Shown here: piece after piece, positions 1-46,172 of the stretch
Layout of the letters: every line of letters starts with the position of its first letter
Position numbering within the stretch: position 1 is the stretch's first letter
From: Bacteroidales bacterium
GTDB taxonomy: Bacteria; Bacteroidota; Bacteroidia; Bacteroidales; UBA12170
Reading direction: 5' to 3'
NCBI GenBank assembly: GCA_021158405.1
Contig: JAGGUP010000108.1
Coordinates: 1 to 46,172 of the forward strand
Length of the DNA: 46,172 nucleotides
Translations under genes and position numbers: made by a program
The notes under the pieces: model-generated
What the model was told of the DNA's origin: nothing
Seen by the model: the letters and a program-made list of their open reading frames with translations, nothing else
Database searches by the model: none

Positions 1-998
1 CTTGGGGAACTGCCGATAAATTAAATCCAACAGACAACCTAAATCCTTACGACTTAGAAGACATATTGGATTTTGGTCGTCACCGCGGTTCCGACGCCAT
101 TAGTTTTGATTACTATTTTAATTCTGAGTTTTCCCTACAAGGAGTATATATTCCGTTTTTTGAACCAGCAAATATGCCCGTTGGAATTTTTTCCAATGCA
201 CTAACACCTAATATGGAATTACCACAAGGAATGACGTTAATGGGATTTTCGGACAATGTCAATATGCCGAAATATAACTTGGAAGAAAGCTCAACAGCAG
301 GCTTAAAATTTAAAGGCTTTGCCCAAGGTTTCGATTTCTCATTGAGTTATATTTGGGGAAGAGATGGTATGCCCGTATCAACCTACAATACGTTTACTCC
401 TGTTAATTTAACTGGTGGAGTTAGCATAAGTTCCGATTTATCGTTTTACAGAACCCACATATTTGGTGCTGACTTAGCAGGAAATATTGGAGGCGTTGGC
501 GTTTGGGCCGAAGCAGCAGCATTTTTGCCCGAGAATGAAGTAATAATGACAAATGATTTATCTGCATTTTATCCATCATCACCTGTTCCCGTAACACAGG
601 ATTCAACAGTATTGAAAAAAGAAGCTTATCTTAAATTTGTAATTGGTGCTGATTATAATTTTGCTAATGGAACATATTTAAATATTCAGTACTTGCACGG
701 TTTTATGAACGAAAGAGGCAGGGATAATCTAAACGATTATTTCTTTGTTCAACTAGAGCGAAAATTCTTTGATGACAAATTAAAACTAGTTCCATTAGCA
801 GGCGGATTTATTGTTTCCGACTGGAATGATCTGGAAAATAATTATGCCTTGGTTTATGTTCCTAAAATCTCATATATGGCAACAGATAATGCTGAAATAA
901 CACTCTCAACTGCTTTGTTTTACGGTAAGGGAGATAATATGTTTGCCAACCTGTCTGACTACAATATGATAATGTTAAAGGTGAAATATAGTTTTTAG
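1..998 (+). CDS. Outer-membrane porin-like beta-barrel protein, 3' part (5' end outside window)
   Basis: The frame is open from base 3, so the gene starts upstream of the window; the visible part is about 331 residues. It begins WGTADKLNPTDNLNP, the kind of segment found near the N-terminal part of Bacteroidota outer-membrane channel proteins. It continues with alternating aromatic and polar stretches typical of beta strands and ends in KVKYSF, with the terminal aromatic residue usual for outer-membrane barrels. Role inferred: outer-membrane channel or transport protein; substrate unknown. A decayed relative of its last third lies at 12150-12484, with 61 of 84 aligned residues identical by my count. 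The TTG at 66 is internal and not the start. Exact family not determined. Confidence 0.7.
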   Translation, partial: WGTADKLNPTDNLNPYDLEDILDFGRHRGSDAISFDYYFNSEFSLQGVYIPFFEPANMPVGIFSNALTPNMELPQGMTLMGFSDNVNMPKYNLEESSTAGLKFKGFAQGFDFSLSYIWGRDGMPVSTYNTFTPVNLTGGVSISSDLSFYRTHIFGADLAGNIGGVGVWAEAAAFLPENEVIMTNDLSAFYPSSPVPVTQDSTVLKKEAYLKFVIGADYNFANGTYLNIQYLHGFMNERGRDNLNDYFFVQLERKFFDDKLKLVPLAGGFIVSDWNDLENNYALVYVPKISYMATDNAEITLSTALFYGKGDNMFANLSDYNMIMLKVKYSF

Positions 999-1222
999 AA
1001 AGCTTCTTGGATTGAGTAATTAAATTTCAACCTAAAACTGACTGGTGTAATGCCCCTATAATTAAGAAACAAGTAATATTTCAATGGCACAAGAAGATGC
1101 CAATAATAAATGACTATCTTTAGAAAGATATTTAATTATTGAAACATATCAATTCTACAAAAATAAAATAGGATTCATAAAGTATTTTACAAAAAAAATA
1201 AATATATTTAAAGCTTTATAAG

Positions 1223-2107
1223 ATGAAAAAAAATGTAGCATTAGTGTTATCAGGTGGTGGAGCAAGAGGAATTGCACACATTGGTGTAATTGAAGAATTA
1301 GAAAAACAAGGATTTGAAATTAAATCTATTTCAGGCACTTCTATGGGAGCCCTGGTTGGCGGTATTTATGCTACAGGAAAGATGCAAGAGTATAAAAACT
1401 GGATGTACACATTAAACAAATTAGAAGTCTTTAATCTTGTTGATTTTAATATTGGCATTCAAGGACTTATTAAAGGAGACAGGGTATTTAAGAAAATGAA
1501 AGAATTTATTCCTGATAGGAATATTGAAGACTTAGAAATACCTTATGCTGCCGTAGCCGCTGATATTATTAACAACAAAGAAGTAGTTTTTACAGAGGGA
1601 AGTGTTTATAATGCCGTTCGAGCATCCGTTGCAATTCCTACAGTATTTACGCCTGTTAAAACAGATGAAGGATTATTGGTAGATGGTGGAGTTGTAAACA
1701 ATATCCCCGTTAACCGCGTAAAAAGAACTCCTGATGATATTTTAGTTGTTGTAAATGTTAGTGCACATATTCCTGTTTATAAACCTATAATATCAGAAAA
1801 AGAACGCGACAGAAAGGAGTCGGTATACCAAAAGAAAGTAAGTGAATTTAAAAACCACTTGCAAAAAATCAACCCCTTAAATAATGATAAAAAAATTGGT
1901 TATTTCGACCTAATTAATAAAACCATTAACCTAATGATTTATCATAATGCATATGTATCGTTTGAACAACAACCTCCAGATATAATGATTGAGGTATCTC
2001 ATAATTCTTGTGGCACTATGGATTTTTACAAAGCCGAAGAAATGGTAGAAATAGGAAGATATGCCGCCATTAGAAGCCTTGACAAGTATAATAAGAAATT
2101 GGTATAA
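1223..2107 (+). CDS. Patatin-like phospholipase, cytoplasmic (RssA/YlbK type)
   Basis: This 294-residue patatin-fold serine hydrolase, expected to cleave acyl chains from phospholipids or other acyl lipids, shows every family landmark. The oxyanion loop GGGARG is at residues 11-16, the nucleophile elbow GTSMG at 38-42 (Ser40), and the catalytic Asp154 sits in DGG 154-156. There is no signal peptide, so it should act in the cytoplasm or on the inner face of the membrane. It is the first gene of a probable operon with a second, exported patatin (47 bases later) and a Crp/Fnr regulator. The two patatins are close paralogues from a tandem duplication. The natural substrate cannot be read from sequence. 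Confidence 0.9.
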   Translation: MKKNVALVLSGGGARGIAHIGVIEELEKQGFEIKSISGTSMGALVGGIYATGKMQEYKNWMYTLNKLEVFNLVDFNIGIQGLIKGDRVFKKMKEFIPDRNIEDLEIPYAAVAADIINNKEVVFTEGSVYNAVRASVAIPTVFTPVKTDEGLLVDGGVVNNIPVNRVKRTPDDILVVVNVSAHIPVYKPIISEKERDRKESVYQKKVSEFKNHLQKINPLNNDKKIGYFDLINKTINLMIYHNAYVSFEQQPPDIMIEVSHNSCGTMDFYKAEEMVEIGRYAAIRSLDKYNKKLV

Positions 2108-2154
2108 AGAACTGTAATTCTCAAAATTAAAAATCACCATTAATAAGTAGACGT

Positions 2155-3243
2155 ATGAAGTATAACATATTACTGATAAGCACACTGCTTCTCCTATTAG
2201 GGATGAAAGCATTACAGGCGCAAGAGGTACAGCAATCTCAAAAAAAAATTAACACTGTCGAAATTGTAGGGGACACAAACCTTAATTATTATGTTTATCC
2301 AAACTCAAGCTCTAAAGACACTTCCTTGCTACTTAATTTAGATAATGAAAACACAAAACCGAATAATACAAAGAAAAAAGTAGCATTAGTATTATCCGGT
2401 GGAGGGGCAAGAGGAATTGCACACATAGGAGTAATTGAAGAACTGGAAAAACAAGGCTACGAAATTGTTTCAATATCAGGAACTTCTATGGGAGCTCTTG
2501 TAGGTGCTGTTTATGCTCTTGGAAAAATGGAAGAGTTTAAAAACTGGATATACACTATGGATAAATTAGACACCTTCAAATTTATTGACTTTTCATTCAG
2601 TTCACAAGGATTAGTAAAAGGGGATAAAGTTTTAAAAAAGATGAAAGAATTTATTCCTGATAGAAATATTGAAGACTTAAAAATTAATTATTCAGCCACA
2701 GCTACAGATATTACAAATAAGAAAGAAGTGGTTTTTACAAAAGGAAGTATTTATGAGGCGGTAAGAGCATCTGTTGCGATACCTACTGTGTTTACCCCTG
2801 TAAAAATGGGAAACTCCCTGCTTGTAGATGGAGGCGTTATGAATCCTGTTCCTATTAATCATGTGAAAAGAACCAAAGGTGATATATTAATTGTTGTTCA
2901 TGTAAATGCTGAAATCCCTGTATTTAAGCCACCTATTACAATAGACGAAGAAAATAAAAGACAATCAAAATATCAAAAAAATATTGATACGTTTCAAAAT
3001 GAATTTAATTCTAAAACGAAAAACGAAAAATTAGGATATTTTAAACTTATTAATAAAACAGTAGGTTTACTCACCTATCAAATATCAAAAATGACGATAG
3101 AAAAATATCCGCCAGACATTTTAATAAATGTATCCAGAGAATCGTGTGATGTTTTTGATTTCTATAAAGCAGAAGAATTAGTTGAAATTGGTCAGCATGC
3201 AGCTATTAACAGCCTAAAAGAGTATAGCAATAAACTAGATTAG
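2155..3243 (+). CDS. Patatin-like phospholipase with signal peptide
   Basis: At 362 residues this is the previous gene plus an N-terminal extension. Residues 1-22 look like a signal peptide (hydrophobic run ISTLLLLLGMKAL, then QAQ), followed by a polar linker to about residue 74. The patatin domain follows with GGGARG at 82-87, Ser111 in GTSMG and Asp225 in DGG, so it should be active. It presumably works in the periplasm or at the outer membrane, whereas its paralogue lacks an export signal. It ends one base before the start of the regulator gene, implying co-transcription. It is not a two-domain PlpD-type protein, because no barrel domain follows the patatin domain. Confidence 0.9.
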   Translation: MKYNILLISTLLLLLGMKALQAQEVQQSQKKINTVEIVGDTNLNYYVYPNSSSKDTSLLLNLDNENTKPNNTKKKVALVLSGGGARGIAHIGVIEELEKQGYEIVSISGTSMGALVGAVYALGKMEEFKNWIYTMDKLDTFKFIDFSFSSQGLVKGDKVLKKMKEFIPDRNIEDLKINYSATATDITNKKEVVFTKGSIYEAVRASVAIPTVFTPVKMGNSLLVDGGVMNPVPINHVKRTKGDILIVVHVNAEIPVFKPPITIDEENKRQSKYQKNIDTFQNEFNSKTKNEKLGYFKLINKTVGLLTYQISKMTIEKYPPDILINVSRESCDVFDFYKAEELVEIGQHAAINSLKEYSNKLD

Positions 3244-3244
3244 A

Positions 3245-3961
3245 ATGGAAAAAGAAACCACAAATTATTCCTATTACTTTAATACTCTCAAGCAGTCTCC
3301 AATCTTCTCTGAAGTTGAGGATGATGTTTTACATAAAATCTTAAGAATGTTTCATAGCAAAAAATATCTTAAAGATAATTATCCGCTAACATCTGAGTCA
3401 ACCATGTATAATATTTATGTGATAATTTCTGGAAGAGTGGAAATATCAGTAATGAATTTTGACACGGATAGAGAATATATCATTGACATCCTTGGACCGG
3501 GAGATATCTATGATGTAATATGTTTACTTGACAAAAAAGAACATGATATTATTGCCACTGCATTGGATGACATGGAGTTATTAGTAGCTCCTATTAAAGA
3601 GGCAAGGGAATGGTTATATACACATCCTGATTTTAATAAAGCACTGTTGCCTTATCTGGGGAAACAACTACGACATTTTGAAGAATCTGCTTCTGATCTT
3701 GTACTATATGATACATGGACAAGATTAGTTAAACTAATTTTAAGAAATACTGACAATGATACAGGAAAGTTATCACTAATCAACAATCTTTCACATGAAC
3801 AGATTGCTAAAATGATTGGCAGCGCACGAAATGTTGTCAACCGCCATATTCAAGATTTAAAAAACAGTCAACTGTTATCGGTACAAAGGAAAAGCCTTGA
3901 AATAAATAATATTCATAAATTGATAGAAGAATTTAAAAGACGGAATCCTTTTCTTATATAA
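3245..3961 (+). CDS. Crp/Fnr-family transcriptional regulator
   Basis: This 238-residue protein has a cyclic-nucleotide-binding-like beta domain at about 20-135, a dimerisation helix, and a C-terminal winged helix with a recognition region around 183-205 (LSHEQIAKMIGSARNVVNRH), typical of Crp/Fnr HTH domains. Only one cysteine (C93) is visible, so it cannot carry the Fnr-type four-cysteine iron-sulfur cluster; the signal is more likely a small ligand or haem. It is the last gene of the patatin operon. A near-identical putative operator and promoter lies upstream of the next three transcription units (4038-4095, 6770-6827, 8438-8485), which makes this protein the natural candidate regulator. 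That link is inference. Confidence 0.9.
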   Translation: MEKETTNYSYYFNTLKQSPIFSEVEDDVLHKILRMFHSKKYLKDNYPLTSESTMYNIYVIISGRVEISVMNFDTDREYIIDILGPGDIYDVICLLDKKEHDIIATALDDMELLVAPIKEAREWLYTHPDFNKALLPYLGKQLRHFEESASDLVLYDTWTRLVKLILRNTDNDTGKLSLINNLSHEQIAKMIGSARNVVNRHIQDLKNSQLLSVQRKSLEINNIHKLIEEFKRRNPFLI

Positions 3962-4037
3962 ATGCAATTTATTCAAAACTAAGATATAATTTTCACTCTT
4001 CCGCTTTTCTCATATTCCGCATCAATATTGTATTTAT

Positions 4038-4095
4038 TAAATTCTTGTTGTGCAACTTAGGTGGTAGTTGATGATATCAAGTTACTATATTTTTG
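4038..4095 (+). promoter_or_regulatory. Shared operator-promoter cassette, copy 1 (EcsC/glycosyltransferase/flippase unit)
   Basis: Bases 4038-4072 are identical over 35 bases to 6770-6804. The core 4048-4072 contains an inverted repeat, CAACT (4053-4057) and AGTTG (4066-4070) with 8 bases between, and a second small palindrome GTTG-TG-CAAC just upstream (4047-4056). The downstream arm contains the TTG that would serve as -33 element. It is followed after exactly 17 bases by the -7 box TATTTTTG (4088-4095). The operator centre falls about 38-41 bases before the expected transcription start, the position of a class II Crp activator site. Confidence 0.75.
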
Positions 4096-4113
4096 TATTA
4101 CAATAAATTAGAT

Positions 4114-4911
4114 ATGATTAGAAGCAATAAGTTAACGAAAGCAGATAAAGAAGAACTAAAAATAGCAAAAGCTTTATTAGAAAATCCCGGAATTACAGCT
4201 AAGATTACTAATCTTATTGGAAAACCAATTGAGAAGGGATTTGATGTGTTACCTTTTGGTTGGCGTAACAAAATAGGAAGTGTTACAACCAAAACAATGC
4301 TTAAAATTGCCGAAGGCACATTATTAACAATGAAAGATATTCCAAAGGAAAATACTTCTAATGTTTGGCACAAATTAGGCGTAGCAGCATCGGGTGGCTT
4401 TGGCGGATTTTTCGGAATTTCAGCTTTAGCAATTGAATTACCAATATCAACTTCAATTATGTTACGCTCGATTACAGATATAGCAAGGTCTCAAGGAGAA
4501 AAAATTAATACTACGGAATCAAAATTAGCCTGTTTAGAAGTTTTTGCTTTTGGTGGCAAGACTAAATCTGATGATGGTGTAGATACTGGGTATTTCTTTG
4601 TTCGTTCTGCATTAGCAAGGTCAATAGCAGAAACCAATGAATTTATTGCAACGAGAGGAATAGCCAAAGAAGGTTCGCCTGTTTTATTAAGATTTATAGC
4701 AAACATCGCTCAAAGATTTGGGGTTCAAATAGGAGAAAAAGCCGCCGCACAAGCAATGCCAATAATTGGAGCTGCTGGCGGAGCTTTAATTAATACAATG
4801 TTTATCGACCATTTTCAAGATATGGCAAAAGGACATTTTATAATAAGAAAACTGGAAAGAAAATATGATGCAGAATTTATTAAACAATCGTATAATGAAT
4901 TATTGAAATGA
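4114..4911 (+). CDS. EcsC-family protein
   Basis: This 265-residue protein resembles the EcsC family. It has a charged N-terminal helical part, then a glycine-rich hydrophobic stretch (GGFGGFFGISALAIELP, about residues 90-106), an ELPIST segment and a second glycine/alanine-rich hydrophobic stretch near residue 220, ending in a charged tail. The family is poorly understood; members are linked to membrane-associated functions. I start at the ATG at 4114 because the upstream in-frame TTG at 4093 lies inside the -7 box. It is the first gene of a unit with the glycosyltransferase 40 bases downstream and the flippase-like gene after it. Function unknown. Confidence 0.75.
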   Translation: MIRSNKLTKADKEELKIAKALLENPGITAKITNLIGKPIEKGFDVLPFGWRNKIGSVTTKTMLKIAEGTLLTMKDIPKENTSNVWHKLGVAASGGFGGFFGISALAIELPISTSIMLRSITDIARSQGEKINTTESKLACLEVFAFGGKTKSDDGVDTGYFFVRSALARSIAETNEFIATRGIAKEGSPVLLRFIANIAQRFGVQIGEKAAAQAMPIIGAAGGALINTMFIDHFQDMAKGHFIIRKLERKYDAEFIKQSYNELLK

Positions 4912-4951
4912 AATAAAACAATTTATAATTACATACTAAAATTTTAACACT

Positions 4952-5728
4952 ATGAAAAAGAAAGTAAGTATTGTTATTTGTACTTTCAATGAAGAAAAAA
5001 CCATTGAAAATGTAGTTAGAAAATGTAGCGAGTATAATCCAGAAAGTGAGATTATAGTTTTTGATGATAGTTCTAAAGACAAAACTGAAGAAATTTTAAA
5101 AAATCTTAATAAGGAAATCTCTTTTAATAATATCTGCTTATCCGAAAATAAGGGCAAAAGCAATGCTATGGTAGTGGGAGTTGAAAATGCCCAAAACGAA
5201 GTGATTTTATTTTTTGATGCAGATATTTCGGATATTAAAGAAGAGCATTTCAGGCAACTGTTAAATCCCATTATTGATGAAAATCCAGAAGCGGATATGA
5301 TACTTGGAATACCTTCCGAAACACTTATTGATTATAGAGTAAATCCCTTTAAAAGCCTTACGGGTGAGCGAGCATTACTAAAAAAGGATATTGAGCCAAT
5401 TCTTGAGAATATCCGAGATATACGGTTTGGGGTAGAAACCTATATAAATCTTTATTTTCAAGCACATGGAAAAAGGATCAAATATACGCTGTTAGATGGT
5501 TTAACACATCCAACTAAGTATGACAAGACTTCGCCAACCAAGGCAACGAAAGAGTTTATAAGCGAGGGCCAGGAAATAGCCGTTACACTATTAAAAAATT
5601 ATGACCTAATCACGAAAAGAATAAACAACTCACTTGATAAGCATAGTAAAAAAATTACGGTTTCAGTGAAAAAGCTTCAGAGCGAATTAAATGATAAAAT
5701 TCAGACTCTATTAAGAAACAATGGATAA
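4952..5728 (+). CDS. Family 2 glycosyltransferase (dolichyl-phosphate-sugar synthase type)
   Basis: The 258-residue GT2 protein opens with the nucleotide-binding beta strand VSIVICTFNEEKTIENV, has FDDSSKDKT near 38-45, and the metal-binding DAD motif at 89-91 in LFFDADISD. The C-terminal part (about 200-258) is helical and charged, with no obvious membrane segments, so it is a soluble or peripheral enzyme. Enzymes of this type move a sugar from a nucleotide donor to a lipid phosphate or a glycolipid. The gene overlaps the next one by 8 bases. Pairing with a flippase-like membrane protein suggests it builds a lipid-linked sugar that is then exported. The exact sugar and acceptor are unknown. 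Confidence 0.85.
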   Translation: MKKKVSIVICTFNEEKTIENVVRKCSEYNPESEIIVFDDSSKDKTEEILKNLNKEISFNNICLSENKGKSNAMVVGVENAQNEVILFFDADISDIKEEHFRQLLNPIIDENPEADMILGIPSETLIDYRVNPFKSLTGERALLKKDIEPILENIRDIRFGVETYINLYFQAHGKRIKYTLLDGLTHPTKYDKTSPTKATKEFISEGQEIAVTLLKNYDLITKRINNSLDKHSKKITVSVKKLQSELNDKIQTLLRNNG

Positions 5729-6689
5729 AAAAAGCACTTATCAATCCATATTATTTTTTTTAATAGGGCTTGGGCTCATTTGGCTTGTATTTAGAGGTAC
5801 TGATATAGAACAGCTTAAAAATGAACTGTACAGGATTAGTTGGTTATGGGTTGGCGTTTCTGTTGGATTAAATTTGTTAAGTCAGCTGGTTAGGGCATAT
5901 AGATGGAAAACATTGTTTGTCCCATTGGAATATTCACCGAAATTCTATAATTTGTTTTTATCAATGCTTATTCTTGCTTTTACTAACCAAATTATACCTC
6001 GTGGAGGAGAAATTGCACGATTGGGTGTTGTGAATAAATACGAGAAAATACCTTTGTCAACATTAGTTGGAATAGCACTGATTGAACGTTTAACTGACTT
6101 AATTATTCTGATTCTGATTTTTATAATTCTATTGATTTGGCAATTTCCATTGATTCAAAGAATTATTGATTTACCACAAGTAAATTTACTAGATGTTAGT
6201 CTTTATAATATTTTGATAATTTCGGGAATTACTATCATTAGTTTGGTGATTTTGTATTTTATAATCAGGAAATATAGAAATAAGATTAAGAAGATAAAAG
6301 AAGAATTACGCGAGGGTTTTACATCTATTTATCATATAAAAAACAAATTTCTTTACTTTACACAATCTATTCTTATTTATGTGCTTTGGTTTCTTATGCT
6401 TTATGTGCTCTTTCTGGCATATCCCCCAACACAGCATTTAGGCTTTACAGCAGCAGCATTCACTTTTGGATTAGCAACTTTAGCATTTCTGCTACCGGTT
6501 CAGGCAGGAATGGGTGCATGGCATTTTGTTGTAATACAATGTCTTTTATTATTTGGAGTTGAAAATGATGTGGGAAAAGTGTTCTCGTTAATGGCACATT
6601 CAGCTACTAATCATGTTTACCTTATTACAGGAATAATTGCTTTAGTCTTGTTGCCTATTGTAAATTATAAAAAGAGTAAATCCAGATAA
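5721..6689 (+). CDS. Flippase-like membrane protein (LPG synthase TM / UPF0104 family)
   Basis: The 322-residue protein has about seven or eight hydrophobic segments. Conserved family features include RAYRWKTLF after the second segment, NQIIPRGGEIARLGVV near residue 90-105, and the C-terminal PVQAGMGAWHF segment with following helices. It belongs to the family that includes the membrane domain of lysyl-phosphatidylglycerol synthase and AglD, associated with lipid flipping or lipid glycosylation. It lacks the cytoplasmic lysyl-transferase domain of MprF, so it is not MprF. The start overlaps the glycosyltransferase gene, indicating translational coupling. Confidence 0.85.
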   Translation: MDKKSTYQSILFFLIGLGLIWLVFRGTDIEQLKNELYRISWLWVGVSVGLNLLSQLVRAYRWKTLFVPLEYSPKFYNLFLSMLILAFTNQIIPRGGEIARLGVVNKYEKIPLSTLVGIALIERLTDLIILILIFIILLIWQFPLIQRIIDLPQVNLLDVSLYNILIISGITIISLVILYFIIRKYRNKIKKIKEELREGFTSIYHIKNKFLYFTQSILIYVLWFLMLYVLFLAYPPTQHLGFTAAAFTFGLATLAFLLPVQAGMGAWHFVVIQCLLLFGVENDVGKVFSLMAHSATNHVYLITGIIALVLLPIVNYKKSKSR

Positions 6690-6769
6690 GTATAATTGTA
6701 ATCTTGTCAAAACTATTTCATTATTTTCTCCACCCCATTTTAAGCAATATCAATAAAAAAAATTTGAAA

Positions 6770-6827
6770 TAAATTCTTGTTGTGCAACTTAGGTGGTAGT
6801 TGATAATTTAAACCTACCTTATCTTTG
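6770..6827 (+). promoter_or_regulatory. Shared operator-promoter cassette, copy 2 (radical SAM gene)
   Basis: Bases 6770-6804 repeat 4038-4072 exactly. The TTG of the downstream arm is at 6800-6802 and the -7 box TATCTTTG at 6820-6827, again with a 17-base spacer. Similarity with copy 3 continues past the -7 box into the start of the transcript, so the whole promoter seems duplicated. The leader to the ATG at 6870 is about 40 bases. Confidence 0.75.
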
Positions 6828-6869
6828 TACTATAATTTATTTTAATGAATCATTTATAAATTACTTAAA

Positions 6870-8309
6870 ATGAAAACAAAGGAAATTTTTTTTCAAAAAG
6901 CAGTTGAAACTATTATTTTCAACAAACATCTCAGACCTATTGCTACCAAGCAATTAGACAATTATGTGTTTAATAAATTCTCGAAAGATAGCGGTTTTGC
7001 AACTTATGATGAAAGGATGATAAGATATCAGTTTTATTCTGCTATACTAAACATTGCTGAAAAGAACTTAGAAAAAGGATATTATTCTAAAGCCGGAATG
7101 AAAAAGATGATTCATTCTCTAACAGGAAACAAATTTGTAATGAAATCAGATGATAAAATCGGAAACATACAAATTGAATATAAATTAAAATACGGAGAAT
7201 ATCCTCCAGGGTTTATTGTCCTATCTCCTTCACAGAGATGTAATTTGCAATGTACGGGCTGTTATGCAGGAAGCACCAACCAAACAGTATCGACGCTCCC
7301 ATATTCTGTTGTTGACAGGATAATAGGTGACGTGCATGATGTATTTGGCAGAAAGTTCGTGGTGATTAGCGGAGGTGAGCCTTTTATGTACAAAAGTGAC
7401 GATAAAACCTTATTAGATATCTTCGAAAAATATAACGATGTGTTCTTCTTGGTATATACTAACGGAACCTTAATAACACCTTCCATAGCTCAAAGGCTTT
7501 CGGAATTAGGAAATGTTACACCTGCAATATCTATAGAAGGTTATGAGCAGGAAACGGATGAACGCAGGGGTAAAGGTGTTTATAATAAAATAATGAAAGC
7601 TATGGAAAACCTGAAGAAGGCAGGTGTTCCATTTGGGATTTCGGTAACAGCAACAAGCAAAAACTATGAGCTTTTACTTAATGAGGAGTTTTACGATTAT
7701 TATTTTGAACAATTAGGCGCTTCATATATGTGGCAATTTCAATTAATGCCTATCGGACGTGGAAAAGAAACATTTGATTTGGTTGTATCTCCCGAAAAAA
7801 GAGTAGAGCTTTACAATGTCTGGAAAAAAGTATTAATTGAAAAAAAATATCCTATAGCTGATTTCTGGAACAGCGGAATAATAAGTAATGGATGTATTGC
7901 TTATGGCAGGTATAATGGGTATATATATATTGATTGGAACGGCAATATTACGCCTTGTGTTTTCGTGCCTTATTATGTTGATAATATATATAATTTATAC
8001 AAAGAAGATAAAAATCTAGGCGATGCAGTTCAATCCCAGTTTATGAAAAACGGACGTAAATGGCAACATGATCATGAAAAAACACGCAAAAATCATTTGA
8101 TGCCATGTTCGATAAGAGATCATTATAAAAATTTCAGGGAAAACATACTTACCGATGATACAAAACCGGAAGATAAACAAGCAGCCCAAGCATTAAAAGA
8201 TTCAATTTATTTTCAGACTATGGTTAAATACGATGAAGAACTAACGAAATTAACTAAAAATATAGAGGATCCCAAATATAGTGATTTGTTCCATGAAATG
8301 GAAACATAA
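6870..8309 (+). CDS. Radical SAM protein with SPASM/twitch-like C-terminal cysteines
   Basis: The 479-residue protein has an N-terminal helical extension of about 115 residues. The radical SAM core follows, with C124-C128-C131 in RCNLQCTGCYAG binding the 4Fe-4S cluster and the SAM-contacting GGEP at 168-171. A C-terminal segment holds GC342 and C363 (WNGNITPCVFVPY) plus C413, resembling an auxiliary-cluster domain of the SPASM/twitch type. Such enzymes modify peptides, proteins, sugars or, in some families, lipids. No precursor peptide gene is next to it. It is transcribed from copy 2 of the shared cassette and sits between the glycosyltransferase/flippase unit and amphipathic-helix proteins, so a lipid or envelope substrate is plausible but unproven. 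Confidence 0.85.
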   Translation: MKTKEIFFQKAVETIIFNKHLRPIATKQLDNYVFNKFSKDSGFATYDERMIRYQFYSAILNIAEKNLEKGYYSKAGMKKMIHSLTGNKFVMKSDDKIGNIQIEYKLKYGEYPPGFIVLSPSQRCNLQCTGCYAGSTNQTVSTLPYSVVDRIIGDVHDVFGRKFVVISGGEPFMYKSDDKTLLDIFEKYNDVFFLVYTNGTLITPSIAQRLSELGNVTPAISIEGYEQETDERRGKGVYNKIMKAMENLKKAGVPFGISVTATSKNYELLLNEEFYDYYFEQLGASYMWQFQLMPIGRGKETFDLVVSPEKRVELYNVWKKVLIEKKYPIADFWNSGIISNGCIAYGRYNGYIYIDWNGNITPCVFVPYYVDNIYNLYKEDKNLGDAVQSQFMKNGRKWQHDHEKTRKNHLMPCSIRDHYKNFRENILTDDTKPEDKQAAQALKDSIYFQTMVKYDEELTKLTKNIEDPKYSDLFHEMET

Positions 8310-8389
8310 TTATTAATATTTACCCCTTGTGCATTTAGCCTGAATAATTAAAACATGAATGAAAAGAAAATATTTACAATTGACTATCG

Positions 8390-8406
8390 CTGCGGCAAAA
8401 CCGCAG
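8390..8406 (+). terminator. Possible terminator hairpin after radical SAM gene
   Basis: CTGCGG (8390-8395) and CCGCAG (8401-8406) form a perfect six-pair GC stem with a five-base CAAAA loop. It is followed by TGAGTTTTGGTTTTC, T-rich but with no continuous run. It lies 80 bases after the stop and just before the next promoter, so it probably separates the two units. A weak intrinsic terminator or a transcript-end stabiliser. Confidence 0.45.
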
Positions 8407-8437
8407 TGAGTTTTGGTTTTCATTAAAAATATATTCA

Positions 8438-8485
8438 TTGTGCAACTTAGGTGGCAGTTGATGATATAAACCTATCCTATCTTTG
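8438..8485 (+). promoter_or_regulatory. Shared operator-promoter cassette, copy 3 (coiled-coil protein gene)
   Basis: The 25-base core 8438-8462 differs from copies 1 and 2 at one base only (C at 8455). The inverted repeat CAACT/AGTTG is intact, TTG is at 8458-8460, the spacer is 17 bases and the -7 box TATCTTTG is at 8478-8485. Similarity with copy 2 extends through the -7 box to about 8507. Confidence 0.75.
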
Positions 8486-8516
8486 CATTATAATTTATTC
8501 TAATAAAGAAAATAAA

Positions 8517-9215
8517 ATGACGACAAAAGAAAAAATCAAAAAAGGGATTGTAAAAATAGCTACCGAAAGTCAAGACATTAAAAACGACATCATCACATTT
8601 GTCGGAGATGAATTTGAAAAATCCATTGCGCTTAAAAACCAGACAGCTGAAACAATTAAAGAAATTACAAAAGACACTCTTGATGGCGTTTATGAAGGTC
8701 TAAATGAAGCGAAAGATAAGGGGCAACAATATACTGATAGACTAACAGAAAAGGGTGTTGAAATAGAAGATGTGATGAAAAAATCATCTGAGGCTATGGT
8801 TAATGTTGCTAAACAGAAAGGCGAAAATGCTTTAGCAGTAAGTAAACAATCTGCTGAAAAAGCAAAAGAGCTTTTTAATGATGCGTCAAACAGAGCCAAG
8901 CACTCAATAGATAATATTGAAGACAAAGCAAAAGAGCAAATGGAAGCTACACTTAAAAATCTTAATGAAACCAAGAAAGAAACAAAAAACAAACTCGATG
9001 CAATAGGTGATGCACTAAAAGATTATACTACCGAAAAAAAAGATGAAACTTCAGAAGCTATTTCAAATGCTTTGCATAAAACCGCTGACAAAAGTAAAGA
9101 GGCTGCAACAGACTTAATGAACTTAGCAAAAAGCCATTCAAAAAAATTGACAAATCATTCACTTAGTAAGATATCAGACTGGTTAAAAAATCTTTCAAAT
9201 AAAGTAAATTCATAA
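8517..9215 (+). CDS. Amphipathic coiled-coil protein (apolipoprotein/LEA-like), soluble
   Basis: This 232-residue protein has no signal peptide or membrane segment. It is almost wholly charged helix, rich in Lys, Glu, Ala and Thr, with loose 11-residue-like periodicity such as AKDKGQQYTDR and NRAKHSIDNIEDKAKEQ. That composition resembles apolipoprotein A/E-type or LEA-type repeats that lie on lipid surfaces or protect membranes. I start at the ATG at 8517: an earlier in-frame GTG at 8451 lies inside the operator, upstream of the -7 box. It is followed 30 bases later by a related lipoprotein-like gene, probably in one transcript. Specific function unknown. Confidence 0.7.
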   Translation: MTTKEKIKKGIVKIATESQDIKNDIITFVGDEFEKSIALKNQTAETIKEITKDTLDGVYEGLNEAKDKGQQYTDRLTEKGVEIEDVMKKSSEAMVNVAKQKGENALAVSKQSAEKAKELFNDASNRAKHSIDNIEDKAKEQMEATLKNLNETKKETKNKLDAIGDALKDYTTEKKDETSEAISNALHKTADKSKEAATDLMNLAKSHSKKLTNHSLSKISDWLKNLSNKVNS

Positions 9216-9245
9216 ATATTTTATCAACTTTTTAAAAAAATAATC

Positions 9246-10052
9246 ATGAAATTAAAAACAGTAAAAAAAATATCAACTTATTTGATATTATCTACGGTAG
9301 CATTCACTTTTACAATGTGTCAAAATACTGGAGAAGGTGCAAAAAAAGACTTAAATAATTTAAAAAATAAAACTGAAAAAGAAGCAAAAAGCATTGAAAC
9401 TAAAACTACTGATTTAGCTAAGTCAGCGAGTCAAGAAGCAAAAACAAATTATGCTTTGACCAATGCAAGAGTGGCTCTATTAAGATCCCAAATTGCACTT
9501 GAAATTGACAAGTCCAAACAAAATACAGAAGCAGAATTAGACAATGCCATTAAGTATCTTTCAGAAGCCAAATCAACAGCTGATGAGAAAACAAAAGCAG
9601 AAATTGATTTGCTGGAAACCAAAGTAAATACAGCTAAAAATAGTGTTGTACAGAAAAAGGACGATGCTTTAGATAATGTATCTACTGCTGTTGATGAGGC
9701 AAAGATTATGTCTAAAAAATACAATGATGAGTTTCAGGCAATAAAAGAAAAAAACATTACTACAGTCAATAGGAAATATGCTGAACTTAGAGCAGAAGAA
9801 GCCCTTTTGAAGGCAAAAATAGCCGCTCAATCAGAAGAAACATTTGCTCAGGCAGAAGCTTATCTTGAAGAAGCAAATGAATGGTATATCCAGAGTAAAA
9901 AAGATGTTACTACCAAGATAAATCCCTACGTGGATAAACTTCAGAAAGATATTGAAGATGCTCAAACTTATCTAAATAAAAAAGATAAAGAAGCACGTAA
10001 TAAAATTTCAGATATTCTACAAAAAGCTAAAGAATTTGTTAACGAAGATTAG
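9246..10052 (+). CDS. Coiled-coil protein with lipoprotein-type signal
   Basis: The 268-residue protein starts MKLKTVKKISTY, then a hydrophobic run ending in FTMC at residues 22-25. C25 would be the lipidated cysteine, although TMC is not a textbook lipobox. The rest is charged helix with repeated Ala-Glu-Lys patterns, for example KNKTEKEAKSIETKTTDLAK and the two similar segments YALTNARVALLRSQIA and RKYAELRAEEALLKAKIA. It may be an envelope-anchored counterpart of the soluble coiled-coil protein 30 bases upstream. A rho-independent terminator follows at 10073, so it likely ends the unit driven by the third shared cassette. Function unknown. Confidence 0.7.
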   Translation: MKLKTVKKISTYLILSTVAFTFTMCQNTGEGAKKDLNNLKNKTEKEAKSIETKTTDLAKSASQEAKTNYALTNARVALLRSQIALEIDKSKQNTEAELDNAIKYLSEAKSTADEKTKAEIDLLETKVNTAKNSVVQKKDDALDNVSTAVDEAKIMSKKYNDEFQAIKEKNITTVNRKYAELRAEEALLKAKIAAQSEETFAQAEAYLEEANEWYIQSKKDVTTKINPYVDKLQKDIEDAQTYLNKKDKEARNKISDILQKAKEFVNED

Positions 10053-10072
10053 CTTTATAAATTTCCAAAAAC

Positions 10073-10103
10073 AGACAGCTCGTTACAGAGCAGTCTATTT
10101 TTT
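10073..10103 (+). terminator. Rho-independent terminator
   Basis: The stem pairs AGAC (10073-10076) with GTCT (10093-10096) and GCTC (10078-10081) with GAGC (10088-10091), with one A-A mismatch and a GTTACA loop, followed by ATTTTTT. It closes the coiled-coil unit and separates it from the phasin-UbiB pair. Confidence 0.85.
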
Positions 10104-10140
10104 ATTATGAAAATCAATTACTTAAAAAAAATAAAATAAA

Positions 10141-10455
10141 ATGAAAGATTTATTAAAAAAAAGTATTCTTACGGGAATAGGAATTGGTTTAATGACCAAA
10201 GACAAAGTTAAAGAATTTGCAAAAAAAACTGCCGATGAAGCAAAAATGACAGAGGAAGAAGCTCGTAAATTTGCAGACGAAGTGTTAAAACAATCAGAAG
10301 ATTCAAAACAAAAAATTGAAGAAATGATTGACAAACAGGTAAAAAAGAGTATTGACAAATTAGGATTGGCAAACAAAGAAGATCTGGAAAAAATTGAAAA
10401 AAAATTGAGCAAGTTGCAAAGTACCCTTAATAAAAAAGCAAATTTTAAAGAATGA
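10141..10455 (+). CDS. Phasin-like small coiled-coil protein
   Basis: The 104-residue protein has a short hydrophobic/glycine N-terminal part ([21 protein letters not shown]). [21 protein letters not shown] segment and a C-terminal coiled coil ([17 protein letters not shown]) follow. This layout matches the small phasin or PHA-granule-associated family often found directly before AarF/UbiB kinase genes. Its stop overlaps the start of the UbiB gene (ATGA at 10452), so the two are translationally coupled and probably work together. Whether it binds a lipid or polyester granule is not shown; no PHA synthase is in the window. Confidence 0.7.
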
Positions 10456-12143
10456 TTCGTAAAATCGGAATGGTTGGTAAGGCTTATCGCCATGCCAACC
10501 GTTATCTGGAAATTATCAAAGTCCTTACAAAGTATGGGTTTGAGGATGTTGTTTCTAAATCCCATTTGGAAGGTGTTATTGATTTTGGACGAAAAATTGT
10601 TTTCAGCAAAACAGATTTAACTATCGCATCTCTTTCGCGTTGGGAGCGTATGCGGTTGGTTTTAGAAGAACTCGGTCCTGCGTTTATCAAATTAGGTCAG
10701 ATAATGAGTACCAGACCGGATTTGATTCCTCTTGAATTAATAGCTGAATTTAAAAAGTTACAGGATGTCGTCCCTCCATTTTCAGGAGCTAAAGCGGTAT
10801 CGCTAATTGAACAAGAGTTGGGGAAGCCTATTTCGGAAATGTTTGATAATTTTTCCTCTACACCTGTTGCTGCTGCATCCATAGCCCAAGTTCATAAAGC
10901 AATTCTTATTGAAGGAGAAGAGGTTGCGATTAAAGTTCAACGCCCGGGAATTGACCAGATTATCGATACTGATTTGGAGATTATGTTTCATCTCGCTACT
11001 ATGATGGAGAAGCATGTTGAAGGTATGAAATCTTTCAATATCATTAAAATTGTAGAAGAGTTTGATATATCTATTCACAAAGAATTAAACTTTTCTATTG
11101 AAGCTTCCAATCTGGAACGATTTGGCAATAATTTTCAGCAAGACCAAGATATTTATGTACCCAAACTCTACAGGAATTATAGCACAAAAAAGGTGCTAAC
11201 AATGGAATTTATTGATGGAATAAAAATTTCAGACATTGAAAGTCTTAAGGCAAATTCCCTTGACCGGAAAATTATTGCAAAAAGAGGGGGAGACTTAATA
11301 TTAAAACAAGTATTTGAATTTGGTTTTTTCCATGCCGATCCTCACCCGGGGAATGTTTTTGTATTGCCTGAAAACGTAATTTGTTTCCTTGATTTTGGGA
11401 TGATGGGAACATTAACTCGGACAACAAGGGAATTAATTACATCCATGGCAGCTGGGGCAATTAATAATGATATTGACCGAATTATTAGGAGCTTACTCAG
11501 ACTGTGTGAAACAAGCGGTGAAGTAAAAAAACAGAAACTGGAGTTACATATAACTGAACTTATCGACAGATATTTTCAAAAATCGTTGGAACAAATGGAT
11601 ATGTCCGACCTTATCAACGATGTAATTAAATTTTTTCCTGAAAACAACTTAATAATACCTTCTGACCTGTTTTTGTTAGGGCGATCTTTGCTCCTTTTGC
11701 AAGGAAATGGAGAAATGCTTGATCCCGATTATAATGTAGCAAAGCACGTAGAACCCTATATAAAGAAGATGATTCGGGAGCGTCTTCACATTCGTAAAAT
11801 CGCAAAAGACTTTTTCATTTCCTCTGAAGAATTGATACAACTGACTAAAGAACTACCTTTTGAGATTCGAGAGATAATAGAAAAAATTAAAACCGGTAAA
11901 ATAAAAGTGGATATTGAGCATAAGGGACTTGATCCAATGCTCCGCACTCACGAGCAAATAAGTAATCGAATAACTTTTGCTATTGTTTTAGCCTCCATAA
12001 CAATTGGTTCCTCATTAATTGTGCATTCTAAAATTCCTCCATTGTGGCATGATATTCCTGTTATTGGCCTTATTGGATTCCTTGCTGCAACCTTTCTGGG
12101 ATTTTGGCTTCTTATTTCTATTTTTCGTCATGGAAAGATGTAA
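10452..12143 (+). CDS. UbiB/ABC1/AarF-family atypical kinase
   Basis: The 563-residue protein has all UbiB-family motifs. KLGQ is at 80-83 (the inhibitory KxGQ helix), the alanine-rich nucleotide loop AAASIAQVH at 140-148, the catalytic-fold lysine K161 in [17 protein letters not shown] at 294-301 and DFG at 314-316. Two hydrophobic segments close the protein (about 520-560), anchoring it in the membrane. The family has ATPase or kinase-like activity linked to quinone and other lipid homeostasis. No ubiquinone genes are nearby, and the neighbours point to general membrane-lipid work. It overlaps the phasin-like gene by 4 bases. Confidence 0.9.
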
Positions 12144-12149
12144 AATAAT

Positions 12150-12484
12150 TTTGCTCTTTAGCTTATTGAAAAGAAGCTTATTTAAAGTTTGTATTTGGTG
12201 ATGATTATAATTTTGTTAATGGAACATATATGAATATTCAATATTTACACGGTTTTATAAATGAAAGAGATACGGATAATCTTAGCACCTACTTCTTTAT
12301 TCAGTTAGACAAAAAATTATTAGACGACAAGTTAAAAATATCACCTTTAGCAGGAGGATTTATAGTATCTGATTGGAAAGACATAGGGAATAATTACGCT
12401 TTAGTTTATTTTCCTAGTATCTCATATATGGCAACAAATAATACAGAAATAACTTTATCAGCCGCTATATTTGATGGTAAATAA
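12150..12484 (+). pseudogene. Remnant of a second porin gene (frameshifted, truncated)
   Basis: Translation of 12230-12484 matches the C-terminal part of the porin at the window start (61 of 84 residues identical by my count, including PLAGGFIVSDW and the NNYALVY segment). DNA similarity continues upstream to about 12160, but there the frame is broken by small indels and TGA codons near 12199. The last porin segment with its terminal Phe is missing: a TAA follows GDK-like residues at 12482. No start signal exists for the open part. It is a decayed paralogue or duplication scar, not a working gene. Confidence 0.8.
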
Positions 12485-12567
12485 ATTAATATTTGAATTA
12501 AACAATAAAAATTTGTTTGCCACTTGAAAAAACATTCTAAATTTAAACGTTATTAAATAATACACAA

Positions 12568-13032
12568 ATGGAAAATTCGGGAATAATTTTTGGAAATAAA
12601 ATCCTTGATGTAGTTTTTCTGGCATGGTTTGCTGCACAATTTTATAAAGTAATTCATTCAATAATACTCGAAAAGCGTTTGGTTATAAGTCAATTATGGG
12701 AAACTGGCGGTATGCCAAGTTCCCATACCGCAACCGTAAGCGCCTTAGCTACTGCTGTTGGAATAACATATGGACTACAAAGTCCTATTTTTGCTGTTTC
12801 AATAGTTTTTGCAATTGTAGTAATGAGCGATGCTGCTGGCATTAGAAGAGCGGCGGGAAAACATGCTGGCATGTTAAATAAACTACACGACTCTCTAAAA
12901 AACCTTTTAGAAAACAAATTTCATCAAGAACAACTAAAAGAATTATTAGGACATACTCCTGTTGAAGTTTTAGTTGGAGCTGTACTTGGGGTAGCTATTG
13001 CTTTATTAATGTATAGTAATATTTTCAACTAA
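12568..13032 (+). CDS. Divergent PAP2-family membrane protein (DUF212, YuiD-like)
   Basis: The 154-residue membrane protein carries the hallmark GGMPSSHTATV motif (about residues 47-57), matching the PSGH-type phosphatase motif of PAP2 enzymes. A DAAGIRRAAGKHA motif follows (about 90-102), then GHTPVEVLVGAVLG (about 128-141) and a final hydrophobic helix. Divergent PAP2 proteins are presumed phosphatases acting on lipid phosphates; the activity is rarely tested. It is the last plus-strand gene of the lipid-themed block and converges on the FakA-FakB fusion. It has no shared operator cassette. Confidence 0.88.
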   Translation: MENSGIIFGNKILDVVFLAWFAAQFYKVIHSIILEKRLVISQLWETGGMPSSHTATVSALATAVGITYGLQSPIFAVSIVFAIVVMSDAAGIRRAAGKHAGMLNKLHDSLKNLLENKFHQEQLKELLGHTPVEVLVGAVLGVAIALLMYSNIFN

Positions 13033-13106
13033 TCTACATTCTGTTTATCAATAATATAAAATCCTTCACTTAGATTTTGGCTCTCTTTGTTAACTTTTTC
13101 TTTATT

Positions 13107-14918
13107 TTATTCCAACATTATACTTAAAGCTACCACGCCAGGTCCAGTATGAACTGCCAAAGCAGGTGTTACAGGAGAAACAAACTCAGGATCTTTCCCT
13201 ATTAGCTTTTTCATTTCATCAATATAAACTTGCGCTGTCTCTGCATTATCAGCATGCGAAATAGCATAAGCCCATATTTTATGATTCTTAACTAATTTAC
13301 GCATCTCCTTTTGAACCATTGCAATACTTCCTTTTTCTGTTACCGGTTTTCCAATTAAATCAATGGTTCCTTCTTCATTAACAACCAATAACGGTTTTAG
13401 TCCCATTAATTTTCCTAAAATACCTTTAACAGGGCTAACACGACCACTTTTCATCAAGTATTTAATGGTTTTTGTACTGACCAGCATTTTGGCATTTTTT
13501 GTCCACCCCTCCATACTATGCTCAATATCTTTAAGGGATGCTCCTGCTTCAAGGGCTCGAGCCGCTCTTAAAACAATAAGTCCTAAACCGCTAGCCGTTT
13601 TATTTGAGCTCAGCACTTTAATATCTTTCTTTTGCTGATTTGCTACTGTAGTTCCTGCTTTATTTGAATTTGACCATACGCCACTTAAGTTCCTACTTAA
13701 ATGAATAGAGAGTATTGAGTCGTAAAGAGAACTCATATACTCGTATTTATTCAAAAAGTCGTGATAGCTAGGTTGCGAAGTATTTGGATAAATTTCAGAA
13801 GTATCTAGTTGTTTGTAGAATTCGTAAGGAGAAAGCGTTAATCCATCCAGAAAGAATTTCTCTCCAAAATGTACTTTTACCGGAACAACTTGAATTTGAT
13901 ATTGATCCACTATATGCTGAGGTAAATCACAAGTAGAATCTGTAATTAGTCCTGTACTTAGTTTCTTTGCAGAAACCAAATCATTTTGCATAACCATATC
14001 ATCTACTTTTTGATAGCTGATATGTCCGTAACCTGAAATTTGCTGAAATACCTTTGCAGGCGTATCGGTATGAATATGCAAACGAATTTTTTTTGAAGAT
14101 CCTGCAATAACTAGTGAATCGCCAAGAAAATCAATTTTTGATCGGATAATTTCTTTTAACTCGGGCCGACTTTTATCCAAGATTAAAAGGGCTTCGGTAC
14201 AGTAGCGAAAATTTACAACTTCATGCGATATATTATCGTTTAGATTCTCAACTTTTACCACATTCCTATTTTCCAAAATGCTTCTGATATCGCCATGTTT
14301 AAAAAAGCTAATCATTCCCTCAAGGAAATGAACAAATGCTTTTCCGCCCGCATCAACCACCTTTTTCTTTCTTAGTATTTCCAATTTTTCGGGTGTAGCT
14401 GCTAAACTTTTTTGTGCATCTTTTAAAGAAGCACTAATCAATTCATTAAAATCGTCAAATTTACCGTGTAACTTATCGATGGCCTCTGCCCATTCTCGCA
14501 TTACAGTAATCATAGTGCCCTCAACAGGATTACTAATCGATTCATAAGAAAATCGTACGGCCTGTTTCAATGCATTCGAAAACTTTTCTACTGAAATATC
14601 TTCGATATCCTGAATACAGCTACTAAAGCCATATAAAAATTGAGCAAAGATAATCCCGGAATTTCCTCGAGCACCCATTAATGCCGCATCAGCCAGTGCT
14701 TCAGCGGTATCTTTTAGGCTACCTGTTGGAATATGTGTATCGACAATAGCTCGCATTGTTGAAGCCATATTGGTTCCCGTATCTCCATCCTGTACAGGAA
14801 AAACATTAATCTTATTAATCGCATTTTGATGCTCAAAAACTTGCTGAGCACCCGCTAAAAAACTAAAATAAAAACGCTTCCCGTTTAATACTTTTGTGTT
14901 AATCGTTATCAGTTCCAA
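13107..14918 (-). CDS. DAK2 (FakA-like) - DegV (FakB-like) fusion, putative fatty acid kinase
   Basis: About 603 residues. The N-terminal half is a FakA/YloV-type kinase: a DhaL domain with FPVQDGDTGTN (ends near 50) binding Mg-ATP, ARGNSG (83-88), and the FakA C-terminal HIHTDTPAKV segment near 281. From about residue 323 a complete DegV domain follows (LITDSTCDLP, then LSRNLSG and GRVSPVKG), which in FakB binds the fatty acid. In FakAB these are separate subunits; here both are one chain, so it may phosphorylate exogenous fatty acids on its own. I place the start at TTG 14918, 9 bases after GGAGGG. The in-frame TTG at 14948 is inside the -7 box, and the ATG at 14935 is out of frame. Confidence 0.85.
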   Translation of the reverse strand: MELITINTKVLNGKRFYFSFLAGAQQVFEHQNAINKINVFPVQDGDTGTNMASTMRAIVDTHIPTGSLKDTAEALADAALMGARGNSGIIFAQFLYGFSSCIQDIEDISVEKFSNALKQAVRFSYESISNPVEGTMITVMREWAEAIDKLHGKFDDFNELISASLKDAQKSLAATPEKLEILRKKKVVDAGGKAFVHFLEGMISFFKHGDIRSILENRNVVKVENLNDNISHEVVNFRYCTEALLILDKSRPELKEIIRSKIDFLGDSLVIAGSSKKIRLHIHTDTPAKVFQQISGYGHISYQKVDDMVMQNDLVSAKKLSTGLITDSTCDLPQHIVDQYQIQVVPVKVHFGEKFFLDGLTLSPYEFYKQLDTSEIYPNTSQPSYHDFLNKYEYMSSLYDSILSIHLSRNLSGVWSNSNKAGTTVANQQKKDIKVLSSNKTASGLGLIVLRAARALEAGASLKDIEHSMEGWTKNAKMLVSTKTIKYLMKSGRVSPVKGILGKLMGLKPLLVVNEEGTIDLIGKPVTEKGSIAMVQKEMRKLVKNHKIWAYAISHADNAETAQVYIDEMKKLIGKDPEFVSPVTPALAVHTGPGVVALSIMLE

Positions 14919-14945
14919 AGTATATTTCCCTCCATTTAATGTCTG

Positions 14946-14953
14946 CAAATATA
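14946..14953 (-). promoter_or_regulatory. -7 box of the FakA-FakB fusion gene
   Basis: On the minus strand this reads TATATTTG, matching the Bacteroidota TAnnTTTG box. It leaves a leader of about 20 bases containing GGAGGG before the TTG start proposed at 14918. No clear -33 TTG was found at the usual spacing. Confidence 0.5.
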
Positions 14954-15117
14954 TTTATTTGAATGACAATGGAGCATTTTTCGACTTTCAGCTCTAAATA
15001 TTCTAATTTTATATTTACAAATAACACAAATTAGAAGCTGAGGGATAGATACTTAGTCCATCTCTTAAAAAAAGTTAATTTGAATAACAAAATATTCGAC
15101 TAAAATGAATAGTCAGT

Positions 15118-16449
15118 CTATAACAAATCATTGGCTAGATTCGCCAATTCGCTTCTTTCCCCTTTTTCCAAACGAATATGCGCATAGATATCGTGGGCAT
15201 GAATTTTATGTATCAAATAAGACAAACCATTGGATTGTGAGTCAAGATAGGGTGTATCTATTTGAAAAATATCACCGGTAAAAACAATTTTCGTTCCTTC
15301 CCCTGCACGCGTAATAATTGTTTTAACTTCATGAGGAGTAAGGTTTTGAGCTTCATCGACAATAAAAAAGATATTGGATAAACTCCGGCCACGAATATAT
15401 GCCAAGGGTGAAATAACCAATTTTTCGTTTTCTACGGCAGCATTTATATTCTGAAACTCCTTATCTCGATCGCCAAACTGACTCTTAATAAATTTTAGAT
15501 TATCGTAAAGAGGCTCCATATAAGGTCTAATTTTTTCGAGTGCGTCACCAGGTAAAAATCCAATATCTCTATTGCTAAGCGGAATAATTGGCCTTGCCAA
15601 AAACACTTGCTTAAATTGTTTTCTTTGTTCTAAAGCTGCAGCCAAAGCCAAAAGGGTTTTTCCTGTACCAGCTACACCGGAAATTGTTACTAATTTAACT
15701 TCAGAGTTAAGCAGAGCATGAGCAGCAAAAACTTGTTCTGCATTCCGTGGTATTATTCTATGTATTGGCTGTTTGTCAATACGTTCAATCACATTTTCAA
15801 CAGGGTTATTATAAGCTAATATTGAATTTCTTCCACTCTTAAGGATGAAATACTGGTGTGGTACAGGTTTTTCAATATTAAGATCGGAATAATCACAATA
15901 ACCTTCCTTATACATCCGATCAATCACTTCCGAAGATACATTTTCAATTACGGCCTTACCGGTATATAGATCGTCTACATTTTTAATTTTTCCTGTTTCG
16001 AAATCCTCAGCAGCAATGCCCATTGCTTTAGCTTTAATTCTGAGGTTGATATCTTTGGTAACCATAATTACCGGACGTTTTGGGAATTCCTGTTGAAGCG
16101 CAATAGCAACATTCAATATGCGATGATCTGCTTTTGCAACACCAAATACTTTTTCTGCATCAAGATTCCCATTTACAGAAATATCAATAACCACTTTAAA
16201 TTTACCGCGTTTTGGGCCGTCTAATTTCTGCCATTTTTGAAGTGTCTCTTTATCGGAAAGAGCGTCCATTATTCGAATAAATTCTCGCGCTTCAAAATTT
16301 TTAGACTCATTTCCCTTTTTAAAATTGTCTAGTTCTTCAAGCACAGTGATAGGAATAGCTACATCATTATCACCAAAACTCTGAAGTGCATTATGATTGT
16401 AGAGAATAACGGATGTGTCGAGTACAAATATTTTTTTCATATTAGCCAT
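15118..16449 (-). CDS. PhoH-family ATPase with N-terminal PIN domain
   Basis: The 443-residue protein combines a PIN ribonuclease-like domain with a PhoH P-loop ATPase domain. In the PIN domain (about 1-150), acidic residues lie in FVLDTSVIL, VLEELDNFK and ADHRILNVA. In the PhoH domain, Walker A is SGVAGTGKT ending at T265 and Walker B is FIVDEAQNLTP with D364. This PIN-PhoH order is the YlaK/PhoH2 type, proposed to unwind and cleave RNA. It stands alone between the mutase genes and the FakA-FakB fusion, preceded by a terminator at 16521-16548. RNA target and role unknown. Confidence 0.9.
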   Translation of the reverse strand: MANMKKIFVLDTSVILYNHNALQSFGDNDVAIPITVLEELDNFKKGNESKNFEAREFIRIMDALSDKETLQKWQKLDGPKRGKFKVVIDISVNGNLDAEKVFGVAKADHRILNVAIALQQEFPKRPVIMVTKDINLRIKAKAMGIAAEDFETGKIKNVDDLYTGKAVIENVSSEVIDRMYKEGYCDYSDLNIEKPVPHQYFILKSGRNSILAYNNPVENVIERIDKQPIHRIIPRNAEQVFAAHALLNSEVKLVTISGVAGTGKTLLALAAALEQRKQFKQVFLARPIIPLSNRDIGFLPGDALEKIRPYMEPLYDNLKFIKSQFGDRDKEFQNINAAVENEKLVISPLAYIRGRSLSNIFFIVDEAQNLTPHEVKTIITRAGEGTKIVFTGDIFQIDTPYLDSQSNGLSYLIHKIHAHDIYAHIRLEKGERSELANLANDLL

Positions 16450-16520
16450 AAAAAATAATTTAGAATTATTAGAACCAATTGATTAGGCTAAATATACTAC
16501 GATTTTATCCTTTGAGACCA

Positions 16521-16548
16521 AAAAATAAAAGCCGTTTTTCAACGGCTT
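16521..16548 (-). terminator. Rho-independent terminator after mutB
   Basis: AAGCCGTT and AACGGCTT (16529-16536 and 16541-16548) form a perfect 8-pair stem. Read on the minus strand it is followed by a T-rich tail TTATTTTTT. It sits between the end of mutB and the PhoH-type gene. Confidence 0.85.
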
Positions 16549-16577
16549 ATCTTAATAACTTTTTTTGAAAAGAAGGC

Positions 16578-18713
16578 TTATTCTTCGCCAAGTAATAGTT
16601 GAAGTAATTTAATAGCAGCATCCGAAACAACTGTTCCCGGGCCAAAAATAGCAGCAGTTCCAGCATCGTATAAAAACTGATAATCCTGTGGTGGAATAAC
16701 ACCGCCTACAATTACCATTATATCTTCCCTACCTTGCTTTTTCAATTCTTCTATTACTTTTGGAACCAGTGTTTTATGTCCGGCAGCCAAGCTCGACACT
16801 CCAAGAACATGAACATCGTTTTCGATGGCTTGTCGGGCAGCTTCAGCAGGAGTCTGGAACAAAGGACCAATATCTACATCAAAACCAATATCAGCATAGC
16901 CTGTTGCTACAACTTTCGCGCCTCGGTCATGTCCATCCTGCCCCATTTTAGCAATCATAATACGAGGCCTGCGCCCTTCTTTCTCAGCAAATTTATTGGT
17001 TAATAAGACCGCTTTTGCATACATAGTATCATCTTTATTTTCGTTTGCATATACTCCGGAAACAGAACGAATAGTCGCACTGTATCGATCAAATTCTTTT
17101 TCAAGAGCAAAGGAGATTTCGCCTAAACTTGCTCGTTTTTTTGCAGCATCAACGGCCAACTCCAATAAATTCCCTTTTCCTGTTTTAGCAGCCTTGGTTA
17201 AAGCATTTAAGGCTTTTTCAACCGCTTTTGAATCTCTTTCTGCACGCAATTTTTCCAATCTTTTTATTTGAGAATCGCGAACAGCTGTATTATCTACCAC
17301 AAGAGTTTCCAATGGATCTTCATGATCGAGTCGGTATTTATTTACACCAACAATCGTATCTTTCTTCGTATCAATTCTTGCTTGTTTACGTGCAGAAGCT
17401 TCTTCGATACGCATTTTCGGAACGCCGGTTTCAATCGCTTTTGCCATTCCTCCAAGCTCTTCAACCTCCTCAATTAATGCCCAGGCTTTTTCTGCAATTT
17501 CCTTGGTAAGCGTTTCTATATAATACGAGCCAGCCCAAGGATCGACAGTTTCCATAATATGAGTTTCTTCCTGCAAATAGATTTGCGTATTTCTAGCAAT
17601 TCTGGCAGAAAAATCTGTAGGCAAGGCAATCGCTTCATCCAGCGCATTTGTGTGTAAAGATTGCGTATGACCTAATGCTGCAGCCAAGGCTTCAACACAT
17701 GTCCGGGTTATATTATTATAAGGATCTTGAGCTGTTAAGCTCCAACCCGATGTTTGAGAATGCGTACGTAAAGCCATTGATTTTGGATTCTTTGGATTGA
17801 AGCGTTTTACGATTTTAGCCCACAACATTCGAGCAGCTCTCATTTTGGCTATTTCCATAAAATGATTCATTCCTACACCCCAGAAAAAAGATATGCGAGG
17901 AGCAAAAATATCAATATTCATACCCGCAGCAATCCCTGCTTTCAAATATTCAAGGCCATCGGCTAAAGTATAAGCCAATTCAATATCTGCCGTTCCTCCT
18001 GCTTCCTGAATATGATATCCGGAAATAGAAATGGAGTTAAACTTAGGCATATATTTTGAGGAATATTCAAAAATATCCGCAATGATTTTCATACTAGGTA
18101 AAGGCGGATAAATATAGGTGTTACGCACCATAAACTCTTTCAAAATATCATTTTGAATAGTTCCACTAAGCTCTTTTAATTTCACTCCTTGTTCTAATCC
18201 AGCCACAATATAAAAAGCCAAAACAGGCAAAACAGCTCCATTCATCGTCATAGAAACCGACATCTTATCTAAAGGAATCTGATCAAAAAGAATTTTCATA
18301 TCTAAGATAGAATCAACAGCTACACCGGCTTTCCCTACATCTCCTTCTACACGTTCGTGATCTGAATCGTATCCACGATGCGTAGCTAAATCAAAAGCAA
18401 TAGATAAACCTTTTTGTCCTGCTGCCAAATTCCTACGATAAAACGCATTGGATTCTTCAGCTGTGGAAAAACCAGCATATTGACGAACGGTCCAAGGACG
18501 TGTTACATACATTCCGGAATAAGGTCCACGTAAAAAAGGAGGAATTCCTGCAGCATAATCGAGATGCTCAAGCTCCTTTGTATCAGATGATGTGTAAACT
18601 GATTTTACAGCTATTCCTTCGGCTGTTTTCCAGAGTTCAGGGTCTAAATTCTCTTTGGAATTTTTTGTGGTGTAGGGTTTACCTATATTTATCTTTTTAA
18701 AATTCGGCTTCAT
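16578..18713 (-). CDS. mutB: Methylmalonyl-CoA mutase, large (catalytic) subunit
   Basis: The 711-residue enzyme interconverts succinyl-CoA and methylmalonyl-CoA using adenosylcobalamin, the key step of propionate production or use. The N-terminal part holds the substrate-binding barrel ([20 protein letters not shown], and [12 protein letters not shown] further on). The C-terminal cobalamin domain has the base-off ligand motif DGHDRG with D593 and H595, followed by [13 protein letters not shown]. Length and motifs match intact family members. It lies 16 bases downstream of mutA in one operon and ends in a strong terminator. Confidence is high. Confidence 0.97.
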
Positions 18714-18729
18714 CTTCTTTGCTTTTTAT

Positions 18730-20607
18730 TTATTCTACACCTAATTCAAATTGAAATTTTTTCAAATCTTCGACAATATTCGATTTGACATGGATAAAGC
18801 GATTTATTCCTGCCTCTTCAATCTCTTCAATAAAAGCTTTAGGATAACCGGCAATAACTAAGAGAGCATTGTATTGCAATTTATCAAAAACAGCCTCCGC
18901 ATAGGCGGGATATTCCTGATTGCTCGAGCAAATTACAATTATATCTGCCCTTGAATCTATAGCCGCTTGAATCCCCTCATTTACATTTTCAAATCCAACA
19001 TTATCTTCTACTTCAAAACCAGCACAAGCAAAATAATTGCAAGCAAATTGAGCCCGAGCTTGTCGCATACTTTTATTTCCAAGTGGAAGCATAAACACTT
19101 TAGGCCGCTGATTTTTTTGAGCAAATTGATCTGTTTTCTGTCGAATTTGTTCAATTTTTTGACTCAATCTGGATTGCTTTAAAGTCTTTATTTCAGCAGT
19201 AGCAGCAGTTAAATCCAAAGCCTCAAAAACATCAGGATTCAACATATCATCAATACTTTCCTTAAAATTTGGATACTGATTACTGCCCAACATGATTTCG
19301 CGCCGAGTAGCTAAAGCCTCTCTGCTTTTTAATTCTTCAGCTTCAATTTCTACTTGCACAAGTCCATTTCGAAGGGCTGATATATAGCCTCCTAACTCAT
19401 CCACATGTAAAAATAAATTCCATGCTTCCTGAACCAGAGAATTGGTTAAACTTTCAATATAATAAGAGCCTGCAGCCGGATCGACAACTTTATCTAAAAA
19501 GCTTTCTTCCTTGAGAAGCAGCTGTTGATTTCGAGCTATTCTTTCAGAAAATTCGCTTGGTAATTGATAAGACATATCAAAAGCCGTAAGACTCAAACTA
19601 TCTGTTCCACCTAAGACGGCAGACATACCTTCTGTTGTTGTTCTTAAAATATTCACATGAGCATCGTAAATACTCTTGTTCCATCCCGAAGATACCGAAT
19701 GAATATGCATTTGGGAAGAGTCTTCATTTTCCAGACCAAAAGCGGATAATGCTTTAACCCATAAATAGCGGGCGGCACGAAGTTTGGCAATTTCCATAAA
19801 ATAATTAGTGCCAACCCCAAAATTAAACTTAATCCGTTTTGCAATTTTATCTGTTGATAATCCTAACTCTGTAAGACGTGTAATATATTCTACTCCCTGA
19901 GCCAGTGAGAATGCAAGTTCCTGAACAACAGTGGCACCCGCATGTCGAAGGTTGTGACCATGAACAGCTAAAACTCTAAAATTCGGTAAGGTTTTCGCTG
20001 CATGAACCAACTGTTTTGAATGCGTGAAAGCATACTCTTCGGTCTTACATAATTTTCCACGAAAAGTATAAGCCATGAAGGGATCAAAATCAACTGAGCC
20101 TTTTATTTTATCCGGATTACGCTTGTATTTAAATACCAATTCTTCGTAGATGGCCAGTATTTTATGTGAAGCAGGGCCACACATAAAATTCACTTCCAGC
20201 TCTTCTGCATTAATATTTTCCATCAAAAGCTCAATATCTCTTACGGAAAGTTGAAACTGATCGGAAAATAAAAATCCAATTGAAGTCACTCCTTTGCTAG
20301 TCAATTCAATGGCCTTTTTATTTGCTTTGGAAATGGTATCGACTAGAATATCTTGACGGATGAGCCAATCATTATTTTTTTTCTTTCCTAATAGATCGGA
20401 AGTAAAATGCATATCAGGAAATAGTACATTTTTCAAATCTTCTTTTCGATAAAAAGGTTTAATTTGAATACCTTCACGTGTATTTGTAAATAAAGTCTTT
20501 TCGTAATCAGCACCTTTTATATCCTTTTTCAATTGAGTTTCCCAGACATCAGTAGAGGTGGGTGGAAACTCTTTAAAAAGCTGATTTTTTTTTATATTCT
20601 GCTTCAT
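18730..20607 (-). CDS. mutA: Methylmalonyl-CoA mutase, small subunit
   Basis: The 625-residue protein is homologous to the large subunit: it shares the barrel fold (FDPFMAYTFRGKLC, HNLRHAGATVVQELAF, ARNQQLLLKEESFLDKVVDP). Its C-terminal domain lacks DxHxxG, reading MLPLGNKSMRQARAQFACNY instead, so it cannot bind cobalamin and is the structural partner in the heterodimer. It is the first gene of the mutA-mutB operon. A textbook promoter with TTTG, a 19-base spacer and TACCTTTG lies at 20639-20669. No cobalamin riboswitch is visible in the short leader. Confidence 0.95.
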   Translation of the reverse strand: MKQNIKKNQLFKEFPPTSTDVWETQLKKDIKGADYEKTLFTNTREGIQIKPFYRKEDLKNVLFPDMHFTSDLLGKKKNNDWLIRQDILVDTISKANKKAIELTSKGVTSIGFLFSDQFQLSVRDIELLMENINAEELEVNFMCGPASHKILAIYEELVFKYKRNPDKIKGSVDFDPFMAYTFRGKLCKTEEYAFTHSKQLVHAAKTLPNFRVLAVHGHNLRHAGATVVQELAFSLAQGVEYITRLTELGLSTDKIAKRIKFNFGVGTNYFMEIAKLRAARYLWVKALSAFGLENEDSSQMHIHSVSSGWNKSIYDAHVNILRTTTEGMSAVLGGTDSLSLTAFDMSYQLPSEFSERIARNQQLLLKEESFLDKVVDPAAGSYYIESLTNSLVQEAWNLFLHVDELGGYISALRNGLVQVEIEAEELKSREALATRREIMLGSNQYPNFKESIDDMLNPDVFEALDLTAATAEIKTLKQSRLSQKIEQIRQKTDQFAQKNQRPKVFMLPLGNKSMRQARAQFACNYFACAGFEVEDNVGFENVNEGIQAAIDSRADIIVICSSNQEYPAYAEAVFDKLQYNALLVIAGYPKAFIEEIEEAGINRFIHVKSNIVEDLKKFQFELGVE

Positions 20608-20638
20608 TTTACACCAAATATTTTAGTTTTTCACTTTG

Positions 20639-20669
20639 CAAAGGTACATTGAAATAAATGGCCAGCAAA
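20639..20669 (-). promoter_or_regulatory. Promoter of mutA-mutB
   Basis: On the minus strand TTTG (20666-20669), a 19-base spacer and TACCTTTG (20639-20646) match the Bacteroidota -33/-7 consensus fully. It gives a leader of about 27 bases before the mutA ATG. It is the best canonical promoter in the window and a useful contrast to the 17-base-spaced cassettes upstream of the lipid-block genes. Confidence 0.85.
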
Positions 20670-20791
20670 GTAATTCTGTTAATTGAATAACAATATAAAA
20701 TCATTCTAAAAGACAACACTTTTTTAACATTTAAATCTAATCGGGATTGACTTTTCCAGAATCCTATTCAAAGAAAAGCATTACTTTTGAA

Positions 20792-21154
20792 ATGAAAAAA
20801 ATTATCTTTATGAATTTGGAAGACATCCATCTTTTTGGTTTACGCTTTATGTATTGAGAACTAAGCCAAAATAGCTTCGAAGTTTTATCAGTAGAACCTG
20901 ATTTAGAAACTTTTCCACAAATCGTAGCAAAAAAAGAGAATCAACTTTACTTTATTATAGTGCAAACTGCTGCTTATCCTTCTATTAGCGATTTACCTAC
21001 TAATCATCAAATTAGATTAATAAGAGAACACACTGAGAAACATCAAGCAATAACTAAATTCTGCAGCTTGGGAATAGCAAATGGAGAAGCTGAAAATGAA
21101 GCTGAAAAATCAATTTTTAAAAAAGGGGGCGAATTTCTAATTATACCAATTTGA
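20792..21154 (+). pseudogene. Small conserved Bacteroidota protein gene broken by an in-frame TGA
   Basis: One frame runs from ATG 20792 (or 20810) to 21154, interrupted only by TGA at 20855-20857. The downstream part reads ELSQNSFEVLSVEPDLETF, then QLYFIIVQTAAYP, HTEKHQAITKFCSLGIANGE and GEFLIIPI. From memory this pattern (a basic/acidic helix, a PQ..V...N.LYF strand, H..KH.A, and G.ANGE) matches a 110-120 residue Bacteroidota family often mislabelled as NADH-quinone reductase subunit F. A -7-like TACTTTTG lies at 20782-20789. The TGA could be a true mutation or a sequence error. Confidence 0.55.
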
Positions 21155-21532
21155 GATCAAAATTGCCGATATAAATTCTAAATGTATTTTTGTTTTACAA
21201 AGTTCAAATTTTAAGCATAGCCTTAGCTACGATTCAAATTTTTACTGAAGTGAAACGTAAAAAGATAATAAATTTGTCGGTGGTTTTGGTGTTAATTTGG
21301 TATTAATTATAGTGGATTAAAAGAACTCCTCAGATTTTAATTTTTAACACATTCATTATTCCAATTTCGTATATTTGCAAGCAAAGCACAGCTTAATAAT
21401 AGTGTAATTTTTTATTAAGAAGAATACCTTTTTAAGTTTGCTCTTTTCTATTTATAATTTCAGATTGTAAGCAATGTAATTATATTCATTGCGCATTTTG
21501 ACATTTTCTTTAGTAATTTAGAAGTATTATAA
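21155..21532. other. Gene-free stretch with an imperfect hairpin and a -7 box
   Basis: No supportable gene. An imperfect inverted repeat around 21206-21246 has the short palindrome TAGC-TAAG-GCTA (read on the minus strand) at its centre and AAATTT-rich arms. TATATTTG at 21370-21377 fits a -7 box for the glycosyltransferase gene at 21533, giving a leader of about 150 bases. No aptamer-like structure was recognised in that leader. Confidence 0.4.
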
Positions 21533-23758
21533 ATGAAAATAGCTGTCATAGGAAACTACCCCCCACGAAAATGTGGAATAGCCACATTTACGGAAAACTT
21601 TGTTAAATCCTTAATGCAAGTTAAGGACACAAATACATCTTCTTATAATCAGATTGATGTGTTTGCTATGAACGATGCGGAGAAAACCTATGATTATCCT
21701 TCCATTGTGAAACAAAGTATTAGGCAAAACTGTAAGGAGGATTACTATCAGACAGCGGAAATTATAAATGAAGGCAATTATGATTATTGTCATATTCAAC
21801 ATGAATTTGGAATATTCGGCGGACACAGTGGTTTGTATGTCAATTTTTTCCTGACTCAGATTAATATTCCTATTTTAATCACCCTCCATACAATATTAAA
21901 ACAACCCAATTTTCATCAACGAAGCATCTTGGAAAATATGGTCTTATTTTCTAGTAAATTGATAGTTATGAGTCAGTATGCGCAAAAAATTCTAACCTCT
22001 TATCATTATATCCCAGCGGAGAAAATTTCTGTTATTGAACATGGAACTCCTGTTTTTAATAGCCTCAATAAAATTGAAGGCAAGAAAATACTGGGATGGT
22101 CTAACTATACAATTCTAATGACTTTTGGTTTGCTGGGGCGATCGAAAGGAATAGAAACAATGATTAAAGCATTACCCGAAGCTTGCAAAGTTTATCCCGA
22201 AATCCATTATGTTATTCTTGGAAAAACACATCCTCATATTGTAACACTTGAAGGAGAATCATATCGTGAATATTTAATCCAATTAGCCGAAGATTTAGGA
22301 GTTAGCAAACATCTTATAGTTCTAAATAGATATGTAAATGAATCTGAATTAATCACTTATCTAAAGGCTTGCGATATATACATCACTCCTTATTCAAATG
22401 AGAATCAAATCTCCAGTGGCACTTTAGCCTACGCTGTAAGCTCCGGTTCTGCTGTAATATCGACCCGGTATTGGCATGCGGTAGAATTATTAAACAAAAA
22501 AAGAGGTGTCCTCGTCGATTTTAATGCAGAAAAACAAATTGAAAAAGCTATCATCAACTTATTATCACATCCAAAAAAATTAACTTCCATTCAAGAAGCT
22601 GCTTTTGAATTTGGGAAAACAGTTTCCTGGCCAATTATCGGTAAAAAAACACATCAACTAATTTTAAACACGATTTCTAAAAACTCAAAAAAACAACAAA
22701 AAACAGAAGACGTATTTTTAGATTTAATCCCTGAATTTTCTTTAGATCATTTTCTTTCTTTAACAGATTCCACTGGTTTGTTGCAACATGCTACTTATGC
22801 TACTCCCAATTTTAAACATGGTTATTGTACCGATGATAATGCCAGAGCACTAATCCTCGCTATCAAATTGAATAGATATACTCCATCAAAGGAAGCAGAA
22901 AAATTAATTACAAAGTTTCTAAGCTTCTTGAATTATATGCAAATCGAGGATGGCTCTTTTATTAATATGTTGAGCTATTCCAAAAATCATCTTTCAAATA
23001 ATCATTCACAAGATGCATTTGGGAGAGCTGTTTGGGCGTTGGCATACACTATTATATATGCACCTCTTGTACACCAAAAAGAATTTGCAAATGAAATGTT
23101 TAGGAAAGCCATTCCAAATTTCAATCATATTATTGATTTAAGAGGAATCGCCGGAATCATTATTGGGATTGTATTCTTCTTAAAAGAAAATCCAAATGAC
23201 ACAACATTGATTTCACATCTGGAAAATTCCTTACAAAAATTATATAAATCCTACCAAGCCATATCAGATAAAAACTGGAGCTGGTACGAAAATACTCTGT
23301 CCTACGACAATGCCATTTTACCTTTGGCTATGTTCTATGGTGCATCCTATTTAAAAAATTCCAATTATTTCGACATGGCTATAGATAGTCTTGCTTTTTT
23401 AGAAAAAGCCAGTTTTAAAAACAACCATTTATCTTTAATTGGAAATGAGAAATGGTTTGAGAAAGGAGGTGCCAAATCATTCTTTTGTCAACAGCCAATT
23501 GATGCCACTGCCTTTATATTACTCTATCAATGCCTCTATAAATTAACAAATGACAAAACATATATAAATAAATTAAAAACCGTTTTTTCATGGTTTTTAG
23601 GCAATAATGATTTAGGCGTTTCGCTTTACGACAGGCAAACGAAAGGTTGTGCAGATGGACTGTTTGCAGATCACGTAAACTTGAACCAAGGCGGAGAAAG
23701 TGTTTTAGCTTGGCTAATTGCTCATCTGACATATTTATCAATTAAAGAAAATTGCTAA
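21533..23758 (+). CDS. GT4 glycosyltransferase with C-terminal alpha/alpha-barrel-like domain
   Basis: The 741-residue protein has a GT-B fold at about 1-385. Its N-terminal glycine-rich loop is IGNYPPRKCGIATFTENF, and the donor-site part includes GLLGRSKGIETMIKALPE and ITPYSNENQISSGTLAYAVS. From about 400 a second domain rich in helices follows (STGLLQHATYATPNF, HGYCTDDNARALILAI, QDAFGRAVWALAY), resembling an alpha/alpha toroid. Similar long proteins pair with GH130 enzymes in Bacteroidota. The next gene, 127 bases on, is a GH130-receiver fusion, and mannose-6-phosphate isomerase follows, so a mannosyl product is likely. Cytoplasmic, with no signal peptide. Product unknown. Confidence 0.82.
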   Translation: MKIAVIGNYPPRKCGIATFTENFVKSLMQVKDTNTSSYNQIDVFAMNDAEKTYDYPSIVKQSIRQNCKEDYYQTAEIINEGNYDYCHIQHEFGIFGGHSGLYVNFFLTQINIPILITLHTILKQPNFHQRSILENMVLFSSKLIVMSQYAQKILTSYHYIPAEKISVIEHGTPVFNSLNKIEGKKILGWSNYTILMTFGLLGRSKGIETMIKALPEACKVYPEIHYVILGKTHPHIVTLEGESYREYLIQLAEDLGVSKHLIVLNRYVNESELITYLKACDIYITPYSNENQISSGTLAYAVSSGSAVISTRYWHAVELLNKKRGVLVDFNAEKQIEKAIINLLSHPKKLTSIQEAAFEFGKTVSWPIIGKKTHQLILNTISKNSKKQQKTEDVFLDLIPEFSLDHFLSLTDSTGLLQHATYATPNFKHGYCTDDNARALILAIKLNRYTPSKEAEKLITKFLSFLNYMQIEDGSFINMLSYSKNHLSNNHSQDAFGRAVWALAYTIIYAPLVHQKEFANEMFRKAIPNFNHIIDLRGIAGIIIGIVFFLKENPNDTTLISHLENSLQKLYKSYQAISDKNWSWYENTLSYDNAILPLAMFYGASYLKNSNYFDMAIDSLAFLEKASFKNNHLSLIGNEKWFEKGGAKSFFCQQPIDATAFILLYQCLYKLTNDKTYINKLKTVFSWFLGNNDLGVSLYDRQTKGCADGLFADHVNLNQGGESVLAWLIAHLTYLSIKENC

Positions 23759-23885
23759 TTATTTCAAGCTTAAAATCAGTTGGATACTTATTTTATTTTG
23801 TAATTTTAACTATATTCGAACTTTAATTATTAAAATGCTAAATATCTCTTTTCTACAAAAATAGTAATCTTTTAAAACAACAATC

Positions 23886-25754
23886 ATGGCCATAAATGTT
23901 AACAGATTAAATACTGTTTTTCTTCCTGATCCAAAACGCGTTATTGCACGATTCTTTTTCCCGGGACCTGAAAGCCGAGTTAAAAAAATTATAGAAAAGG
24001 TAATTAATATCGACGATGACGAAGCAAAATTGACATTCAATCAAGCCTTGCGTAATTTCTCCGATCGCCACCGAAATATCTCAAAAGTATTTAGCAAACA
24101 TTTTAATCATGTGCGACATTTTGTGAATGACTTGGGATATAATCCAGATGAAATTCCTGAATTTAAACGCTTGCTTATTGGAGCTTTTTTTACGAATGAA
24201 TATTCTATAGAATCTGCGGCTTTTTTTAATCCAAGTATGGTGGAAGATCCTGATCAAAGCAATCTTTTGGAAGGTCAAAAAAGAATAATTGTTAGTTTCA
24301 GAGCCACAGGCGAAGGTCATATTTCATCTATTGTTTTCAGAGGTGGAATTGTAAAACCAAATGGCAGTATTGATTTTTACGAATCGAGTCGATTGGTTGA
24401 TGAAGCAGAAATAATACGTAATCACCAATATTCTAAAAGCAATTTCTTAGCCAATCTCGGCGAAATGAATGTTACAAAAAAAACAATCATTGATGTAGTG
24501 ATGGATAAGTTGCCCGATTTTTTCGACTATAACCAAATGAATGAGGCTGTCAAAAAAGCAAAAGAAGAAGTAAAACTAACACCTACAAACAGCAATGTTT
24601 TGGATGCTGTTCATTGGTTAGCCAGCGCAAATCATGACATTACCTTCTCCTTAGATACAGCCATTAGCGATCGCGTTATTTTCCCAATTTCAGCCTCTGA
24701 AAGCAATGGTATTGAAGATGCTCGTTTTGTAAAATTTTTCAACGATGATGGAAGAATTGTATACTACGCAACCTATACAGCATATAATGGATATACAATT
24801 TTGCCAAAACTAATAGAGACAACTGATTTTTATCATTTTAAAATTAGTCCACTTCATGGCGATAAAGCTCAAAACAAAGGAATGGCTCTTTTTCCAAGAA
24901 AAATAAATGGAAAATATGCCATGATTTCCAGAATTGATGGAATCAATAACTATATCGGATTTTCAAATGATATAAATATCTGGCAAGAAGCACAGTTATT
25001 GCAAGAGCCGCTTTATCCTTGGGAATGTATTCAGATTGGGAATAGTGGATCTCCTATTGAAACAGAACGAGGTTGGCTATTAATTACACATGGAGTAGGC
25101 ACAATGAGACAATATTCATTGGGTGCAATATTACTCGATTTAGATGATCCAACAAAAATTATTGGTCGTTTGAAAGAGCCACTCTTATCTCCAAATTCCA
25201 AGGAACGAGAAGGTTATGTCCCAAACGTTGTGTACTCCTGTGGATCTATCATTCATAATGAAAAACTTATCGTTCCCTATGCAATGTCCGATACAGCTTC
25301 TTCCTTCATGTGGGTTGATATGAAAGAACTTTTCGATAAAATGACCTCAACTGAAAATAATCATTCTCCAAATAAAGCGGCTGCAAATATTCTGGTTGTT
25401 GAAGACGATTTAATCTTTAGAAAATTAATAAAAGAAAATCTGTTGAAAAAGAATTACAATGTTACCTTAGCATCTGATGGTGTTGAAGCATTAATGAAAA
25501 TCTCTAATTCTAAATTTGATGTAATCTTAAGCGATATAAATATGCCTAATTTCGATGGATTTCAATTAATTAATTATATGAATGAGAAGAAAATTCATAT
25601 CCCAGTCATTTTTATGACTTCCTATACGGATGAAGCTTTTGAGTTGCGCGGATTAGAACTTGGAGTAATCGAATATATAAAAAAGCCAATTAATTTTGAA
25701 TTACTAAACCTAAAACTCGAAAAAACACTAAAAAATAAAGAAAACCCAGCTTAG
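23886..25754 (+). CDS. GH130-type phosphorylase fused to a response-regulator receiver domain
   Basis: The 622-residue protein has an N-terminal helical region (1-130), a GH130 five-bladed propeller domain at about 130-485, and a receiver domain at about 500-620. GH130 signatures are GIEDARFV (275-282), MALFPRKINGKYAMISR, GWLLITHGVG, SLGAILLDLDDP and IGRLKEPLL. The receiver is complete: acidic pocket E506-D507-D508, phospho-acceptor D550 in LSDINMP, T578/S579, and K600 before Pro601. GH130 enzymes phosphorolyse or hydrolyse beta-mannosides; the receiver implies control of the activity by a histidine kinase. No kinase gene is nearby. It overlaps the convergent manA gene by 4 bases. Confidence 0.88.
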   Translation: MAINVNRLNTVFLPDPKRVIARFFFPGPESRVKKIIEKVINIDDDEAKLTFNQALRNFSDRHRNISKVFSKHFNHVRHFVNDLGYNPDEIPEFKRLLIGAFFTNEYSIESAAFFNPSMVEDPDQSNLLEGQKRIIVSFRATGEGHISSIVFRGGIVKPNGSIDFYESSRLVDEAEIIRNHQYSKSNFLANLGEMNVTKKTIIDVVMDKLPDFFDYNQMNEAVKKAKEEVKLTPTNSNVLDAVHWLASANHDITFSLDTAISDRVIFPISASESNGIEDARFVKFFNDDGRIVYYATYTAYNGYTILPKLIETTDFYHFKISPLHGDKAQNKGMALFPRKINGKYAMISRIDGINNYIGFSNDINIWQEAQLLQEPLYPWECIQIGNSGSPIETERGWLLITHGVGTMRQYSLGAILLDLDDPTKIIGRLKEPLLSPNSKEREGYVPNVVYSCGSIIHNEKLIVPYAMSDTASSFMWVDMKELFDKMTSTENNHSPNKAAANILVVEDDLIFRKLIKENLLKKNYNVTLASDGVEALMKISNSKFDVILSDINMPNFDGFQLINYMNEKKIHIPVIFMTSYTDEAFELRGLELGVIEYIKKPINFELLNLKLEKTLKNKENPA

Positions 25755-26749
25755 TTTTCCTCTTTTGGTAAGATATATACTTCGATAAGTTTAGCTGAAT
25801 TTAAAGGGTTTAGGTGAACCAATGCAGTAGATGCAGGCACTAAAACTACTTCACCTACACTAACCAAAACTTTGTCGTGAATTTCATCATCCAACTCACA
25901 AATACCATCAACACAAAGATAAATCACGAAGGAATCCAATTCGGTGAAATCCTTTATTATAGATACATCTAAATCGATTAGATTCGTGGTAAAATACTCG
26001 CTTTTAATCAAAGAAACGGTTTCATTTTTCTTTTCTGTATAATGACTTTTATAGGAATCTGCCACTTCGAAATCGATGGCCGCCATAGCCTCATCCAAAT
26101 GCAAGTCGCGACCCTTCCCACTTTCATCCACTCTATCCCAGTCGTATATACGATATGTTATGTCGCTTGTTTGCTGAATCTCGGCAAGTAAAATTCCAGG
26201 ACCTAAGGCATGAACTCTTCCAGCCGGCATATAATATACTTCACCCACTTTTACTTCTTCAAAATTCATGATTTTAGTGATTTGCTTCTCTTTTATTTTT
26301 TGCAAATACACTTGCTGGTTTACTTTTTGATTGAAGCCAGCTATTAATTTCGCCTCTTTATCTGCTTGAAGAATATACCACATCTCTGTTTTTCCTCTCT
26401 CCAAACCACGTTGATGCGCTAAATTATCATCCGGATGGACCTGAATGGACAGCCAATCGTTCGCATCGAGAATTTTTATGAGCAAAGGAAAGACATTGCC
26501 ATACATTTCATGAATTTTCTCACCAACCAGTTCATCCATATAGACTTCGACCAATTCATTTAATTCATTTCCGGCCAAAAATCCGTTAGTCACAACACTT
26601 TCTGATCCTGGATAACCCGACAAAGCCCAGAGTTCTCCACAGTTTGGCAAATCACCAAAATCTTGATTTAAAATGGATTTTATTTTTTGACCACCCCATA
26701 TTTTATCTCGAAATTGGGATTCGAATTTTAGTGGATAAAGTGTATTCAT
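25751..26749 (-). CDS. manA: Mannose-6-phosphate isomerase, type I
   Basis: The 332-residue cupin enzyme interconverts fructose-6-phosphate and mannose-6-phosphate, feeding GDP-mannose synthesis or mannose use. Zinc ligands are visible in SIQVHPDD (Gln and His), in KTEMWY (Glu) and in GRVHALGPG (His). The substrate loop ends in TYRIYDWDRVD, where Arg is catalytic. Length is typical of the short bacterial PMI form. It converges on the GH130-receiver gene, supporting a mannose theme. A promoter with TTG, a 21-base spacer and TATTTTTG lies at 26767-26798. Confidence 0.93.
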   Translation of the reverse strand: MNTLYPLKFESQFRDKIWGGQKIKSILNQDFGDLPNCGELWALSGYPGSESVVTNGFLAGNELNELVEVYMDELVGEKIHEMYGNVFPLLIKILDANDWLSIQVHPDDNLAHQRGLERGKTEMWYILQADKEAKLIAGFNQKVNQQVYLQKIKEKQITKIMNFEEVKVGEVYYMPAGRVHALGPGILLAEIQQTSDITYRIYDWDRVDESGKGRDLHLDEAMAAIDFEVADSYKSHYTEKKNETVSLIKSEYFTTNLIDLDVSIIKDFTELDSFVIYLCVDGICELDDEIHDKVLVSVGEVVLVPASTALVHLNPLNSAKLIEVYILPKEEN

Positions 26750-26766
26750 ACTGTCAGAATTTTAAA

Positions 26767-26798
26767 CAAAAATACAAAAGATTAAAGAAAAAAATCAA
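26767..26798 (-). promoter_or_regulatory. Promoter of manA
   Basis: The minus strand reads TTG (26796-26798), a 21-base spacer and TATTTTTG (26767-26774), 17 bases before the ATG. Confidence 0.6.
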
Positions 26799-26850
26799 TT
26801 GAGTGGAATCTATTTATAATTAATTACTTTTACTTGAAATATACATTATT

Positions 26851-27207
26851 ATGAATAAGGAAAATATCAAACAGCAATTAATCGAAGAGCTTAAACATAA
26901 CAGCATAATGCTTTATGCTGACAGACAAGCGTTTAAAAAAAACAACATTCCTAAAGATTATATTAAAAAGCAACTTTTAAAAAATAAGAGACAGAAAAAT
27001 TTTAGCTTAATCGCTTTCGGTGTTCTTATTGCCATTCTGATGTTGATACAATTTTATATCGTGTATAGTGAAAACGCTTATCCTTATTTGCAGAATGTGA
27101 TGATTCAATTTTTCCCTCTATTAGGATTAATGTTTTTTCAAGCAAACTATCAAAATTTTGGAAAGCGCATTTTTATTCTCGAACTGCTTTTAGATTGGGA
27201 AGAATAG
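26851..27207 (+). CDS. Hypothetical small membrane protein
   Basis: The 118-residue protein has a charged N-terminal helical region with many Lys (about 1-50), then two hydrophobic segments (about 51-71 and 77-95) and a short acidic tail ending LLLDWEE. It looks like an inner-membrane protein with both termini in the cytoplasm. Start ATG 26851 follows an AT-rich leader. Not recognised as a named family; coding is supported by sensible composition, full-length opening and lack of a better frame. It is not in an obvious operon. Confidence 0.6.
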   Translation: MNKENIKQQLIEELKHNSIMLYADRQAFKKNNIPKDYIKKQLLKNKRQKNFSLIAFGVLIAILMLIQFYIVYSENAYPYLQNVMIQFFPLLGLMFFQANYQNFGKRIFILELLLDWEE

Positions 27208-27467
27208 AGAATATGCCTTTATTCTCAGGTTAATCAACCCAATATTTCAAAAGGTAAATAATCATTCAACTTAAAACAGTCTTCCTTGTTCCGAACGAAA
27301 AAAATTTTAAAAAAAAATATTTTTTATACCTATGTTTAATTTTATTGCTTTTATTTACCCTTTCGTTTTATGAAAAATTAGACTTGCCTATAGTTTTCAT
27401 TGAATGAATTTTACATTGAAATCATAAAAATAATATTGTATATTTATCCAGAAATTTTATCAGAAAA

Positions 27468-27803
27468 ATGGAGAAAAAAAGGGTTATCAAAGATTACGAA
27501 AAGTTAACGGAAGAAATTCGTGAACAAATTAAATTAGCCTACCCAAGTGGGTTCAGTCAAAACTTAATCCGTTTTACTAATAAGGATCGCAAACGCGTAA
27601 GTGTATTGCCATTTGAAACGGAGGATATATATTACCTTGTCAGGATGACTATGTATGAAGCTCAAACCATTATTGAAGATGATGATGATTACGATGAGGA
27701 TGGCATACTTAGAGACGAACGACGAGAAGAATATGAAGATAAATATTCAGATATAGATAATCTGGATGATATTGCGGACAGTAGTAGTTTCGATGATTTT
27801 TAA
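27468..27803 (+). CDS. Hypothetical acidic protein
   Basis: The 111-residue protein has an ordered basic N-terminal half, including SGFSQNLIRFTNKDRKRVSV and FETEDIYYLVRM. An extremely acidic second half follows, with EDDDDYDEDG, DKYSDIDNLDD and a SSSFDDF end. I believe similar short acidic proteins are conserved among Bacteroidota, but no function is known to me. A TATATTTA box lies about 30 bases before the ATG. No membrane segments or known domain. Confidence 0.6.
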   Translation: MEKKRVIKDYEKLTEEIREQIKLAYPSGFSQNLIRFTNKDRKRVSVLPFETEDIYYLVRMTMYEAQTIIEDDDDYDEDGILRDERREEYEDKYSDIDNLDDIADSSSFDDF

Positions 27804-27929
27804 CATTTTAAGGCAAAAAATAAACGAGTATTTTAGTCTTTAATTTTAAAAAAAATCATTAACGAGGATGAAGAATACGTATTTTGATTTAGCTGAGCAA
27901 AGTTATTATTTCCCTCAGGAGGGTTTTGA

Positions 27930-28095
27930 CTTAGGGCTTGTTGCGAAATAACTACTCCGTTTATGCTCGTTCTTTTGCCTACTAATTTTGTTAAAAAGCC
28001 TCGCCGTAGCTCTGCTATGCCTGCGTTTTTCGACTCGTTACCGAACAAAATAACTTCACCTGATTCAGAGAACTTATTTCGTAACAAGCCCTTAG
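27930..28095. mobile_element. MITE-like element with terminal inverted repeats
   Basis: The 22-base ends 27930-27951 and 28074-28095 are inverted repeats with one mismatch (CTTAGGGCTTGTTGCGAAAT at the left end). TTA lies directly outside GGGCTTG on both sides (27931-27933 and 28092-28094), consistent with a 3-base target duplication of the TNA type. The 166-base unit has no coding capacity. It is probably a non-autonomous element moved by a transposase encoded elsewhere; the family is not certain. The inner part also holds a small palindrome GTAGC-TCT-GCTAT. Confidence 0.65.
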
Positions 28096-28265
28096 CAATG
28101 ATTTCCCAGAGCAAACGCAGGCTTTTTTTAACAAAATCACTTGATTTATAATTGTTTATATCAATAAATATTGTATACTATTCTGATATTCAAATAGTTA
28201 AACGATATGAATGAAGATAATAAAATAGTAAGTATTCTTGACTGATAAGACCACTTGAAATATTC

Positions 28266-28303
28266 AAAAAAGCTCGGTTTTTACTAATCGGGCTTTTTTT
28301 GTC
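28266..28303. terminator. Bidirectional-type terminator hairpin
   Basis: AAAAAAGCTCGG and TCGGGCTTTTTTT around 28266-28303 form a long stem of about 14 pairs including G-T wobbles, with A- and T-runs on both sides. It is the only strong stop between the acidic-protein gene with its MITE and the amidase gene. It could work on either strand, but only plus-strand genes precede it. Confidence 0.8.
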
Positions 28304-28375
28304 ACTTTACCAAAGAAATTTAATATCCATTTAATTTGTAGTTTTACACGGAACAAATCAATTAAACCTACTCCT

Positions 28376-29968
28376 ATGGACAGAAGAAATTTTTTACAAG
28401 CATCAGCAATTGCAGGTGCTGGAATATTAGCAACAAGCGCTCTGACTAGCTGCGATACCGACATAAACGAGTATAACGAAGAAGGATTTGATACATTTTC
28501 TGCATTTGAACTGAATGAAATTACAGTGGCTGAACTTCAGGAAAAAATGAATTCCGGAGAATATTCTGCGCGTTCGCTTGTGGAAATGTATACTGCACGT
28601 ATAAACGAAATGGATAAAAACGGTGCAAAACTCAATGCTATATTAGAACTTAATCCCGATGCACTATCGATTGCCGATAAACTGGATGCCGAGCGTGTTG
28701 ACGGGAAAATAAGAAGTGCATTGCACGGAATTCCTATTCTCATAAAAGGAAATATTGATACCGGAGATAAAATGCATACGAACGCAGGAGCAACAGCTAT
28801 TGCCGAAAATATTGCAAAAAAAGACGCTGTTTTGGTGGAGAAACTGCGTCAAGCTGGAGTTATTATTCTTGGAAAAGCAAATCTGAGCGAATGGGCTAAT
28901 TTCCGCTCAACTCGTTCATCCAGTGGATGGAGCAGTATTTTAGGACAAACCAGAAATCCTTATATTCTGGATCGTACACCTTGTGGATCAAGTTCAGGAT
29001 CTGGAGCGTCTGTTTCGGCTAACTTCTGTACGATAGCAATCGGCACTGAAACAAATGGATCTATTGTTTGTCCTTCAACGGTCAATGGTGTTGTTGGCAT
29101 CAAGCCAACAGTTGGATTGGTAAGTCAGGAAGGAATTATTCCAATCTCTCATTCTTGCGATACTGCAGGTCCTATGGGAAGAACGCTTACAGATGCTACC
29201 TTACTTTTTGAAGCTATGAGCGATAATAAAGTAGATTATGTTTCTTCGCTCACAAAAGGCGGATTAAATGGTGCCAGAGTAGGTGTTGCCCGCACCATGT
29301 TTGGGTTTCATGAAGAGGTGGATGCTGAATTAGAAAAAGCTTTGACTATTATTAAGAATTTAGGAGCTGAACTTGTTGAACTGCCAAAATATCGTCATCC
29401 ACGAGAAGCTTCTCGCGCAGCCTATTTAGTGATGCAATACGAATTTAAAACTGGATTAAACAAATACCTTAGCGGCATGGACGAAGGTATTCAAGTTCGT
29501 ACTTTAAGCGATATAATTGCCTTCAATAAAGCAAATGCTGATTCTGCAATGCCTTTCTTTAAACAAGAAATTTTAGAACTATCTGATACCAAAGGCGATC
29601 TAAATACACCGGAATATCTCAAAGCGGTCAAAACAATGAAACAAATGGCTGGACCGGAAGGTATTGATAAAGTAATGAATGAGTTTGATCTGGATGTAAT
29701 TGTTGCTCCAACAGGATCTGCAGCTTGGGCTATCGATCTTATTAATGGTGATAATTTCCATGGAGGAAGCTCCTCTCCTGCTGCGAATGCCGGCTATCCA
29801 AATATTACAATTCCTGCAGGTTTTATTCATGGCTTGCCTATTGGATTATCATTTTTCGGACGTGAATTTTCTGACAACAAAATAATAAATCTATGCTATG
29901 ATTTTGAACAAGCAAGTCAAATTAGGAAGAAACCAGAATTTAACTCAACACTAACAGCAGAAATGTAA
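28376..29968 (+). CDS. Amidase-signature enzyme with Tat/lipoprotein signal
   Basis: The 530-residue enzyme has the Ser-cisSer-Lys triad of amidases: K124 in ILIKGNID, cis-Ser205 in GSSSGSGAS, nucleophile Ser229 in TNGSIVCPS. The N-terminus MDRRNFLQASAIAG is a twin-arginine signal (RR at 3-4) followed by LTSC with Cys26 as a likely lipid-anchor site, so it should work folded in the periplasm or at the membrane. GatA is cytoplasmic and has no signal, so this is a hydrolytic amidase and not tRNA amidotransferase. It starts a plus-strand run with adenosine deaminase 24 bases downstream. Substrate unknown. Confidence 0.9.
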   Translation: MDRRNFLQASAIAGAGILATSALTSCDTDINEYNEEGFDTFSAFELNEITVAELQEKMNSGEYSARSLVEMYTARINEMDKNGAKLNAILELNPDALSIADKLDAERVDGKIRSALHGIPILIKGNIDTGDKMHTNAGATAIAENIAKKDAVLVEKLRQAGVIILGKANLSEWANFRSTRSSSGWSSILGQTRNPYILDRTPCGSSSGSGASVSANFCTIAIGTETNGSIVCPSTVNGVVGIKPTVGLVSQEGIIPISHSCDTAGPMGRTLTDATLLFEAMSDNKVDYVSSLTKGGLNGARVGVARTMFGFHEEVDAELEKALTIIKNLGAELVELPKYRHPREASRAAYLVMQYEFKTGLNKYLSGMDEGIQVRTLSDIIAFNKANADSAMPFFKQEILELSDTKGDLNTPEYLKAVKTMKQMAGPEGIDKVMNEFDLDVIVAPTGSAAWAIDLINGDNFHGGSSSPAANAGYPNITIPAGFIHGLPIGLSFFGREFSDNKIINLCYDFEQASQIRKKPEFNSTLTAEM

Positions 29969-29992
29969 AAAAGTTTAAACAAATCATTAACA

Positions 29993-31063
29993 ATGATATT
30001 TGATAGAAATCATCTCCCACTCAAATTGGTGGAACAGGTTAAATATATGCCTAAAATTGAGTTGCACGTTCATTTGGAAGGTGCAACTCAAGCAGAGGTT
30101 TTTTATGAACTAGCACAAAAAAACAAGATTGATTTTGGCGTAAGTTCTTTAGAAGAATGGCAAAGTTTCTTTGCTTTTAAAGATTTTGGTCATTTTCTTC
30201 GTGTTTATACATTGGCAATCACGGCATTAAAAGAGCCAGAAGATTATACCTTTATCATCACGGAATTTTATCGCCAACAGGCAGAGCAAAACATTGTTTA
30301 TTCCGAAGCCTTTATCAGTGCATCTTTTATTATTCAAAAATTTGAAACATATGCTATTCTAAAAGCTATTGAAAAAGGAATTAAGCAAGGTTCAGAAAAA
30401 TACGGAGTAAAAATAAATTTCATCCCCGATATATCACGCGAGTTAGTTAATACTCAAATGGCGGTTGTTGACTTTGTGATAGAAGGCAATAAAAGAGGTT
30501 TATTTATTGGATTGGGAATTGGTGGACCGGAAAGTGGATTTCCTCCTGAATTATTTGCAAAAGCATTTGAGAAAGTTCGTAAAGCAGAAATACATATCGT
30601 TGCCCATGCGGGTGAAACTGAAGGAGCAAAAAGTGTTTGGGGAGCCCTAAAAATACTTGGTGCTGAACGCATTGGACATGGAATACGCAGCTTGGAAGAT
30701 CCAGAATTAATTCAATATCTTGTAAAAAAGCAAATCACACTGGAAGTTTCACCCACCAGCAATTATGCTCTTGGTATCGTAAAAAGTGATGAGATACATC
30801 CCATTCGTAAGCTTTTAGAAGCTGGCGTAAATTGCACTATTAATTCGGATGATCCAGCCATGTTTTCTACCTCTTTATCTAAAGAATATTTCTTACTTTT
30901 GAAACAAGGTTTTAATTGTTTCGAACTATATCAAATGAATATCAATGCTTTAAAGTCATCTTTTGCAGATAAAGAAACAAAATCTAAAATAAGCCTGCTT
31001 TTAAACACATTTGAAAGAAATAGAACTGTTTTTGAGGCTAAAGATCAATTAATCCCAAGATAG
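29993..31063 (+). CDS. add: Adenosine deaminase family protein
   Basis: The 356-residue metal-dependent hydrolase deaminates adenosine or a related nucleoside. Metal and catalytic residues are visible: H25 and H27 in ELHVHLEG, HAGE (His and catalytic Glu follow), RIGHGIRS (His), and SDDPAMFST (Asp). No signal peptide, so cytoplasmic. It may also act on a related substrate such as adenine or aminodeoxyfutalosine; SDDPAMF fits both. It lies 24 bases after the amidase and 42 before an outer-membrane protein gene, so it may be co-transcribed. Confidence 0.88.
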   Translation: MIFDRNHLPLKLVEQVKYMPKIELHVHLEGATQAEVFYELAQKNKIDFGVSSLEEWQSFFAFKDFGHFLRVYTLAITALKEPEDYTFIITEFYRQQAEQNIVYSEAFISASFIIQKFETYAILKAIEKGIKQGSEKYGVKINFIPDISRELVNTQMAVVDFVIEGNKRGLFIGLGIGGPESGFPPELFAKAFEKVRKAEIHIVAHAGETEGAKSVWGALKILGAERIGHGIRSLEDPELIQYLVKKQITLEVSPTSNYALGIVKSDEIHPIRKLLEAGVNCTINSDDPAMFSTSLSKEYFLLLKQGFNCFELYQMNINALKSSFADKETKSKISLLLNTFERNRTVFEAKDQLIPR

Positions 31064-31105
31064 AACATTATTAAACAATTTATTTTATCTATTAAAAATT
31101 ATTTT

Positions 31106-32014
31106 ATGCTTCACTTGAAAACAATCTTTTTTGTTTTCTTCTTTGCTTTGAATAGTCATTTTGCTGTGGCTCAAAACTACCATTGGTGGTGGTACGAATA
31201 CCATGAATACGATGGGGTTACTCCCTGGCAAAATTACTTAACTATGTCTCCCGATTATTTTGGGCCTAACGCCTTTCCTATTCCTGATATTAATCAAGGT
31301 CGCCTCAAAACAAATATAGAACTGGAAAGCGCTCTTGAAGGACATTTCAATAGTCATGAGCAAACATATAACCTTTATACAAAGCTATTTATTCCTCTTC
31401 AAAAGGATAAAGTTGGCATTACTTTTTCGATGATTCCGATTGAGTTTTATTCCTATGATACCATTATTCGTGACAAGCGATTTTCGAGAAATCATGAGGG
31501 AAAAGGCAATGCTTCTGGAGATTTATATATTGGTACACAAATCCAACTCCTAAAAGATCATCCAAAGTGGCCAGATTTATTAATAGGGATTAACATTAGA
31601 ACGGCTTCAGGAAATGGGTATGAATCAGCACGATTTGCAGATTCGCCGGGCTATTTTTTCGACTTAAGTGCCGGAAAAACATATTCTTTAAAGAAATCTT
31701 TTCTTCAATCTTTAAGAGTTTATACACTAATTGGGTTTTATGTTTGGCAAACCAATTTAGCAGCTTACTTTCAAGATGACGCAATACTCTACGGAACTGG
31801 TATTCAATTAAATTCGAAAATATTCAAATGGAGCAATGAAATTGGCGGGTTTTATGGTTATTTGAATAATGGCGATAGACCAATGGTTTATCGCTCCCGT
31901 TTAGAAAGTACCCGAACAAATTCTCTTAATATGAGTGTGCAGTTTGAATATGGTATGCACGATTATAATTTCCGCTCATTGAGGTTCTCCTTAGTATACA
32001 AATTGAATCGATAA
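31106..32014 (+). CDS. Exported protein, probable outer-membrane beta-barrel
   Basis: The 302-residue protein starts with a signal peptide (hydrophobic FFVFFFALNSHF, then AVAQ cleavage site near 22). The mature part alternates polar and aromatic residues in strand-like stretches (LYIGTQIQLLKD, FDLSAGKTYSL) and ends in FSLVYKLNR. It begins with an aromatic stretch NYHWWWYEYHEYD. This looks like a small outer-membrane barrel of the type seen in many Bacteroidota. Function unknown. Confidence 0.75.
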   Translation: MLHLKTIFFVFFFALNSHFAVAQNYHWWWYEYHEYDGVTPWQNYLTMSPDYFGPNAFPIPDINQGRLKTNIELESALEGHFNSHEQTYNLYTKLFIPLQKDKVGITFSMIPIEFYSYDTIIRDKRFSRNHEGKGNASGDLYIGTQIQLLKDHPKWPDLLIGINIRTASGNGYESARFADSPGYFFDLSAGKTYSLKKSFLQSLRVYTLIGFYVWQTNLAAYFQDDAILYGTGIQLNSKIFKWSNEIGGFYGYLNNGDRPMVYRSRLESTRTNSLNMSVQFEYGMHDYNFRSLRFSLVYKLNR

Positions 32015-32050
32015 TTCCATAACTGATTCCAAAATTCATAATAATTCTTC

Positions 32051-32058
32051 TATCTTTG
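32051..32058 (+). promoter_or_regulatory. -7 box of the racemase gene
   Basis: TATCTTTG, 17 bases before the ATG at 32076, with no clear -33 TTG. It suggests the racemase and the two genes after it form a separate unit. Confidence 0.5.
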
Positions 32059-32075
32059 GAATTAAAAGAGAGAAG

Positions 32076-32774
32076 ATGAAAACTATTGGACTGATAGGAG
32101 GAATGAGCTGGGAATCTTCAGCTGTTTATTATAAATTGATTAACCAAAAGGTTAGAGAACTGTTGGGGAGCACACATTCTGCCAAGAGTCTAATGTATTC
32201 AGTTGAATTTAAAGAGATTGAACAATTACAACATGCCGGTAATTGGGAGAAATTAACGGAGATTATGATTGATGCCGCTCAAAAAGTAGAAAAAGGAGGT
32301 GCCGATTTATTAGTCATTTGTACAAATACTATGCACAAAATGGCAGCAGAAATGGCAGAGAAAATATCGATTCCGATTCTGCATATTGTAGATGCTACAG
32401 CCGAAAAGATAAAAGAGGCAGATTTGAAAAAAATTGGCTTATTGGGCACTAATTTTACAATGACACATGATTTTTATAAAGGAAAATTAGAGAAGGATCA
32501 TGGTTTTGAAGTTATTGTTCCCAATGAAAAAGACAGGCAAATAATACATAAGATAATTTATCAGGAACTTACTCTTGGTAAAATAAAAGAATCATCACGC
32601 AAAAAATACCAAGCAATTATTGAGAAACTTCAAAATGAAGGAGCAGAAGGTGTAATTTTAGGATGTACGGAAATACCACTTTTAATTAAGCAAAAAGACA
32701 GCCCAATCCCTGTTTTTGACACGACCAAGATTCATGCCGAAAAGGCGGTTGAGCTCGCTTTAGACATTCAATAA
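32076..32774 (+). CDS. Aspartate/glutamate racemase family protein
   Basis: The 232-residue cytoplasmic enzyme belongs to the cofactor-independent amino-acid racemase family (YgeA-like). The N-terminus IGLIGGMSWESSAVYY is the family start; the two catalytic cysteine regions are visible as CTNTMHKMA and LGCTEIPLLI. The likely reaction is interconversion of L- and D-aspartate or another amino acid; substrate not fixed by sequence. Followed 21 bases later by the arylsulfotransferase-like gene. Confidence 0.9.
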   Translation: MKTIGLIGGMSWESSAVYYKLINQKVRELLGSTHSAKSLMYSVEFKEIEQLQHAGNWEKLTEIMIDAAQKVEKGGADLLVICTNTMHKMAAEMAEKISIPILHIVDATAEKIKEADLKKIGLLGTNFTMTHDFYKGKLEKDHGFEVIVPNEKDRQIIHKIIYQELTLGKIKESSRKKYQAIIEKLQNEGAEGVILGCTEIPLLIKQKDSPIPVFDTTKIHAEKAVELALDIQ

Positions 32775-32795
32775 TGATTTCAATAAAATATACTT

Positions 32796-34523
32796 ATGAA
32801 ACTCAGTTTTATACACAGCCCTTCTGTTAAAGTATTCACCCTAATTTTTACTTTATTATTTTCAATAAATTTAAAAGGGCAAGCTCAGGTAAGTGACTAT
32901 TTTCCAAATATAAAAATCCTAGAGTCCAATAATCCTGCTCCAGGCTACTATTTTCTTGCTGCAAAAGGTGTGAGCGCAGAAAACGCATCCTTATACATTA
33001 GTATTGTGGATAACTTTGGAACTCCTGTTTTTTTTCGAAAAATGAATAAAGCTTCTGGATCTATGCGTCTTATGAAAGATGGTAGAATAGGTTATTTAAA
33101 TGGAGTTCCGCGAAAATTATTTATCCTTGATGAAATGCTTGAAGTGGAAAGTAAATTTGCTATAAATGGGTTTAATGCTAATGGCCATGATTGGGCTTTT
33201 GATAAAGAAGGAAATATTTTACTTATGGGTGAAGCTGTGAGTTATAAGAATATGAGTGGCCTAATTGAAGGTGGAAATGAAAATGCGGAAGTCTTGGATG
33301 TTGTCATTCAAGAATTCGATAAGGAAGGGACGCTAAAATATACCTGGAACAGTGCTGATCATTTTGATATCTTTGACGGAAATGAAAATTCAGATTATCT
33401 AGATTATACTGAAGCTCAATTAGATTATGTTCACGCAAATAGTGTTGCTATAGATTCAGATACCAGCTTTATACTTTCTTGCCGCCATATGGATGAAATC
33501 ACCAAAGTAGATCGAAGAACGGGAGAAATTATTTGGCGCTTGGGAGGAAAAAACAATCAATTTACTTTTATTAATGATCCGATAGGATTTTCTCATCAGC
33601 ATAGTATTAGTCGATTAGATAATGGAAATCTTCTTGTATTCGACAATGGAAATTTACATGACACTCAAGAGTCAAGCTCTATTATTTATGATCTTGATGA
33701 AAATAATATGACTGCCACTCTTATTCACCGATATGGACGAGAAACTCCTGTCTATAGCAATCATGGTTCAGGAACACAGGAAGTATATAATGGTAATGTA
33801 ATTAACTACTGGGGAGTCTATTGGCCTTCTGCAACGGAGTTTCATCCCGATGGAACAGTAGCTTTAGAAATGGATTTTACTCAGCACAGTTTTAGTCCTC
33901 GCATTTTAAAATATACATGGGAAACAAAAGTATTTGAAACGGATATTGACAGTATTGATTTCGAACAAATTGAAGAACAAAGCGCTATTCAAAAAACTGT
34001 ATTTGTTACGAATAATAAAGCAGAAGATTTGGTTCTGACTAGTTTTTCGAGCCATTCTAATTTATTTGGAATTACGGATTTATTTCCAATAACAATTGGG
34101 GCAGGACAAAGTATTGATTTACATATTCAGTTCAATGGTCAGCTTGCAGATAAAGGATTATATAATGATGTTATAACTTTGAGTGCCGATACTGAAGAAG
34201 AAAGAATTGCCCGTCAGATTTGGGTTTTTGCTGAAAAAATGAATAATCTTACAGCAATTAGCAACTTAGATTCTAAAAATTCATCTTTTACTCTGGCACC
34301 AATTCCCGCAAAAGGAATTTTAGAACTTCAATTCAATTTCAAGGATGAAAAGGTTTTTGAACTATTTAATTTAAATGGACAATCATTATATAGAAGTCAG
34401 GTTTTTACACAAAACAGTCTTGATTTTGATATTTCCAGATTCAGAAATGGAGTTTATTTTATAGTTTTGACCAACAATAAAACCAACTTAACAGAAGTAC
34501 AAAAATTTATTATTCAAAATTAA
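32796..34523 (+). CDS. Arylsulfotransferase-like exported protein with T9SS sorting domain
   Basis: The 575-residue protein has a signal peptide (FTLIFTLLFSINLKGQAQ). It has an ASST-like propeller domain with DEITKVDRRTGEIIWRLGG, FSHQHSISRLDNGNLLVFDN and HGSGTQEVYNGNVINYWG, a beta-rich linker, and a C-terminal domain from about 500 (FTLAPIPAKGILELQF, ending VQKFIIQN) typical of type A T9SS cargo. It is therefore expected on the cell surface or outside the cell. ASST enzymes move sulfate between phenolic compounds; conserved His in HQHS supports activity, but related proteins also have other roles. Confidence 0.85.
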   Translation: MKLSFIHSPSVKVFTLIFTLLFSINLKGQAQVSDYFPNIKILESNNPAPGYYFLAAKGVSAENASLYISIVDNFGTPVFFRKMNKASGSMRLMKDGRIGYLNGVPRKLFILDEMLEVESKFAINGFNANGHDWAFDKEGNILLMGEAVSYKNMSGLIEGGNENAEVLDVVIQEFDKEGTLKYTWNSADHFDIFDGNENSDYLDYTEAQLDYVHANSVAIDSDTSFILSCRHMDEITKVDRRTGEIIWRLGGKNNQFTFINDPIGFSHQHSISRLDNGNLLVFDNGNLHDTQESSSIIYDLDENNMTATLIHRYGRETPVYSNHGSGTQEVYNGNVINYWGVYWPSATEFHPDGTVALEMDFTQHSFSPRILKYTWETKVFETDIDSIDFEQIEEQSAIQKTVFVTNNKAEDLVLTSFSSHSNLFGITDLFPITIGAGQSIDLHIQFNGQLADKGLYNDVITLSADTEEERIARQIWVFAEKMNNLTAISNLDSKNSSFTLAPIPAKGILELQFNFKDEKVFELFNLNGQSLYRSQVFTQNSLDFDISRFRNGVYFIVLTNNKTNLTEVQKFIIQN

Positions 34524-34535
34524 AAATCACAATCT

Positions 34536-35525
34536 ATGCATTATAAAAATTATCTAAGTCTATTAATTGGAATAGTATTAACATCCACACTTTTTGCTCA
34601 AAACTTCAAATCTACCGAGCCTTTTGCTCATACTTTTTCAATAGTTGCTCGTGATACAGCCACTGGCGAAATGGCCGTAGGCGTTCAAAGTCATTGGTTT
34701 GCTGTTGGCACCTCTGTTTGTTGGGCGAAATCAGGAGTTGGTGTTGTTGCTACTCAATCCTTTATAAATCCTGCCTTTGGTCCAGAAGGATTAGGATTAA
34801 TGGAGAATGGCGTTACGGCAAAAGAGGCTTTAAATCAATTAATTGAAGCAGATAAAGGTCGTGATTTCAGGCAACTTGCTTTACTCGACAATCAAGGTTC
34901 AGTATCCTCTTACACAGGTGCTAAATGTGTACAATCTGCCTATCATATTATTGGCGATAATTTTGCTGTTCAAGCCAATATGATGTTAAACGATAAAATA
35001 GTTCCCGCAATGGAAAAAGCATTTCTGGAAAATACTCGATTACCTTTAGCAGAAAGAGTTGTAGAAGTGTTAAAAGCGGCACAAAAAGCTGGAGGCGATA
35101 TCAGAGGAAAGCAATCGGCGGCTCTATTAGTTGTTGGCTCAGAGAAAACAACTGAGTGGCAGGATAAAAAAGTAGATTTACGTGTAGATGACAATATTGA
35201 CCCTTTATCAGAACTTAGTCGTTTACTTGTTGTGCATAGAGCCTATGACCATATGAATAAAGGTGATTTAGCCGTTGAACATGGAGATATGGAACTTGCG
35301 CTTAAAGAATACGCAACTGCGGAAGAAATGCAACCCGAAAATATAGAAATGAAATATTGGAAAGCCGTAACAATGGCCAATAATGGACTCATTGAACAAG
35401 CACTTCCGATTTTTAAAATTGTTTTTGAAAAAGATGCTCATTGGAGAGAAATGACCAAAAGATTACCTGCATCCGGTTTATTAACTGTAACTAAAAGTGA
35501 TTTTGAACGTATTGTAACAAGATGA
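34536..35525 (+). CDS. DUF1028 family exported protein
   Basis: The 329-residue protein has a signal peptide (LIGIVLTSTLFAQ), then the DUF1028 domain with HTFSIVARDTATGEMAVGVQ at about 30-49 and VGVVATQSFINPAFG. That family has an Ntn-hydrolase-like fold, although no function is firmly known. The C-terminal 80 residues look like a TPR-type helical repeat (HGDMELALKEYATAEEMQPE, IEQALPIFKIVFEKD). It begins 13 bases after the arylsulfotransferase-like gene. Periplasmic or secreted; substrate unknown. Confidence 0.85.
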   Translation: MHYKNYLSLLIGIVLTSTLFAQNFKSTEPFAHTFSIVARDTATGEMAVGVQSHWFAVGTSVCWAKSGVGVVATQSFINPAFGPEGLGLMENGVTAKEALNQLIEADKGRDFRQLALLDNQGSVSSYTGAKCVQSAYHIIGDNFAVQANMMLNDKIVPAMEKAFLENTRLPLAERVVEVLKAAQKAGGDIRGKQSAALLVVGSEKTTEWQDKKVDLRVDDNIDPLSELSRLLVVHRAYDHMNKGDLAVEHGDMELALKEYATAEEMQPENIEMKYWKAVTMANNGLIEQALPIFKIVFEKDAHWREMTKRLPASGLLTVTKSDFERIVTR

Positions 35526-35549
35526 TTTTAAAGGTATTTAAAAAAAATA

Positions 35550-35580
35550 TTGAAATAGAATCAATTAATTTGTACTTTTG
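35550..35580 (+). promoter_or_regulatory. Promoter of small membrane protein gene
   Basis: TTG (35550-35552), a 20-base spacer and TACTTTTG (35573-35580) match the Bacteroidota pattern, 28 bases before the ATG at 35609. Confidence 0.6.
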
Positions 35581-35608
35581 CATTCTAGTATACTAATTTT
35601 AACTTGTC

Positions 35609-35983
35609 ATGATTTTAAGTCTTGCCAATTTTTTTCAGCATATTGCCCGATATGGAATTTTAATTATCGGATTTAGCATGGTTAGTATTGCCATATTTAC
35701 AGGAGCTATCAATTACGGTATTACCATTGATAATATTTTAAGAAATCTTCCAGATGCTATTCCTTGGTTCTTAATTTTAGTAACCCTCTATTTAGCTTGG
35801 GAATTTGAATTAATTGGAGGTTTGATTATGCTTGGTTTGGGATTAGGAGGAATTTTCTATATGCAAGCTTCAAACGATGCAACTATTCCACAGCTAACCA
35901 TTATGATTGCCATAACTATTTTCGCGGTATCTTTTATTGTAAGTTGGTCTTTGAGGCAAATAGGTGAACTCCGTTTTATTTAA
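35609..35983 (+). CDS. Small integral membrane protein
   Basis: The 124-residue protein consists of three or four hydrophobic segments (about 12-32, 50-67, 68-84 and 93-113) with short polar loops, ending RQIGELRFI. No catalytic motif is visible. It has its own promoter and no tight neighbour. Similar small unnamed membrane proteins are common; function unknown. Confidence 0.65.
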   Translation: MILSLANFFQHIARYGILIIGFSMVSIAIFTGAINYGITIDNILRNLPDAIPWFLILVTLYLAWEFELIGGLIMLGLGLGGIFYMQASNDATIPQLTIMIAITIFAVSFIVSWSLRQIGELRFI

Positions 35984-36108
35984 TTGCCTTTGAATTCAAA
36001 TTTTTGAGTTTATAATATACTTTTCCCTCTATTTTATCGTGCACTTTTCAAGCTTAAGCATACAACTATTCGACAAGCTTTTTCGCATTTCTTATACCTT
36101 CAAACAAC

Positions 36109-37020
36109 TTACTTTTGAATTGTGAATTCTTGGAAAATTTGCTCCAAGGAATTCTCCACTTTTTGCATTGCCCGAATATTCAGTCCACGCTTTATAGCAA
36201 ATTCGAACAATTGCTGCCTAGCATCCACCTCACCATTAGATTGAATCTCCCAGGTATTTGGATTTATTAGTTTGGCACTTAAAACGCCAACCAATTGAGT
36301 AAACTCCTCTCCATTTATGGATTCATCAAGTTCAAGCAATATCTTTTCTCCCCTTTGTATAAATTTCGATAAATTTTCAGTGAGATCATCAGCAACTACT
36401 TCGCCTTTATTAAGAATGATAACTCGACTACAAATAGCCTCCACTTCTTGCATAATATGAGAAGACAGCAAAACTGTTTTCTCCTTCCCAACTTCTTTAA
36501 TTAATTTTCGTATTTCAATCAACTGATTGGGATCCAGTCCACTCGTGGGTTCATCTAAAATTAAGACATCCGGTTGATGAATCAATGCCTGCGCTAATCC
36601 CACTCTTTGTTTATATCCTTTTGAGAGCGCTCCTATTTTCTTATTTTGTTCGAGTTTCAAACCACAAATTTGAATGCTATTATTCACCTCATCATCTACA
36701 TTCTTAATTTTGTACAATTTGGCGACAAATTGCAAATATTCACGCACATACATATCCAAATACAGAGGGTTGTTTTCAGGTAAATAACCAATTAAACTTT
36801 TTGTTTTTTCACTGTCAATCTCAACATCAAAACCATAAACAAAAGCTTTCCCATTACTGGGAGGTAGATAACCGCAAATAATTTTCATTAGAGTCGATTT
36901 TCCGGCTCCATTTGGGCCTAACAAACCAACAACTTCACCCTTATTTATTTGCATTGAAACATTTTTCAGGGCAAACTGATTCCCATAAAGTTTACTAATA
37001 TTTTCTAGTTTTATCGACAT
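36109..37020 (-). CDS. gldA: ABC transporter ATP-binding protein, GldA type
   Basis: The 303-residue ABC ATPase has Walker A GLLGPNGAGKST (about 33-44), the signature SKGYKQRVGLAQAL and Walker B VLILDEPTSGLDP, then HIMQEVEAIC. The segment YLPENNPLYLDMYVREYL is characteristic of the gliding-motility ATPase GldA. GldA partners GldF and GldG, which are not in the window. The C-terminal 80 residues are the extra regulatory part of this ABC-2 exporter subfamily. A -7 box TAGTTTTG lies at 37038-37045. GldA could also be an ABC-2 ATPase in a non-gliding relative. Confidence 0.85.
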   Translation of the reverse strand: MSIKLENISKLYGNQFALKNVSMQINKGEVVGLLGPNGAGKSTLMKIICGYLPPSNGKAFVYGFDVEIDSEKTKSLIGYLPENNPLYLDMYVREYLQFVAKLYKIKNVDDEVNNSIQICGLKLEQNKKIGALSKGYKQRVGLAQALIHQPDVLILDEPTSGLDPNQLIEIRKLIKEVGKEKTVLLSSHIMQEVEAICSRVIILNKGEVVADDLTENLSKFIQRGEKILLELDESINGEEFTQLVGVLSAKLINPNTWEIQSNGEVDARQQLFEFAIKRGLNIRAMQKVENSLEQIFQEFTIQK

Positions 37021-37037
37021 TCATTTTGTTTTCAAAA

Positions 37038-37045
37038 CAAAACTA
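37038..37045 (-). promoter_or_regulatory. -7 box of gldA
   Basis: The minus strand reads TAGTTTTG, about 18 bases before the ATG at 37020; it fits TAnnTTTG. The divergent ygiQ gene starts within 100 bases. Confidence 0.5.
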
Positions 37046-37106
37046 AGGATATTTCCTCGACCATGGTTCAAAAAAGTCGACTCACAATGTTTAAACCGAT
37101 TTATTG

Positions 37107-37114
37107 TAGCTTTG
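37107..37114 (+). promoter_or_regulatory. -7 box inside the nominal 5' end of ygiQ
   Basis: TAGCTTTG ends 5 bases before the ATG at 37120. If used, transcription would start at or very near that ATG, making a leaderless message. It argues that ATG 37063 is not the start. Confidence 0.45.
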
Positions 37115-37119
37115 CCGCA

Positions 37120-39021
37120 ATGTATATAGTACCGAAAATAGAAGATTGGCTGCCGATTACACGCAAAGAAATGCTGCAACGCGGTTGGGAAGAGCTGGAT
37201 GTTGTTTTAGTAAGCGGCGATGCTTATATTGATCACCCTGCTTTTGGCGCAGCTGTTATCGGACGAATTATCGAAGCAGAAGGATTTCGAGTGGGAATTA
37301 TCCCACAGCCCAATTGGCAAGACGATTTACGGGATTTTAAAAAATTCGGTAAACCGAGATTATTTTTTGCAGTGACAGCAGGAAATATGGATAGCATGGT
37401 GAATCACTATACGGCGAATAAACGCTTACGATCAAACGATGCATATACACCTGGAGGCGAAAAGGGCTTTCGTCCAGATTATACATCTATTGTCTATAGC
37501 AATATTCTTAAAAATATTTATCCAGATGTTCCTATTGTGTTGGGAGGTGTGGAAGCTTCTTTGCGCAGAGTTACGCATTATGATTATTGGACGGACAAAT
37601 TAAAACCTTCTATCTTAAAAGATAGCAAAGCTGATATATTGGTTTATGGAATGGGCGAACAACCTTTGCTTGCCATTTTAAAATTGCTTAAAAAAGGGGT
37701 TCCATTTGAATCTTTGAATACCGTGCCTCAAACAGGAATTCTTCTGCAAAAGGGAAAAGAGATTCCGCAAAACAAAAGCTGGCGCAATATTGAATTATAC
37801 TCTCATCAGGAATGTCTTAGTGACAAACTAAAATACGCTAAAAATTTCCGTCATATTGAGCAAGAATCTAATCGAGTAACAGCAAAAAGAATCATTCAAA
37901 AAATTGATGACGAAACGGTGATTATCAATCCCCCTTTTGCCACTATGACCGAATCAGAAATTGATGCCTCTTTTGATTTGCCTTATACACGATTACCACA
38001 TCCAAAATACAAAAAACGCGGTACTATTCCTGCTTTTGAAATGATAAAATTTTCGGTGAATATGCATCGAGGTTGTTTTGGCGGTTGTAGCTTTTGCACC
38101 ATCTCGGCTCATCAAGGAAAATTTATCGCCTCTAGATCTGAAGCCTCTATCATGCGTGAAGTGGATCAAATGTCCTTGATGCCCGATTTTAAAGGAAATA
38201 TTTCAGATTTGGGCGGCCCATCAGCCAATATGTACAAAATGAAGGGAAAGTATCAGGAATTATGCGATCAGTGTAAACGACCTTCTTGCATATACCCAAG
38301 TGTTTGTAATAATCTAGAGACTTCGCATCAGCCTTTGCTAAATATTTATAAGAAAGTCGATGCACATCCCAGAATAAAAAATGCCTATGTGAGTAGTGGC
38401 ATCCGTTATGATTTATTGGTAAAAGATTATAATATCGAAGGCGATGAAAAAATAATGAATGAATATATGCGTCAGCTGCTCGACCGTCATGTTAGTGGCC
38501 GTTTAAAAGTAGCTCCGGAACATACTTCGGAAGACACATTAAAAATGATGCGTAAACCTTCCTTCAAATATTTTCATTCTTTCAAGCAGCAATTCGATAA
38601 GATCAATCAAAAATTAGAAAAGAAAATTCAACTTATCCCCTATTTTATTTCCTCACATCCTGAATCAAAACTGGAAGATATGGCTAATCTGGCAGCCGAA
38701 ACCAAGGATATGGGATTTCATTTGGAGCAAGTACAGGATTTTACACCAACACCGATGACAGTAGCTACGGTTGCATATTATTCCGGTTATCATCCTTATA
38801 CTTTAGAGAAAGTATATACTGCTCGTAACAAACAAGAAAAGTTGGATCAACATCGATTCTTTTTTTGGTATAAAGGCGAAAATATGGCGTGGATCAAGCG
38901 CGTGTTAAAAGATCGGCCTGATTTGATCAAGAAACTTTTAGCTAAAAAAAATAAGCAACAAGACAATTCTAAAACGAAAAATACTCGTAAATCAATTAAA
39001 AGTAAACGGAGAAGAAGTTAA
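37120..39021 (+). CDS. ygiQ: YgiQ-family radical SAM protein
   Basis: About 633 residues from the ATG at 37120. The family N-terminus is visible (ITRKEMLQRGWEELDVVLVS, then SGDAYIDHPAFGAAVIGRI), with GGVEASLRRVTHYDYW following. The radical SAM cluster motif is GCFGGCSFC in FSVNMHRGCFGGCSFCTISA, and HPESKLEDM and TPTPMTVATVAYYSG near the end are typical. The last 30 residues are very basic. YgiQ proteins are conserved, of unknown biochemical role. An upstream ATG (37063) adds 19 residues with no family similarity and spans a -7 box. It overlaps queD by 4 bases at the end. Confidence 0.93.
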   Translation: MYIVPKIEDWLPITRKEMLQRGWEELDVVLVSGDAYIDHPAFGAAVIGRIIEAEGFRVGIIPQPNWQDDLRDFKKFGKPRLFFAVTAGNMDSMVNHYTANKRLRSNDAYTPGGEKGFRPDYTSIVYSNILKNIYPDVPIVLGGVEASLRRVTHYDYWTDKLKPSILKDSKADILVYGMGEQPLLAILKLLKKGVPFESLNTVPQTGILLQKGKEIPQNKSWRNIELYSHQECLSDKLKYAKNFRHIEQESNRVTAKRIIQKIDDETVIINPPFATMTESEIDASFDLPYTRLPHPKYKKRGTIPAFEMIKFSVNMHRGCFGGCSFCTISAHQGKFIASRSEASIMREVDQMSLMPDFKGNISDLGGPSANMYKMKGKYQELCDQCKRPSCIYPSVCNNLETSHQPLLNIYKKVDAHPRIKNAYVSSGIRYDLLVKDYNIEGDEKIMNEYMRQLLDRHVSGRLKVAPEHTSEDTLKMMRKPSFKYFHSFKQQFDKINQKLEKKIQLIPYFISSHPESKLEDMANLAAETKDMGFHLEQVQDFTPTPMTVATVAYYSGYHPYTLEKVYTARNKQEKLDQHRFFFWYKGENMAWIKRVLKDRPDLIKKLLAKKNKQQDNSKTKNTRKSIKSKRRRS

Positions 39022-39470
39022 TCTTGATCAGCAGCAAACCATTCGGCGTAAGAAGTCACCGTTTCGCGAAGCAACATACTATATAACTTAATTCCATTAG
39101 ATAAATGAGGCTGGATACGTTCGGCAAAATCAACAAGCATATTCTCGCTGGATGGTTGATAATCTACCAACATAACTCTGTTAAACATTTCGTCACGACC
39201 AAGTAAATTTTGAGCTTCTTTAGATTCTTTATTTAAGATTAATGCATGATCCATTTCATCAACAATCTCTTCACGCACAATTCGTTTTAAATCACCAAAA
39301 TCCATTACCATTCCTAATTTTGGAGAATTTTTATCCTCAATAGGCTCGCCAATAATAGTGACTAATAATTCATAGGAATGACCATGTATATTTTTACAAA
39401 GCCCATCATAGCCTTTTAAAGCGTGAGCAGTTTCGAATTTAAACTCTTTTGTAATTCTAATTTTTGCCAT
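39018..39470 (-). CDS. queD: 6-carboxytetrahydropterin synthase family protein
   Basis: The 150-residue enzyme converts dihydroneopterin triphosphate to 6-carboxytetrahydropterin in queuosine synthesis. Zinc-binding histidines are visible in FETAHAL and KNIHGHSYEL, and the catalytic acidic residues in GMVMDFGDLK, EMDHALILN and SSENM. The start at ATG 39470 (MAKIRITKEFKFETAH) fits the family better than an in-frame TTG at 39494. It converges with ygiQ. Other queuosine genes are not in the window; it could also be a PTPS-like enzyme in another pterin pathway. Confidence 0.9.
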   Translation of the reverse strand: MAKIRITKEFKFETAHALKGYDGLCKNIHGHSYELLVTIIGEPIEDKNSPKLGMVMDFGDLKRIVREEIVDEMDHALILNKESKEAQNLLGRDEMFNRVMLVDYQPSSENMLVDFAERIQPHLSNGIKLYSMLLRETVTSYAEWFAADQD

Positions 39471-39564
39471 AATAATGTTCGTAATAATACCCAATTAGAT
39501 CAGCTCCTAATTTATAGGTTTCAATTCTTTTGCAAAGAAACCTATTTTTTGACTATTTACCGAA

Positions 39565-40125
39565 TTAATGAAACATCAAATATATAGCGAGGAAAATAAG
39601 TATAATTCCTCCAAAAAATTTACTGAATCGTCCCAAATGTTCCGGCCTATATTTGTTCCCAATAAATACACCAACAAGAACGGATAAAAAAACAAATGCA
39701 GCAAGGCCAATGATTGGAAACATAGAATATTTGACTAACATCAAGCCAAACCCGGTGTAAGCGATAAATGAATTAAAAGAAGAAGCAAAAGAAAGACTCC
39801 ATAATATTTTTCTGTCTTCAATTAAAAAAGTTCTACTCTCATTCTGGATTTTATTTGTTTCCAGCAAAAATTTAAGCCCAACGAAAGCAATTAGAACTAA
39901 ACCTAAGTAATAATTGAAATCAGGGATTAAGTCCGAAACAAAGAAACCAACATTAATACCCAGAACAGCCATTAATATTTGCACCAAGCCAAAGACCAGA
40001 GCCGCTTTTAAATTTAACCACACCGAATATGGATGCATTGCAACACCCGCTCCTACCGCTAAAAACAAAAGATCGCTTGAAAGACCAAAAGCTAATAAAA
40101 TTGAATAACTCAAAATTTCATCCAT
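39565..40125 (-). CDS. MntP-like membrane protein (putative cation efflux)
   Basis: The 186-residue six-helix membrane protein resembles the manganese exporter MntP: LLAFGLSSDLLFLAVGAGVA at the first repeat, FGLVQILMAVLGINVG, IAFVGLKFLLE and a second repeat LSFASSFNSFIAYTGFGLM. MntP has a conserved acidic residue in each repeat (MDAF and SIDA-like); here the first is kept (SSD) but the second is Asn (SFNS), so transport ability or ion choice may differ. It overlaps the upstream methionine sulfoxide reductase gene by 1 base, so they are one unit. Assigned by fold pattern. Confidence 0.7.
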   Translation of the reverse strand: MDEILSYSILLAFGLSSDLLFLAVGAGVAMHPYSVWLNLKAALVFGLVQILMAVLGINVGFFVSDLIPDFNYYLGLVLIAFVGLKFLLETNKIQNESRTFLIEDRKILWSLSFASSFNSFIAYTGFGLMLVKYSMFPIIGLAAFVFLSVLVGVFIGNKYRPEHLGRFSKFFGGIILIFLAIYLMFH

Positions 40126-40595
40126 TACCTGCTTTGTATATAAATTAAATTTAAAATTTTCTCCAAATAAATACGATCGATGTCATCAAAAGAATACAAT
40201 TCCTTACTATCCACATCTAAAACGCCGATAATCTCATTTATTTTACTTTTTAATGGAATCACTATCTCCGATTGAGAGCGCGAATCACAGGCAATATGAC
40301 CTGAGAAATGATGAACATCAGGTACAACAATACTTTTTCCTGCATTGATGGCAGCCCAGCAGACACCAATATCTTGTTTTAACAACATACAAGCCACCGG
40401 ACCTTGATATTTTGAAACGATTAATTCGCCTCGGTTCAGCATATAAAATCCAGTCCAAAAAAAATAGTCCATTTTATGATGTAAAACGGCAATAATACTC
40501 GCTTTTCGAGCCTCTTCATCTTGGCAAGTAGACATTAGCTTTTCTAGCTGTGTGTAAATCCTCTTATAGCGAGCTTCTTTCTTTTTTAAATCCAT
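40125..40595 (-). CDS. msrC: Free methionine-(R)-sulfoxide reductase (GAF domain)
   Basis: The 156-residue GAF-domain enzyme reduces free methionine-R-sulfoxide. Diagnostic cysteines are present: C in GPVACMLL, C in DIGVCWAAI and C in GHIACDSRS, within VVPDVHHFSGHIACDSRS, followed by SEIVIPL and GVLDVDS. Length is typical. It shares an operon with the MntP-like gene, whose start overlaps its stop, consistent with oxidative stress or manganese links, though that is inference. Confidence 0.92.
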   Translation of the reverse strand: MDLKKKEARYKRIYTQLEKLMSTCQDEEARKASIIAVLHHKMDYFFWTGFYMLNRGELIVSKYQGPVACMLLKQDIGVCWAAINAGKSIVVPDVHHFSGHIACDSRSQSEIVIPLKSKINEIIGVLDVDSKELYSFDDIDRIYLEKILNLIYIQSR

Positions 40596-40632
40596 TTTAT
40601 TTAATGTACTGATATATTAACGTTCTGACATC

Positions 40633-40681
40633 CAACTCTTAACTCTTAATTCTTAATTCTTAACTCTTAACTCTCAATTCT
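40633..40681. repeat. Heptamer tandem repeat, seven units
   Basis: Seven consecutive 7-base units of the form YAAYTCT (for example TAACTCT and TAATTCT) run from 40633 to 40681. It spans the last codons and stop of the alkyltransferase-like gene, so it determines its C-terminal residues IELRVKS. Such runs can change length by slipped-strand replication. Confidence 0.8.
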
Positions 40682-41001
40682 ATCAAAGGATCCCAATAAT
40701 TTTCTTCAAAATTAACAATCTTATCCTCTTTTATGATTAAACCTTCGCTTTTTAATAAATCTTCCATTAAATCTATTTGACCAAAATGTTGTTTTCCACT
40801 AAGCATACCCAACCGGTTTACCACACGATGCGCAGGAATATCCAATTTGGCAGCATGAGAAGCATTCATAGCCCATCCCACCATTCTCGCCGCCTTAGGA
40901 GTACTAAGGTAACGTGCTATTGCTCCGTAAGAAGTCACTTTTCCAAATGGAATTTTAGCAACCACTTCCCAAACAGATTCAAAAAAAGAGTGCTCTTTCA
41001 T
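40660..41001 (-). CDS. MGMT-family alkyltransferase-like protein (active Cys replaced)
   Basis: The 113-residue protein is the DNA-binding half of O6-alkylguanine-DNA alkyltransferase. It shows IPFGKVTSYGAIARYL, the Arg-finger-type AARMVGWAM and IPAHRVVN where the catalytic motif PCHRV has Ala instead of Cys. It therefore cannot transfer an alkyl group and should be an ATL protein, which binds alkylated bases and hands them to nucleotide excision repair. The more usual ATL has Trp at this site; Ala also occurs. The stop lies inside a heptamer repeat. It overlaps trmB by 4 bases. Confidence 0.88.
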   Translation of the reverse strand: MKEHSFFESVWEVVAKIPFGKVTSYGAIARYLSTPKAARMVGWAMNASHAAKLDIPAHRVVNRLGMLSGKQHFGQIDLMEDLLKSEGLIIKEDKIVNFEENYWDPLIELRVKS

Positions 41002-41714
41002 ATATTCTTTGCAATTTCAACAGGTAAAACTAACAAGGTATTTGTTTCAAATTCCTTATTTAAACGAAACTTCATATAATTGATTGGAATTCCTTCTTTT
41101 AAATATATTTTTTCGTAATACGTTTGAATTTCCACAAGATCATTCTTTGATTCTGTTTTATAAACATCATAAGTTGAATAATCAAGAGGGAAATTATAGT
41201 AATGAACTACCTCTAATGTATAATCAATAAGTTCGCGGTTATCTGTTTTTTGATGGATAAATCCATTGGGTTGCAGCACTTCACGATACAAATTTAAAAA
41301 TCTTGGTGATGAAAGTCTACGCTTTTCATGTCTTGGCTGCGGATCAGAAAAAGTTAACCATATTTCGGCAACTTCATCTGTCACAAAAAATTGCAATAGC
41401 TGATCGATCTTTGTTCGAATAAAGGCTACATTTTTCAGCCCTTCTTTTTGCACAATACTTGCGCCATGCCACATTCTGGAACCTTTTAAATCAATTCCTA
41501 TAAAATTTCTATTTGGATATTTTTTTGCTAAACCTACTGTATATTCTCCCTTTCCACAACCCAACTCAAGGGTAATCGGATTATCGTTTTTAAAAAAATC
41601 TTTTTTCCAATTTCCTTTTAAAGCAAAACCTTTTAAAAGCTCCTCTCTTGGAGCATAGAACATATGTGAGAAAGTCTCGTTTTCTACAAACTGAGCCAAT
41701 TTATGTCGAGCCAC
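40998..41714 (-). CDS. trmB: tRNA (guanine-N7)-methyltransferase
   Basis: The 238-residue SAM-dependent enzyme makes m7G46 in tRNA. Motifs: SAM-binding ELGCGKGEYTVGLAKKYP, IGIDLKGSRMW, TFSDPQPRHEKRRLSS with the catalytic Asp/Pro region, and FIHQKTDNRELIDY. The start is GTG at 41714, with the -7 box TATCTTTG at 41730-41737 giving a leader of about 10 bases. It overlaps the alkyltransferase-like gene by 4 bases, so both are in one operon. Confidence 0.95.
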   Translation of the reverse strand: MARHKLAQFVENETFSHMFYAPREELLKGFALKGNWKKDFFKNDNPITLELGCGKGEYTVGLAKKYPNRNFIGIDLKGSRMWHGASIVQKEGLKNVAFIRTKIDQLLQFFVTDEVAEIWLTFSDPQPRHEKRRLSSPRFLNLYREVLQPNGFIHQKTDNRELIDYTLEVVHYYNFPLDYSTYDVYKTESKNDLVEIQTYYEKIYLKEGIPINYMKFRLNKEFETNTLLVLPVEIAKNI

Positions 41715-41729
41715 TTTTTAATTTTTGTG

Positions 41730-41737
41730 CAAAGATA
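41730..41737 (-). promoter_or_regulatory. -7 box of trmB
   Basis: The minus strand reads TATCTTTG, 15 bases before the GTG start. No clear -33 TTG. Confidence 0.55.
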
Positions 41738-41788
41738 AAAGAAGTTTGAAGATGGAGTAAAAAAGAAAAAGAGTGATAAAGAGAAAAG

Positions 41789-41827
41789 GTTATGGAATAT
41801 TGGAGTTATGGAATATTGGAGTTATGA
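41789..41827. repeat. 16-base direct repeat, 2.4 copies
   Basis: GTTATGGAATATTGGA occurs at 41789-41804 and 41805-41820, and GTTATG starts a partial third copy at 41821. It lies in the trmB-gdhA gap, with no gene. Probably slippage-prone spacer. Confidence 0.8.
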
Positions 41828-41872
41828 GTTAAAAAATTAAATTTTCAGAAGCTCAAATTATTGACTTAAAAT

Positions 41873-41946
41873 ATCTCGCAAGGACACAAAGAATCAATAT
41901 GAGTTTTTTAATAAAAACTTTACGCCTCTTCGCGCCTTTGAGAGAG
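41873..41946. repeat. Decayed palindromic intergenic repeat
   Basis: ATCTCGCAAGGACACAAAG and CTTTACGCCTCTTCGCGCCT-type sequence near 41918-41946 resemble the two arms of a palindromic repeat that I recognise from memory in Bacteroidota intergenic DNA. The arms are imperfect, with gaps. No gene. Confidence 0.4.
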
Positions 41947-41950
41947 ATCA

Positions 41951-41984
41951 TAAAAAAACCGCTCTCCAAAAAATGAAGAACGGC
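41951..41984 (-). terminator. Rho-independent terminator of gdhA
   Basis: The minus strand reads GCCGTTCTTC, a loop of T-rich bases, GGAGAGCGGT and then seven Ts. The stem is 10 pairs including three G-T wobbles. It lies about 25 bases after the gdhA stop. Confidence 0.85.
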
Positions 41985-42008
41985 TATTTAGTATTTAAAT
42001 GGATAGAA

Positions 42009-43346
42009 TTAGATAATTCCTTGATCGAGCATAGAATTAGCGACTTTCAAGAAACCTGCAATATTGGCTCCTTTAGCATAATTAATGAATCCACCATCTT
42101 CTGTACCGTATTGGATACATGCAGCGTGAATATCAGCCATAATCACATGTAATTTTTTGTCGACTTCTTCGGCGCTCCAATTATATTTCATAGCATTTTG
42201 AGACATTTCCAAACCAGAAACAGCAACACCACCAGCATTGACTGCTTTACCAGGACCATAAGGAATTTTTGCATTATACAAAGCTTCAACAGCCTCTGGA
42301 GTACAACCCATATTAGACACCTCACCAACATATTTAACACCATTGGCTAAAAGTGTAGCAGCATCATCACCATTCAATTCATTTTGAATTGCACATGGCA
42401 TAGCAATATCAACTTTTACTTCCCAAGGTCTTTTACCAGGAACAAATTTGGCAGAAGGAAACTCTTCTGCAAATGGAGCAACAACATCATTATTAGAAGC
42501 ACGAAGCTCTAACATATATTCAATTTTTTCTCCGCTAATACCTTCTTCATCGTAGATATAACCATCAGGGCCGGAAATAGTAACCACTTTAGCACCTAAT
42601 TCATTTGCTTTTAGAGCAGCACCCCAAGCAACATTACCAAAACCGGATAAGCTAATCACTTTACCTTCTAGAGTATCCTTATGTGCTTTCATCATTTCAT
42701 TCATGAAATAGACTCCACCATAACCAGTAGCTTCTGGACGAACCAAAGAGCCACCCCAATTGCCACCTTTACCGGTAAGAACGCCAGTATTTTCGCGAGC
42801 CAATTTTTTATACATACCGTATAAGAAACCGATTTCACGTCCACCAACGCCAACATCACCAGCAGGCACATCAGTTTCAGGACCAATAAGGCGCCATAAT
42901 TCTAACATAAAGGCTTGTGAGAAACGCATAATTTCAGCATCTGATTTTCCTTTAGGATCAAAATCAGATCCTCCTTTACCACCACCCATAGGTAGGGTTG
43001 TTAAGGAGTTCTTAAAGATTTGCTCAAAACCCAAAAATTTCAGAATACTTAAATTCACGCTAGGGTGAAAACGTAATCCGCCTTTATAGGGACCAATCGC
43101 ATTATTAAACTGAACCCTGTATCCAAGGTTTACTTGAACTTTACCATTATCATCAACCCAAGAAACCTTAAATGTAAGGATTCTGTCAGGCTCAACTAAG
43201 CGTTCAATAATTCCTGCTGATTCAAATTGTGGGTTATCAGCCAAAACTTCTTGAAGAGATTCCAACACCTCTTTAACGGCTTGAAGGTACTCCAGTTCGC
43301 CTGGATGTTTAGCCTCCAAATTGTTCATGATTTGTTCTAAATTCAT
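42009..43346 (-). CDS. gdhA: Glutamate dehydrogenase (NADP-type)
   Basis: The 445-residue enzyme converts 2-oxoglutarate and ammonium to glutamate. Signatures: GGLRFHPSVNLSILKFLGFE, PMGGGKGGSDFDPKGKSD with the catalytic Lys, GVGGREIGFLYGMYK and SGFGNVAWGAALKANELGA for the nucleotide. Length and sequence match the hexameric NADP-specific type. I start at ATG 43346 (MNLEQIMNNLE) because the upstream TTG at 43394 lies within the -7 box TATCTTTG. It is a single-gene unit with its own terminator. Confidence 0.96.
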   Translation of the reverse strand: MNLEQIMNNLEAKHPGELEYLQAVKEVLESLQEVLADNPQFESAGIIERLVEPDRILTFKVSWVDDNGKVQVNLGYRVQFNNAIGPYKGGLRFHPSVNLSILKFLGFEQIFKNSLTTLPMGGGKGGSDFDPKGKSDAEIMRFSQAFMLELWRLIGPETDVPAGDVGVGGREIGFLYGMYKKLARENTGVLTGKGGNWGGSLVRPEATGYGGVYFMNEMMKAHKDTLEGKVISLSGFGNVAWGAALKANELGAKVVTISGPDGYIYDEEGISGEKIEYMLELRASNNDVVAPFAEEFPSAKFVPGKRPWEVKVDIAMPCAIQNELNGDDAATLLANGVKYVGEVSNMGCTPEAVEALYNAKIPYGPGKAVNAGGVAVSGLEMSQNAMKYNWSAEEVDKKLHVIMADIHAACIQYGTEDGGFINYAKGANIAGFLKVANSMLDQGII

Positions 43347-43391
43347 TGCTTTATTTTTTATAAAAATAGTTTTGTTATTATTTTCACAGGG

Positions 43392-43399
43392 CAAAGATA
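43392..43399 (-). promoter_or_regulatory. -7 box of gdhA
   Basis: The minus strand reads TATCTTTG about 45 bases before the gdhA ATG. No clear -33 TTG at standard spacing. Confidence 0.6.
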
Positions 43400-43531
43400 T
43401 TCAATTTATTTATTCCCTATATTTTTCTTTATTTAAAACGATTGCGAAAGCATTATTTCTCTAATTATAAAGTAGTTACGGGCATAATTTATATTCAATA
43501 CAGACTATCCTATATTCAACAGCATTCTTGC

Positions 43532-44062
43532 TTAGGCAAAGACCTGAATAGATGCACTTTGACTATCCAACAATTCTTTCAAATTTGATAAAAACTCTTG
43601 CTCTTCAAAATCCATTTCATTTAATGCTTTTGTGAACTGCTCAGAATCAAATAAAAACTCTCCTTTTTTGCTTATTTGAGAGTAAATAAAATGGATTTGG
43701 GGATAAGCAACAAAAAGTATACTTAAGAAATTTGATATGCTTCCTAATCGTGTACGCTGCTTATTTTTTAAAGGGTAAGAAATTTCAATTAAATTTCCTG
43801 TTTGATTATGAGAAAGGATTTTAAAATCGCCTTTGTTTTCTTTGCTGTCTTTTTGTAAAAAGTTTAAAGCAGGATATTTTTTCATTGCTACTGAATTATC
43901 AGCTTTCATTAAACCTATATCAAATTTTTCGCCATTGTCGCGAATCATTAACTCCAGTTTATCCTCTTGGTTATTCTCAACAATATACATTTCAATGGTA
44001 TTGGCTTTTGCTTGAATACGATCGTTTACACATTGGAAAAAGTAAAAGGCCAATTCTTTCAT
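43532..44062 (-). CDS. GHKL ATPase-like protein, degenerate
   Basis: The 176-residue protein starts MKELAFYFFQCVNDRIQAKA, then TIEMYIVENN and LELMIRDNGEKFDIG. This is the pattern of small ATP-binding GHKL proteins (N-box Asn in CVNDR, G1-like DNG) that occur near hydrogenase and NADH-oxidising gene clusters. The G1 motif lacks the second Gly (DNGEK), so ATP binding may be weak or absent. The remaining part is not recognisable. A -7 box TATATTTG lies at 44078-44085. The neighbouring CBS and DHOD-like genes may be functionally linked, which is inference. Confidence 0.6.
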   Translation of the reverse strand: MKELAFYFFQCVNDRIQAKANTIEMYIVENNQEDKLELMIRDNGEKFDIGLMKADNSVAMKKYPALNFLQKDSKENKGDFKILSHNQTGNLIEISYPLKNKQRTRLGSISNFLSILFVAYPQIHFIYSQISKKGEFLFDSEQFTKALNEMDFEEQEFLSNLKELLDSQSASIQVFA

Positions 44063-44077
44063 CTAAAGTTTTATTTA

Positions 44078-44085
44078 CAAATATA
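44078..44085 (-). promoter_or_regulatory. -7 box of the GHKL-like gene
   Basis: The minus strand reads TATATTTG, 15 bases before the ATG at 44062; a TTG lies 22 bases upstream of it. Confidence 0.5.
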
Positions 44086-44135
44086 AGTTGAATCTAAACA
44101 CTGAATTCAACAAGGACAGACTTTACTTTGTACTG

Positions 44136-44185
44136 CCTTTGCGCTCCTTAGTGGTAAAAAAGATTAACCACGAAGGTACACAAGG
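44136..44185. repeat. Imperfect hairpin intergenic repeat
   Basis: CCTTTGCGCTCCTTAGTGGT (44136-44155) and ACCACGAAGGTACACAAGG (44167-44185) form an imperfect inverted repeat, followed by CACTGAGTCGCACAAAG. This is a sequence style I recall from gaps in Bacteroidota genomes. It lies between the GHKL-like gene and the CBS gene terminator. Confidence 0.5.
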
Positions 44186-44216
44186 ATTTCACTGAGTCGC
44201 ACAAAGAAATTTTATA

Positions 44217-44252
44217 CAGAAAAGCCCCACTTTCTTATGAAAAATGAGGCCT
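44217..44252 (-). terminator. Terminator after CBS-domain gene
   Basis: The minus strand reads GGCCTCATTTTT, a short loop and AGAAAGTGGGGCT, followed by TTTCTG. The stem has about 12 pairs, several of them G-T wobbles. Confidence 0.7.
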
Positions 44253-44273
44253 TTATATTATTCTGCTTAATTC

Positions 44274-44735
44274 CTATTTATAAGCATGAACCCCAAATGG
44301 ATTCTTGATGTATTCTCGTAGAAGTTTGGCTTCTGATTCGGAAGTTTCTAATACAGCACGCAATACGTCTTCAATAGCAATAATGCTTACAATTTCTTCA
44401 CCATCTAAAATGGGAATATGGCGAATATGCTTATCAATCATGGCATGCATGAGATAGGTACTTGTATCTTCCATTTTCCCAACAATAATGTTTTCGGATA
44501 AAGTCATTAGATTTTTAACCAGATTACTTCCATCAAGTGATTTACCCATTTTATAGCATTTGTATAAAATATCTCTTTCAGAAATAATTCCAACCAATTC
44601 TTCTTTTTCGTTCACAACAAGTGCAGCACCTGTTCCTGTTTCGTCCAAACGCTTAACAGTATGATAAACAGAAGAATCTTCTGTTACCGTTACCACCATT
44701 TTTCCTTTATTTTCTACTATTTTTGAAACTAACAT
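44274..44735 (-). CDS. Tandem CBS-domain protein
   Basis: The 153-residue protein consists of two CBS domains: VYHTVKRLDETGTGAALVVN with VGIISERDILYKCY, and TYLMHAMIDKHIRHIPILDG with VSIIAIEDVLRAV. CBS pairs bind adenine nucleotides and usually regulate enzymes or transporters. The stand-alone form is typical of small regulators. AAGGAG, rare in this phylum, lies before its ATG. It follows the DHOD-like gene by 15 bases and belongs to the same unit. Partner unknown. Confidence 0.9.
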   Translation of the reverse strand: MLVSKIVENKGKMVVTVTEDSSVYHTVKRLDETGTGAALVVNEKEELVGIISERDILYKCYKMGKSLDGSNLVKNLMTLSENIIVGKMEDTSTYLMHAMIDKHIRHIPILDGEEIVSIIAIEDVLRAVLETSESEAKLLREYIKNPFGVHAYK

Positions 44736-44750
44736 AAATACTCCTTCTTT

Positions 44751-45746
44751 TTAAAGATTAACAAAATCGGCATCTGAAAAATACTTCATAAACTGTGTTC
44801 TTTCAAACAAGATTGGTTTGCGAACATTTTTCTGGCTCAATTTACCAATAAATTCGTTTGTACTCGTATAATTTTTTGAGTCCATCCAAGTTTCAAGACT
44901 CTTATTCATTTCTGAGATTACTATTGTACCATTTTTAATGATTGAAGAAACAACCTGAACAGCATTGGCACCAACAAGCATATTCTTAATAACTGAATCA
45001 CCATTAACAATACCCGTAGAAGAAACTAAATCGCAAGCCACTTTTGGAGAAAGAATCCCCATCCAGCGCATTACCATACTGTTATCTACTGCTAAACTAT
45101 TGAATGACTGGTTGATGACTTTCTCATTTTCTATATCTACGTCGGGAGAATAAAAGCGGTTAAAAAGCACCATTCCTTTAATATCAGTCTGACTCAAACG
45201 TGTAAAAAAATTGGCCATACCTGAAAAATAATGACTCATTTTTACAGTTACCGGAATAGAAATAACATCGCTTATTTGGTTGATGATATCAAAATATGAC
45301 TTCTCATAATCAAAGCCAGTATATTCTGCATCAGCAGGCAAAACGAATATGTTCAATTCCAAAGCATCGGCACCGGCTTCTTCCATTTTAAGTGCAAATT
45401 CCACCCATTCACCGTGGCTCATACAATTGATACTTGCAATAATTGGAATATCCGTTTCGCTTTTACAATCTTTTATCAGCTTTAGATAATCACCTATGCT
45501 TTTTTGCTTGGTATAATAGGTTAGATAGTTTTCGGCATCGCCAAAAGAATCGTACATATTGTTCACTCTTTGAGCATCGACATCCATTAAAATCTGCTCT
45601 TCAAAAAGCGATTTTAAAACCACTGCTCCTGCTCCTGCATTGGCTAATTTTTTCACCTTTTCTACCGTATCGGTTAGTGGTGAACTGCCTACGATTACAG
45701 GGCTTTTCAGCTCTAAACCTAAATACTTTGTTGAAATATTTGCCAT
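44751..45746 (-). CDS. Dihydroorotate dehydrogenase-like flavoprotein
   Basis: The 331-residue TIM-barrel protein starts NISTKYLGLELKSPVIVGSS with NAGAGAVVLKSLFEEQI, the FMN-binding pattern of class 1 DHOD-like enzymes. It has ASINCMSHGEW, EAGADALELN, and VKMSHYFSG, where the DHOD catalytic base Cys/Ser region differs from true PyrD. Such DHOD-like proteins occur beside pyruvate:ferredoxin oxidoreductase and glutamate-synthase-like genes in anaerobic Bacteroidota. The adjacent upstream gene encodes a GltD-like flavoprotein. Actual substrate unknown. Confidence 0.85.
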   Translation of the reverse strand: MANISTKYLGLELKSPVIVGSSPLTDTVEKVKKLANAGAGAVVLKSLFEEQILMDVDAQRVNNMYDSFGDAENYLTYYTKQKSIGDYLKLIKDCKSETDIPIIASINCMSHGEWVEFALKMEEAGADALELNIFVLPADAEYTGFDYEKSYFDIINQISDVISIPVTVKMSHYFSGMANFFTRLSQTDIKGMVLFNRFYSPDVDIENEKVINQSFNSLAVDNSMVMRWMGILSPKVACDLVSSTGIVNGDSVIKNMLVGANAVQVVSSIIKNGTIVISEMNKSLETWMDSKNYTSTNEFIGKLSQKNVRKPILFERTQFMKYFSDADFVNL

Positions 45747-45829
45747 AATTTGTTAAAATTATAAAATTATATTTGATAAACAAGTCATTTCTATCCGAGG
45801 GTTCATATTAAACTATTCCAATTTAGGAC

Positions 45830-45888
45830 GTCATATTGAGCAAAGCGAAATATCTTAATAAGAGATTCTTCGCATTCGCTAGAATGAC
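45830..45888. repeat. REP-like palindromic intergenic repeat
   Basis: GTCATATTGAGCAAAGCGAA (45830-45849) and TTCGCATTCGCTAGAATGAC (45869-45888) are imperfect inverted repeats, 13 of 20 bases matching. Both arms resemble a widespread palindromic repeat I recall from Bacteroidota gaps. It occupies the space between the DHOD-like gene and the GltD-like gene. Confidence 0.6.
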
Positions 45889-45919
45889 TATACAGCAGGT
45901 ATCAAACCCATCATCTATA

Positions 45920-46172
45920 TTATTTTGCAGCTTTAAAATCTATTCCTTGAATAAAATTATCAATACCAATAGCCGCTTTATGGCCATTGGCAATACCGTG
46001 AATTACATCTGGACCTTGAATAATATCACCACCCATAAAGAACCATTTAACACCTGTTTGATAGTATTCGTTGGTTTGAACACGACCACGAGGACCAAAC
46101 TCGATATTTTCTTTGAATTCTTCAGAGATATAGCTTAAATCCATCCCTTGTCCAATGGATTCGATAATCTGA
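45920..46172 (-). CDS. GltD-like FAD/NAD(P) oxidoreductase, C-terminal part (5' end outside window)
   Basis: The frame is open to the window edge; 83 residues are visible, starting QIIESIGQGMDLSYISEEF. The C-terminal FAD-binding signature GGDIIQGPDVIHGIANGHKA follows WFFM, as in glutamate synthase small subunit and related NADPH oxidoreductases (for example NfnB- or AegA-type). The gene end is certain (TAA at 45920). It is upstream of the DHOD-like and CBS genes on the same strand, 173 bases away with a REP-like repeat between, so co-transcription is uncertain. Confidence 0.8.
   Translation of the reverse strand, partial: QIIESIGQGMDLSYISEEFKENIEFGPRGRVQTNEYYQTGVKWFFMGGDIIQGPDVIHGIANGHKAAIGIDNFIQGIDFKAAK

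Follow-up and report, generated by a model that had tools for sequence, protein, structure and literature searches.

Three near-identical copies of a 25-bp sequence precede three consecutive gene units in the DNA analysed here (the window, 46,172 nucleotides of the Bacteroidales contig JAGGUP010000108.1), and they most likely mark a small dedicated regulon. The explanation that we consider probable as a whole is that the Crp/Fnr-family protein encoded immediately upstream of the first copy (3245-3961) binds this core and controls the three units in concert, with activation as the most likely mode. Its binding site would overlap three sigma-A-type promoters in their -33 region, at about -52 to -28, and activation would most likely occur from a near-class-II position, in response to a signal that probably differs from cAMP. 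The jointly controlled units would be EcsC-glycosyltransferase-flippase, the radical SAM protein, and the run of helix-rich protein, lipoprotein, phasin-like protein and UbiB kinase.

Repeated cores and promoter geometry

The core reads TTGTGCAACTTAGGTGG(T/C)AGTTGAT on the + strand of the window. Its copies, each a proposed operator, lie at 4048..4072, 6780..6804 and 8438..8462, the last with one mismatch, which agrees with the three near-identical cores reported in the first-pass annotation. Direct reading also bears out the reported identity of copies 1 and 2 over 35 bases (4038-4072 and 6770-6804). By chance, approximately 0.001 pairs of 25-mers with at most one mismatch would be expected in the window. 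All three cores are intergenic and upstream of same-strand units, and a scan of the whole genome (2.94 Mb) at up to three mismatches returned exactly these three.

Downstream of each core there is a TAnnTTTG box at the -7 position, TATTTTTG in promoter 1 (4088..4095, + strand) and TATCTTTG in promoters 2 and 3 (6820..6827 and 8478..8485, + strand). In every copy this box stands exactly 17 nt from the TTG of the core, as had been claimed. This spacer had been set against one of 19 at mutA, and a TTTG-N19-TACCTTTG promoter is indeed present upstream of the minus-strand gene starting at 20607, presumably the mutA of that annotation. Nonetheless, 17 instead of 19 is no anomaly, given that the -33/-7 spacer of Bacteroides promoters has been described as variable in length (PMC7366714).

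The mapping of start sites in F. psychrophilum places TAnnTTTG at -12 to -5 (PMC9723704). On this scale, with predicted start sites, the core reaches from about -52 to -28 and includes the -33 element; it carries a TTG at the -33 position, and the element, GTTG, is one base from the TTTG consensus. The inverted repeat CAACT-N8-AGTTG that had been described in the core is real but statistically weak, with perfect arms of at least 5 found in 3% of shuffled cores and in 14% of random AT-rich 25-mers. The class II Crp position proposed for it is only approximate: from the predicted start sites this perfect dyad is centred at about -38.5, 3 bp off -41.5, and only a weaker, interrupted dyad is centred at -41.5. 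The classical TGTGA-N6-TCACA and TTGAT-N4-ATCAA dyads are absent from the core, which has CAACT-N8-AGTTG instead. Because neither of its dyads is statistically strong and the conserved part extends past both, the half-sites are not fixed.

The direction of regulation we infer, with an activator moderately preferred over a repressor. In the opposite case, the Crp/Fnr protein would still bind the cores but would cover the -33 element and block RNA polymerase until the signal arrives. This would fit the fact that the TTG of the -33 position is part of the core, and that the homologous block of other families comes after a gene of the TetR family, which is usually repressive. Repression is nonetheless unlikely in our assessment, since Crp/Fnr proteins are mostly activators, the site is near the class II position, and a -33 element one base off TTTG suits an activator-dependent promoter.

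Gene units behind the cores

Unit 1 is composed of three genes on the + strand, for an EcsC-family protein (4114..4911; Pfam EcsC 3.7e-29), a family 2 glycosyltransferase (GT2; 4952..5728; Pfam Glycos_transf_2 5.9e-23) and a flippase-like membrane protein (LPG_synthase_TM, 5721..6689; Pfam 4.3e-36, TIGR00374 above cut-off). The ATG at 4114, which is the same in the second core-bearing genome (G060, below), was taken as the start of EcsC because the listed TTG start at 4093 falls in the -7 box. Unit 2 is a radical SAM/SPASM-type gene (6870..8309, + strand; Pfam Radical_SAM 2.2e-22), and after it a hairpin with a T-rich tail resembles an intrinsic terminator (8387..8409, + strand; fold -17 kcal/mol, z -3.1). 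Given that this hairpin separates unit 2 from core 3, the two units 2 and 3 are probably transcribed separately. Unit 3, also on the + strand, begins with a helix-rich (coiled-coil) protein with no Pfam match (8517..9215), for which the ATG at 8517 is the more likely start because the listed GTG start at 8451 falls in the core. It continues with a lipoprotein-like helix-rich protein (9246..10052; weak Apolipoprotein match, under the curated cut-off), a phasin-like protein (10141..10455; Pfam Phasin 8.7e-11) and an ABC1/UbiB-family atypical kinase (10452..12143; Pfam ABC1 5.8e-83). By their predicted families, the genes of the block point to cell-envelope or membrane-lipid remodelling. As a separate observation, a DAK2-DegV fusion with a FakA-like middle domain (fatty acid kinase type) is encoded next to the lipid block, on the minus strand (13107-14948).

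The regulator gene and its protein

A Crp/Fnr gene had been noted immediately upstream of core 1, and this was confirmed: the protein encoded at 3245..3961 (+ strand) contains HTH_Crp_2 (PF13545, 4.4e-11) and cNMP_binding (PF00027, 5.9e-08) domains, both of which exceed the curated cut-off. The gene starts 2 bp after the second of two patatin-like genes on the + strand (1223..2107, Pfam 2.8e-32; 2155..3243, Pfam 5.2e-33), and apparently forms one unit with that second gene. These tandem patatin-like genes (1223-3243) are approximately 60% identical to one another. A PWM scan found no core in front of either patatin-like gene, and none upstream of the patatin-regulator unit, for which reason autoregulation is not indicated.

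The recognition helix of the protein reads RNVVNRH, versus the usual RETISR in homologs, and the ligand motif GE-----RSA of the homologs has become DV-----EHDI, with DVICLLDKKEHDIIA where GEMALLDG--RSA is expected. The conserved GE ... RSA motif of the cAMP-responsive CRP subtype is therefore absent from the regulator. An FNR-type cluster is excluded because the protein has one cysteine in its 238 residues, versus the four that hold a [4Fe-4S] cluster. The altered recognition helix and the lost ligand motif agree with a non-canonical site and with a signal different from cAMP.

Distribution of the core and the regulator

The search of the rest of the genome and of its relatives, which the first-pass annotation had proposed, returned only the three cores of the window and four promoter-type cores in a Bacteroidales metagenome-assembled genome, G060. 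This was the one further genome with the exact 20-bp core in a scan of 84,980 species genomes, from which the window's own or near-own records were possibly excluded. It carries an ortholog of the regulator once, 96% identical and in the corresponding place. Its cores precede EcsC, an acyltransferase-short-chain dehydrogenase (SDR) unit that the window block does not have, and each of two helix-rich gene copies, and the 17-nt spacing to TAnnTTTG is kept in all four. A shared site thus stands at a fixed promoter distance of 17 nt upstream of several units, in seven copies from two genomes, and all seven have the TAnnTTTG box at -7 that typifies Bacteroidetes sigma-A promoters. The radical-SAM unit is missing in G060. 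The block is present there twice, in diverged form (approximately 93-97% protein identity), on L030 and L031 (contigs C131 and C190), and both block copies have a core in front of the helix-rich gene.

In 294 further genomes of the order, the regulator was without a match at E<=1e-15, as it was at E<=1e-8 in the 10 other genomes of the genus. At up to three mismatches the core was matched four times in the 294 order genomes. Three of these matches lie in coding frames and in none of the four does a TAnnTTTG box stand 17 nt away, so that they were taken as chance and a wide occurrence of the core was rejected. The core had no match in the viral contigs that were searched. When the query was relaxed to a 20-mer with additional free positions, single matches were scattered over 14 relatives in addition to the own genome, a yield close to that of the reversed control, and this query was discarded. 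A literature search found no description of the block or its site.

Crp/Fnr relatives at 23-32% identity occur in 58 other genomes of the phylum. The nearest of these distant regulators, in G432 and G535, were considered as representatives of the same system and rejected, since they are paired and lie beside unrelated genes; no similar palindrome and no shared 10-mer was found upstream of the adjoining genes. The pair in G432 (L095:8680-11192), which contains the nearest relatives of the regulator outside the window genome and G060, consists of two consecutive Crp-family genes, each followed by a gene for a paralogous secreted 178-aa protein.

From its adjacency to the core and the co-occurrence of both in two genomes only, we infer that the 3245-3961 protein is the likely binder. 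The core might instead serve a different regulator encoded elsewhere, with the neighbouring Crp/Fnr protein controlling something else, as would suit a dyad that is weak and unlike classical Crp/Fnr sites, a binding that is itself a prediction, and a Crp/Fnr gene whose own unit has no core in front. However, this gene directly adjoins the first core in both core-bearing genomes, gene and core are jointly missing from the 294 order genomes, and an altered recognition helix would go with an altered site, which makes a different regulator quite unlikely. What counts against binding by the Crp/Fnr protein, and against the main explanation in general, is that there are two genomes only and that they are closely related at this block. 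Core and regulator co-occur in one recent lineage, and the two related genomes are therefore not two independent tests.

Promoter flanks and possible exchange at the core

Between different promoters the core is 88-100% identical, whereas identity over the 35 bases of the -60..-26 stretch falls to 15-47%. The acyltransferase-SDR promoter of G060 was a possible failure point for the regulon hypothesis: its flanks in the -60..-26 stretch match the others at 26-41%, like unrelated DNA, and the core is kept there at 88-92% identity.

Other promoters share more than the core. Window copies 2 and 3 have downstream promoter sequence in common (0.75). The promoter in front of the G060 helix-rich gene resembles window copy 2 in its upstream half (0.81, shuffled 0.52) and window copy 3 in its downstream half (0.95); upstream, it shows no relation to window copy 3 (0.49, shuffled 0.50). 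This mosaic indicates that, when the radical SAM unit entered or left the block, the joint fell at the repeated promoter; it represents one event, from which a mechanism is not inferable.

Such sharing, together with the 35 bases common to copies 1 and 2, is what would be expected if the copies were mere recent duplications of promoter segments or recombination joints, with a core free of constraint by a regulator. We find this very unlikely, because the flanks of the G060 acyltransferase-SDR promoter and those of window copies 1 and 3 are at chance, yet their cores are still 88-96% identical, with the 17-nt spacing intact. Duplication is nonetheless compatible with the regulon, if duplicated promoters were retained by function.

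Homologous genes beside a different regulator gene

The dedicated regulon put forward in the first-pass annotation is well supported by the confinement of the core to genomes with the regulator, the fixed spacing in seven copies and the extra target in G060. Its members, however, are not otherwise unlinked, as had been thought: other families of the order carry homologs of radical SAM, SDR, GT2, lipoprotein-like, phasin-like and UbiB together in a single run. The radical SAM homologs there are 80-87% identical. In G094 and G259, radical SAM is followed by the GT2, lipoprotein-like, phasin-like and UbiB genes in one run, with SDR in G094, and G190 has a subset of it. A TetR gene is directly upstream of the radical SAM homolog in G094, G190 and G197, and TetR heads the run in those cases in which the sequence before radical SAM was recovered. 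The TetR genes at L081:7721-8299 and L084:13020-13598 stand where the window has Crp/Fnr. In the own genome, the best match to the TetR of the other families is 40% identical and away from the block genes. More distant radical SAM homologs have MMPL, LolA-like, acyltransferase and patatin genes as neighbours. Judged by gene content, the block genes recur as neighbours and share a presumed envelope-lipid theme, and which regulator accompanies them varies from lineage to lineage.

The repeated promoters may be places where units enter or leave the regulon. One could extend this to a plug-in joint, in which a unit between two copies would be gained or lost through exchange at the core, and envelope-lipid genes that stand under a single TetR in other families would have been redistributed into individually switched units of the local Crp/Fnr regulon; we put this forward tentatively, as possible rather than probable.

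To our knowledge, few Crp/Fnr sites are known in Bacteroidota. The Crp/Fnr subfamily described here, with its altered recognition helix, is accompanied by a predicted 25-bp site with seven natural variants and by named targets, and the site is directly testable. The same genes in TetR-headed and Crp/Fnr versions exemplify concretely the replacement of a regulator, and the mosaic G060 promoter hints at a route by which a unit joins or leaves a regulon. As read from sequence, the window likely holds a small regulon of its own kind of site, for which a Crp/Fnr protein is the likely dedicated regulator and the site is predicted, and it offers an informative contrast in evolution.

Comparison with known systems

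A close counterpart is the TetR-headed block of other families, which shares radical SAM (G094, G190, G197) as well as SDR, GT2, lipoprotein-like, phasin-like and UbiB genes (G094/G259). It differs in having TetR in place of Crp/Fnr, no core, and a single run versus the core-headed units of the window.

The nearest solved sequence relatives of the regulator are structures of M. tuberculosis CRP (PDB 3i54, 3d0s), to which residues 14-227 could be aligned (E 2.6e-18). The ligand-contact and recognition-helix residues of the regulator differ from those of this protein, and the window core is without an E. coli-like TGTGA site. As in the local regulons of CRP, FNR, NtcA and FtrB, a two-domain regulator with a cNMP-like sensor and a Crp helix-turn-helix is accompanied by a site of approximately 25 bp over the -33/-35 region upstream of several units. 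Unlike those types, the window site is without TGTGA/TTGAT half-sites, RE..SR in the helix has become RN..NRH, the cAMP phosphate-binding motif is replaced, and the four-Cys cluster of FNR is absent. The promoters themselves are like the Bacteroidetes sigma-A promoter (TTTG / TAnnTTTG) in having a TAnnTTTG -7 box and a TTG in the -33 region, but their -33 element sits inside the conserved 25-bp core.
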